This document shows, one piece after another, positions 1 through 39,917 of a stretch of DNA of 39,917 nt. Numbering within the stretch: the stretch's first letter is position 1; each line of letters starts with the position of its first letter. The stretch is from Eubacteriales bacterium (GTDB lineage: Bacteria; Bacillota; Clostridia; Lachnospirales; Lachnospiraceae): positions 1 through 39,917 of the forward strand of contig JAUNGB010000048.1 of assembly GCA_030524715.1 (NCBI GenBank), given 5' to 3'. Below the pieces are notes generated by a model, which was given only the letters and a program-made list of their open reading frames with translations, was not told the DNA's origin and ran no database searches. The position numbers and the translations under genes were made by a program.

Positions 1-81
1 CCAAACTCGCGCTTAAGCGCTTCTGCGTCTGCTATTGCAACCGCACAGGTAGAAATTTTTTATTATTTTTTCATTAACTAA

Positions 82-110
82 TTGCCACTATTCACAATTT
101 CATATATAAT
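82..110 (+). promoter_or_regulatory. sigma-A-type promoter of the Uma2 gene
   Basis: TTGCCA (82-87) and a perfect TATAAT (105-110) are separated by 17 bp. The gene's ribosome binding site follows about 10 bp later. The first 80 bases of the window, left of this, show no gene I can support. Confidence 0.65.
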
Positions 111-130
111 TAAGAAAGGAGAAAAATACT

Positions 131-721
131 ATGAAAGAAGTGTATGGATCTATGGCTTTAGACACCAAAAAACTCTACACTACAAAAGATATCATGGATC
201 TGCCTGATGGAGTGCGGGCAGAGCTCATTGACGGCGAAATTTTTTACATGGCCACTCCAAATCATACTCATCAGGCACTGCTTAGGGAACTCAGTTTTGT
301 ATTCGTATCTTATCAGAAAAAACACAAGGGCGGCTGCGAAACTCTCTTTGCTCCCTATGCTGTATTCATCAATCGCGATGAACACAATTACCTGGAACCA
401 GACCTTTTGATCATCTGCCCTCATGGCGAGGAGGATGACCGTCACCAGAAAGACGGCTGCCACGGCGGACCGGATTTCGTACTGGAAATTGTATCTCCCT
501 CATCCAAACGCATGGATTATATAAAAAAACCGGAAAAATATGAAGCAGCCGGGGTAAGGGAATACTGGATCGTTGATCCCCAGACGGAGCGGGTTTTGGT
601 CTATAATTTTGAGAAAGACAGTTTCCTCACCCAGTACACCTTTGAAGATACGATTCCCGTAGGAATCTACGGTGATTTCTCCATCGACTTTAAAGAACTG
701 AAGAAATCCGCGCAGTTTTAA
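131..721 (+). CDS. Uma2-family (DUF820) putative restriction-type endonuclease
   Basis: A 196-residue protein of the Uma2/DUF820 family, which has the PD-(D/E)XK nuclease fold. The N-terminal half contains the typical LPDGVRAELIDGEI segment (about residues 24-37). The catalytic core shows EPDLLIIC (about 89-96), GGPDFVLEIVSPSS (about 112-125) and REYWIVDP (about 143-150). The acidic residues and the E-x-V motif fit the family's active site. The length is normal. The start at 131 follows AAGAAAGGAG with good spacing; an internal Met eight codons later is less well placed. The gene stands alone, and no methyltransferase partner is visible. These proteins are abundant and mostly uncharacterised, so the substrate is unknown. 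Confidence 0.85.
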   Translation: MKEVYGSMALDTKKLYTTKDIMDLPDGVRAELIDGEIFYMATPNHTHQALLRELSFVFVSYQKKHKGGCETLFAPYAVFINRDEHNYLEPDLLIICPHGEEDDRHQKDGCHGGPDFVLEIVSPSSKRMDYIKKPEKYEAAGVREYWIVDPQTERVLVYNFEKDSFLTQYTFEDTIPVGIYGDFSIDFKELKKSAQF

Positions 722-744
722 ATGCACAGTTTAAGGAACTTATA

Positions 745-781
745 TCGGAATGGGCGAAGAAAAATCGGTATCCCATTCCGA
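745..781 (+). terminator. hairpin downstream of the Uma2 gene
   Basis: TCGGAATGGG (745-754) pairs perfectly with CCCATTCCGA (772-781) around a 17-nt loop, 24 bp after the Uma2 stop. There is no clear U-run, so it may be a weak terminator or only a structured 3' end. Confidence 0.35.
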
Positions 782-812
782 TAGCGGTTAATCTACGCGG
801 ACGTTTTCGGAT

Positions 813-850
813 GTCGCACTCCGTTAAATTTATCGAGCGTGGATTGAAAC
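813..850 (+). CRISPR. solitary relic resembling a type I-C CRISPR repeat
   Basis: The sequence starts GTCGCACTCC and ends GAGCGTGGATTGAAAC. These match the two conserved ends of type I-C-like repeats, which commonly begin GTCGC and end GTGGATTGAAAT/C. The middle is unusually long and AT-rich, giving 38 bp in total. There is only one copy, with no spacer array and no cas gene in the window. It could be a decayed terminal repeat or a coincidence. Confidence 0.25.
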
Positions 851-879
851 AAACAAGGTTTCTCTCTCTATAGGGAAAT

Positions 880-1197
880 TCATCTGTCCATCATTTGAAA
901 TATATAGATTTTTATCCTCGTCAAAACAGGAGTATGCGTATCAAGTACTTCATCAATATCTTCTCGATGTTGTTCAAACGTTTCCAATACGTTATCTTTT
1001 ACTTTGTCTATAACTGGACTGCAAAAGAACATCAAAACTACAAGGATACAGCGGATTGCCAAAAACCACTTTGATTTTTTAATTGAAAAAGTACTATTAT
1101 TCAATTGTTCCTGCATTTGCTGAATTGTATGAAACGCAGGCGTATTCAAAAAATCATATGGATTTTTATACTTATAACATCCTCCCGTCACATCCAA
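880..1197 (-). CDS. small membrane protein after abiEii, hypothetical
   Basis: An open frame of 105 codons begins with TTG and overlaps the last 10 bases of the AbiEii-type gene, which suggests translational coupling. The middle contains one hydrophobic stretch (about residues 47-63, WFLAIRCILVVLMFFC). It is followed by a charged segment rich in Asp and Glu. I do not recognise a family. No strong ribosome binding site precedes the TTG, and an internal Met at residue 28 is an alternative start. It may be a genuine third member of the abiE operon or a 3' open frame with no function. Confidence 0.4.
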   Translation of the reverse strand: MDVTGGCYKYKNPYDFLNTPAFHTIQQMQEQLNNSTFSIKKSKWFLAIRCILVVLMFFCSPVIDKVKDNVLETFEQHREDIDEVLDTHTPVLTRIKIYIFQMMDR

Positions 1198-2084
1198 ATA
1201 CCGTTAGCAGCAGACCATTTCTCGATAAACTCTTCTTCATTTACTGTTGCCATAAACGGTTTTGTCAAAAAGATTTTTATTGTTTTCAGCACCGTACTGT
1301 AATCATCCGTTTTCGTATCGATTTTGCGAACAAAAGCTTTCCACTTTTTCTGCATTGTTACATCACCGCCAAATCCTATAACCTGTTCAAACTGTTCAAA
1401 GGTAAATCTGTGTTTGCGATTCGCAAAAGTTTTACTGAGCGCTTCGGACAAAGTCTTTCCATCAAAATCGAATTTATTTGCAAGATAGTATATATCATAA
1501 TAGTCTTTCATTCTACTGGAGAATTCCATTAAGCTTAAAATTGCATCCAATTTTTCCGCCACAGTTGTTTCAATTGAATATGTATTTACCACTGGCGCAG
1601 TAAAGTCTGCAAGCTGCGTTGGAATTCTTCTTTTTTCTTGCTTTGGAACAATAACATCACCAACACCAAAATCGATGCTGAAGGGAGTGCGTGTGTTTTT
1701 AATACGGGCAATTAAAGCTGCTCCGATACCTGCATATTTTTTTGCTATTGCAATAGGAGCAATGCTTTTAATCTCAAAAGTCACAAAATCATTCCCTGTA
1801 TCACAAGAAATAATTTCTTCTAATAGCATCCTCAACTGTTCCGGCGTATTAGGAATTCTTCTAAGAAGGAAATCCACATCAACAGTTACCCGGCTGTCAA
1901 AATTTGTAACAGAATAGATAAACAATCCGCCTTTCAGAACCAGATTTTCTGCATATTTTGATTTTTCCAGACGACGCAGAAATTCTTCCTGACAAAAGAG
2001 TTGTAAGCAAAGTTGATAACTTCTTCCGCTTTCTCTTGCCTTGTTTTTTAATCGTGCAAGCACAGATGCTCCTATATCAGCCAT
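1188..2084 (-). CDS. abiEii: AbiEii/AbiGii-type nucleotidyltransferase toxin
   Basis: A 298-residue protein of the AbiEii (type IV toxin) family, which are NTases of the DNA polymerase beta fold. It shows LVLKGGLFIYSVT (about residues 46-58) and then RVTVDVDFLLRR (about 64-75), containing the conserved Lys-Gly-Gly and the Asp-x-Asp pair that binds metal. SIETTVAEKLDAILSL (about 170-185) is the later conserved helix. Known homologues block growth, in some cases by adding nucleotides to tRNA, and act in phage abortive infection. The gene overlaps the upstream antitoxin gene by 8 bp, the usual AbiE arrangement. The length is typical and no lesion is seen. Confidence 0.9.
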   Translation of the reverse strand: MADIGASVLARLKNKARESGRSYQLCLQLFCQEEFLRRLEKSKYAENLVLKGGLFIYSVTNFDSRVTVDVDFLLRRIPNTPEQLRMLLEEIISCDTGNDFVTFEIKSIAPIAIAKKYAGIGAALIARIKNTRTPFSIDFGVGDVIVPKQEKRRIPTQLADFTAPVVNTYSIETTVAEKLDAILSLMEFSSRMKDYYDIYYLANKFDFDGKTLSEALSKTFANRKHRFTFEQFEQVIGFGGDVTMQKKWKAFVRKIDTKTDDYSTVLKTIKIFLTKPFMATVNEEEFIEKWSAANGIWM

Positions 2085-2706
2085 TTAACAACACCTCCAT
2101 TACATTCATCACCTTTACATACAGCCGCATTCTTTTTGCATACTTTGAAAGATTGCTTAAATTCTTCTTTTCGTCAGCGACATAAGCGTGAAGTGCTTTA
2201 TTAAACAGTTCACTGTCAAGTTTTGTACGGTATTTAAAGCAGTCGCATATGGTGCGCTCTCTGTCATATACCGAAAGAGCTACTCCATTAAATTTTTCAA
2301 CGGTTTTCCCAAGTTCCATATATTCTTTTTGAATATAATAGGCTTTCATTGAAATCTCCTGCATTCGTTTTGCAGTTCTTGACATAGAACGAGGAATCGC
2401 AATAGACCATTCACGGGGAGCAAAGTCATTATAACCATAATGAAACAATGCAGATTCGACACAGATAATTCCCTGCGGAAGTAACGTTGCGATTAATTGT
2501 TCGTCGGTTATATCTCTACTTTTGGGAAGTTGATAATAACCATGCCTTATACGTTCTATAACTCCTTCATTACAAAGTTTGGCTACATCATAATTTTCAA
2601 GTCCCGCCATAATAAAATCAGAAGTTTTTGCAATTCCTCCCGATTTTTCAATTATATTTTGAACAATTTCTGCTTTATTCAAGACACACCAACTTTCTGC
2701 ACGCAC
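2077..2706 (-). CDS. abiEi: AbiEi-type antitoxin/transcriptional repressor
   Basis: A 209-residue protein of the AbiEi antitoxin family. An N-terminal winged-helix region (about residues 10-60, including GGIAKTSDFIMAGL and RIRHGYYQLP) is followed by the conserved C-terminal domain (for example VCVESALFHYGY and RTICDCFKYRTKL). In studied AbiE systems this protein represses the operon and neutralises the toxin, here the adjacent abiEii. The frame opens with GTG at 2706. A TTG at 2682, giving LNKAEIVQNII as the N terminus, is an attractive alternative because it lies after an AAAG-containing leader. The promoter at 2728-2756 supports transcription from just upstream. Confidence 0.85.
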   Translation of the reverse strand: MRAESWCVLNKAEIVQNIIEKSGGIAKTSDFIMAGLENYDVAKLCNEGVIERIRHGYYQLPKSRDITDEQLIATLLPQGIICVESALFHYGYNDFAPREWSIAIPRSMSRTAKRMQEISMKAYYIQKEYMELGKTVEKFNGVALSVYDRERTICDCFKYRTKLDSELFNKALHAYVADEKKNLSNLSKYAKRMRLYVKVMNVMEVLLNG

Positions 2707-2727
2707 TATTTTAAAATTGCATGTTTA

Positions 2728-2756
2728 ATTATAGCATATGGATCAATAAGCTGCAA
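2728..2756 (-). promoter_or_regulatory. promoter of the abiE operon
   Basis: On the minus strand TTGCAG and TATAAT are separated by 17 bp, and the -10 is preceded by TGC (extended -10). The start lies about 20 bp downstream. Confidence 0.7.
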
Positions 2757-2811
2757 TAATAAATGACACGCTCTCTACGGTTTTTGTATGCCAAATATAT
2801 TGTAATACAAG

Positions 2812-2849
2812 GCTTTGGGGCACCTTCCTTACGGAGGGTGCCCCAAAGC
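2812..2849 (-). terminator. strong hairpin after the atp operon
   Basis: A stem of about 17 bp (CTTTGGGGCACC... / ...GGTGCCCCAAAG) closes a TTAC loop 24 bp after the atpC stop. The U-run lies on the plus-strand side (TTCTTTTTATTTTTT), while the minus-strand tail is only moderately U-rich. I still assign it to the atp operon because no plus-strand gene ends here. Confidence 0.65.
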
Positions 2850-2873
2850 AGGATTCTTTTTATTTTTTGTTAT

Positions 2874-3275
2874 TTATTCTTTTACACTCAGACGAACCAA
2901 CGCCCTGCGGAGCTTTGCTTCTGCAATCTTATACTCCTTATCCGTCAATCCTGTCCGGGCAAGCTTTTCTTCTGCGCGCTTTTTGGCTGCGTTTGCACGC
3001 TCTGCGTCAATATCTTCCTTCCACTCCCAGGTAGTCGCCAGAAGATGGCAGGCGCCGTCCATCACGGAAAGCATTCCGCCAATACACGCAGCGTCTCTTC
3101 TTGTATCATCCTCCAGTACAACATGAGCCTCGCCCATGCCGAGAGCCGTACAGAAATTGCAGTGGCCTGCAAGGATCGCCAGATCGCCGGTAATGCTTCT
3201 TACCACAACCCGCTCTGCCTCGCCTTCAAACAGCAGGCCGTCCGGTGTTCCGATTCGTAATGGGAAGGTCTTCAT
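2874..3275 (-). CDS. atpC: F-type ATP synthase subunit epsilon
   Basis: A 133-residue epsilon subunit of the F1 central stalk. It couples rotation to catalysis and can inhibit ATP hydrolysis. The N-terminal beta-sandwich is recognisable from FPLRIGTPDGLLFEGEAERV and LAILAGHCNFCTALGMGEAHV (within about residues 4-50). A charged helical hairpin follows (DAERANAAKKRAEEKLARTG). It is the last gene of the atp operon, 12 bp after atpD, with GGAGG before the ATG. Length is normal. Confidence 0.95.
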   Translation of the reverse strand: MKTFPLRIGTPDGLLFEGEAERVVVRSITGDLAILAGHCNFCTALGMGEAHVVLEDDTRRDAACIGGMLSVMDGACHLLATTWEWKEDIDAERANAAKKRAEEKLARTGLTDKEYKIAEAKLRRALVRLSVKE

Positions 3276-3287
3276 AGACAGCCTCCT

Positions 3288-5571
<2,284 letters not shown>

Positions 5572-5591
5572 ATATGCCCTCCTTCATCACT

Positions 5592-7121
5592 TTATTTCTC
5601 AGGTCTTGTATTCAGAAAATTCTCTGTATAATCATCAAGTACTTTACGAAGCTTCTCTTCCGCCTCAGCCTCCAGCTTACCTGTGGCGCGGATCTCCTGC
5701 ATTACGGAAGCGCCTTCGGAGTCTGAGTCCAGATGGGTGTATAAGCCCGCTTCATACGCTTTGACGTCCTCTACAGCTACCTTTGACAGGATTCCCTTGG
5801 TGACCGCATACAGGATAGCCACCTGTTTCTCAACAGGAATCGGCGCATTCTGTCCCTGCTTCAGAACCTCCACAATACGGGCGCCCTGATCAAGACGCGC
5901 CTTGGTATCCGCGTCAAGATCGGAACCGAACTGCGCAAAGCTCTGGAGCTCACGGTACTGGGAGTAGATCAGCTTCAAAGTACCGGCAACCTTCTTCATT
6001 GCTTTGATCTGCGCATTTCCGCCAACTCGTGATACGGAGATACCCGGGTTTACCGCCGGCATAACGCCGGAATGGAACAATTCTGTCTCCAGGAAGATCT
6101 GTCCGTCTGTAATGGAAATAACATTGGTCGGAATATAAGCGGACACATCCCCTGCCTGCGTCTCGATAACGGGAAGTGCGGTCAGGGAACCGCCGCCATG
6201 CTCGTCGTCAAGCTTCGCCGCGCGCTCCAGAAGTCTGGAATGCAGATAGAAAACATCTCCCGGATATGCCTCACGTCCCGGCGGACGGCGGATCAGAAGG
6301 GAAAGTGCACGGTAAGCAACCGCATGCTTACTGAGATCATCATAGACGATCAGCACATGCTTTCCTTTATTCATAAAATATTCACCCATTGCGCATCCGG
6401 AATACGGGGCAATGTACTGCAGCGGGCTGGCTTCGGAAGCAGTCGCCGCAACAATAATGGTATAATCCATCGCGCCGCTCTTGGTAAGGTTCTCCACCAG
6501 GTTGGCAACAGTGGAACGTTTCTGGCCGATGGCAACATAAATACAGATGACATCCTGCCCTTTCTGGTTAATAATCGTATCGACAGCCAGAGTTGTCTTA
6601 CCGGTCTGGCGGTCTCCGATAATCAATTCTCGCTGGCCGCGGCCGATCGGCACCATGGAGTCGATTGCCTTGATACCTGTCTGAAGCGGTTCGTTTACGG
6701 ACCGTCTCTCACAGATTCCCGGCGCAGGGCTTTCAACCGCCCTGTACTCTTCTGTCACAATAGGTCCCGCGCCATCGATCGGCTGTCCCAATGCATTTAC
6801 AACACGGCCGATCATAGCCTCGCCTACCGGAACAGATACGACCTTTCCGGTACGCTTTACGGTCTGGCCCTCACCGATATTTTCATCGGAGCCAAACAAT
6901 ACGATAGACACGCTGTTTTCTTCCAGGTTCTGCGCCATGCCGAAGCTGCCGTCCTCAAATTCCAGCAGCTCGCCCGCCATGCAGTTTACTAAACCGCTGG
7001 CTCTGGCAATACCGTCGCCTACCATTAAAACCGTACCTGTCTCATTCTGCTGAATCGCATTGTCATAATATTTGATCTGGCTGCGGATGACCTTGGATAT
7101 TTCTTCAGGTTTTAATTGCAT
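5592..7121 (-). CDS. atpA: F-type ATP synthase subunit alpha
   Basis: A 509-residue alpha subunit. It has the non-catalytic nucleotide site GDRQTGKT, the alpha/beta signature [14 protein letters not shown] and the N-terminal crown domain. Its N-terminal segment ([19 protein letters not shown]) binds the delta subunit. The start is preceded by GGAGG-like sequence. A gap of 118 bp separates it from atpH. That is large for this operon and contains only a small hairpin (around 7137-7152). No promoter was identified in that gap. Confidence 0.97.
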
Positions 7122-7239
7122 GTTTTCCTCCAGCAGCGCATTTACTGCGCTATTTATTCCGGGACGGATCTGTTCATCCCTCCATCCCCATCCTCTTTCA
7201 TTTTATCGCCATAACCGCAGGCGTTTCAGTGTCCTGCAG

Positions 7240-7779
7240 TTACAATACCGTTTCTTTCATTTTGCGTGAAATGCCTGACAAACGGCTCTGCACCGTTCCG
7301 TCAAGCTGCCTGCCCTCAAGCTCTACCTTAAGTCCGGCTAAAACAGAAGCATCTATTTTCTGGATCAGCGATACCTGTTTCCCGCTGATCTTCTCCAAGC
7401 GGGCTTTTAACGCCGCCATCTGTGCCTCGCTCAGCGCAACCGCGCTTGTTACTACGGCTTCGGCGATATTATGGTCCACATTGTAACGCCGTTTAAATTC
7501 CTCACAGCAGCCGGCATATTCCGCCAAGATGTTCCTGTCACACAGCAATTTCAAAAAATTCACTAAATACCGCTCTGCCTGAGCCCCGAATGCAGCCTCT
7601 ATAAGTCCGCCCCGCTCCGTTTTGGGAATGGACGGCTCAGACAGAAGCTTCAGATAATCCGGATTTTCCCTGAAAAGCTGACGGATTTCCATCATTTGCT
7701 CCATGATGGTCTCTGTGAGCTTTTCTTCGGCAGCAAGATCATACAAGCTGCCGCCATACAGTCTGGCAGTCTGCGTCAT
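7240..7779 (-). CDS. atpH: F-type ATP synthase subunit delta
   Basis: A 179-residue delta subunit (OSCP family), which links the alpha subunits to the peripheral stalk. The N-terminal helical domain (ARLYGGSLYDLAAEEKLTE) and the C-terminal pattern (LIQKIDASVLAGLKVELEGRQLDGTVQ) are typical. It overlaps atpF by 4 bp, indicating coupled translation. Confidence 0.93.
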   Translation of the reverse strand: MTQTARLYGGSLYDLAAEEKLTETIMEQMMEIRQLFRENPDYLKLLSEPSIPKTERGGLIEAAFGAQAERYLVNFLKLLCDRNILAEYAGCCEEFKRRYNVDHNIAEAVVTSAVALSEAQMAALKARLEKISGKQVSLIQKIDASVLAGLKVELEGRQLDGTVQSRLSGISRKMKETVL

Positions 7780-8279
7780 GATGCCTCACCTACATTCGCA
7801 ATAAACTCGTCTATCAGTTTCGTATGGTCTTCTTCGCTGATTTCGCGTTCTACTACCTTACCGGCTATCTCAATGGCCATGCCGCCAATTTCATCTTTGA
7901 TTTCATTGACTGCCTTGCGCTTTTCCTGAGCAATATCGTTTTCTGCCTTCGCCTTCATAGCCGCAGCCTGCTGTGAAGCCTCTTTAAGAATTTCTTCACT
8001 CTGGACGGAAGCGGTCTTCTGCGCCGTCACCAGAATTTCATTTGCTTTATTTTTGGCCTCCAGCATATTCTGCTCATACTCAGTCTTCATGGCGATCGCT
8101 TCATCCTTTGCCTGAATGGCGTCCTGAATTTCAGCGTCGGCCATAGCCTTACGCTTCTCCAGCATCTGGTTGATGGGCTTAAACAAAAAGCGCTTAATGA
8201 GATAAACCTGAATAAAAAGATTGCAAATCTGCGCAACGAAGTTCCATGGCACAATTCCGACTAATCCCTGTACATCCAT
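7776..8279 (-). CDS. atpF: F-type ATP synthase subunit b
   Basis: A 167-residue b subunit with one N-terminal membrane helix (about residues 5-24, starting VGIVPWNFVAQICNLFIQ) and a long charged coiled coil forming the peripheral stalk. The frame is open further upstream. I place the start at 8279 because AGGAGG sits about 8 bp before it and the encoded N terminus MDVQGLVGIV then enters the membrane directly. The 84-bp gap to atpE holds no gene. Confidence 0.93.
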   Translation of the reverse strand: MDVQGLVGIVPWNFVAQICNLFIQVYLIKRFLFKPINQMLEKRKAMADAEIQDAIQAKDEAIAMKTEYEQNMLEAKNKANEILVTAQKTASVQSEEILKEASQQAAAMKAKAENDIAQEKRKAVNEIKDEIGGMAIEIAGKVVEREISEEDHTKLIDEFIANVGEAS

Positions 8280-8363
8280 GCCTGTAACCTCCTGTTCTTC
8301 ATTTAGCGGCAATGATCTCTGCTGCTGCAGTTCCTATGCCGCACATGTATTCATTATCTTTAT

Positions 8364-8678
<315 letters not shown>

Positions 8679-8706
8679 TTAAATTTTCATTTGTAGCATA
8701 AACTAC

Positions 8707-8757
8707 GCTAGAGTGTGTTTAAAGTTCTATTTCTGTATTCTTCAAACATGCTCTAGC
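8707..8757 (-). other. intercistronic stem-loop between atpB and atpE
   Basis: GCTAGAG (8707-8713) pairs with CTCTAGC (8751-8757), followed by a further paired block of about 9 bp. The structure includes the atpB stop codon. A directly repeated AATGATTTAAAT (about 8658-8685) lies between it and atpE. It may protect the mRNA or set the ratio of c subunit to subunit a. Confidence 0.45.
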
Positions 8758-9526
8758 TTTCCTCCGCCGCATTGGCAATATACATTACCGTCAGCATACA
8801 GAAGATAAATGCCTGCATAATTCCTGAAAACCAGTCAAAATAAACTGAAAGGATCGCAGGAATACCTACATCAAGAATCGGAATCTGTGACAGCACGTCG
8901 CCTACAATACCTGGCAGAAGACCAAACAGTGCAGAACTGGCGACTGCCAGCGCCGCGTAGATCAATCCGTTGATTACCACGCCCGAAAGAATATTTCCGA
9001 AATGACGGCATGCCATACTGACAGGCGTCGCCAGCTCGGAAAGAATATTAAACGGCGTCATGATCGCTATGGGAGTGGTAAATCCCTTCAGATAACCGCC
9101 AAAACCGCCGGTTTTGATCTTCTGTGCCGTGATCATGATAAATACTACAACTGCCCACGCTGCCTCTGTAGACAAATCCGCCGTAGGACTTCGAAGCCCC
9201 ACAAGGCTGATCAGATTAGAAACAACGCTGGTCGCAAACAAGGCCGCCACAAATGGGATCATGTAGCGGAATTTTTCGCCCATGTTTCCGATAACAAATT
9301 TGTTGGCCGTCTCTACCAAAAGCTCGGCTACCGCCTGCCTCTTGGATATATTTTCTACCTTAAGGTCATGAGTCAGCCAGATACAAACCCCGGTAATCAA
9401 GAGCATAACGATCCAGCTTACGACCATAGTCTCACTGATTCTGAGTTCGCCCAGAATCGGGACGTCTATAGGCAGGGTAAATAATATCTTGGCCCCTGAA
9501 ACATCTAATTCCATATACCTTTCCAC
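8753..9526 (-). CDS. atpB: F-type ATP synthase subunit a
   Basis: A 257-residue membrane subunit a, which forms the ion half-channels against the c ring. Several membrane helices are visible. Family motifs include NLISLVGLRSPTADLSTEAAWA and, near the C terminus, the conserved segment SMACRHFGNILSG with the essential Arg. The C-terminal helix pattern IMQAFIFCMLTVMYIANAAEE is classic. It is followed by atpE after about 110 bp. Confidence 0.95.
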   Translation of the reverse strand: MERYMELDVSGAKILFTLPIDVPILGELRISETMVVSWIVMLLITGVCIWLTHDLKVENISKRQAVAELLVETANKFVIGNMGEKFRYMIPFVAALFATSVVSNLISLVGLRSPTADLSTEAAWAVVVFIMITAQKIKTGGFGGYLKGFTTPIAIMTPFNILSELATPVSMACRHFGNILSGVVINGLIYAALAVASSALFGLLPGIVGDVLSQIPILDVGIPAILSVYFDWFSGIMQAFIFCMLTVMYIANAAEES

Positions 9527-9574
9527 CTCCTATCCGGCTGAATTATGTAAAACCTGGTGTAATTAGTCAGCCTT

Positions 9575-9994
9575 TTAATTACATTTATTCATGATTCCCA
9601 TTAATTTGATGCCTATGCTTGGAAATAAAAGGGGAAGGATTCCCGCCGCAAACTGGAAACAGGGCGCCACTATAGCGACAACTACCCAGAGCATCTGGAG
9701 CAGCATCCGCTGGGAATAGCTTGCCTTCATCCTGCTGCGCGCGGCATCCTCATCGGTACTCGCCGCCACCTTCTGGACGGTAAGTCCCATCAGAAAAAAA
9801 TTCAGCACCGCAATTGCCGCGCCTCCTATACCGCCCAAGATCACCGTATAATCAAACGGAACCTGCTGCGGCATTGCAAAGTGAAGTACCGCGAATGCGA
9901 TCCACATCAGGACGACGCCTGCTGCTGTGCTGATACATACTCTCTTTGTTTCTTTTTTTACTGCTGGCTGAATATCGCCGAATAAACTGCTCAT
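9575..9994 (-). CDS. atpI: ATP synthase subunit I-like membrane protein
   Basis: A protein of 139 residues with about four hydrophobic segments (for example VCISTAAGVVLMWIAFAVL and VILGGIGGAAIAVLNFFLM). Size, topology and position directly ahead of atpB match the AtpI family, which helps assemble the c ring. Sequence similarity in this family is weak, so the call rests mainly on context. The frame is open to 10021, but TCGGAGGCAGTT directly before the ATG at 9994 favours that start. Confidence 0.75.
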   Translation of the reverse strand: MSSLFGDIQPAVKKETKRVCISTAAGVVLMWIAFAVLHFAMPQQVPFDYTVILGGIGGAAIAVLNFFLMGLTVQKVAASTDEDAARSRMKASYSQRMLLQMLWVVVAIVAPCFQFAAGILPLLFPSIGIKLMGIMNKCN

Positions 9995-10047
9995 AACTGC
10001 CTCCGAATTACTTTGCTGCATTTTTACATTCTTACGAATTTAAATTC

Positions 10048-10311
10048 TTACGTATGTCTGTTAAATGAGATTCTGTTTTGCTTTTTCTCTTTTTTATTTT
10101 TATTTGTAACGGACAGGTAAAGCTTGTACGCTACCATCCCGGATCCTCCCATCCCAAAGAAAAAACCGGGAATATAAATCCATCCGCCAATTCCAAGATG
10201 TGCAGACAACCACCAGCACCCCGCCAGGCACAGAAGAAGAGGGGTAATAAAAGATAACCCAAACTGTGTCAGAAGGGTAATATTTTTTATGATATCCGTC
10301 CACTTTTTCAT
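10048..10311 (-). CDS. AtpZ/AtpI-family small membrane protein, first gene of the atp operon
   Basis: An 87-residue protein with two membrane helices (about residues 14-35 and 43-66) and a basic C-terminal tail. It belongs to the AtpZ-like family (putative F0F1-ATPase subunit, proposed Mg2+/Ca2+ transport role). The glycine-rich second helix GFFFGMGGSGMVAYKLY is typical. The start is preceded by GAGGAG. It is the first gene of the operon. Confidence 0.75.
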   Translation of the reverse strand: MKKWTDIIKNITLLTQFGLSFITPLLLCLAGCWWLSAHLGIGGWIYIPGFFFGMGGSGMVAYKLYLSVTNKNKKEKKQNRISFNRHT

Positions 10312-10371
10312 GCATTCACTCCTCTGTGCGCGTTTCCAACTCTATGCTCATTTTATCACGTTTATGGATGA

Positions 10372-10400
10372 ATTTTACCATAAACGCCCTCAAAAAACAA
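10372..10400 (-). promoter_or_regulatory. predicted promoter of the atp operon
   Basis: On the minus strand TTGTTT and TAAAAT are separated by 17 bp, with an extended -10 (TGG before TAAAAT). It lies about 60 bp ahead of the first gene. Confidence 0.55.
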
Positions 10401-10429
10401 TGTTTTTGTCTAAAATGTTTATAAAATCT

Positions 10430-10473
10430 GTTACTGCTCACACCTGCGGTGTGAACCAATAGCAAACAGTAAC
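10430..10473. promoter_or_regulatory. nested inverted repeats upstream of the atp promoter
   Basis: GTTACTG (10430-10436) and CAGTAAC (10467-10473) form an outer repeat. Inside it, TCACACC-TGC-GGTGTGA (10439-10455) is a perfect 7-bp dyad. The position, about 30 bp upstream of the -35, suits a regulator site. A cruciform or leader hairpin is an alternative. No regulator gene is nearby. Confidence 0.4.
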
Positions 10474-10662
10474 CCAGTGTGTGTTTGTAAAGCAGACTAT
10501 AGTTTATCATGCTACAAAAAGACCGTCTTTATACATTCTCTTTCTTTTGTCTAAAAGTATCACAAAAAACGGAATCCGGCCAAACTTCAATGCTCCCCTG
10601 TTTCCGGAACAAAAAGGCCGCCACACTGAAGCATCAGTATGACAGCCATGCCAATGTATTTT

Positions 10663-10793
10663 ATTCCGTATGTAAACTTATCCCATATATTTCCATATGG
10701 AATCTTATTCCGTGTATAATCCTTCCATATGAAATCTCATTTCGTATGTGATCTTACACTACGTATGTAATCTTATTCCGCATATATGTAATC
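10663..10793. repeat. degenerate tandem repeat of about 17 bp
   Basis: Variants of a unit close to CGTATGTAATCTTATTC recur about seven times with a period of 15-19 bp, for example at 10761-10778. The array begins inside the last codons of the sugar-binding protein gene and continues past its stop. It has the look of slipped-strand expansion. The stretch 10510-10660 holds nothing else I can name. Confidence 0.6.
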
Positions 10794-11915
10794 GCTGTAC
10801 TCCGGATCATCCATATTGTCCCGGTCGATCCATACCGGATCGAAATATACAGCCTTTTCGATCTGAACCTTTGCTTTCTTTGGTGCTGTCGCCTGCAGGG
10901 CAGCCCAGACAGTCTCATAGCCGATCATCTTCGGGTTCTGAGAAACCACTCCGATCTCTTCTCCTGCTTCAATCGCCTCAAGCTGACGGCTTGTGGCGTC
11001 GACGCCTACCATGGCGATCTTCTGCTCCCGTTCCTCCTTTTCCATGTCCAGGTACATTTCAGCCACATCTGCGTTGGTACAGAACACACCGTCCAAAGTA
11101 GGATATTTTGCAAGAACCTCCTGCATAGCGGCTTCCATATCCTCCACCTGATCCTGATAAACGACCTCCACAACTTCAATATCCGTATAATTCGCAATAT
11201 TTGCTAAAAAGCCTTCTGTTCTGTTTTTAGCGCTCTCGGTCTTTTCCTGAGCGGAAAATACCGCTACCTTTCCCATCTTACCGATAGCTCTTCCAAGACG
11301 GTATGCCGCCATCTCTCCCACCAGAGTATTATCCGTTCCCCGGAAAGCGCGGATCAGCTTGCGTTCACTTACATTGGAATCAAAAACAACAACGGGAATG
11401 CCGTTTTCCCTGGCGGATTCGATCTGCGCCTGACAGGAATCCATATCTCCGGCAGCCAGACAAAGCACGTCCGGATTCTCTGCAATGACCGCATCCAGTA
11501 TATTGATCTGGTCGTCCACCTTCTGTTCATCGTCCGGGCCTTCAAAGGTTAGGGTGATCTTGTCATCCTTTTCGTATCCATAGGCTTCGTTTACAGCATC
11601 CACTGCCTCTTCCATGCCCTGATTTACAAGCTCCCAGAATTCTCCCTTGGTATTCTTGCTGACCACCGCAACCCTTGCTCCCGCCTGAATAGGAATAGAG
11701 GTATCGATTTCCGAACGCGTCTCCTTTTCTTCGTCCTCTTCTACTGACTCCGCTTCCGAATCGTCCTCGATTTCCTCCATCGTCTCGGCTTCTTCCTCTT
11801 CTTTGACCTCCGCAACCAAAGGCTCAATGACTTTCTCCACATCTTCTTTCCGGCATCCGGCAAGCAAGGTGATCGCTGCGAAAATACCTGCAGCCGCAAC
11901 TGCTGCTTTCTTCAT
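10773..11915 (-). CDS. sugar-binding lipoprotein, periplasmic-binding-protein type 1
   Basis: A 380-residue substrate-binding protein of the ribose/galactose (PBP type 1) class. The signal peptide ends in a lipobox (ITLLAGC, Cys21), so it should be a membrane-anchored lipoprotein. Residues about 26-68 are an unusually acidic, Glu-rich linker. The two Rossmann lobes follow, with GARVAVVSKNTKGEFW opening the first lobe and GIPVVVFDSN and MVGVDATSRQLEAI as typical elements. No ABC permease or ATPase gene adjoins it, so it either works with a transporter encoded elsewhere or acts as a chemosensory-type binding protein. The ligand cannot be predicted. The stop lies inside a tandem repeat. Confidence 0.85.
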   Translation of the reverse strand: MKKAAVAAAGIFAAITLLAGCRKEDVEKVIEPLVAEVKEEEEAETMEEIEDDSEAESVEEDEEKETRSEIDTSIPIQAGARVAVVSKNTKGEFWELVNQGMEEAVDAVNEAYGYEKDDKITLTFEGPDDEQKVDDQINILDAVIAENPDVLCLAAGDMDSCQAQIESARENGIPVVVFDSNVSERKLIRAFRGTDNTLVGEMAAYRLGRAIGKMGKVAVFSAQEKTESAKNRTEGFLANIANYTDIEVVEVVYQDQVEDMEAAMQEVLAKYPTLDGVFCTNADVAEMYLDMEKEEREQKIAMVGVDATSRQLEAIEAGEEIGVVSQNPKMIGYETVWAALQATAPKKAKVQIEKAVYFDPVWIDRDNMDDPEYSDYIYAE

Positions 11916-11996
11916 TTCCGTCTCTCCTCTTCCATTACATAATTCAGGACCCGCCCTCGAGCCCTAGATTTAACATGAATCTGTCACTTTTTTTAC

Positions 11997-12002
11997 ATTA
12001 TA
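11997..12002 (-). promoter_or_regulatory. -10 element for the sugar-binding protein gene
   Basis: A perfect TATAAT on the minus strand lies about 80 bp before the start codon. The -35 region (near TGGACG) is weak, suggesting an activated promoter. Confidence 0.4.
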
Positions 12003-12069
12003 CACTTTTTCCGGATTCCGTCCATAGATTTCATAGTTTTTTCATTTTTTTGTGATAAGTGCTGTATCA

Positions 12070-13101
12070 TCAATCCCAAACGTCCCATTCTTTTCCTATT
12101 TCGTAGATAGTAGAGAACGACAAAGGGCCCAGAACCACGCCCCATCCTCCGTAGAGGAAGATTCCGGCGTACACGGAGATCAGAATGGCAACAGGCGAAA
12201 CACCAAGCTTTCCTCCCAGAAGCCTTGGCTCCAGAAATTCCCGCAAAAGGCTGGTAACAATATCAAGAGCTACGCACCAAAGGGCAGACTTTGTCATCCC
12301 CCTGAACAGATAGATCACTGCCGCAGGATACAAAAAGGTTCCCGTCCCGATCAGCGGTAATGTATCCAAGGCTCCCAGAACAATTCCAATGATCAGGAAA
12401 TATGGACTTTTCATCGCCCAGAAACCAAACGCACATACTGCTGCCACAAGCAGCATGATTACTGTCTGAGCCTTCAGGTAAGTAACTGTCGTCTTTTTCA
12501 GCCTCCGTACGACACGTCTGGTTCCCACAAGCCAGGAATAATCCCACACCTTTCTGCGCAGGTTTTCCAGATCTCCCATAAGAAGCACTGCTGTAATAAA
12601 AGTCACCACGACCCCTGAAGCGGTAAAAAGAATTCCCTTTACTGTAGAAAACAGACCGGTCAGAGTCTGAGCGCCCACTACAGAAGTCATCTGCTCCCGC
12701 AGATGTTTTGCCTGTGTTAAAACATACCGGCGGGTATCTGCCGAAGCAATCCCGGTGATCTCTTCAATGGTTCCGCAGCAATTATCCAGAAAAATACCGC
12801 ACCACTTCTTCAGCACCGGAAAATTGGAAATTACTGTTTTTATCTGGGCAAATATCTCAGAAATCCCAAGATACAGCAAAAAACCAAGCGCACCGAAGAT
12901 CCCAGCAAGAAGAACCGTCCCCACGAAGGTTTTTCTGATTTTAGTCTTTTTTTCGATTTTTACGGCGACAGGGTGCAGCCACGCCGCAAACATCCATGCC
13001 GCCAAAAAGGGAAGCGCAGCCGGAAGCAGCCAACGATATGCTGCAAACACTCCCACTGTAATTCCCGCGATCATTCCTCTTCTTTTCCATTCCATAGGCA
13101 A
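12070..13101 (-). CDS. AI-2E/YtvI-family membrane permease
   Basis: A 343-residue polytopic membrane protein of the AI-2E transporter superfamily, closest in style to YtvI of spore formers. It has hydrophobic segments at both ends. The central region contains LVGTRRVVRRLKKTTVTYLKAQ, and the C-terminal half contains GVSPVAILISVYAGIFLYGGWGVVLGPL, the conserved part of the family. The transported substrate of YtvI-type proteins is not established. It lies 60 bp after the pseudouridine synthase gene on the same strand and may be co-transcribed. Confidence 0.8.
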   Translation of the reverse strand: MPMEWKRRGMIAGITVGVFAAYRWLLPAALPFLAAWMFAAWLHPVAVKIEKKTKIRKTFVGTVLLAGIFGALGFLLYLGISEIFAQIKTVISNFPVLKKWCGIFLDNCCGTIEEITGIASADTRRYVLTQAKHLREQMTSVVGAQTLTGLFSTVKGILFTASGVVVTFITAVLLMGDLENLRRKVWDYSWLVGTRRVVRRLKKTTVTYLKAQTVIMLLVAAVCAFGFWAMKSPYFLIIGIVLGALDTLPLIGTGTFLYPAAVIYLFRGMTKSALWCVALDIVTSLLREFLEPRLLGGKLGVSPVAILISVYAGIFLYGGWGVVLGPLSFSTIYEIGKEWDVWD

Positions 13102-13161
13102 TCTCTCACCACAACCGTATTTTATAAACCCATAATTGTAGTATGAGAGAATCCGCGTTTT

Positions 13162-13890
13162 TTATTCGTTTTCTTCTTTAATACGGAAGCCTTCAAAAGC
13201 CTCCCCTGAGGGATTGACGTGAAATTCCATTTTTTTCTTTGTTTTCGGGTGTACAAAGGAAAGCTCGCAGGAACATAACCCCAGCGCCATTCGCTTTTGT
13301 TCCTGGGCATTATATTTTCTGTCTCCAAGCAGGGGCATTCCCGCATGGGCCATCTGGACACGGATCTGATGATGCCTGCCTGTTTCCAGAATGATTTCCA
13401 CCAGATATCGGTTCTCTGCCCCGGCTCCCGCGCCGTCCGCGCTGATATCTGTTTTCTGCAGAACCCTGTAAAACAGCCGGGCCTTTTTTCCTCCCGGCGT
13501 TCCCGGCTGCACCACAAAAGAGGTATTGGTTTTTCCATTCTTTTTCAGATAATCCTCCAGAACACCTTCTTCTTTTTCCGGTTTCCCTTCTGTTACAGCA
13601 AGATATTTCTTGCACATTTCCCCCTTTGACATTTGCCGTGAAAGCTCCCGGGCTGCCAACGGCGTTTTGGCAAAAACAAGGACTCCTTCCACCGGCTGAT
13701 CCAGACGATGGACAATCCCAAGATAAATTTCCCCTCCCGGTTTCTTCTTTGCCAGGTAATTTTTCAGGCCGCACTCCATATCCATAACTCCAAAGCCTGC
13801 ATTCTGCACCGCGATCCCTGACGGCTTATGACACACCAGAATCTGCCCGTCTTCATAAATAATCGTATCCTCTGCTCTAAAATTCCGCAT
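13162..13890 (-). CDS. RluA-family pseudouridine synthase
   Basis: A 242-residue enzyme that isomerises uridine to pseudouridine in rRNA or tRNA. The catalytic motif is HRLDQPVEGVLVFAK (about residues 60-74) with the nucleophilic Asp. GRHHQIRVQMAHAGMPLLGDRKY is the second family signature. No S4 domain is present, so this is the short RluA type. The start at 13890 follows GGAGAG. The RNA target cannot be told from the sequence. Confidence 0.9.
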   Translation of the reverse strand: MRNFRAEDTIIYEDGQILVCHKPSGIAVQNAGFGVMDMECGLKNYLAKKKPGGEIYLGIVHRLDQPVEGVLVFAKTPLAARELSRQMSKGEMCKKYLAVTEGKPEKEEGVLEDYLKKNGKTNTSFVVQPGTPGGKKARLFYRVLQKTDISADGAGAGAENRYLVEIILETGRHHQIRVQMAHAGMPLLGDRKYNAQEQKRMALGLCSCELSFVHPKTKKKMEFHVNPSGEAFEGFRIKEENE

Positions 13891-13916
13891 AAAAAATCTC
13901 TCCTTCTATATCGGAG

Positions 13917-13945
13917 AGTATAACTTAATTTTCATTTACATACAA
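13917..13945 (-). promoter_or_regulatory. promoter of the pseudouridine synthase gene
   Basis: On the minus strand TTGTAT and TATACT are separated by 17 bp, about 27 bp before the start codon. Confidence 0.6.
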
Positions 13946-13987
13946 GACGGTCATCACTTTTTACTTTTAAAAAATGATGACCGTCTT
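13944..13987. terminator. 13-bp inverted repeat at the edge of the AT-rich region
   Basis: AAGACGGTCATCA (13944-13956) pairs perfectly with TGATGACCGTCTT (13975-13987). The loop is AT-rich and no good U-run follows on either strand. It may be a bidirectional transcript end or the end of a mobile element. Confidence 0.4.
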
Positions 13988-14371
13988 AAAATTCTTCGTT
14001 ATTCAATTTTATCTTCCTCTTATATCTATTTTTTATCTATATGCTTTTGCAATTTCTTGTTACGATTGCTATTCAATTTTATCTATATGAATCTATTTCT
14101 TTTATATATTCACATATCTATAATTATTTCCTGCTCATAAACGATATGATTCAAGTATCACTCGATTTATTTAGAAAGTTAATAGATTTTGAATTATAAT
14201 TTCACGGGATTATAATTCTGTTTTTTTGAAGAAATAACGGATATACTTTTTCTTTTTTATTATTTATATAAACAATCTCCAACTTAACTTCTTAAATTAA
14301 AAACCATCTATTTCCGGTATACTACTTTTTTCACTTCTTTAATCTTTACCCACTTTCAAATTTTCAAATAA

Positions 14372-14846
14372 TTACCGGTTATTCGCCTTATATTTAAAAC
14401 TTTTATAATCATGGTTTCTTAAATAGTGTAAGAAAAGTAATTTTGAAAAAGTTCTTTGTATATTTCTTCTTGTGTAATATCTATTGTAAGAAGATATTCT
14501 TCTGATGCAAAGCTTCAATTCATATCCTAATGTTTCTAATATGGATTTCAAAATATCCTGCTTATCTGTCTTCAAAATTTTCAGGAACTCTTCTTCCTGA
14601 CAAACTTCTGAGATAAGGGGTTATATTCTTTTTGATAATGTTTCTTTACACATTTCAAAAATCTTTGTATCAGGTTCGTGACAGTTATTCAATATGAGTA
14701 ATCGTTTCTATATACCTTGGATACGATTTCTGTTTTCTCTTTTGAGATATTGATCTTTACGGATGTTTATGTATCAGGTCTTTCTTGCAGGAAACACGAT
14801 TCCTGTCACTAATCTCATATTGATGATGTTTGAACTACTTTCCCAC
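14372..14846 (-). pseudogene. remnant of an unrecognised gene
   Basis: A consensus promoter (14900-14928) and a ribosome binding site (AAAGAGGTGAT) lead to a GTG at 14846, which is stopped after three codons. Further on, another frame reads for about 110 codons with stops in it. It includes EPDTKIFEMCKETLSKRI, a TAA, then ISEVCQEEEFLKIL and DKQDILKSILETLGYELK, ending at 14372. The helical, Lys- and Glu-rich composition looks like real protein sequence. I do not recognise the family. Confidence 0.45.
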
Positions 14847-14899
14847 TGGAATCACCTCTTTCTTTTATTTTTGTTTGCTTTGTTTTATTTGATGGATTT

Positions 14900-14928
14900 A
14901 TCATACCACCAGTCTTCCGATTTGTCAA
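14900..14928 (-). promoter_or_regulatory. near-consensus sigma-A promoter
   Basis: TTGACA and TATGAT are separated by exactly 17 bp on the minus strand. The downstream leader contains a good ribosome binding site, but the ORF that follows is broken. Confidence 0.75.
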
Positions 14929-15010
14929 CACTTTTTTTGATATTTTTTAAAATAAATTATTTATTCTCTGTATAAATATTTTAAAGTTGCTATTTATTTA
15001 CGTTTTTTCA

Positions 15011-16018
15011 TTAATTTCTGACAACTATGTCAATTCTGCAAAGCCAAACGCTCCGCTGCAAGCCTTTATTTGTTCTGGCTGACTGGCGGTTGTTCATGAT
15101 TTTTAATCTGCGTTTTAACCATGTTGCTGAATCAATCACGCCCTCATGAGGTGCTAAAACAACATCTCTGTCCACCAGATCATACTGTTTCTTCTTTTTC
15201 TTATCCCCGTTACAGCCTTTGTAGAGGAAAATACCATTCGTCCCAATATAGTCAGACGCCGGATTCACCAAATTAGAACCCTGACTTTCAAAGAAGTTGT
15301 AAACGTCTATATCCGCCTTAACATACACCGGATTGCGCACAATTTCACTGATTCTCGCCGTACACTATGCAGCTCCACGCTTTTGGGTAAATCCTCTGTT
15401 TAAAAGCTCTCGCATGACTGCTCCCAGCGTCATATCCGGTTCCGAATAAAGCCGGTAAATCAGTTTGATCTGCTCCATTTCCACTGGCTCCGGTACAAAA
15501 CGTGATGTGTGAATCCCGTTAATAATGGCATCTTCCAACTGGAATCCATAAGGAACACGCCCACCCATGTAATAGCCTTTCTGGCTCTTGGTATAATACG
15601 CATCTGCGACACGCTTCTGAATGGTTTCCCTTTCAAGCTGCGCAAATACAATACTGATATTGAGCATTGCATTACCGATTGGCGTGGACGTATCAAACTT
15701 CTCCGTAGAGGATACAAATTCTACATGGTGTTCCTGAAAAATTTCCATCATGTTGGAAAAATCAAGAATAGACCGGCTGATTCTGTCCAGTTTATAGACG
15801 ATTACACGTTTTATCTTTCCGGCTCTGATATCCTGCATCATTTGCATAAATGCCGGACGGTTGGTATTTTTTCCGCTAAAACCTTTGTCAATGTACGTTT
15901 CATAATCACCGCCGCGAGTTTCATACTTACAAAACTCAAGCTGGTTCTCAATGGAAATACTATCCTGCTTATCAAGTGACTGTCTTGCGTATAGCGCATC
16001 TATCGGATACATCATCAT
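15011..16018 (-). pseudogene. serine recombinase with an in-frame amber codon
   Basis: The resolvase domain begins YARQSLDKQDSISIENQ, with catalytic Ser14, and includes VIVYKLDRISRSILDF and FAQLERETIQKRV. The recombinase domain starts at about residue 145. At 15365-15367 a TAG interrupts the reading frame after RGAA. The same frame continues with CTARISEIVRNPVYVKADID, the next conserved part of the family, so one TGG-to-TAG change is the simplest explanation. The 3' part also ends early (about 335 codons in total; large serine recombinases usually have 500 or more). It would be inactive unless the amber is read through. A TnpW-like gene lies 92 bp upstream. Confidence 0.85.
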
Positions 16019-16110
16019 ACATACCTCCCTACGATGTGTAGACAGTCACCCTCCACTTATTTTCAGTATATCACGAACATGGCACATGGGAAAGAGAATA
16101 TTGGATGCTT

Positions 16111-16272
16111 TTACGGATACTTTTTAAATATCTGATAAAGCTCCCTGCGCATATCCCGTCTCATTTTTGCCGCTGTGTCACTGGAATACTGTGGATGTTT
16201 ACTGATTACACGAAATTGCATTTTGTCAACATGAATCTCTTTTGTTGGGCTGCTTTCCATTAACTGGTTCAT
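16111..16272 (-). CDS. TnpW-like transposon-encoded small protein
   Basis: A 53-residue ORF reading MNQLMESSPTKEIHVDKMQF and ending YQIFKKYP. It has a good ribosome binding site (AGGGGGATTTT) before the ATG. Size, the TKEIHVDKMQFRV pattern and position directly upstream of a serine recombinase resemble the TnpW family found on clostridial transposons and integrative elements. The function of that family is unknown. Similarity was judged by eye. Confidence 0.55.
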   Translation of the reverse strand: MNQLMESSPTKEIHVDKMQFRVISKHPQYSSDTAAKMRRDMRRELYQIFKKYP

Positions 16273-16497
16273 AAAATCCCCCTAAACATCTTATTTCTGG
16301 TAAAATTTGTCCTATACCTGTTTTTTCAAGACAGTTTTCCTTGTCTGCCGAGTCTGCGTTTTCTTAGGCAAATGCTCTTACACATTCCTCTTAAACAAAT
16401 TGCTTAACCCGCCGTTGAATGCCGGGCCACCCCAGGGAGTTTCACCCATTAGATGTGAGTGTCATTATATGATTACCGCCGATCACGCTCGCTCTGA

Positions 16498-18073
16498 TTG
16501 TCAAAGTTCATGCGGCGGTTTCTTGAAAAAATCTACTATATCAGCTATAATTTTCTGGAAGTCCTGCCGCAGTTTTATCATACAAAAGCGGAACCTTTTT
16601 CTGAATGGCAGCGACTTGGCATAGAATTGGCACAAAAGGACGGATTGAATTTGAGAGACAGATTGGATTTTTCTTCCATATCAAAAACCATACTGGAAAA
16701 CCGCAAGATTAACGCAATGTCACAGGTGGAATACTATTTCTGCCTGTTTCGGTATGCTTTTGAGCAGACGAATCTGGCGGTAACTGTGCCGGAAGAATCC
16801 GAGGTAAGCAAAATTATCAGCGGTCAGAGAAATGTATCGAAAGATATTATTTATTTGTACCAGACGGTTATCGGCGTAACAGAATTGGAAAACGCAATCC
16901 GCAAAATACTGAATGATGTATCTGATTCCGACTATGTGAAAGAGCAGATTTACCGTATTTTATGGAATGACAGCAGCATATCACAGACGAAAAAGCAGGA
17001 ACTATCGGCTCGTTATAACCATGCTGCCGCATTTCTTTCAGATGTTTTGTTATTTGCACTGTCCCGGAATTTTCTTCCGAGAAATAAAAAAACAGCCGGT
17101 TCGGAGCTGATTCTATCAGATTACCTTCTGGATACCCGTTTACCTTCTGTAACCCGTACTTTTGTCGGGCGGGAAAAAGAATTGCAGGAAATTCACGAAG
17201 CACTGCAGCAGGAACACAGCATTTTCTGGAAGGCATCGGCGGAATCGGAAAATCTGAACTGGCAAAATGTTATGCAAAACGCTATGGAAAATATTATTCT
17301 AACGTGCTGTATTTGCGGTATCATGAGAATCTGTACCGCACTATTTTAGAAATGGATTTTATAGATGATTCAATGGAAATGTCCGATGATGAGCGTTTCC
17401 GCAATCATTATCGTTTTTTCAAGTGTCTGGACAACAAAACCCTTGTGATCCTTGATAATTTTAATTCTGTGCCAGAGGAAGATTCTCTTTTCCATGCTTT
17501 TTTATCTATGCACTTTCAAGTATTGGTCACAACCAGAAGCCATATTGAAGAAGTGCCTTGCTATGCTGTGAATGAAATTGAGGATATAGGGGATTTAAAA
17601 CAGCTCTTCTTTGCTTATGCGCCGGATGCGCAGAAGGAACCGGAGATAATAGAAGAAATTATAGAGGAAATTTATCGTCATACGCTGACTGTGGAATTAT
17701 CGTCAAAAACCTTAAAGGCTTCCGGTATGAGTGGGAAAGATTTCTTACAGGCATTGCGGACAGAAGGATTAAGCATCTCCAATCCCAATAAGGTAATTCT
17801 CACTAAGGACAATCTGTCTCAAAAGCAGAGACTTTACCAGCATATACAGACCTTATTCCAAATACGGGGATTATCGCAGGGTGCGTTGGATACCCTTAGA
17901 AATATGGTTTTCATGCCGCAAAATGGTATCTCGAAGATACTTTTTCATACGTGGCAAGGGAAATCTGACTGGAATATCACAAATGACTTGATCGAATATG
18001 GATGGATACAGGAAGATACTGTGCATAACCAGATTATGCTTCATCCATATCTGCATGAGGTTTTACTGGTAGA
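16498..18073 (+). pseudogene. frameshifted STAND/NB-ARC-type NTPase, truncated at the 3' end
   Basis: The first part (to about 17226) encodes a helical N-terminal region and then RTFVGREKELQEIHEAL, the usual entry to an NB-ARC domain. The frame then shifts. The other frame reads LEGIGGIGKSELAKCYAKRYG (17229 onward), a Walker A loop, followed by KTLVILDNFN (Walker B) and VLVTTRS (sensor). A missing T in the ATTTTC run near 17222-17227 accounts for the shift. After about 18073 the sequence becomes the antisense of a MarR gene, so the C-terminal sensor repeats are lost. Such proteins act as signal-sensing switches, many in phage defence. The TTG at 16498 is only the first in-frame start, and the true N terminus is uncertain. 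Confidence 0.7.
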
Positions 18074-18496
18074 AACAGCCCCTTCCATCTGGTCAATTCC
18101 TGCTTTCAGTTCGGCGGCATACTTCCGGTTCAGTCTTAAAAAAGTCGTCCGTTCTTCCTCCGTCCAGCCCCGGAATATCCTGTCCTCCACATCCACGATC
18201 TTCTGGACCGTTTCTTCCAGATACTTTTCTCCCTTTTCCGTCAGGAACACACAGGTATTCCGTCCTTCCCCGCTTTTCAGATACAGCAGTTCCTTTTTCT
18301 CAAACCGCCGGATAATCGTGTTCACGGTTGATCGTGTCATTCCCGTATTCTTGTACAATAAGCTCTGGTAGCAGCCGCTCCCTTCATAGCTGAGTACATA
18401 AAGTACGTTCATCTCCGCTTCCGAAATCCCAAGTTTCAGCGCCGCTTCATGATAGCAGCCGTTAATTGCCCCGTCAACAATGTTAAATTCCTTCAT
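18041..18496 (-). CDS. MarR-family transcriptional regulator with an altered C terminus
   Basis: A 151-residue winged-helix regulator. The DNA-binding part is recognisable from ISEAEMNVLYVLSYEGSGCYQSLLYKNTGMTRSTVNTIIRRFEKKELL with the wing GRNTCVFLTEKG. The start at 18496 is chosen because AAGGAG lies 6 bp before it. Its promoter contains two palindromes, so it is probably autoregulated. The last dozen or so residues (after IDQMEG) are encoded by DNA belonging to the opposing NB-ARC remnant, so the native C terminus has been replaced by read-through. No obvious target gene lies downstream. Confidence 0.8.
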   Translation of the reverse strand: MKEFNIVDGAINGCYHEAALKLGISEAEMNVLYVLSYEGSGCYQSLLYKNTGMTRSTVNTIIRRFEKKELLYLKSGEGRNTCVFLTEKGEKYLEETVQKIVDVEDRIFRGWTEEERTTFLRLNRKYAAELKAGIDQMEGAVSTSKTSCRYG

Positions 18497-18534
18497 ATCC
18501 GCTCCTTGCATTTTAAAACAGGCATCTGCGCCAT

Positions 18535-18579
18535 ATGTACGTCCAAGTACATTATATGTACGTTGGCGTACATTGTCAA
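18535..18579 (-). promoter_or_regulatory. perfect consensus promoter with two operator palindromes
   Basis: On the minus strand TTGACA (18574-18579) and TATAAT (18551-18556) are spaced by exactly 17 bp. The spacer is the dyad ATGTACGCCAACGTACAT (18556-18573). A second dyad, ATGTACTTGGACGTACAT (18535-18552), follows the -10. Binding at either would block RNA polymerase, as expected for MarR autorepression. Confidence 0.85.
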
Positions 18580-18682
18580 TAGTTTTTTATGCAGTTTCAT
18601 AACCCCGGATTCTCCCTTGCGATCACAGGCAGCATTTTTATACACTGTCTTGCCGTAATCGGCTTAACATCCGTTATATGTT

Positions 18683-20905
18683 TCAAATATAGCTAATAAG
18701 GCTACGCAATGGCATAGACAAAATAACATTTTTATCATCTGCATCTGAAGACTCTTCACTTGCAAATAGCTTTTCCAAATTCTGCAACTCCTCCTCTATG
18801 GCTTTCTTGCCAGATGAACTTTTAAGAATTTCTCCTAATGTAGAATTTCTTGTAAATACCTGTGGGCACTCCGTTGTAGATTCAACTATAATATCGGACC
18901 ACAAGACAATATCTCTAGACGATTTTCCAATGAAGATTCGATATTTTCCTTCCGGAACATACCAGGCATGAATTTCTGTATTCCAATATGCAAACGCTCT
19001 TTTATTCAGAACAATTCTGACAGTTTTCTTTTCTCCCGGATTTAAAGTAATTTTTTCAAATGCCCGCAGTTCTTTTACAGGACGTATAATATCCGGTTCC
19101 ATGGCAGAAACATATATCTGTACAACCTCTTTTCCTAGTCTTTTTCCTATATTTTTTACATCCACACTTACTTGCAGACAATCGGTATCTTTCAATTTAT
19201 CCGAAGAGAGTTTCAAATTAGAGTATGCAAACTCTGTATAGGAAAGCCCATGTCCAAAAGGAAAAAGAACTTCTATATTCTTTGCGTCATAATATCTGTA
19301 GCCTGTCAAAATTCCTTCTCGGTATAACGTCATATTTCCATCTTTTCCGTAATAAGGCCACGTAGGATTGTCTTCTAGTCTTATAGGAAATGTTTCCGCA
19401 AGTTTTCCACTGGGATTTATCATTCCAAACAAAATTTTGTACTGCGCTTCTCCCACAGCCTGACCGCCCAGATAGCTCTCCAGCACTGCTGAAACACTGT
19501 TGATCCATGGCATCTCAACCGGAGAACCATTGTGCAGCACTACCGCCACATTTTTCTGCACAGCACAGATAGCCTCAATCAAATCATTCTGACATTTAGG
19601 TAACTTCATATGCAATCTATCGTATCCTTCTGATTCAAAGCGTTCCGGAAGACCTGCAAAAATAACTGCTGCCTCCGCTTTTTGTGCTGTTTCCAAAGCC
19701 TCTTCCCATTTGGAAATATCCACTTTTTCATCACCATCTGTAAATCCCTGAGCATATGAAATATTGGAATTCCCCATGCCTGCCTGCAATGCAGATGTTA
19801 CTTTGCTGCTGTTGATATGAGAACTTCCGCCACCCTGATATCTTGGATTAGAGGCATAACATCCAATAAACGCTATTTTTTTATTCGGCGACAAAGGCAA
19901 CATTCCGTTATTCTTTAAAAGTATCATACTTTCCTCTGCTACCCGCTGAGCTATCCTGTGATCTTCTTCTCTATCAAATACAGCATTTTCATCTTTATTA
20001 TCCCAATATTTGTATATATTTGCCAAAATACGTGTACAAGCTTGATTCAGAATATTTTCTTCTAACTCTCCATTCTTTACAGCATCTATAATCTTCTGAT
20101 CATTCACGCCTCCTGATGATGGCATCTCCAGTTCCATACCTGCTTTTAATGCTTCTACCCGATCATTTACAGCTCCCCAGTCGCTGACTGTAAAGCCCTG
20201 AAATCCCCACTCTTTCCTTAAAACACCTGTGAGATACTCCTTGTTCTCTGTTGCAAATATGTCATTCACACGATTGTAAGATGCCATAACCGTCCATGGT
20301 TTTGATTCTTTTATGGCTTTTTCAAAGGATGCCAGATAAATTTCCCTTAAAGTCCGTTCTTCAATAATAGAATTTCCAGTCATTCGGAGATGCTCCTGAT
20401 TATTCGCAAGGAAGTGCTTTGGGCTGGTTCCCACGTTTTTGCTCTGGACTCCTTTTATATAAGCTGCAGCCATTTCCGAGGATACCAGTGGATCCTCGGA
20501 ATAATATTCAAAGTTTCTGCCACACAGAGGGGATCTTTTGATATTCATGGATGGACCAAGGACAACGCCGATTTTTTCTGCCTGGCATTCATTTCCAATC
20601 GTTTCCCCTAATGTTTCTGCCAATTCTCTGTCAAAAGATGAAGCAATAAGGCAACCCGCAGGGAAACAAACTGCCGGAATACTGGCTCCAGTTCCCAGAT
20701 GATCACCGCCAGTTTCCTGCTTTCGAATCCCATGAGGTCCATCGGAAAGCATCACAGATGGTATTCCCAAACGTTCCACGCCCTTTGTATGCCAGAAATC
20801 TTGCCCGGAACACATTCCTGCCTTTTCTTCCAATGTCATTTGCAATACAATATTTTCTATCTCTTTCTGATCCCTTATCCTGGGTACTCGTGTCTGAGCT
20901 TCCAT
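18683..20905 (-). CDS. glycoside hydrolase family 3 beta-glycosidase
   Basis: A 740-residue GH3 enzyme. The N-terminal barrel shows SDGPHGIRKQ (about 54-63), PSMNIKRSPLCGRNFEYYSEDP and KHFLANNQE. The nucleophile is Asp242 in TVSDWGA. The second alpha/beta domain follows (KIAFIGCYASNPRYQGGGSSH), and a fibronectin-III-like domain closes the protein. There is no signal peptide, so it acts in the cytoplasm on imported glycosides, most likely beta-glucosides. It follows the symporter gene by 3 bp in one operon, with a rhamnosidase gene nearby, so plant glycosides carrying glucose and rhamnose are plausible substrates. Confidence 0.92.
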   Translation of the reverse strand: MEAQTRVPRIRDQKEIENIVLQMTLEEKAGMCSGQDFWHTKGVERLGIPSVMLSDGPHGIRKQETGGDHLGTGASIPAVCFPAGCLIASSFDRELAETLGETIGNECQAEKIGVVLGPSMNIKRSPLCGRNFEYYSEDPLVSSEMAAAYIKGVQSKNVGTSPKHFLANNQEHLRMTGNSIIEERTLREIYLASFEKAIKESKPWTVMASYNRVNDIFATENKEYLTGVLRKEWGFQGFTVSDWGAVNDRVEALKAGMELEMPSSGGVNDQKIIDAVKNGELEENILNQACTRILANIYKYWDNKDENAVFDREEDHRIAQRVAEESMILLKNNGMLPLSPNKKIAFIGCYASNPRYQGGGSSHINSSKVTSALQAGMGNSNISYAQGFTDGDEKVDISKWEEALETAQKAEAAVIFAGLPERFESEGYDRLHMKLPKCQNDLIEAICAVQKNVAVVLHNGSPVEMPWINSVSAVLESYLGGQAVGEAQYKILFGMINPSGKLAETFPIRLEDNPTWPYYGKDGNMTLYREGILTGYRYYDAKNIEVLFPFGHGLSYTEFAYSNLKLSSDKLKDTDCLQVSVDVKNIGKRLGKEVVQIYVSAMEPDIIRPVKELRAFEKITLNPGEKKTVRIVLNKRAFAYWNTEIHAWYVPEGKYRIFIGKSSRDIVLWSDIIVESTTECPQVFTRNSTLGEILKSSSGKKAIEEELQNLEKLFASEESSDADDKNVILSMPLRSLISYI

Positions 20906-20908
20906 TTC

Positions 20909-22267
20909 CTACATCCCCTTTTCTTTTTTCAACCTTTCAATTCCTTTTTCCACATCCAGTTTATAATATACTACTAACATAATAATTCCAATTACTACAG
21001 GCAAACCATAAAAGAAAGCCGCCATTCCATTCACAGCCCGTTCACTTTGCACTGTGGCGCTTGCGGAATAGCCTATTGCAGCCAAAATCCATCCCGGCAT
21101 CGCGCTTCCAATACCTGCGGCCAATTTATATCCGATTGATGCACTGGAATAAAGAATCCCCTCTAATCGTTTTCCTGTCTGGATTCTGGAATATTCCACA
21201 ACACTTGGAAGGATTGCCATAGTACTTGGCATCAACGCTCCCATAGGTACAAATCTGAGACAGAACAGAACATAAAATACAGTTGTATTTCCACTCATTC
21301 CCGCCGGAATCGCCGCAACGCTTAAAATCAACATAATCAGTGAGCTTATAAGATTTACTTTATATACACTAAACTTCCTTACCAATGCCGGAGATACAAA
21401 TAAAAGCGGAATAATAGCAAACATATATACCGCACTCAGAGAAGAATATATGTTGATATCCCCGAGATTAATCTGACAGAAATAGAGTAAAAGTCCTGTA
21501 CTTCCGGTAATTACAAGATTGTTAAACAAGTTGAATAAAATTGCCCATCCATAATACGGATTTTTCACCGCGCTTTTCAGGTTTTCTTTGAAAGAAGCAA
21601 CCTCCTCTTCCGGCGTTTCTTCAACTCCCAATTCTTCAGATGAAAGTTCTTTAACTGTAAGCATGCTAATAATTAGCAAAATCACGCCAACAGTTGTATA
21701 AATAATCATTGTGATCCGCCATGCAGCAATATCATTTCCAAGTGCCTTAACCAGACCCAGTGTTCCCGCATTGATCAAAATATTTACAAGCATCACAATT
21801 ACATATCCGATAGAATTCATTTTTACAACCTCTGCACTGCTTGTGGTAACAAGAGCAAACATAGAATTATAAGCAAGATTCGTCATAGTATAGAAGACTG
21901 CATTGTATAACACATAAAAAAGAAAGAAGAACGCATATGGCACCCATCCGCCGCTATTCGGAAGGAAGAACAGAAGAATACCTGTAATCCCCAGTGGAAT
22001 CGCACCTCTAAGTACCCATGGTTTTGCTTTTCCCATCGGATGAGAACATCGATCCATAATATTTCCGAAAATAATATCAGACACACCGTCAAAAAGCTTT
22101 GCCATTAGCATTAACGTTCCGATAATTCCCACATCAAGCCCCATATAAAATGACGAATAGAAAAATATGATAAAACTTGATATAAAATTTGTGGGCATAG
22201 CCATACCCACATTTCCGCCTGTGAACGTAAAATACTGCCATGTTTTTAAGTATCTCTTTTCTTTCAT
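20909..22267 (-). CDS. GPH-family glycoside:cation symporter (MFS fold)
   Basis: A 452-residue protein with about 12 membrane helices, of the glycoside-pentoside-hexuronide symporter family. Family features include the early LFDGVSDIIFGNIMDR motif with its conserved acidic residues, the loop GKAKPWVLRG, and a cytoplasmic loop rich in Glu (about residues 195-215). It imports glycosides with Na+ or H+. The start at 22267 is chosen over the upstream Met at 22285 because GCAGGAGG lies directly before it. It is the first gene of the operon with the GH3 gene, divergent from the AraC regulator. Confidence 0.9.
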   Translation of the reverse strand: MKEKRYLKTWQYFTFTGGNVGMAMPTNFISSFIIFFYSSFYMGLDVGIIGTLMLMAKLFDGVSDIIFGNIMDRCSHPMGKAKPWVLRGAIPLGITGILLFFLPNSGGWVPYAFFFLFYVLYNAVFYTMTNLAYNSMFALVTTSSAEVVKMNSIGYVIVMLVNILINAGTLGLVKALGNDIAAWRITMIIYTTVGVILLIISMLTVKELSSEELGVEETPEEEVASFKENLKSAVKNPYYGWAILFNLFNNLVITGSTGLLLYFCQINLGDINIYSSLSAVYMFAIIPLLFVSPALVRKFSVYKVNLISSLIMLILSVAAIPAGMSGNTTVFYVLFCLRFVPMGALMPSTMAILPSVVEYSRIQTGKRLEGILYSSASIGYKLAAGIGSAMPGWILAAIGYSASATVQSERAVNGMAAFFYGLPVVIGIIMLVVYYKLDVEKGIERLKKEKGM

Positions 22268-22421
22268 ATTTTTTTCCTCCTGCAAAATTAGACTTTTTTG
22301 AAATTCCGTTCCTCTTAACTCTTCTTATAGCGGCCTGGTACCTCCGCAATAACGCTTGTAAGTATCCCGTATCTCTGTTACAATTAAGTTACCATACAAA
22401 CTATCATAATGGTAGATTTTT

Positions 22422-22449
22422 ACTTGCATAGTTTTATTCCAATCTTGCA
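22422..22449. promoter_or_regulatory. 28-bp site shared with the GH78 promoter region (copy 1)
   Basis: The site begins ACTTGC and ends CAATCTTGCA, and matches a 28-bp block at 26282-26309 in the same orientation relative to a minus-strand catabolic gene. The half sites contain CTTGCA/CTTGCT, a direct-repeat layout typical for AraC-family proteins. A smaller shared element ACGCTTGTA lies at 22352-22360. Confidence 0.6.
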
Positions 22450-22466
22450 AATGGGGGTTGTTATTT

Positions 22467-23528
22467 ATGATATACAAAACAAAATTTTTGGAAGAAGAGA
22501 TGGCAGATGCTATAAGTTCCAACGACATTGCAGCATTAGACAGACAAATGCACAGAAATTCTCAGTTTTTATATGACACAGTTATGCGACAGCATTTCCC
22601 GGCTTTGTATGCAGACATGACTCATCATGATCTTTCCTGTGATCTGTCCGACAGTCGGCTTCTTTTTGTTCATTCCTTCAGTATGATTTCAAATTTTGCA
22701 AGACGCAACTGTATCTTTCTTCAACTATTAAACGAAGCAGTCGGTGGAAAAAAATATTTTACCACACGAAAAAATATGGCTTCTTTTTTGATTCTTCAAA
22801 CATTGGAAGGCGGTGGAAAACTCACTTACCAAAATAAGACGTACCGTCTGACTCCTGGACGCGTGTTTATAATTGATTGTCGTCTTTTACATGATTATAG
22901 AACTGAAGGAGATTTTTGGAAGATGCGTTCTGTCCATTTTGATGGAGTAAGCGTTCCAGGACTGTTCCGACACATATTATCTACTGGTTCGTGCTGTTTT
23001 TATTTTGACCCTGATTCTCATTTTGACGCGTTAATGAACCAGTTGTTTGACATTAATATGCATACCTCCAGAGACATAGAACTGATGAATAATAGTCTTA
23101 TGATTCAAATTGTCACAGAATTGTTGCTAAAATCATCAGATGAATACAAAGAGAACTCCATTCCTCCAGATATTCTTCGGATCAAAGATTTTCTTTCGGA
23201 AAACTGTTGTTCAGAAATTACACTGGAAGCTCTTAGCAGGCATTTCGGATTCAGCCAGTCCTATCTTTGTCATGAGTTTAAAAAAAATATGAATTGCACC
23301 ATTGGAGAATATATCGTGCAGGAACGGCTTTCCATTGCAAAGGATAAACTAATCTATACAAATGATACCCTGACAGAGATTGCAGCCTCTGTAGGGTATC
23401 CGAATCCAAGCAATTTCGGCAAAATGTTTTTAAAGCACTGCGGAATTTCGCCGAACAAATATCGAAAAGCTATCCGGGCAAAGCAAGAGGATTATATTCA
23501 TGCTCGCTATGAAGAATCCTTCTCCTAA
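22467..23528 (+). CDS. AraC-family transcriptional regulator of the glycoside locus
   Basis: A 353-residue regulator with an N-terminal cupin-like ligand domain (LTPGRVFIIDCRLLHDYRT, about residues 130-148) and two C-terminal helix-turn-helix units (ITLEALSRHFGFSQSYLCHEFKK and LTEIAASVGYPNPSNFGKMFLK). The ATG at 22467 lies 9 bp after GGGGG and is preferred over the TTG at 22458. It is divergent from the symporter-GH3 operon and convergent with the rhamnosidase gene, and probably activates both when the sugar is present. A shared 28-bp site lies just ahead of its own start, which suggests autoregulation. Confidence 0.88.
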   Translation: MIYKTKFLEEEMADAISSNDIAALDRQMHRNSQFLYDTVMRQHFPALYADMTHHDLSCDLSDSRLLFVHSFSMISNFARRNCIFLQLLNEAVGGKKYFTTRKNMASFLILQTLEGGGKLTYQNKTYRLTPGRVFIIDCRLLHDYRTEGDFWKMRSVHFDGVSVPGLFRHILSTGSCCFYFDPDSHFDALMNQLFDINMHTSRDIELMNNSLMIQIVTELLLKSSDEYKENSIPPDILRIKDFLSENCCSEITLEALSRHFGFSQSYLCHEFKKNMNCTIGEYIVQERLSIAKDKLIYTNDTLTEIAASVGYPNPSNFGKMFLKHCGISPNKYRKAIRAKQEDYIHARYEESFS

Positions 23529-23536
23529 CCGTTTTC

Positions 23537-26206
23537 TTATATATCCTGCACTTTAAAATGATAACTTCCGCTTCCTGTCATATGTGTACTTCCATCGGGC
23601 AGGACAGCGGTTGCTTTTGTTCCTACCGGGACACATATATCCATAAAGAAACATCCGTTTTCTTTTTTCCACTCGCAGGAAGCAATACCATATGGCGTCC
23701 TATATGATCTTTTTGCATACTTTATGTTCTGATCCGGTTGTGGTCGGAAAAGAATTTCCTTATAACCTGGCGACAGCATGGTAATTCCTCCGATATTTTC
23801 AAAAATCCAGTCATCTACCGTACCGTAAGCATAATGATTAAAACTTAGTTTCAACGGCTGCATGTCCTCATCGAATGAATACCAGCTTTCCCATATCGTT
23901 GTTGCTCCATGTTCTACCTCGTACATCCATGACGGTGCTTTTTTCTGACGTAGAACTCTATATGCCAGATCGTTGCGTCCAATTTTTTCCAATGCCGGAA
24001 GCAGATAAGGTGTGGCAAGAAATCCGGTATCCAAGCAATAATTGTTTTTCTCCAGTGATGCCGTTAGTCTCAATGCAACATTTTCTTTTAGCCTCTGTGG
24101 TACAAGATCAAAATATAGAAGAAGTACATAGGCGCCCATATAGTCCGGTATCCTTTCTCCATTCTCTCCGATAAGACCTTGCTGAATCGCCTTTTTCATT
24201 TTGCTTTCTAAATCATTGTAATAAACATAATCTGCATTTTCCTTAAGGAGTTTTGCCGTCTGCGCCATCAGACGAACGGTATTCCATCCAAAAATCGGAG
24301 CTGTATAGACAGAAGTGGTTTCACATATCTTAAACGGATTTCCATCCAGATTATACCCCTCTTTTGACTGGCTTGGAATCAGCCATTCTCCAAAGTGAAA
24401 TCCGGTATTCCACAGATATTGTTCAATTTCATCTGGAAGCGAGCTTCCCTCCCTTCGTTCTTTTGCATTTTTCACTACATAATCTGTCCAACACTTCATG
24501 GATAAATATTGCCTTTTTAAAATTGCTATATTTCCTGTACGTTCATATATCGTATATGGCACGATTACTGCCGCATCTCCCCAACCAGCGCTGGCGCTTT
24601 CTCCATCAGGACTGTTCGGATACAGCGCTTTAATCATTGCTCCCCTCTGTGGATACGCGCCATCATAAGGTACCGTCATAGGGATCTCTCCGTATTTTCC
24701 CTGATCACACCGAAGATTATCGAGCCATCTTGTTAAAAATGCTGTGACATCCTCATTTTCCAGTGCTGTTCTGCAGTACATGGCAATATCACCCGTCCAT
24801 CCCGCTTTTTCGCGCTGCGGACAGTCTGTCGGGACAGACAACATATTCGTTGTCTGAGACCATCTTGTATTTTCGTACAACCGATTGATTTTTTCATCCG
24901 AACAGATAAAGCTTCCTGTATTTTCTTTTTGGCTGGACAGACATACCGCTAAAAAATTTTGGATATTTATATCTTTCGGATTAATTCCTGTGACTTTCAC
25001 ATAGCGAAAACCATAGAATGCAAAATGCCCTTCATAATGAGAAGGAATTCCATTACAAATATAAACTTCCCTTTGGCACTGCCCGTTTTCTGTATTAGTA
25101 AAAAGAGTATCAAAGCAATTACCCTCTTTATCCAATACTTCAAAATATTCCAACCCGACTTTAGTTCCTTCTGACTGACAGATGTCCATTCGTATTCTTC
25201 CTGCAATCACTTGTCCAAAATCAAGAATTGTCTCTCCATTTAGCGATATCAGTTTTTCCTTCACAGGCAGCACAGAATATGGCATGACCGGAGCATCTGT
25301 TTGGCAGACAAGATTGTCCATATCATACGGTTTTATCACTACTGATTTCCACTCAGAACCTATGTCATATCCCGGGCTATCCCATCCTGTTTTTTCAACT
25401 CTTGCATCATAGAGTTCCCCTGTAAAAAGATAGGAAGAAAGCACAGGACTTAGCGCCGATTTCTCTGTACCATCCGTCACGATCAGTTCTGTACTTCCAT
25501 CAGCATAGCGGACCAAGAGCTGAAACAGGATTGCAGCCTCATCAGAAGCACTCTTGTCTATTTTGTTTCGTTCCGGATACCAGCCAGACCCGACGTGCAT
25601 TCCAATTACATTCTCTCCTTTTCGCAGTTTTTTCGTAACATCATAAACCTGATAGCACAAATATTTGTCATAAGATGTATGTTCCGGAGCAAATTCCCTC
25701 TCATCCGCCCGCTTTCCGTTAATACTAAGCTGATACAATCCGTGACAGGTGGCATATATACGAGCCATTTGCACCTTTTTACTCAAATGAATTTTCTTGC
25801 GAAATAAAACAGCTCTCTGCTGATTTCCAAATCCATCTGCTCGCTCTTTTAATGGAAACGGAGAAGCCACCCATATTGATTTCCATTCATTTTTTTCAAA
25901 AATAGCTGTCTCAAAAGAAGATTTCTCTCTTGCCACATTTCCTTTATTATCTCTGCATTTCACAGTCCATAAATAATTGTAGCAACTTTTTAATTTTCTT
26001 CCTTCATATTCGATACACAGACTGGCTTCACTGTTTACAACACCGCTGTCCCAGTATATTTCTCCGCTTTCATCCATAACTGTAATCTGGTAATCCGTTT
26101 GGCAGACGTCCTTATCCTCACTCTCCATGATCCACGAAAAGAATGGCTTCCTCTCTCCGATATATGGTCTGTCTACAGCATTTACACGTAAATTCGTCAA
26201 CCGCAT
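23537..26206 (-). CDS. alpha-L-rhamnosidase, GH78
   Basis: An 889-residue GH78 enzyme that removes terminal alpha-L-rhamnose from plant glycosides or polysaccharides. The N-terminal beta-sandwich modules (MRLTNLRVNAVDRPYIG, WDSGVV) precede the (alpha/alpha)6 barrel. The barrel contains the signature SVPTDCPQREKAGWTGD with the general acid region, and later GATTIWESWYSFDED. There is no signal peptide, so it acts inside the cell. The start is placed at 26206 because CAGGAGG lies immediately before it; a longer frame opens at 26245. It stands as a single gene with an AraC-type site upstream. Confidence 0.93.
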   Translation of the reverse strand: MRLTNLRVNAVDRPYIGERKPFFSWIMESEDKDVCQTDYQITVMDESGEIYWDSGVVNSEASLCIEYEGRKLKSCYNYLWTVKCRDNKGNVAREKSSFETAIFEKNEWKSIWVASPFPLKERADGFGNQQRAVLFRKKIHLSKKVQMARIYATCHGLYQLSINGKRADEREFAPEHTSYDKYLCYQVYDVTKKLRKGENVIGMHVGSGWYPERNKIDKSASDEAAILFQLLVRYADGSTELIVTDGTEKSALSPVLSSYLFTGELYDARVEKTGWDSPGYDIGSEWKSVVIKPYDMDNLVCQTDAPVMPYSVLPVKEKLISLNGETILDFGQVIAGRIRMDICQSEGTKVGLEYFEVLDKEGNCFDTLFTNTENGQCQREVYICNGIPSHYEGHFAFYGFRYVKVTGINPKDINIQNFLAVCLSSQKENTGSFICSDEKINRLYENTRWSQTTNMLSVPTDCPQREKAGWTGDIAMYCRTALENEDVTAFLTRWLDNLRCDQGKYGEIPMTVPYDGAYPQRGAMIKALYPNSPDGESASAGWGDAAVIVPYTIYERTGNIAILKRQYLSMKCWTDYVVKNAKERREGSSLPDEIEQYLWNTGFHFGEWLIPSQSKEGYNLDGNPFKICETTSVYTAPIFGWNTVRLMAQTAKLLKENADYVYYNDLESKMKKAIQQGLIGENGERIPDYMGAYVLLLYFDLVPQRLKENVALRLTASLEKNNYCLDTGFLATPYLLPALEKIGRNDLAYRVLRQKKAPSWMYEVEHGATTIWESWYSFDEDMQPLKLSFNHYAYGTVDDWIFENIGGITMLSPGYKEILFRPQPDQNIKYAKRSYRTPYGIASCEWKKENGCFFMDICVPVGTKATAVLPDGSTHMTGSGSYHFKVQDI

Positions 26207-26281
26207 AGTTTCTTCCTCCTGAATCACTGTTTTTTTCATATACATAAAATATCAGAAGGCTTTAATTTTGAATATATGCTG

Positions 26282-26309
26282 ACTTGCTTAAAACTATTTC
26301 AATCTTGCA
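26282..26309. promoter_or_regulatory. 28-bp site shared with the symporter/AraC region (copy 2)
   Basis: The site begins ACTTGCTTAAAAC and ends CAATCTTGCA. It is about 75 bp upstream of the GH78 start and matches copy 1 at 22422 in most positions, with the same length and orientation. ACGCTTGTA recurs nearby at 26322-26330. Confidence 0.6.
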
Positions 26310-26335
26310 GGAATCACCAAGACGCTTGTATAACG

Positions 26336-27237
26336 CTATTGTCTTGGTTTCTCACATTTCCCGCAGTCAGAACAACCATTGCATATCAGACGACTTCCGC
26401 ATTTTTCGCAATTCTGCCGATAATGCGGCACATATAGATTTTCTTTCGGAATATCCATCCCAAAACCATCTGCCAGCTTCCATCTGATCGGCTTTCCGAC
26501 ATAGCCCATGCCGGATTTATATGCCATCTCACTTTGAACCTGCTTTTTAGGCAAATGATACCTTTTCCCGTCTTTGATAAACACGCTCCCCGTTTCAATA
26601 AAGCAAAACGTAATATTGTACGCAACGCACTCTGAGCGCAGGCTTTTTACCCAGTCAAAATCACACGGCCTTGCACCGTCATAATTTTCGCCGCCGCAGA
26701 TCACCTGCTCAATCTGACCGCTTTTCAGATATTTTTCAATGCTGACCGGCCCGATGAACAGAGCTCACATAATCCCTTTATGCTTGAATGGCAGAGAGAG
26801 CAAAATTGGGATGCGCTCATCAGCCCTCCGCTGATTCTCACAGGTAACGTTGAGCATAATATTTTCCCAGCCTTCGCCCCAGTCCTCCGGCAGACAATCC
26901 TTTACCCTCTGTGGCCTTTTCGTCAGCAGGAAAAATTTCACATCCGGGCGCTGGCGCATGATCTCCCATGCTTCCTCACGCCACCCGTCAGCTTCTTCCA
27001 AAAAGAAATCGGAGGTCATACAAACGCGGATCAGTTCACCGCTTTGGATTTTATAAGAGCCATTCCTGTTCTTTTGCAGAGGATACGAAACCCCGCTTTT
27101 GTCCGGTAAATATCAGCACCATTGCGATCCCTCATACCGTCAAGGAAATACATATAACAATGCTGACAGCCCTCGCTGCATTTTACACAGCCATGCCAGG
27201 GATTCCATATATCATACACAGGATACCTCCTGCTCAC
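26336..27237 (-). pseudogene. DUF5131 (phage Gp37/Gp68-like) radical-SAM-type gene with two lesions
   Basis: The N terminus YDIWNPWHGCVKCSEGCQHCY carries the CX3CX2C cluster motif of the DUF5131 family. Near 27085 one base is missing: the frame continues as ILCKRTGMAL, whereas the neighbouring frame reads YPLQKNRNGSYKIQSGELIR and continues the family sequence. At 26765-26767 an in-frame TGA separates KHKGIM from ALFIGPVSIE. The C terminus is a Cys-rich zinc-ribbon-like segment (CEKCGSRLICNGCSDCGKC). The start overlaps the sirtuin gene by 26 bp, so it was the last gene of that operon. It is probably inactive now. Confidence 0.8.
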
Positions 27238-28102
27238 GCAGTTTTGATAATGCGCTTCCTATATCGCTGTCAATACAGATTGACTTCTTTTCTATCTCAT
27301 GTGGGCAAACGGCTTCTCCGTAATTGATGCAGGCATAAACCGCCCGTGGATTTTCCGCCGTCATTCTCCAAAATGGATATTTGATAATTCCCGGAGTGTT
27401 ATATCCCACACCAAGCTCCAGAAACAAGATACGCATATTCTGATGCCTGCGGAGAAAAAGCTGATACCGCTCTGCCGCCTCATGCCAGCCCTCATCCTCC
27501 ACGAATTTATCATCCGAGCGAAGATTCATGGTCAGCGGCTTTCCGCAATGCGGGCAGACCGGAAGAAGTTCTGTGGGAATCCGCATCTCTTTCTGCTGTT
27601 CCATCATGTTTCGGATAATTTCTTCATTCTCAAAGGCTTCCTGACAGCAGGGTTCGCTGCACTGGAACAGGCCATAATCTCCCTGCGTGTAAAACAGCCG
27701 CTTTTTATCAAATCCAGCTTTCTGGAAGCAGTGATCCACATTGGTCGTGATAACAAAATAGTCTTTGTCTTTCACAAGTTCAAACAGGTTGTCATACACC
27801 GGCTTCGGTGCATCCATATAACGGTTGACATAGATGTACCGGCTCCAATACGCCCAGTGTTCCTCCGGCGTATCATACGGGTAAAAGCCGCCGGAATACA
27901 TATCATGAAATACGTACTTTGCTTCAAAATCGGAAAAATACTGTTTGAACCGCTCCCCATTATAGACAAACCCTGCGGATGTGGATAATCCCGCTCCGGC
28001 TCCGATGACAACCGCATCCGCCTGTGCCAGTCCCTTTTTCAGCCGTTCAAGCTGCTCCGAGAAGTTTTTTGTAGATTTTGTAATCCTCATCTTTGAAAAC
28101 AT
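27212..28102 (-). CDS. macrodomain-linked sirtuin (class M, SirTM-like)
   Basis: A 296-residue Sir2-fold protein. The NAD site is VVIGAGAGLSTSAGF (about residues 31-45), followed by TTNVDH and then TQGDYGLFQC. In ordinary sirtuins a catalytic His stands where this protein has Gln. That Gln, with the Asn of TTNVD, is characteristic of SirTM enzymes, which mono-ADP-ribosylate proteins rather than deacylate them. A zinc ribbon is visible (LFQCSEPCC and CPHCG). The start at 28102 is fixed by GGAGGTG 8 bp upstream. It overlaps the macrodomain gene by 56 bp. Unlike the described Staphylococcus and Streptococcus loci, no GcvH-L or LplA gene is present, so the target protein here is open. Confidence 0.88.
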   Translation of the reverse strand: MFSKMRITKSTKNFSEQLERLKKGLAQADAVVIGAGAGLSTSAGFVYNGERFKQYFSDFEAKYVFHDMYSGGFYPYDTPEEHWAYWSRYIYVNRYMDAPKPVYDNLFELVKDKDYFVITTNVDHCFQKAGFDKKRLFYTQGDYGLFQCSEPCCQEAFENEEIIRNMMEQQKEMRIPTELLPVCPHCGKPLTMNLRSDDKFVEDEGWHEAAERYQLFLRRHQNMRILFLELGVGYNTPGIIKYPFWRMTAENPRAVYACINYGEAVCPHEIEKKSICIDSDIGSALSKLREQEVSCV

Positions 28103-28826
28103 TGAAAATCACCTCCATATTGGTATGCGTCTCCTGCCGGTATTCCTTTACCGTCTGAACAGCAATCTTTGCCGCTTTGTCATTGGGGAAATGAAACTCA
28201 CCCGTGGAAATACAGCAGAACGCAATGCTTGTTACGTTATGTTTCTCTGCCAGTTCCAAACAGGAGCGGTAGCAGGACGCCAGCAGTTCCTGGTCTTTTT
28301 TCGTCAGCCAGCCCTGCACTACAGGCCCGACCGTATGCAGGACATAGCGGCAGGGCAGATTATAAGCTGGCGTGATTTTTGCTGCACCCGTTGATTCCTC
28401 ATGCCCCTGCTTCTTCATCAGCGCCGCACAAGCCGCCCGAAGCTGCACCCCTGAAAAGGTATGGATCGCATTGTCGATGCAGCCGTGGCAGGGACAGAAG
28501 CAGCCCAACATCTGGCTGTTCGCCGCATTAACAATCGCATCACAGGCAAGCGTTGTAATATCTCCCCGCCAGAGATAAATACCTTCCTGCACAGGAGACA
28601 GACTGGAAAGCTCCGTAATTCCTTTGCACCGGAGTTCTTCCTGCAAATAGGCATCCTGCACCTCTAAAAATTCATTGCTGACCGGCTCCGGCATACGGAT
28701 ATTCAAGAGGGAACGCAGCAGCCTCTTTTGTTCCGGTTCCCCTTCCGGTATTTCTATATTGTGATACCTCGACTGCTCTGAGAACAGTTCTTTGATTAAA
28801 AATAATCTTCGCTCTGACTGATTCAT
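28047..28826 (-). CDS. zinc-type macrodomain ADP-ribosyl hydrolase
   Basis: A 259-residue protein with a helical N-terminal extension (about 1-80) and a macrodomain. The ADP-ribose loop is CDAIVNAANSQMLGCF, followed directly by CPCHGCIDNAIH, the Cys/His-rich zinc motif of the SauMacro/SpyMacro class. The later IAFCCISTGEFHFPNDKAA forms the phosphate-binding loop. This class removes ADP-ribose added by SirTM, so with its neighbour it makes a reversible modification pair. It has GGAGGCGG before its ATG and lies 12 bp after a nitroreductase gene. Confidence 0.9.
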   Translation of the reverse strand: MNQSERRLFLIKELFSEQSRYHNIEIPEGEPEQKRLLRSLLNIRMPEPVSNEFLEVQDAYLQEELRCKGITELSSLSPVQEGIYLWRGDITTLACDAIVNAANSQMLGCFCPCHGCIDNAIHTFSGVQLRAACAALMKKQGHEESTGAAKITPAYNLPCRYVLHTVGPVVQGWLTKKDQELLASCYRSCLELAEKHNVTSIAFCCISTGEFHFPNDKAAKIAVQTVKEYRQETHTNMEVIFNVFKDEDYKIYKKLLGAA

Positions 28827-28838
28827 GTAACCGCCTCC

Positions 28839-29438
28839 TTACTGCTCCGGAACCTCATTGAAAAAGCAGGTTTCCTCAAGCGGCTTCCTATGGCACCCCA
28901 GCTTTGTATTCGGTACAAAATCTTCTGCCGGATAGCCAATATAGAGCATACATACAGGCTGCCAGCTTTCGGGCAGATGAAGCAGTTCCCTCGCTTTTTC
29001 CTCGTCAAAGTAGCTGATCCACACACTTCCCAAGTCAAGGCTTGCCGCCTCCAGCATCATGTGGGTGGCAACAATCGTTGCGTCCGTAGCGCCGCTGCTT
29101 TTGCCGCTTTGCGGATGTGTCCAGCAGGCAGTCTTATCGTAGGTCACAAACAGAACAAGGGGAGCGCCATAGTAGAAATTGAGCTTTTTATGCTTCTTGT
29201 CATCACATTCCTCTGCCAGATCCACATACTTCTGATCGTAACCAAAGGAACAAAATTCTTTTACTTTTTCCAGACTTTCCGGCGTATTCAGCACCAGGAT
29301 TCTCTGCGGCTGTCCATTGACTGCCGTAGGCGACCACCTTCCGGCCTCCAGAATTTTCTGTACTTTTTCTTCCTCCACCGGCGTCTGTGCAAACTTCCGC
29401 ACCGTGATGCGCTTTTTGGAAATCTCCATAAAATCCAT
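28839..29438 (-). CDS. nitroreductase-family FMN flavoprotein
   Basis: A 199-residue single-domain nitroreductase. The FMN-binding start is ISKKRITVRKFAQTPVEEEKVQKILEAGRWSPTAVNGQP, and the later HMMLEAASLDLGSVWIS and PVCMLYIGYPA are family hallmarks. Members reduce nitro compounds, quinones or enones using NAD(P)H. It is adjacent to a second, ferredoxin-fused nitroreductase and upstream of the macrodomain gene, so a role in electrophile or redox stress fits. It could alternatively process a small-molecule or peptide product of this operon. Confidence 0.88.
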   Translation of the reverse strand: MDFMEISKKRITVRKFAQTPVEEEKVQKILEAGRWSPTAVNGQPQRILVLNTPESLEKVKEFCSFGYDQKYVDLAEECDDKKHKKLNFYYGAPLVLFVTYDKTACWTHPQSGKSSGATDATIVATHMMLEAASLDLGSVWISYFDEEKARELLHLPESWQPVCMLYIGYPAEDFVPNTKLGCHRKPLEETCFFNEVPEQ

Positions 29439-29450
29439 AGAACAGCCCTC

Positions 29451-30329
29451 CTATCGTCTGTCTGTATAACGGTGGATTTTTCTCCCCCTGTCCTTTTGTA
29501 CGCCCCTCGCATACCGGATTTCAGGGTAGCCAAATCCAACGATCAGTTTCATATAATGATCTTTCGGTATATCCAGCATTTCTCTGGCCTCCGGAGCGAG
29601 TTCCTCCAACACCTCCGCCGGATAACTCATAATCACCGTTCCAAGTCCAAAGGCATTTGCAATCAGCTCGAAATATGCGGTGGCAAGGTTGCAGTTGACT
29701 TTGGAATCCTCCGCCCATTTCCCCGCGCACTTTTCATGAGCGATAAACAGGTGCGGCGCACCGCAGAACAGCAGGTCATCCTTCCTCACAGTCTGTTCTG
29801 ACTGCTTCATTTTCCCGTAATAAAAGTCGCTGAAGCTGTGCGTATAAATATGCTTTTTCGCGTCCGCTTCCATTTTTCCATAGGCAGACTGCCAGATTTC
29901 CCTGACACGCTCCTTATCATCAACAACCGTGTATTCCACATTGCAGGAATTTCCCCCTGTCGGAGCAGCCGACATTGCCTCTAAAATCCTGCTGATAACC
30001 TGCGGGTCTACATTTTTGTCCAAGTACCGGCGGCAGGAACGGCGGTTTTCAATGAGACGCTCCATATAGCTTCCCATCTCCGGCGGGGGAGGCGGAAGAG
30101 AGTCCTCCGGCTTTTTATCAAAAATGGAGATTGCACCCTGGGGACATACCGCAAGGCAATGCTGGCACTTCCAACAGCCGCGCCATCCAAAGCGCTCAAA
30201 CTCCTGCATTTCCGGGTATCCGTCTTTTCCAAAGCGGAGTACCATGCCGGAACAGGTATTGATACAGTTTCCGCATTTGATACATTTCTCCTTATCCAGG
30301 CTGAAATGTGTTTTCTGTTCTGCTCCCAT
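29451..30329 (-). CDS. 2[4Fe-4S] ferredoxin-nitroreductase fusion
   Basis: A 292-residue protein. The N-terminal ferredoxin domain has two cluster motifs (CIKCGNCINTC and CWKCQHCLAVCPQGAI). A Pro-rich linker (about residues 84-89) leads into a nitroreductase domain (RRSCRRYLDKNVDPQVISRILEAMSAAPTGGNSCN; later FGLGTVIMSYPAEVLEEL). The design passes electrons from ferredoxin-type donors to FMN. The frame is open to 30392, but GGAGGATGTCTT before the ATG at 30329 sets the start. It lies between the oxidoreductase and second nitroreductase genes. Confidence 0.9.
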   Translation of the reverse strand: MGAEQKTHFSLDKEKCIKCGNCINTCSGMVLRFGKDGYPEMQEFERFGWRGCWKCQHCLAVCPQGAISIFDKKPEDSLPPPPPEMGSYMERLIENRRSCRRYLDKNVDPQVISRILEAMSAAPTGGNSCNVEYTVVDDKERVREIWQSAYGKMEADAKKHIYTHSFSDFYYGKMKQSEQTVRKDDLLFCGAPHLFIAHEKCAGKWAEDSKVNCNLATAYFELIANAFGLGTVIMSYPAEVLEELAPEAREMLDIPKDHYMKLIVGFGYPEIRYARGVQKDRGRKIHRYTDRR

Positions 30330-30396
30330 AAGACATCCTCCTTCCGGTTCATTCTGCTGCAGATTCTTGTGTAACTCTCTGCATACTTGCATTCGT

Positions 30397-31359
30397 TCAG
30401 ATTTTCACGACAATCTTTCCGTCCACTCTGTGATGATCCATATCCGAAAGCGCCTGCGCAATATCTTCAAAAGAATAAACCGCTCCCACTTCCGGTTTAA
30501 GCTGATAATTTACAAGAAAAGAAAAAATATCTTCCATAATCTTCTGTGTAGGATAGTTGGAGAAAAATCCGGTCAGGTACACGCCGTTTGGAATCTCCTT
30601 AATCGGGTCAAAACCATCCAGGGCATACACGCCGCCTAAAATCCCGGTATTGCAGACAATACCGCCTGCTTCCACACATTTCAATGTATCCCGGAGCGTT
30701 TTCGGGCCGACCAGTTCTAATGCCTTCGTTACACCCCGGAGCGTTCCTGCAAGGGTTCCAGTATCCAGAACCGCCTCGTCTGCGTCTCTCAAAAGAACCA
30801 TCTTGCTTTCCCGGTGGGTCGTTGCAATCACATGACAGCCCATCGCCTTTGCAAGCTGTATCGCCGCATATCCCAGCGCACAGGTGCCGCCACGAACCAA
30901 CAACGTATCTTCCTTTTTCAGATGCAGACACTCAAACAGGGAACCCCATGCTGTAAAATACGTTTCCGGAATCGCCGCCATTTCCGTCCATGATAAATCA
31001 GACTGGACAGAAAACACATGGTCTGCCGGAAGCAGTGCATACTCCGCATAGCTACCGTGAAAGCTGCGCCCCATTCCGCCCATGAGAGCGACCACTTTCT
31101 CACCTTTCTTGAAATGACTGTCAGACGGATCGGCAATCTCGCCCGCACATTCTATCCCCGGAATAATCGGTTTATTGATGTAATCCGCCCGAATTTCATT
31201 TAAACGGAGAATCTGCTCCGAGTGGTTCAGGCCAAAGGCTTTCACATGCACCAGCACCCATCCGGAACGAATCTGCGGAACGGAAACCGTTGTCAAACGT
31301 ACCTGTTCTGCAGGAGTAGGCTCTGATAAAATGACTGCTTTCATTGTTTTCGGAATCAT
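30397..31359 (-). CDS. quinone-oxidoreductase-like MDR-family enzyme
   Basis: A 320-residue zinc-independent medium-chain dehydrogenase/reductase. The N-terminal GroES-like domain includes VHVKAFGLNHSEQILRL and PGIECAGEI. The NADPH-binding Rossmann domain has LLVRGGTCALGYAAIQLAKAMGC. No zinc ligand set is visible, which fits the quinone oxidoreductase branch. The ATG overlaps the radical SAM stop by 4 bp (ATGA), so translation is coupled. Such enzymes reduce quinones or reactive enals. Confidence 0.9.
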   Translation of the reverse strand: MIPKTMKAVILSEPTPAEQVRLTTVSVPQIRSGWVLVHVKAFGLNHSEQILRLNEIRADYINKPIIPGIECAGEIADPSDSHFKKGEKVVALMGGMGRSFHGSYAEYALLPADHVFSVQSDLSWTEMAAIPETYFTAWGSLFECLHLKKEDTLLVRGGTCALGYAAIQLAKAMGCHVIATTHRESKMVLLRDADEAVLDTGTLAGTLRGVTKALELVGPKTLRDTLKCVEAGGIVCNTGILGGVYALDGFDPIKEIPNGVYLTGFFSNYPTQKIMEDIFSFLVNYQLKPEVGAVYSFEDIAQALSDMDHHRVDGKIVVKI

Positions 31360-32402
31360 ACCGCTGCCTCCTTTACTTCATGCCAACACTGTGGGTCTGC
31401 CGCATAGAAATTACCGTCCTTGCCGCTTGCCACAGCCGGACATCCACGGCACCACGCCAGCAGCTCGCATTTTGCGCATTTCTCAAATTTGCTGTAATCC
31501 CGGTATCTTTCCATCTGGCATACCCACACATCGGCAATCCGATCCTCAAATACATTACCGACCTTGCTGTTTTGCACCCGGCGGCAGGCGTAAATGTCTC
31601 CGGTTGGCAGAATCGTCAAATGACAGTTTCCGCAGTTGCAGCCGCCATAAATCATCCCTTCCTCCACCGCTTCGGGAATTTTGAAAGCGCCGGTTTCATA
31701 CTCATACAGCGTCCACAAGTGATCTTTTTTATTAAAATAGGTTTCACAGCCTGCGGCTTCATACGCCCGGAATTTATGATCGCAGGTCTCCAGCAGCTTC
31801 CGGTAGCGCATAGGTTCGATACCAACATCTTTTTCCTCGCTGGTGGGGCAGTACCGGGCAAAGGCGAACACATTCGCCCCAGCCGCTACTACCGCGTCAA
31901 TAATGTCCGGTACTTCATCGATGTTCGTACCGGATACCGTGGTCATAATCACACTTCTGATTCCGGCTCGGTTAATACAACCAATTTTCTCAAGGGTAAC
32001 GTCGAAGCCCCCCGGTTTGCGGAACCAATCGTGGGTTTCCCGCATCCCGTCAAGGGAAAGCTGGTATTTCTGGCAGCCGTACTCTTTCAGCCTCCGGCAT
32101 ACCTCATCATTCAGATGAAAAGGATTTCCGAGAATCGTAAACGGAATGTCATGTTCTTTCATCAGTCCAAGCAACTTCCAGAAATCCGGGTGAAGAATCG
32201 GATCGCCTCCAGTGATATAGAAGTAGGGCAGCCGGTCATAGACCTCACAGAAGTCCAGGCAGTTATAAAATGTGTCCTGCATTTGCTCCCAGTTCATCGC
32301 ATCCAGCTTTTTGCAGTTATCTTCGGAAAAAATGTAACAATGCTTACAACGCTGGTCGCATTCGTCTGTAATGTGCCATTGAAAAGAAAAATACTGTTTC
32401 AT
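31356..32402 (-). CDS. radical SAM/SPASM peptide maturase, ACGX-system type
   Basis: A 348-residue radical SAM enzyme. CDQRCKHC (about residues 15-22) is the CX3CX2C cluster site, and YFYITGGDPILHPDF is the SAM-binding GGE-like motif. The C-terminal SPASM region holds the Cys of CGNCHLTILPTGDIYACRR, CAKCELLAWCRGC and the late DPQCW. These enzymes install crosslinks or epimerisations on ribosomal peptides. The upstream Cys-rich repeat peptide is the obvious substrate. From memory, NCBI/TIGRFAM models name such a pair 'radical SAM/SPASM protein, ACGX system' with 'ACGX-repeat peptide'; this match was not tested. Confidence 0.88.
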   Translation of the reverse strand: MKQYFSFQWHITDECDQRCKHCYIFSEDNCKKLDAMNWEQMQDTFYNCLDFCEVYDRLPYFYITGGDPILHPDFWKLLGLMKEHDIPFTILGNPFHLNDEVCRRLKEYGCQKYQLSLDGMRETHDWFRKPGGFDVTLEKIGCINRAGIRSVIMTTVSGTNIDEVPDIIDAVVAAGANVFAFARYCPTSEEKDVGIEPMRYRKLLETCDHKFRAYEAAGCETYFNKKDHLWTLYEYETGAFKIPEAVEEGMIYGGCNCGNCHLTILPTGDIYACRRVQNSKVGNVFEDRIADVWVCQMERYRDYSKFEKCAKCELLAWCRGCPAVASGKDGNFYAADPQCWHEVKEAAV

Positions 32403-32438
32403 CGTCTTTGACCTCGCTTTTGCTATTTTTATGTAAAA

Positions 32439-32451
32439 TCGGTTAAACCGA
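32439..32451. promoter_or_regulatory. 13-bp palindrome ahead of the radical SAM gene
   Basis: TCGGTT-A-AACCGA is a perfect dyad in the peptide-maturase gap, next to AGTAAC. It may be a further operator, since it shares GGTTA with the operon's other sites, or a small mRNA element. Confidence 0.3.
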
Positions 32452-32467
32452 GTAACATTTCAAATGC

Positions 32468-32494
32468 TCCCGGCAGGAGCGTCCCCTGCCGGGA
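32468..32494 (-). terminator. hairpin between precursor peptide and maturase genes (attenuator)
   Basis: A stem of about 10 bp (CCCGGCAGG/CCTGCCGGG plus a T-A pair) lies 25 bp after the peptide stop. No long U-run follows, so it is probably a leaky terminator or an mRNA-stabilising hairpin that lets the peptide be made in excess over the enzyme. Confidence 0.55.
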
Positions 32495-32519
32495 ACGGAG
32501 TTAGTGGGAATGGAACGAT

Positions 32520-32792
32520 TTACTTATCGCCAGCACCGCAAGCCGCAGGCTGTCTCCGCTCCGCTTCGGTCGGTGCAGAACCAGCGTCCCCCGGACGCTG
32601 TGCACCTTCCGGCTTATCAGCACCACCACAGGCAGCAGGAGCTTCGGCAGGCTTATCCCCAGCACCGCAGGCGGAACCGCAGGCAGCGGGCTTTTCAGCT
32701 AGCTTGTCAGATGCTCCGCAGGCTGTGCCGCAAGCCGCGGCAGGTGCTGCCTCGTGTTTCTTGTTCCATCCAAACAGATTAGAAAGTGCCAT
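32520..32792 (-). CDS. ACGX-repeat Cys-rich peptide, predicted RiPP precursor
   Basis: A 90-residue peptide with a short leader-like start (MALSNLFGWNKKHEAAPA) and six Ala-Cys-Gly units, with Cys at 21, 25, 38, 42, 55 and 85. The repeats come as ACGTACGA, ACGSACGA, ACGG and ACGA, separated by DK-x-AEKPA-like spacers. The gene is markedly GC-rich compared with its neighbours. A near-ideal ribosome binding site (AAGGAGG) precedes the ATG. Position ahead of a SPASM enzyme makes it the predicted substrate. Residues about 62-82 lack ACG units and correspond to a palindromic DNA insert. The product and its role are unknown. Confidence 0.85.
   Translation of the reverse strand: MALSNLFGWNKKHEAAPAAACGTACGASDKLAEKPAACGSACGAGDKPAEAPAACGGADKPEGAQRPGDAGSAPTEAERRQPAACGAGDK
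32572..32606. repeat. palindrome inside the peptide gene
   Basis: CAGCGTCC-CCC-GGACGCTG forms a perfect 8-bp stem, extended by GGTGCA/TGCACC after a 4-nt bulge. It coincides with the part of the precursor where the ACGX rhythm is lost, suggesting an inserted REP-like element. Confidence 0.5.
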
Positions 32793-32846
32793 AGTTTTGT
32801 ACCTCCTTACAATATTCAGAGAGCTGTCTGCCTCTCTGTACTTATT

Positions 32847-32914
32847 ATTTTACGGATATTTTTTTCTCCCACAAGTACGCACTTTTTTATAACCCGGGTT
32901 ACCTTTTTGTAACC
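32847..32914 (-). promoter_or_regulatory. promoter and operators of the ACGX-SirTM operon
   Basis: On the minus strand TTGTGG and TAAAAT are separated by 16 bp. Directly upstream lies a 24-bp block (32871-32894) identical to one ahead of the MBL-like gene. Then comes the dyad GGTTACCTTTTTGTAACC (32897-32914), also identical in both. The overlapping TAACCCGGGTTA (32891-32902) adds a third half site. Sites upstream of the -35 favour activation. Confidence 0.75.
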
Positions 32915-32972
32915 TTTGATATCTTTTATTTTTCCCCGCCTCTTTTCCTGCTGCAGGGCGCGTATAGCTAAA

Positions 32973-33004
32973 GAGGACCGGCACTTTCCTATATGCCGAT
33001 CCTC
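32973..33004 (-). terminator. terminator-like hairpin after the MBL-like gene
   Basis: GAGGACCGGCA pairs with TGCCGATCCTC (one wobble in RNA), with a 10-nt loop and TTTAGC following on the minus strand. It separates the secreted protein gene from the peptide operon's promoter. Confidence 0.6.
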
Positions 33005-33035
33005 CATAAGGTTTAAAACTGATCCTGTAATATTT

Positions 33036-34016
33036 TTATTCTTCCTCTGCCGGGAATAAATAACCCGCACTCATATCCAGATAGTTTTCACCCGTATAAT
33101 CAGGGAAGGCTTCTTTCATGGCAGCTGTAAATTCTGCGGCGTCAGAACTGTTTTCCACCAGTTCCTTTGCTTTCATAACATAATTGATTTTTTCCGCCAC
33201 AGCATCCTGCCCTTCCGGTGCGGAATGAGCAGACAAAATCATATCATATCCTGCATCCTGATAACTTTTTAAAATCTCAAGCATAGAATCCATCTGCTCC
33301 GTGCTTGTAAGGATAGAGTGGCTCGTCTTCCCCAGCATATGGGTATAAATTACATTCAAAGCCGGAATTTCAAGGTCATATGTTTCCCCGCGGTCAATCA
33401 GGTTAAACTCTACTCCGCCTGCTGTTACGGTGCCGGAAACCACGTTATTAATCTGCGCCATTTCATCCCCGCCGTGGAAATCATCGCCAAATGTTTCATA
33501 AAGGCCCTGTGTCGTAGCAAAGGTAGTGCCGCTTTCAATGGAATCTTTTGCCCCCTGCGTTCCGTAAACTGTCATTCCTTCCACATAACTTACGCCGGTT
33601 GCATGGTCACACAGGAAAAGATCATTCATCGGTTTGCCAATTTCAGCAATATAAGCCTTCCACTCCTCCAGTCCATCTGTAAATCCCGGAAGTTCGATTC
33701 CAACCAATGCATCGCCGCTTTCCACAATATAAGCTTCATCTCCCAAAGCATCCCCCGTTGCATAAGCATGAAGCTTTATTTCCCCATAGTCATACACTGT
33801 AACGGCTCCAGTATTCAGGCTGACCTCGCTGGTCTCAGGCATATCCCCATTGTCTTCCCCTGAAACGCCTTCTGTTTCCGCGTCCAGTTCACCTGCTTCA
33901 CTCTGTACGGCTACCGTTTCCGGCTCCGAATTTTCCGCCGCCTGGATAGCCCCTACCGAAAAAAGTGATACTGCCATGCTTCCCATCAGTAAAATTGCCA
34001 ATCTTTTTTTCATCAT
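33036..34016 (-). CDS. secreted protein, possibly degenerate metallo-beta-lactamase fold
   Basis: A 326-residue exported protein with a clear signal peptide (MMKKRLAILLMGSMAVSLFSVG, cleavage near IQA-AEN) and an acidic low-complexity stretch (about 25-60). The mature part has elements that resemble a metallo-beta-lactamase fold (VGIELPG, LFLCDHATG, VIYTHMLGKTSHS, MILSAHSAPEG), but the HxHxDH motif is absent. I therefore treat the fold as tentative. The start is set by GGAGGATTTTTCA before the ATG pair. Its promoter has the same operator blocks as the peptide operon, so it is probably co-regulated. Confidence 0.6.
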   Translation of the reverse strand: MMKKRLAILLMGSMAVSLFSVGAIQAAENSEPETVAVQSEAGELDAETEGVSGEDNGDMPETSEVSLNTGAVTVYDYGEIKLHAYATGDALGDEAYIVESGDALVGIELPGFTDGLEEWKAYIAEIGKPMNDLFLCDHATGVSYVEGMTVYGTQGAKDSIESGTTFATTQGLYETFGDDFHGGDEMAQINNVVSGTVTAGGVEFNLIDRGETYDLEIPALNVIYTHMLGKTSHSILTSTEQMDSMLEILKSYQDAGYDMILSAHSAPEGQDAVAEKINYVMKAKELVENSSDAAEFTAAMKEAFPDYTGENYLDMSAGYLFPAEEE

Positions 34017-34070
34017 TGAAAAATCCTCCATTCTTGTATTCAGTGAGTTTTTTTGCTCCCTGTATCTGTT

Positions 34071-34157
34071 ATTTTACTGATTTTCTCCACTGCTACAAGT
34101 ACGCACTTTTTTATAACCTGATTACTTTTTTATAACCCAGGTTACCTTTTTGTAACC
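34071..34157 (-). promoter_or_regulatory. promoter and operators of the secreted-protein gene
   Basis: TTGTAG and TAAAAT are separated by 16 bp on the minus strand. The 24-bp block at 34095-34118 and the dyad at 34140-34157 are identical to those at the peptide operon. Here a 19-bp partial duplication (34119-34137, TGATTACTTTTTTATAACC) adds a half site between them. Confidence 0.75.
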
Positions 34158-34230
34158 TGTAAAAACACTTATTTCTCTTTTCAACAATAGCAAAAACCGC
34201 AAACTTTTGCCTGTTACATATCTGTTGGCA

Positions 34231-34284
34231 TTGATTTCTAACGTCAGCCATAGTATAATGACTGCAACATTTAAAAATAAATGT
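34231..34284 (+). promoter_or_regulatory. promoter and operator of the hxlR-type gene
   Basis: TTGATT (34231-34236) and TATAAT (34254-34259) are spaced by 17 bp. ACATTTAAAAATAAATGT (34267-34284), a dyad with 7-bp arms, lies just after the -10, where a bound repressor would block initiation. Confidence 0.65.
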
Positions 34285-34325
34285 AACATTAAAAAAATAT
34301 GTGTAAAATTGGAGAGGTGAGCAGA

Positions 34326-34649
34326 ATGAAAACCAAAGACGAATTACCAGCTTGTCCGGTGGCAACCACTGTGCAGCTTATAGGGAGTAAATGGAAATTA
34401 TTGATTATGCGTAATCTTCTTGTGCGGCCATGGCGTTTTAATGAACTTCAAAAAAATCTGGAAGGGATCAGCCAAAAGGTATTAACGGATAGTCTGCGCT
34501 CTATGGAAGCAGACGGAATCATAACCCGTACCGTTTACCCCGAAGTTCCGCCCAGAGTAGAATATGCCTTAAGTGAGCTTGGCGAATCCATGCGCCCGAT
34601 TATTTCTGCTATGGAAACATGGGGAACCGAATACAAAAATAGAATCTAA
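34326..34649 (+). CDS. HxlR-family transcriptional regulator with N-terminal Cys
   Basis: A 107-residue winged-helix regulator of the HxlR/DUF24 family (LIGSKWKLLIMRNLL; RFNELQKNLEGISQKVLTDSLRSMEADGIITR). Cys10, in ELPACPVATTVQL, sits where YodB, CatR and HypR of Bacillus have their redox-sensing Cys. Those regulators control nitroreductases and quinone oxidoreductases, the very enzyme types in the neighbouring operon. The start at 34326 follows GGAGAGGTGAG. It is divergent from the secreted-protein gene. Control of the shared operators by this protein is inferred. Confidence 0.88.
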   Translation: MKTKDELPACPVATTVQLIGSKWKLLIMRNLLVRPWRFNELQKNLEGISQKVLTDSLRSMEADGIITRTVYPEVPPRVEYALSELGESMRPIISAMETWGTEYKNRI

Positions 34650-34711
34650 AATGGAATTTTCGTCCCGTGGTTCTCACTTTTGCCGCGGAGTATAGACTTT
34701 TGCCAAATAAT

Positions 34712-34771
34712 ACAGGGTTTCGTCCTGTGGTATCCATTCGCCCGGATACCACGGAACAAAACCCTGTTTTT
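34712..34771 (+). terminator. rho-independent terminator of the hxlR-type gene
   Basis: ACAGGGTTT (34712-34720) pairs with AAACCCTGT (34759-34767), with an inner stem GTGGTATCC/GGATACCAC, and TTTTT follows. A related sequence (TTTCGTCCCGTGGT) also occurs just after the stop codon. The remaining 140 bp to the next gene show nothing else. Confidence 0.75.
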
Positions 34772-34913
34772 CATTTACCCCACCTGGAGCAAAATATTTC
34801 ATTCACATCCAATTTGCGCATAAAAACACAAGTCCATTTCTCCCAAAAGTGCCGAAAAAGCCCAGAAAATCAACGTTTCTTAACGAGAAGAGCCACGGTT
34901 TCAACATGGATAG

Positions 34914-35189
34914 TCATATATACTTTCTCCCATTCATCTGAAATACATCATGTCCCTTAATGCTTCTAATCGCCTGCCGCAGATTTCTTGACTTTCCATG
35001 CCTGTGATACGGATGGGATGCCTTATGCTTATGGAAAATAATACAGGATTCCTCTGCCGGATATTCCGTGTTATGCAGATGCCAGTAATGCCCCGTATTT
35101 TTTGATTGGATCGTCACATCATAATCCCCGGTCAGAATAATGTTAAAGTAAGACGCGTCCAGCTTCTGAATCTCACTGGTCTGGAACAT
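34914..35189 (-). CDS. conserved-looking small protein of the ICE backbone, unknown
   Basis: A 91-residue protein starting MFQTSEIQKLDASYFNIIL. It is rich in His, Lys and Tyr in its second half (HKHKASHPYHRHGKS). The start follows GGGAGGGATGGAG and overlaps the end of parB by 17 bp, so it is co-translated with the partition genes. Similar small proteins accompany parAB on clostridial integrative elements, but I know no function. An upstream open extension to 35249 lies inside parB and is not used. Confidence 0.6.
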   Translation of the reverse strand: MFQTSEIQKLDASYFNIILTGDYDVTIQSKNTGHYWHLHNTEYPAEESCIIFHKHKASHPYHRHGKSRNLRQAIRSIKGHDVFQMNGRKYI

Positions 35190-36153
35190 TCTCCATCCCT
35201 CCCTTCCCGAACCATGCCGCCAGCGCTTCTTCAACAATCCCAGCCACATCCGCTGTCTTTATCTCTGCAAAGTACCTCTCATATACATCCGCAGAAAGTT
35301 TTATCGTCCTGCTCCCGGCATTCTTCTTTACTTTTGTTCCGCCCAGTTTCTCCAATACCCTCTCTTCCGTCAGTTCCCCTGCTATCTCCTTCATATATTT
35401 TGCAGTTTTTACATCCAGTTTTATCTTCCCCTGTTCTGCCAGTCCGAACACTTTTTCCTGTTCTTCGCCGGACAGATAGGATAAATCCACTGCCGCCACC
35501 AACGGGAGGGAGCCGTCATCCAGCCGATCCTTTAGTGCCTGATCCAACTGGTTCACCCGGATATATCTGGCAATGTTCCTTCCGGTCATCCCGTACTCTT
35601 CCCCGACTGCATCCCGGCTTTTCAACTTGTGGACATCATGTCCACAAGTCTCCATGTCCGTACCGTTCAGCTTTGCAATCTCTTCCAGAATATCATTCCG
35701 TTTCCCTTGACTGCTTACTTTCTCATACCGCTCTGCCAGCACCGCAGCCTTTTCTGACGGCAGAAGCTCCGCAAATCCCCTCTGTATCACATTCGTCTCA
35801 ATCACATACACATAGGCATCCTGTTCCGTCAGATCCGTCTTCACAATGGCAGGAATCTCCGTCAGACCAGCCATTTTCCCCGCCATCTGCCTGTTATGCC
35901 CGGACAGCATTTCATATCCGTCCGGATGCTGCCATACAATGACCGGAACCAGCACCCCATGCTCCCGGATGCTCTCCACCATATCATCCAGACGGTCCCC
36001 TTCATACAGCCGGAAAGGATGCTTCCGGAATGGGCGGATGCTGTCTATCGGCAGCATCTGTACACCATTTTCCAGAGCAGAAGCCACATCTGCCCCGCCA
36101 AGCAGATCAAGCGCATCATTAAAAATCTTTCTTTTCGGCGCATTAGCCTTCAT
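35173..36153 (-). CDS. parB: ParB-family partition protein
   Basis: A 326-residue ParB/Spo0J-like protein. The N-terminal ParB/Srx domain shows LPIDSIRPFRKHPFRLYEGDRLDDMVESI, GVLVPVIVW and MLSGHNRQMAGK, and is followed by ETNVIQRGFAELLPSEKAA. The helix-turn-helix region is RDAVGEEYGMTGRNIARYIRVN. The start at 36153 follows AAAGGAG, and the gene overlaps parA by 11 bp. Gene order symE-parA-parB-small protein is a typical maintenance module of an integrative element. The gene appears intact although parA is broken. Confidence 0.88.
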   Translation of the reverse strand: MKANAPKRKIFNDALDLLGGADVASALENGVQMLPIDSIRPFRKHPFRLYEGDRLDDMVESIREHGVLVPVIVWQHPDGYEMLSGHNRQMAGKMAGLTEIPAIVKTDLTEQDAYVYVIETNVIQRGFAELLPSEKAAVLAERYEKVSSQGKRNDILEEIAKLNGTDMETCGHDVHKLKSRDAVGEEYGMTGRNIARYIRVNQLDQALKDRLDDGSLPLVAAVDLSYLSGEEQEKVFGLAEQGKIKLDVKTAKYMKEIAGELTEERVLEKLGGTKVKKNAGSRTIKLSADVYERYFAEIKTADVAGIVEEALAAWFGKGGMENVPDQ

Positions 36154-37056
36154 ATGAAACCAACTCCTTTGCAAATTTCCGGTAAGCAATGCCTGCGCTT
36201 GCCTTCGGGCTGTATTCTACAACTGTCTTGCTATAGTAAAGGCTCTCCCCGACCTTCACCGTGTTGGGAATCCTTGTTTCAAATATCCGTATCTGCCCCT
36301 GGAAGCTCTCTGTCACCTGTTCCGTCAGCACCCGGCACAGCTTTGTCCTGGTCTCACACATGGTCAGCAGAATCCCGGCAATCCCCAGTTTTGGATTGAT
36401 CCTCTTTTTGATCTTTCCTACCGTTCTAAGAAAATCCTGCATCCCCATCATTGCCAGAAGCTGCGGATTGACGGTGATAATCACTTCATCAGCCGCCGCC
36501 AGCGCGTTGATCGTCAATATCACCAGCGCCGGGCAGGTATCAATCAAAATACAGTCATACCTCTCACGCAGCGGCTCTAATACCTCTGCCAGAATCTTCT
36601 CAGCCCCCATTTCCAACCGCAGCTTTGCATCCACCACAGACAGGTAAATGGAAGAAGAGATAAAATCCACCCCGTCCTTTGTCCTTATGTACCGCTTCAT
36701 ATCCGGCTTCTTCGTATCCTCAATCTTCGCCATCATCAGATGCCCGATGGTATGCTCCAGCTCCCCGGTATTCTCAATCCCATGATTAGAGCGCCAAAAG
36801 CATTTCTTTCCAGATTCGACTACAATATATTGTTATTATTAATGAAGTCGATATACTAAATATAGTAATTTCGATTGTTGAATTACCCTTTTGACGCTTA
36901 AATCATCCCATAGCACGTTGTCAGATTTGCCTGGCTGTCAAAACCGACAGCCAGCACCTTCTTCCCCATCTTCTTTAAACAATATGCCAGATTAAACGTG
37001 GTTGTGGTCTTGGCACAGCCCCCTTTTTGTGATCCAATAACGTAAATCTTTCCCAT
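36143..37056 (-). pseudogene. parA: ParA ATPase gene split by a MITE-like insertion
   Basis: The 5' part (37056-36912) encodes MGKIYVIGSQKGGCAKTTTTF, a deviant Walker A, and VLAVGFDSQANLTTCYG. The 3' part (from 36783) continues in frame as IENTGELEHTIGHLMMAKIED and on to the Walker B region CILIDTCPALVIL. Between them lie 121 bp of foreign DNA plus one copy of a 7-bp duplication. Removing these 128 bp restores one continuous ORF of normal ParA length (about 260 codons). The Asp usually found before FDSQ is Gly here. A shorter C-terminal product could still start at an internal Met at 36736. Confidence 0.9.
36784..36904. mobile_element. 121-bp MITE-like element in parA
   Basis: The ends GATTAGAGCGCCAAAAG (36784-36800) and CTTTTGACGCTTAAATC (36888-36904) are terminal inverted repeats matching at 14 of 17 positions. 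The element is flanked by a perfect direct repeat ATCCCAT (36777-36783 and 36905-36911). The inside is AT-rich with two smaller dyads (TCGACT/AGTCGA; TACTAAATATAGTA) and no ORF. It must be mobilised by a transposase encoded elsewhere; the family is unknown to me. Confidence 0.85.
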
Positions 37057-37086
37057 AAATCAATTCCTTCCTTTCTCCGCTACTTT

Positions 37087-37308
37087 TCATTCAAACTGCT
37101 GCTGTTCCTCAAATATGTCAATATAACTGACTTCCTCTCTTGGAGTGATAACCAGCTTCCCCTCTTCACGCCTCACTGTAATGGATGTGCCGCAGTCAAA
37201 CCCGGCTTCCCGGAGCCACTGCCCTTTCAGCATAATCGTAGGTGTGGACTTATAGTTATATCCTGCCTGTTCATAAACCTTCATATTTCTTAATTTCTTT
37301 ATTGCCAT
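37087..37308 (-). CDS. SymE-like toxin-family protein
   Basis: A 73-residue protein with the SymE/AbrB-like barrel pattern: STPTIMLKGQWLREAGFDCGTSITVRREEGKLVITP. Escherichia coli SymE is an SOS-induced toxin controlled by an antisense RNA. Clostridial homologues occur beside partition genes on integrative elements, and their toxicity is not established. The start at 37308 follows GGGAGG. It is 30 bp upstream of parA. No antisense promoter was identified with certainty. Confidence 0.65.
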   Translation of the reverse strand: MAIKKLRNMKVYEQAGYNYKSTPTIMLKGQWLREAGFDCGTSITVRREEGKLVITPREEVSYIDIFEEQQQFE

Positions 37309-37401
37309 AAAACGCATCCTCCCGATCAATAAGTAGACGGACAATTTCTCTGTCCAAATGAACTGCCAGATACAGAGCGTGACTGCCCTGTGAAAAGGAA
37401 A

Positions 37402-37450
37402 AGGACTTCAATCGGCATCCGGCATTTCTGCCAGAGCGAATCAAAGTCCT
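37402..37450 (-). terminator. long imperfect hairpin upstream of symE-like gene
   Basis: AGGACTT (37402-37408) pairs with AAGTCCT (37444-37450) at the base, and GGCA-TTTC-TGCC forms the tip. On the minus strand TTTTCCTTTT follows, fitting a terminator that insulates the module. The 37310-37400 stretch shows no gene. Confidence 0.5.
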
Positions 37451-37588
37451 ATCTTTGTTATCTTCTTTTTAACCTCGCACTTCTCTAAAGCCAGTACCTC
37501 CGCTATCCGCAGAGTCCCATCCGGCTTTCAGTATAGTAGGTATTGATATGTACGGCGCCGTCCTCTCTCTACCCCGCATGGGATAAAA

Positions 37589-37646
37589 AAATAGGACAAA
37601 TTAGTGCAACCCCTTGATTTTACTGGGTTTCTAACTTGTCCCTATT
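37589..37646. repeat. inverted repeat at the edge of the truncated aldo/keto reductase
   Basis: AATAGGACAAATTAG and CTAACTTGTCCCTATT form an imperfect inverted repeat. The 12-mer ATAGGACAAATT (37591-37602) recurs inverted at 16304-16315, just upstream of the TnpW-like gene. It may mark recombinase-recognised ends of the integrative element. Confidence 0.45.
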
Positions 37647-37954
37647 ATAACACGGGCATCAAGATAACTGGTTTTCAGTTTTTTTAATGACGTTTCTACA
37701 GTTTCGCAGGCATTCTCATAAGACCGGAAGTTCACTTTTGTAATAAGAAACAATTCTTCGCGCGGAATACCGCTTTTCATAATGGCATTTCCCACCGCAT
37801 CCTCATTTCCATATGCTTCCGCTGTGTCTATCATACGATAACCGCTACGGAGCGCAGCTAAAACGCTTTCTTCACATTGCGCACCATTCATCAGAAAAGT
37901 ACCAAAGCCGAGCATAGGCATTTGAATATTGTTGTTTAAAGTAATCTTATTCAT
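37631..37954 (-). pseudogene. aldo/keto reductase, 3' truncated
   Basis: The N-terminal third of an aldo/keto reductase: NIQMPMLGFGTFLM, then SGYRMIDTAEAYGNEDAVGNA, which contains the catalytic Asp and Tyr, and ELFLITKVN with the catalytic Lys. The ORF ends at 107 codons with ARVIIGTS, where the family continues with the YLDLxLLH strand and another 170 residues. The break coincides with an inverted repeat, so insertion of a mobile element is likely. The start at 37954 follows GGGGGATTG. A MerR-type promoter precedes it. Confidence 0.8.
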
Positions 37955-38015
37955 ATCAATCCCCCATTTATTTTTGTTGTCGCACTTGAGAAGAAAATTC
38001 TCTTGTGGTACAATC

Positions 38016-38046
38016 ATCATAGCAAGTTCGGGTAACTCGAAGTCAA
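38016..38046 (-). promoter_or_regulatory. MerR-type promoter of the aldo/keto reductase gene
   Basis: TTGACT and TATGAT are separated by 19 bp on the minus strand. The spacer holds the dyad-like CGAGTTACCCGAACTTG. The 19-bp spacing is the hallmark of promoters activated by MerR-family regulators. No merR gene is in the window. Confidence 0.65.
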
Positions 38047-38150
38047 TACTTTTTTGGACTTTTGGAAAGGAAAATGAGATAGCAATTACAATAAACATTT
38101 ATTACAGATACTTGTCCGATAAGGCTGCGGTGCCGACAACGGATAAAAAT

Positions 38151-39530
38151 TTATAAAGGAGTGAAACCATGACCTATACAATGAAACTCCCCAAATTTAT
38201 GATAAACAATATAACTGATAATAACCAGCATAATTGGCAATACCAGCATTAATATACGAATCCCCATAATTGTTCCCGATGACTGAACAGCCAGTTTTGC
38301 ATCATACCCAACAATCTTCAACCCAAATCCGGTAAACAGTCCTGCCATTGCCAGTGCGAACTTCATGAGGAATGTCTGAGTTGAACAAGTAATGCTTTCG
38401 TTTCTTACACCAAATTTCAGCTCTCCATAGTCAATAACATCTGCCATACAGCAAGTAGTCACGCCTGTAGACAAGCCAGATCCAAACAAGAAAATTGCAC
38501 TGGAAATAACTACAGCTACAACATTTTGCGGAATCACACACCCCGCGGTTCCCAATAACACCAGTCCAATAATTGGAAGTGTACATGCCAGTTTAAATGT
38601 CGTTGCCCTTCCTGCTTTTTTTGAAATATATGGCATACAGAATAAACCTGCCATCTCTGCAATAAAAGTAGCTGCAAAAGCGGAATATAAAAATTGATTG
38701 TTACAAACGTTTTTAAAATAATACACTGCAAAGCTTCTTACAAAAGTTGTACAAAGATTGTATGCCAGCAGCAAACCAATAAATGCAAGCAACTGATCAT
38801 TTTTTACAATAATATGTATCGCCTGTTTAAAACTGGTTTTTTGGTTCTTTATCCCGGAAGTGGGTTTTTCCTTCACATTAAATACTGTAACGCTAATTGT
38901 AAAAATAAATACAATGGCAATCAAAACTGCAAACCATGTAAATCCTGTTTCAGCAATTGAATTAGACTGATTGTTTAATTTATTAAACCAATTTATTACA
39001 TAGAGTCCGAATGTGCCTACCAAAAAGCTCGCTGCACTGGCAAAAATTCTCGGAATCACTGACACTTTTTCACGTTCTCTTGGATCATTAGTGAGGTTTG
39101 GAAGCCATGACCAGTATGGTACATCCATAATCGTATATGTCATTCCATAAATAATATAAGTGACCGCAACAAACACATATAATGCAGTTCCCTGAAGTTC
39201 GAAACTCTTAAACATAGCAACCAGTACAATGGAATTAATGATTGTCCCTACGGATAGCCATATCCTGAATTTTCCGTATTTTGTATGTGTGTTATCTACA
39301 ATCATTCCCATCATCGGATCGTTTATTGCATCCCATATTCTGGCTACAAAGAATAACACGCCTATAAATGCAGGATCAATGAACAACGTATCCGTTAAAA
39401 ACAGCATATAAAAGCAGCTAATCATATTACAATTGGCATCTTTCCCTAATGCTCCAAAACCAAAACAAAATTTTTGCCACTTAGAAATAGTTTGATATTT
39501 TATCTGCTCATTTTTATTTTTCTCATTCAT
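38151..39530 (-). CDS. GPH-family sugar:cation symporter with an altered 3' end
   Basis: A 459-residue protein with about 12 membrane helices of the glycoside-pentoside-hexuronide symporter family. Motifs include CFGFGALGKDANCNMIS, IWDAINDPMMGMIVDNTH and KYGKFRIWLSVG. It is a different member from the symporter at 20.9 kb. The first gene product downstream of a YczE-like membrane gene, it overlaps that gene by 8 bp. The final residues after HKFGEF (CIGHGFTPL) read antisense through a foreign gene start, so the natural tail seems replaced. The membrane core is complete and may still function. Confidence 0.87.
   Translation of the reverse strand: MNEKNKNEQIKYQTISKWQKFCFGFGALGKDANCNMISCFYMLFLTDTLFIDPAFIGVLFFVARIWDAINDPMMGMIVDNTHTKYGKFRIWLSVGTIINSIVLVAMFKSFELQGTALYVFVAVTYIIYGMTYTIMDVPYWSWLPNLTNDPREREKVSVIPRIFASAASFLVGTFGLYVINWFNKLNNQSNSIAETGFTWFAVLIAIVFIFTISVTVFNVKEKPTSGIKNQKTSFKQAIHIIVKNDQLLAFIGLLLAYNLCTTFVRSFAVYYFKNVCNNQFLYSAFAATFIAEMAGLFCMPYISKKAGRATTFKLACTLPIIGLVLLGTAGCVIPQNVVAVVISSAIFLFGSGLSTGVTTCCMADVIDYGELKFGVRNESITCSTQTFLMKFALAMAGLFTGFGLKIVGYDAKLAVQSSGTIMGIRILMLVLPIMLVIISYIVYHKFGEFHCIGHGFTPL
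38169..38252 (+). pseudogene. 5' stub of a gene cut off by the symporter 3' end
   Basis: AAAGGAGTGAAACC precedes an ATG reading MTYTMKLPKF and stopping after 27 codons. The strong ribosome binding site suggests a real former gene start. From about 38190 the sequence belongs to the symporter on the other strand. Identity of the lost gene is unknown. Confidence 0.4.
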
Positions 39531-39917
39531 TTTTTTGTCCCTTTCTAAATAATTTTCCTTCTAAAAGTGGAATCGAAAATTTTTTGTTGAAAAAATCAAT
39601 CAATGGTCCCATCCCAAAAGCTGTAATTACCGTCCCAATCCCCGGGAATGCGCCCATTAATACTCCTGCCAGAACACAAATAAGGTCTGTTCCGATCCTG
39701 CACACCCGAAATGAAGCAACTTTATGTTCTGCCAGTACTAATGCCCATGCATCATACGCTGATACGCCTAAATCCGCCGTAAAATACAAAGAAGCAGAAA
39801 AGCACATCATAACCACTGCAAGAAGTAATAAAACAAATCTTTCCTGCAACTGTGGATTCGGGAATATTCCTGCCATAATTTTCATAAATCCCTCTGTAAT
39901 CATCCCTATAAAAAGTA
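39523..39917 (-). CDS. YczE/YitT-like membrane protein, partial
   Basis: The C-terminal part of a polytopic membrane protein, cut by the window end. The frame is open past the first in-window Met at 39903. Hydrophobic segments alternate with family-like motifs (FTADLGVSAYDAWAL, GTDLICVLAGVLMGAFPGIGTVITAFGMGPLIDFF). These resemble YczE/YyaS membrane proteins of unknown function. It overlaps the following symporter gene by 8 bp, so they form one transcript. Confidence 0.7.
   Translation of the reverse strand, partial: LFIGMITEGFMKIMAGIFPNPQLQERFVLLLLAVVMMCFSASLYFTADLGVSAYDAWALVLAEHKVASFRVCRIGTDLICVLAGVLMGAFPGIGTVITAFGMGPLIDFFNKKFSIPLLEGKLFRKGQKNE

Follow-up and report, generated by a model that had tools for sequence, protein, structure and literature searches.

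Background

The closest described relative of the locus presented here is the extended SirTM operon of Staphylococcaceae and Lactobacillales. In the portions of the two published accounts drawn on here, this operon encodes GcvH-L, LplA2, SirTM, Zn-Macro, OYE, and LLM, and in Staphylococcus the carrier is described as the sole operon protein that is modified (PMC4518038, PMC11490716). The second relative is the ACGX system, in which a Cys-rich peptide, AcgA, is paired with a radical SAM maturase, AcgM; among the matches listed, a literature search found no publication on ACGX peptides. The window considered here, which is the whole 39,917-nucleotide stretch of DNA that was analysed, joins elements of both. 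There is about an even chance that this cassette is a modular intracellular thiol/electrophile-stress unit, most readily viewed as an extended SirTM operon of a second kind.

Organization of the locus

From gene calls and profile searches, acgA, acgM, an MDR reductase gene, two flavin enzyme genes, and the Zn-macrodomain and SirTM genes form one densely packed run on the minus strand. The first gene, acgA (32520..32792), encodes a 90-aa ACGX-repeat precursor peptide (TIGR04341 56.6 bits, cut-off 28). A 117-nt gap holding a strong hairpin separates it from acgM (31356..32402), which encodes a radical SAM/SPASM maturase (TIGR04340 610 bits, cut-off 400; PF04055 and PF13186). The gene for an MDR-type reductase (30397..31359; PF08240, PF00107) overlaps acgM by 4 bp, and its nearest model is the PIG3 quinone oxidoreductase (TIGR02824 165 bits, under the cut-off of 297). 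It is followed by a ferredoxin-nitroreductase fusion (29451..30392; PF00881 plus 4Fe-4S families) and by a nitroreductase-family flavoprotein (28839..29438; PF00881 E 1.4e-33) whose gene is flanked on each side by a 12-bp gap. The run continues with a full-length Zn-macrodomain protein, a predicted ADP-ribosyl hydrolase with the loop CFCPCHGCIDNAIH (28047..28826; NF003163 372 bits, cut-off 272; 8rsi 278 bits), and with a class M sirtuin, SirTM, in which QG replaces the catalytic HG (27212..28102; best solved relative 5a3a, 251 bits, QG aligned). The last two genes overlap by 56 bp.

An earlier note on this DNA had described a run of eight minus-strand genes with this same spacing. Seven of the genes lie where it placed them and the overlaps and gaps agree, but the eighth, a DUF5131 gene (26336..27237, minus strand), is broken into three ORFs. 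The PF07505 matches fall in separate pieces at 27031-27237, 26765-27019, and 26336-26704; judged from the coordinates, the first is in a different frame from the second and third, which are themselves parted by a stop codon. DUF5131 is a single long ORF in six relatives, five of which have it downstream of SirTM.

The AcgA peptide and AcgM maturase

AcgA contains six ACG units, as the earlier note had counted, and the leader MALSNLFGW. With a TIGR04341 precursor beside a TIGR04340 maturase, the pair belongs to the ACGX RiPPs. The cysteines are arranged in a CX3C/CX3D register: among 628 AcgA cysteines with a residue at position +4, that residue is Asp in 313, Cys in 262, and Glu in 6. From this register, AcgM would modify the repeats, most likely by linking Cys to the residue four positions on, mainly Asp. 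The peptide of an archaeal relative has CX2E instead of CX3D. A precursor was recovered in 95 of 113 acgM loci, a count biased to the known pattern because the finder gives preference to ACG repeats and to the leader motif. By simple counts, the repeats showed no clear difference between SirTM-plus (43) and SirTM-minus (29) loci.

The hairpin between acgA and acgM (32466..32496, minus strand; z -4.9) has no T-run directly after it, and 80 of 86 such gaps fold with z < -2 relative to mononucleotide shuffles. A transcript boundary may be present at this position.

A short precursor, a leader, and a radical SAM maturase make up the layout of many RiPP loci. All three are present here, as would be expected if AcgA were a bacteriocin or signal that leaves the cell, with redox genes that serve its maturation alone. 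Such a role is very improbable: inspection by eye of the families found in the vicinity of acgM in four or more loci identified no peptidase or transporter at a fixed place, and the reading was discarded on this basis. An ABC ATPase is found in 17/113 acgM loci and a MATE-like protein in 9/113, on either strand and about 4–5 kb off.

SirTM, the Zn-macrodomain, and the missing carrier

The window SirTM has the sequence YTQGDYG aligned with QGEYG of 5a3a. Among acgM-linked SirTMs that are near full length, 49 of 51 have QG and two are without the motif (50/55 when shorter ORFs are counted). A linked macrodomain gene, as expected for class M sirtuins, is adjacent and overlapping in the window and is linked in 33 of 48 acgM-linked relatives. 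The macrodomain itself has the zinc loop and N-terminal bundle of the Zn-macrodomains and matches 8rsi over its full length; the loop is present in 40/40 related macrodomains with a wider pattern and in 27/40 with a narrower one.

The lipoyl carrier is a different matter. The earlier note had remarked on the absence of GcvH-L, and this is true genome-wide, with no PF01597 match at E 0.001 in the genome of the window. PF01597 exceeds its cut-off in 12 of 36 acgM genomes, of which nine are short matches of 22–27 bits; the three full-length GcvH proteins are always on contigs other than that of acgM, leaving 33/36 genomes without one. No LplA2 was identified among the ten cassette ORFs scanned. 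With no GcvH match in the window's genome, the lipoyl-type reading was rejected.

Linkage of SirTM, Zn-Macro, and acgM

Of 580 confirmed candidates in the acgM scan, the best 80 were retained, which skews these loci toward near relatives of the acgM in the window. SirTM is near acgM in 48 of the 85 loci with enough sequence, 33 with Zn-Macro and 15 without a linked Zn-Macro, and is missing from the other 37. A predicted ADP-ribose writer is thus present in about half of the examined cassettes, often with an eraser. Counting all 113 acgM loci, 54 have SirTM, which is downstream on the acgM strand in 52; in 42 of these 52, no gap longer than 150 nt is left uncovered by ORFs of known families. 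Titles of the records with this linkage include Lachnospiraceae, Oscillospiraceae, Clostridiaceae, and Eubacteriaceae.

A less biased sample is provided by the window's own family: of 299 genomes sampled there, 36 have acgM above its cut-off. Its 37 loci, window included, have SirTM in 21 and Zn-Macro in 13, compared to about 0.1 expected by chance (0.11, taking 131 Zn-Macro loci and 2.9 Mb as the mean genome size, two values estimated by eye; a recount of about 136 loci still gives about 0.1). Zn-Macro is over its cut-off in 28/36 acgM genomes versus 101/263 others (Fisher p 9e-6, genome counts read by eye from tables). The association of peptide and maturase with SirTM and macrodomain, which the earlier note had proposed from one locus, is beyond chance.

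These counts also bear on whether the genes are chance neighbours or part of an anti-phage island. While acgM does occur on plasmids, with one copy beside BREX genes, the Zn-Macro enrichment contradicts such a reading, and a PADLOC scan of nine window proteins gave no specific match. The radical SAM enzyme alone matched, via a viperin similarity that is taken as generic to radical SAM proteins. The defence reading was rejected on the PADLOC result, and chance or anti-phage origin is scarcely credible. Of the redox or defence system that the earlier note had envisaged, only the redox part is retained, since an HxlR regulator and flavin enzymes are present.

Of 41 Zn-Macro loci taken at a distance from any intact acgM, 40 have no acgM match whatever and one (L190) has acgM remnants; 36 have SirTM. 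This set is non-random, as 40 were chosen by hand among the highest entries of the Zn-Macro list after excluding those near acgM, and one (C62) is from the window's own genome. Because 37/85 acgM loci are without SirTM and 40/41 of these Zn-Macro loci are without acgM, the association is modular and neither module needs the other. SirTM joined acgM repeatedly and out of two SirTM lineages. On the best acgM tree its presence changes 21 times, with eight changes forced by well-supported branches; this tree has long-branch warnings for L055, L071, and L074, and, like the other tree used, it is from a quick search.

One partner gene stands out in the raw counts. PNPOx-ferredoxin, one of seven families tested, is present in 37/48 SirTM-plus versus 14/37 SirTM-minus acgM loci (p 0.0003), a co-occurrence that points away from the peptide. 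Among the other six families, only AKR has p < 0.05 (0/48 versus 4/37, p 0.03 uncorrected). The SirTM and Zn-macrodomain target could then be a flavin-ferredoxin reductase, namely PNPOx-ferredoxin in many loci and the ferredoxin-nitroreductase in the window, with the peptide a separate output of the regulon. A PNPOx relative is within 3.6 kb upstream of Zn-Macro in 8/41 loci away from intact acgM, and the flavin enzymes OYE and LLM belong to the known extended operon as described in the accounts cited above. However, over eight independent pairs of the tree the PNPOx correlation is not significant (median p 0.45), and PNPOx was set aside as a SirTM partner when its raw-count significance was lost there. 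The Staphylococcus precedent, in which, as far as those accounts go, only the carrier is modified, also argues against a reductase. A reductase target with the peptide as a separate output is a doubtful candidate that merits some weight.

Regulator, operator, and promoter

Divergent from the cassette is a gene for an HxlR/DUF24-family regulator (34299..34649, plus strand; PF01638 109 bits; HypR structure 4a5m 87 bits). The earlier note had passed over this gene, the operator-promoter elements, and a secreted-protein gene that carries the element too. Of the 104 loci for which upstream sequence is available, 86 have a divergent HxlR gene within 3.2 kb and 18 have none; in the family sample it is missing in 7/37 loci. 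With an HxlR domain and a conserved N-terminal Cys, the window protein is a probable MarR/DUF24 redox regulator. Its one conserved Cys is invariant in 93/93 family rows, and it aligns with HypR Cys14; the same 93 rows contain no second conserved Cys column. Switching by HypR relies on a second Cys. Newly described here are the operator-promoter element and this HypR-like HxlR regulator, which is divergent from acg and has a single invariant cysteine.

The element upstream of the acg operon (32873..32914, minus strand) is composed of an inverted repeat, GGTTAC-N6-GTAACC (32897-32914), and a core, GTTATN6GTGCGTACTT (32873-32893). A -10-like box, TAAAAT (32847..32852, minus strand), is 20 nt past the core, and no good -35 was identified by eye. 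The core GTGCGTACTT occurs in 94 copies in 1.73 Mb, compared to about 3 expected in all; 90 of these are upstream of acgM, in 86/113 loci. It is missing in 27/113 loci, six of them for want of sequence, and in 10/37 loci of the family sample. The best -10-like box is 20–21 nt past the core in 79/90 copies, a count made without a shuffled control. The longer pattern has three matches in the window's own genome.

The core was found by 10-mer counts. In 30 intergenic regions, strict GTTAC-N4-8-GTAAC occurs in 7/30 versus a shuffled mean of 0.02, no exact six-base inverted repeat is common to more than three, and GTA-N5-9-TAC is no commoner than in shuffles.

The same element (34097..34157, minus strand; inverted repeat 34140-34157, core match 34097-34117) precedes a gene for a protein with a signal-like N terminus (33036..34031, minus strand). 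This protein has no Pfam match, and its tail weakly resembles Vmh-type MBL-fold hydrolases (NF040580 20.7 bits, cut-off 430). Since the promoter element is common to both, the gene is likely in the same regulon as the acg operon.

Such sharing raises the possibility that regulation is all the modules have in common. A single HxlR-type stress regulon would then gather a peptide, reductases, and an ADP-ribosylation pair that do not interact, with the SirTM target elsewhere in the cell. Each module is also found alone, the many SirTM changes on the acgM tree are in keeping with this, the element extends to the secreted-protein gene, and an HxlR gene is upstream of 17/41 Zn-Macro loci away from intact acgM (one HxlR lies elsewhere in the flanks of these loci). 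Against this, SirTM is tightly packed within the acg operon, and the linkage recurs from two SirTM lineages. Shared regulation alone is possible, though on the unlikely side.

A probable stress-switched cassette

The stress-unit reading has its observed basis in a conserved gene set, a promoter element, and active-site motifs, and the cassette is conserved, and probably stress-switched, in some gut bacteria. From homology and promoter anatomy, the HxlR regulator would sense oxidants or electrophiles through its sole conserved cysteine, bind the operator, which lies near the -35 position, and turn the operon on. The flavin and MDR reductases, going by their families, may clear the stressor or hold the peptide reduced. 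By analogy to lipoyl-GcvH-L in Staphylococcus and Streptococcus, SirTM and the Zn-macrodomain would reversibly ADP-ribosylate a product of the cassette, either AcgA or a flavin-ferredoxin reductase.

Within the stress-unit reading, AcgA is a tentative choice of SirTM substrate. A fuller proposal, itself improbable, is that mature AcgA is the peptide counterpart of lipoyl-GcvH-L. It would be a small redox-active carrier in which radical SAM cross-links replace lipoylation; SirTM would attach ADP-ribose to its Asp or Cys residues, and the Zn-macrodomain would take it off again. To our knowledge, no ribosomal peptide is under reversible ADP-ribosylation and SirTM has no target besides GcvH-L; AcgA, if it were such a carrier, would be the first of both. 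The cassette offers concrete candidates for the SirTM target in a few small operon products, and it points to a likely class of inducer and to an operator. For ACGX peptides, a stress role inside the cell is suggested as well.

Comparison with known systems

Like HypR, YodB, CatR, and QsrR, the acg regulator has an HxlR fold and an N-terminal Cys, and these MarR/DUF24 regulons are described, in the portions of the sources drawn on, as controlling nitroreductase-type genes. Unlike those regulons, the acg regulon comprises a peptide and its maturase, often with an ADP-ribosylation pair, and the acg HxlR family differs from HypR in the second Cys column.

The Cys-X3-Asp register of the AcgA repeats resembles that of the PapB/PapA ranthipeptides as given in the consulted part of PMC9413430. 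However, the PapB model gives AcgM 56 bits, well short of its cut-off of 340, and 262 of the 628 AcgA cysteines have Cys, not Asp, at +4.

The window is well over both cut-offs of the NCBI ACGX system (TIGR04341 acgA, TIGR04340 acgM). Those models name the peptide and maturase only; the present analysis contributes the regulator, its operator, and the association with SirTM/Zn-Macro. The RefSeq-annotated plasmid of Roseburia sp. 831b has the same order of regulator, acgM, hydrolase, and Sir2, with different reductases in between.

The extended SirTM operon, as far as it is covered in the portions of PMC4518038 and PMC11490716 used here, shares with the acg cassette a QG SirTM, an adjacent or overlapping Zn-Macro with a zinc loop, flavin enzymes within the operon, and a link to redox stress. 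In place of GcvH, the window has a Cys-rich peptide and a radical SAM maturase. The acg cassettes further differ in having an HxlR-type regulator with its element, and a nitroreductase, PNPOx-ferredoxin, or MDR reductase replacing OYE and LLM.

Organization of the cassette in the window

The ACGX-repeat precursor gene acgA heads a run of minus-strand genes (32792 down to 27212) that continues with the radical SAM/SPASM maturase gene acgM and genes for an MDR reductase, a ferredoxin-nitroreductase, a nitroreductase, a Zn-macrodomain (Zn-Macro) and a class M sirtuin (SirTM). The tight spacing described in the earlier note is present: acgM and the MDR gene overlap by 4 bp, the nitroreductase gene is flanked on both sides by 12-bp gaps, and the macrodomain gene shares 56 bp with the sirtuin gene. 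The DUF5131 gene that had been counted as an eighth member is split into three pieces. The gene following SirTM is DUF5131 with a long ORF in loci L119, L133, L135, L144 and L151, and DUF1848 in a Roseburia plasmid (L205:13001-13942). The cassette is flanked on both sides (35173-36736 and 15365-16018) by genes resembling ParB and ParA and by part of a Ccr-like serine recombinase, which suggests the remains of a mobile element.

The top solved relatives of the window sirtuin are 5a3a-5a3c (251 bits), the first of which we take to be Streptococcus pyogenes SirTM. From the alignment to these relatives, the sirtuin carries QG at the site of HG in other sirtuins, a motif interpreted here according to PMC4518038. 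The macrodomain resembles solved Zn-macrodomains (8rsi, 278 bits).

Linkage of SirTM and Zn-Macro to acgM

All acgM matches over the cut-off in 299 sampled genomes of the window's family gave 37 loci in 36 genomes, the window included; the best 80 of 580 confirmed candidates found by scanning 84,980 species genomes formed a second source. Merging the two and removing copies left 113 acgM loci, and linkage was counted in the 85 whose sequence continues for 5.5 kb or more downstream from the acgM start. Both SirTM and Zn-Macro were present in 33 of the 85, SirTM without Zn-Macro in 15, Zn-Macro without SirTM in one, and neither in 36. The association is seen beyond the window strain; by record title, it spans Lachnospiraceae, Oscillospiraceae, Clostridiaceae and Eubacteriaceae. 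In the family sample only, SirTM was within reach in 21/37 loci (4 of the 16 misses have less than 3 kb of downstream sequence) and Zn-Macro in 13/37, versus about 0.1 expected by chance. Where SirTM was present (54 of 113 loci), it lay downstream on the same strand as acgM in 52.

Following acgM, a nitroreductase was found in 56/85 loci, an MDR reductase in 16/85 and both in one. A PNPOx-like protein, which in the Roseburia plasmid carries 4Fe-4S ferredoxin motifs as well as a PNPOx domain, was found in 51/85; the window ferredoxin-nitroreductase, with close relatives in loci L047, L059 and L108, may take its place.

A divergent HxlR regulator and a composite promoter element

A divergent HxlR gene lies no more than 3.2 kb upstream in 86 of the 104 acgM loci with at least 1.5 kb of upstream sequence. 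The family has one conserved cysteine column (93/93 rows), which aligns with Cys14 of HypR (structure 4a5m), a Bacillus subtilis sensor of oxidants, quinones and diamide according to PMC6943732. Between HxlR and acgA is a composite element, roughly GTTAC-N6-GTAAC and then GTAATAAAAAAGTGCGTACTT. Across 1.73 Mb of loci its 10-base core has 94 copies, against about 3 expected in total if all bases were equally frequent; 90 copies are upstream of acgM, in 86/113 loci, and 79 of these 90 have a TATAAT-like box 20-21 nt past the core. Since no good -35 was seen by eye ahead of acgA in the window, activation, as for HypR, is suggested.

The longer pattern has three copies in the window's genome. One precedes acgA, one precedes a secreted-protein gene (33036-34031), and the third is on contig C6 within a decayed acg copy. 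In locus L129, a gene between HxlR and acgA, about 1.5 kb upstream of acgM, encodes another protein whose signal resembles that of lipoproteins and which seems unrelated to the window's secreted protein; like the secreted-protein gene, it has its own core copy. Among 41 Zn-Macro loci not near an intact acgM, HxlR was upstream in 17, and six (L173, L175, L190, L191, L192 and L194) had the core or a near match to it.

The names acgA and acgM were already given by NCBI. A search of openly available papers found none joining ACGX and radical SAM, and of the system names only "acgM" appeared among the matches listed, in unrelated senses. The term "radical SAM" is absent from the two main SirTM papers (PMC4518038 and PMC11490716), as are HxlR and nitroreductase from the latter, published in 2024. 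Within the scope of these searches, the acg-SirTM/Zn-Macro association, its regulator and its operator are new.

History of the cassette

A quick-search SirTM tree of 87 rows does not separate linked sirtuins from unlinked ones. The linkage label changes 18 times, with 4 changes forced by well-supported branches, versus 28.1 for shuffled labels; it is thus clustered, yet not of single origin. The linked sirtuins of L054, L061 and L062 come from a second, distant lineage. The QG motif is missing in L054, which has EG, and in L061; this lineage may therefore have a different catalytic position. Along the best acgM tree, which has 84 rows, the presence of SirTM switches 21 times; 8 of these changes are forced, and shuffled labels give 27.2. 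From the repeated changes on both trees, SirTM has been linked or lost repeatedly.

Four plasmid-collection records from three organisms carry acgM: Roseburia sp. 831b, Subdoligranulum variabile and the archaeon Methanosphaera sp. ISO3-F5. Of these, the Roseburia plasmid has a full set comprising an HTH gene (HxlR by Pfam), acgA, acgM, nitroreductase, 4Fe-4S PNPOx-like protein, ADP-ribose hydrolase, Sir2 and DUF1848. Methanosphaera plasmid pNP174 (L206) encodes a Cys-rich peptide alongside an HTH gene and an MDR gene; its acgM is annotated as two ORFs, and SirTM is not among the genes annotated over a 19-kb stretch. At the position of the composite element it has GTAAC-N6-GTTAC, lacking the core. 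Its peptide has CX2E repeats, and BREX genes are nearby.

The decayed copy in the window's genome (G000:C6:10872-14580; loci L035, L037-L041 and L078) is 90% identical to the window in acgA (residues 1-58) and 97% in HxlR. Its acgM is reduced to the first part and its sirtuin and macrodomain are fragmented, with the promoter element retained. A second SirTM/Zn-Macro pair in this genome (G000:C62:16615-18592; L036 and L079; 73% DNA identity) has its own divergent HxlR gene, and acgM is absent from the stretch fetched.

Candidate SirTM targets

GcvH-L is the sole known SirTM target. The absence of this carrier, noted earlier from the window, extends to its whole genome, where GcvH has no match; full-length GcvH was found in only 3/36 acgM genomes and never on the acgM contig. 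On these grounds GcvH-L is ruled out as the target here. Zn-Macro is more common in acgM genomes (28/36 versus 101/263 others), and the excess persists when it is unlinked (15/23, p 0.015). Candidate substrates are AcgA, the PNPOx-ferredoxin or ferredoxin-nitroreductase, and HxlR. PNPOx co-occurs with SirTM in raw counts; on the acgM tree the association is not significant. A cassette product is favored as the substrate, with no one product singled out.

The AcgA peptide and comparison with known systems

Precursors were identified in 95/113 loci, a count biased to the known pattern because the finder favors ACG repeats and the leader motif. The most frequent leader start is MALSNLFGW (28/95), and a typical repeat, by eye, is ACG[ST]ACGA[GAS]DKPEEKPA. 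Gly directly follows Cys in 613/628 cysteines having a +4 residue, which is Asp in 313 and Cys in 262. In GcvH-L the modified residue is Asp27, and ADP-ribose attached to Cys is reportedly also cleaved by Zn-macrodomains (PMC11490716). By analogy, the acidic residues close to the AcgA cysteines would suit ADP-ribosylation.

PapB makes a Cys-Asp linkage in CX3D motifs, according to PMC9413430. In the AcgA precursors, 313 of the 628 cysteines lie in such a motif; AcgM scores under the cut-off of the PapB model. The likeness to PapB, as judged from sequence, would therefore serve as a lead for AcgM chemistry rather than as a mark of membership.
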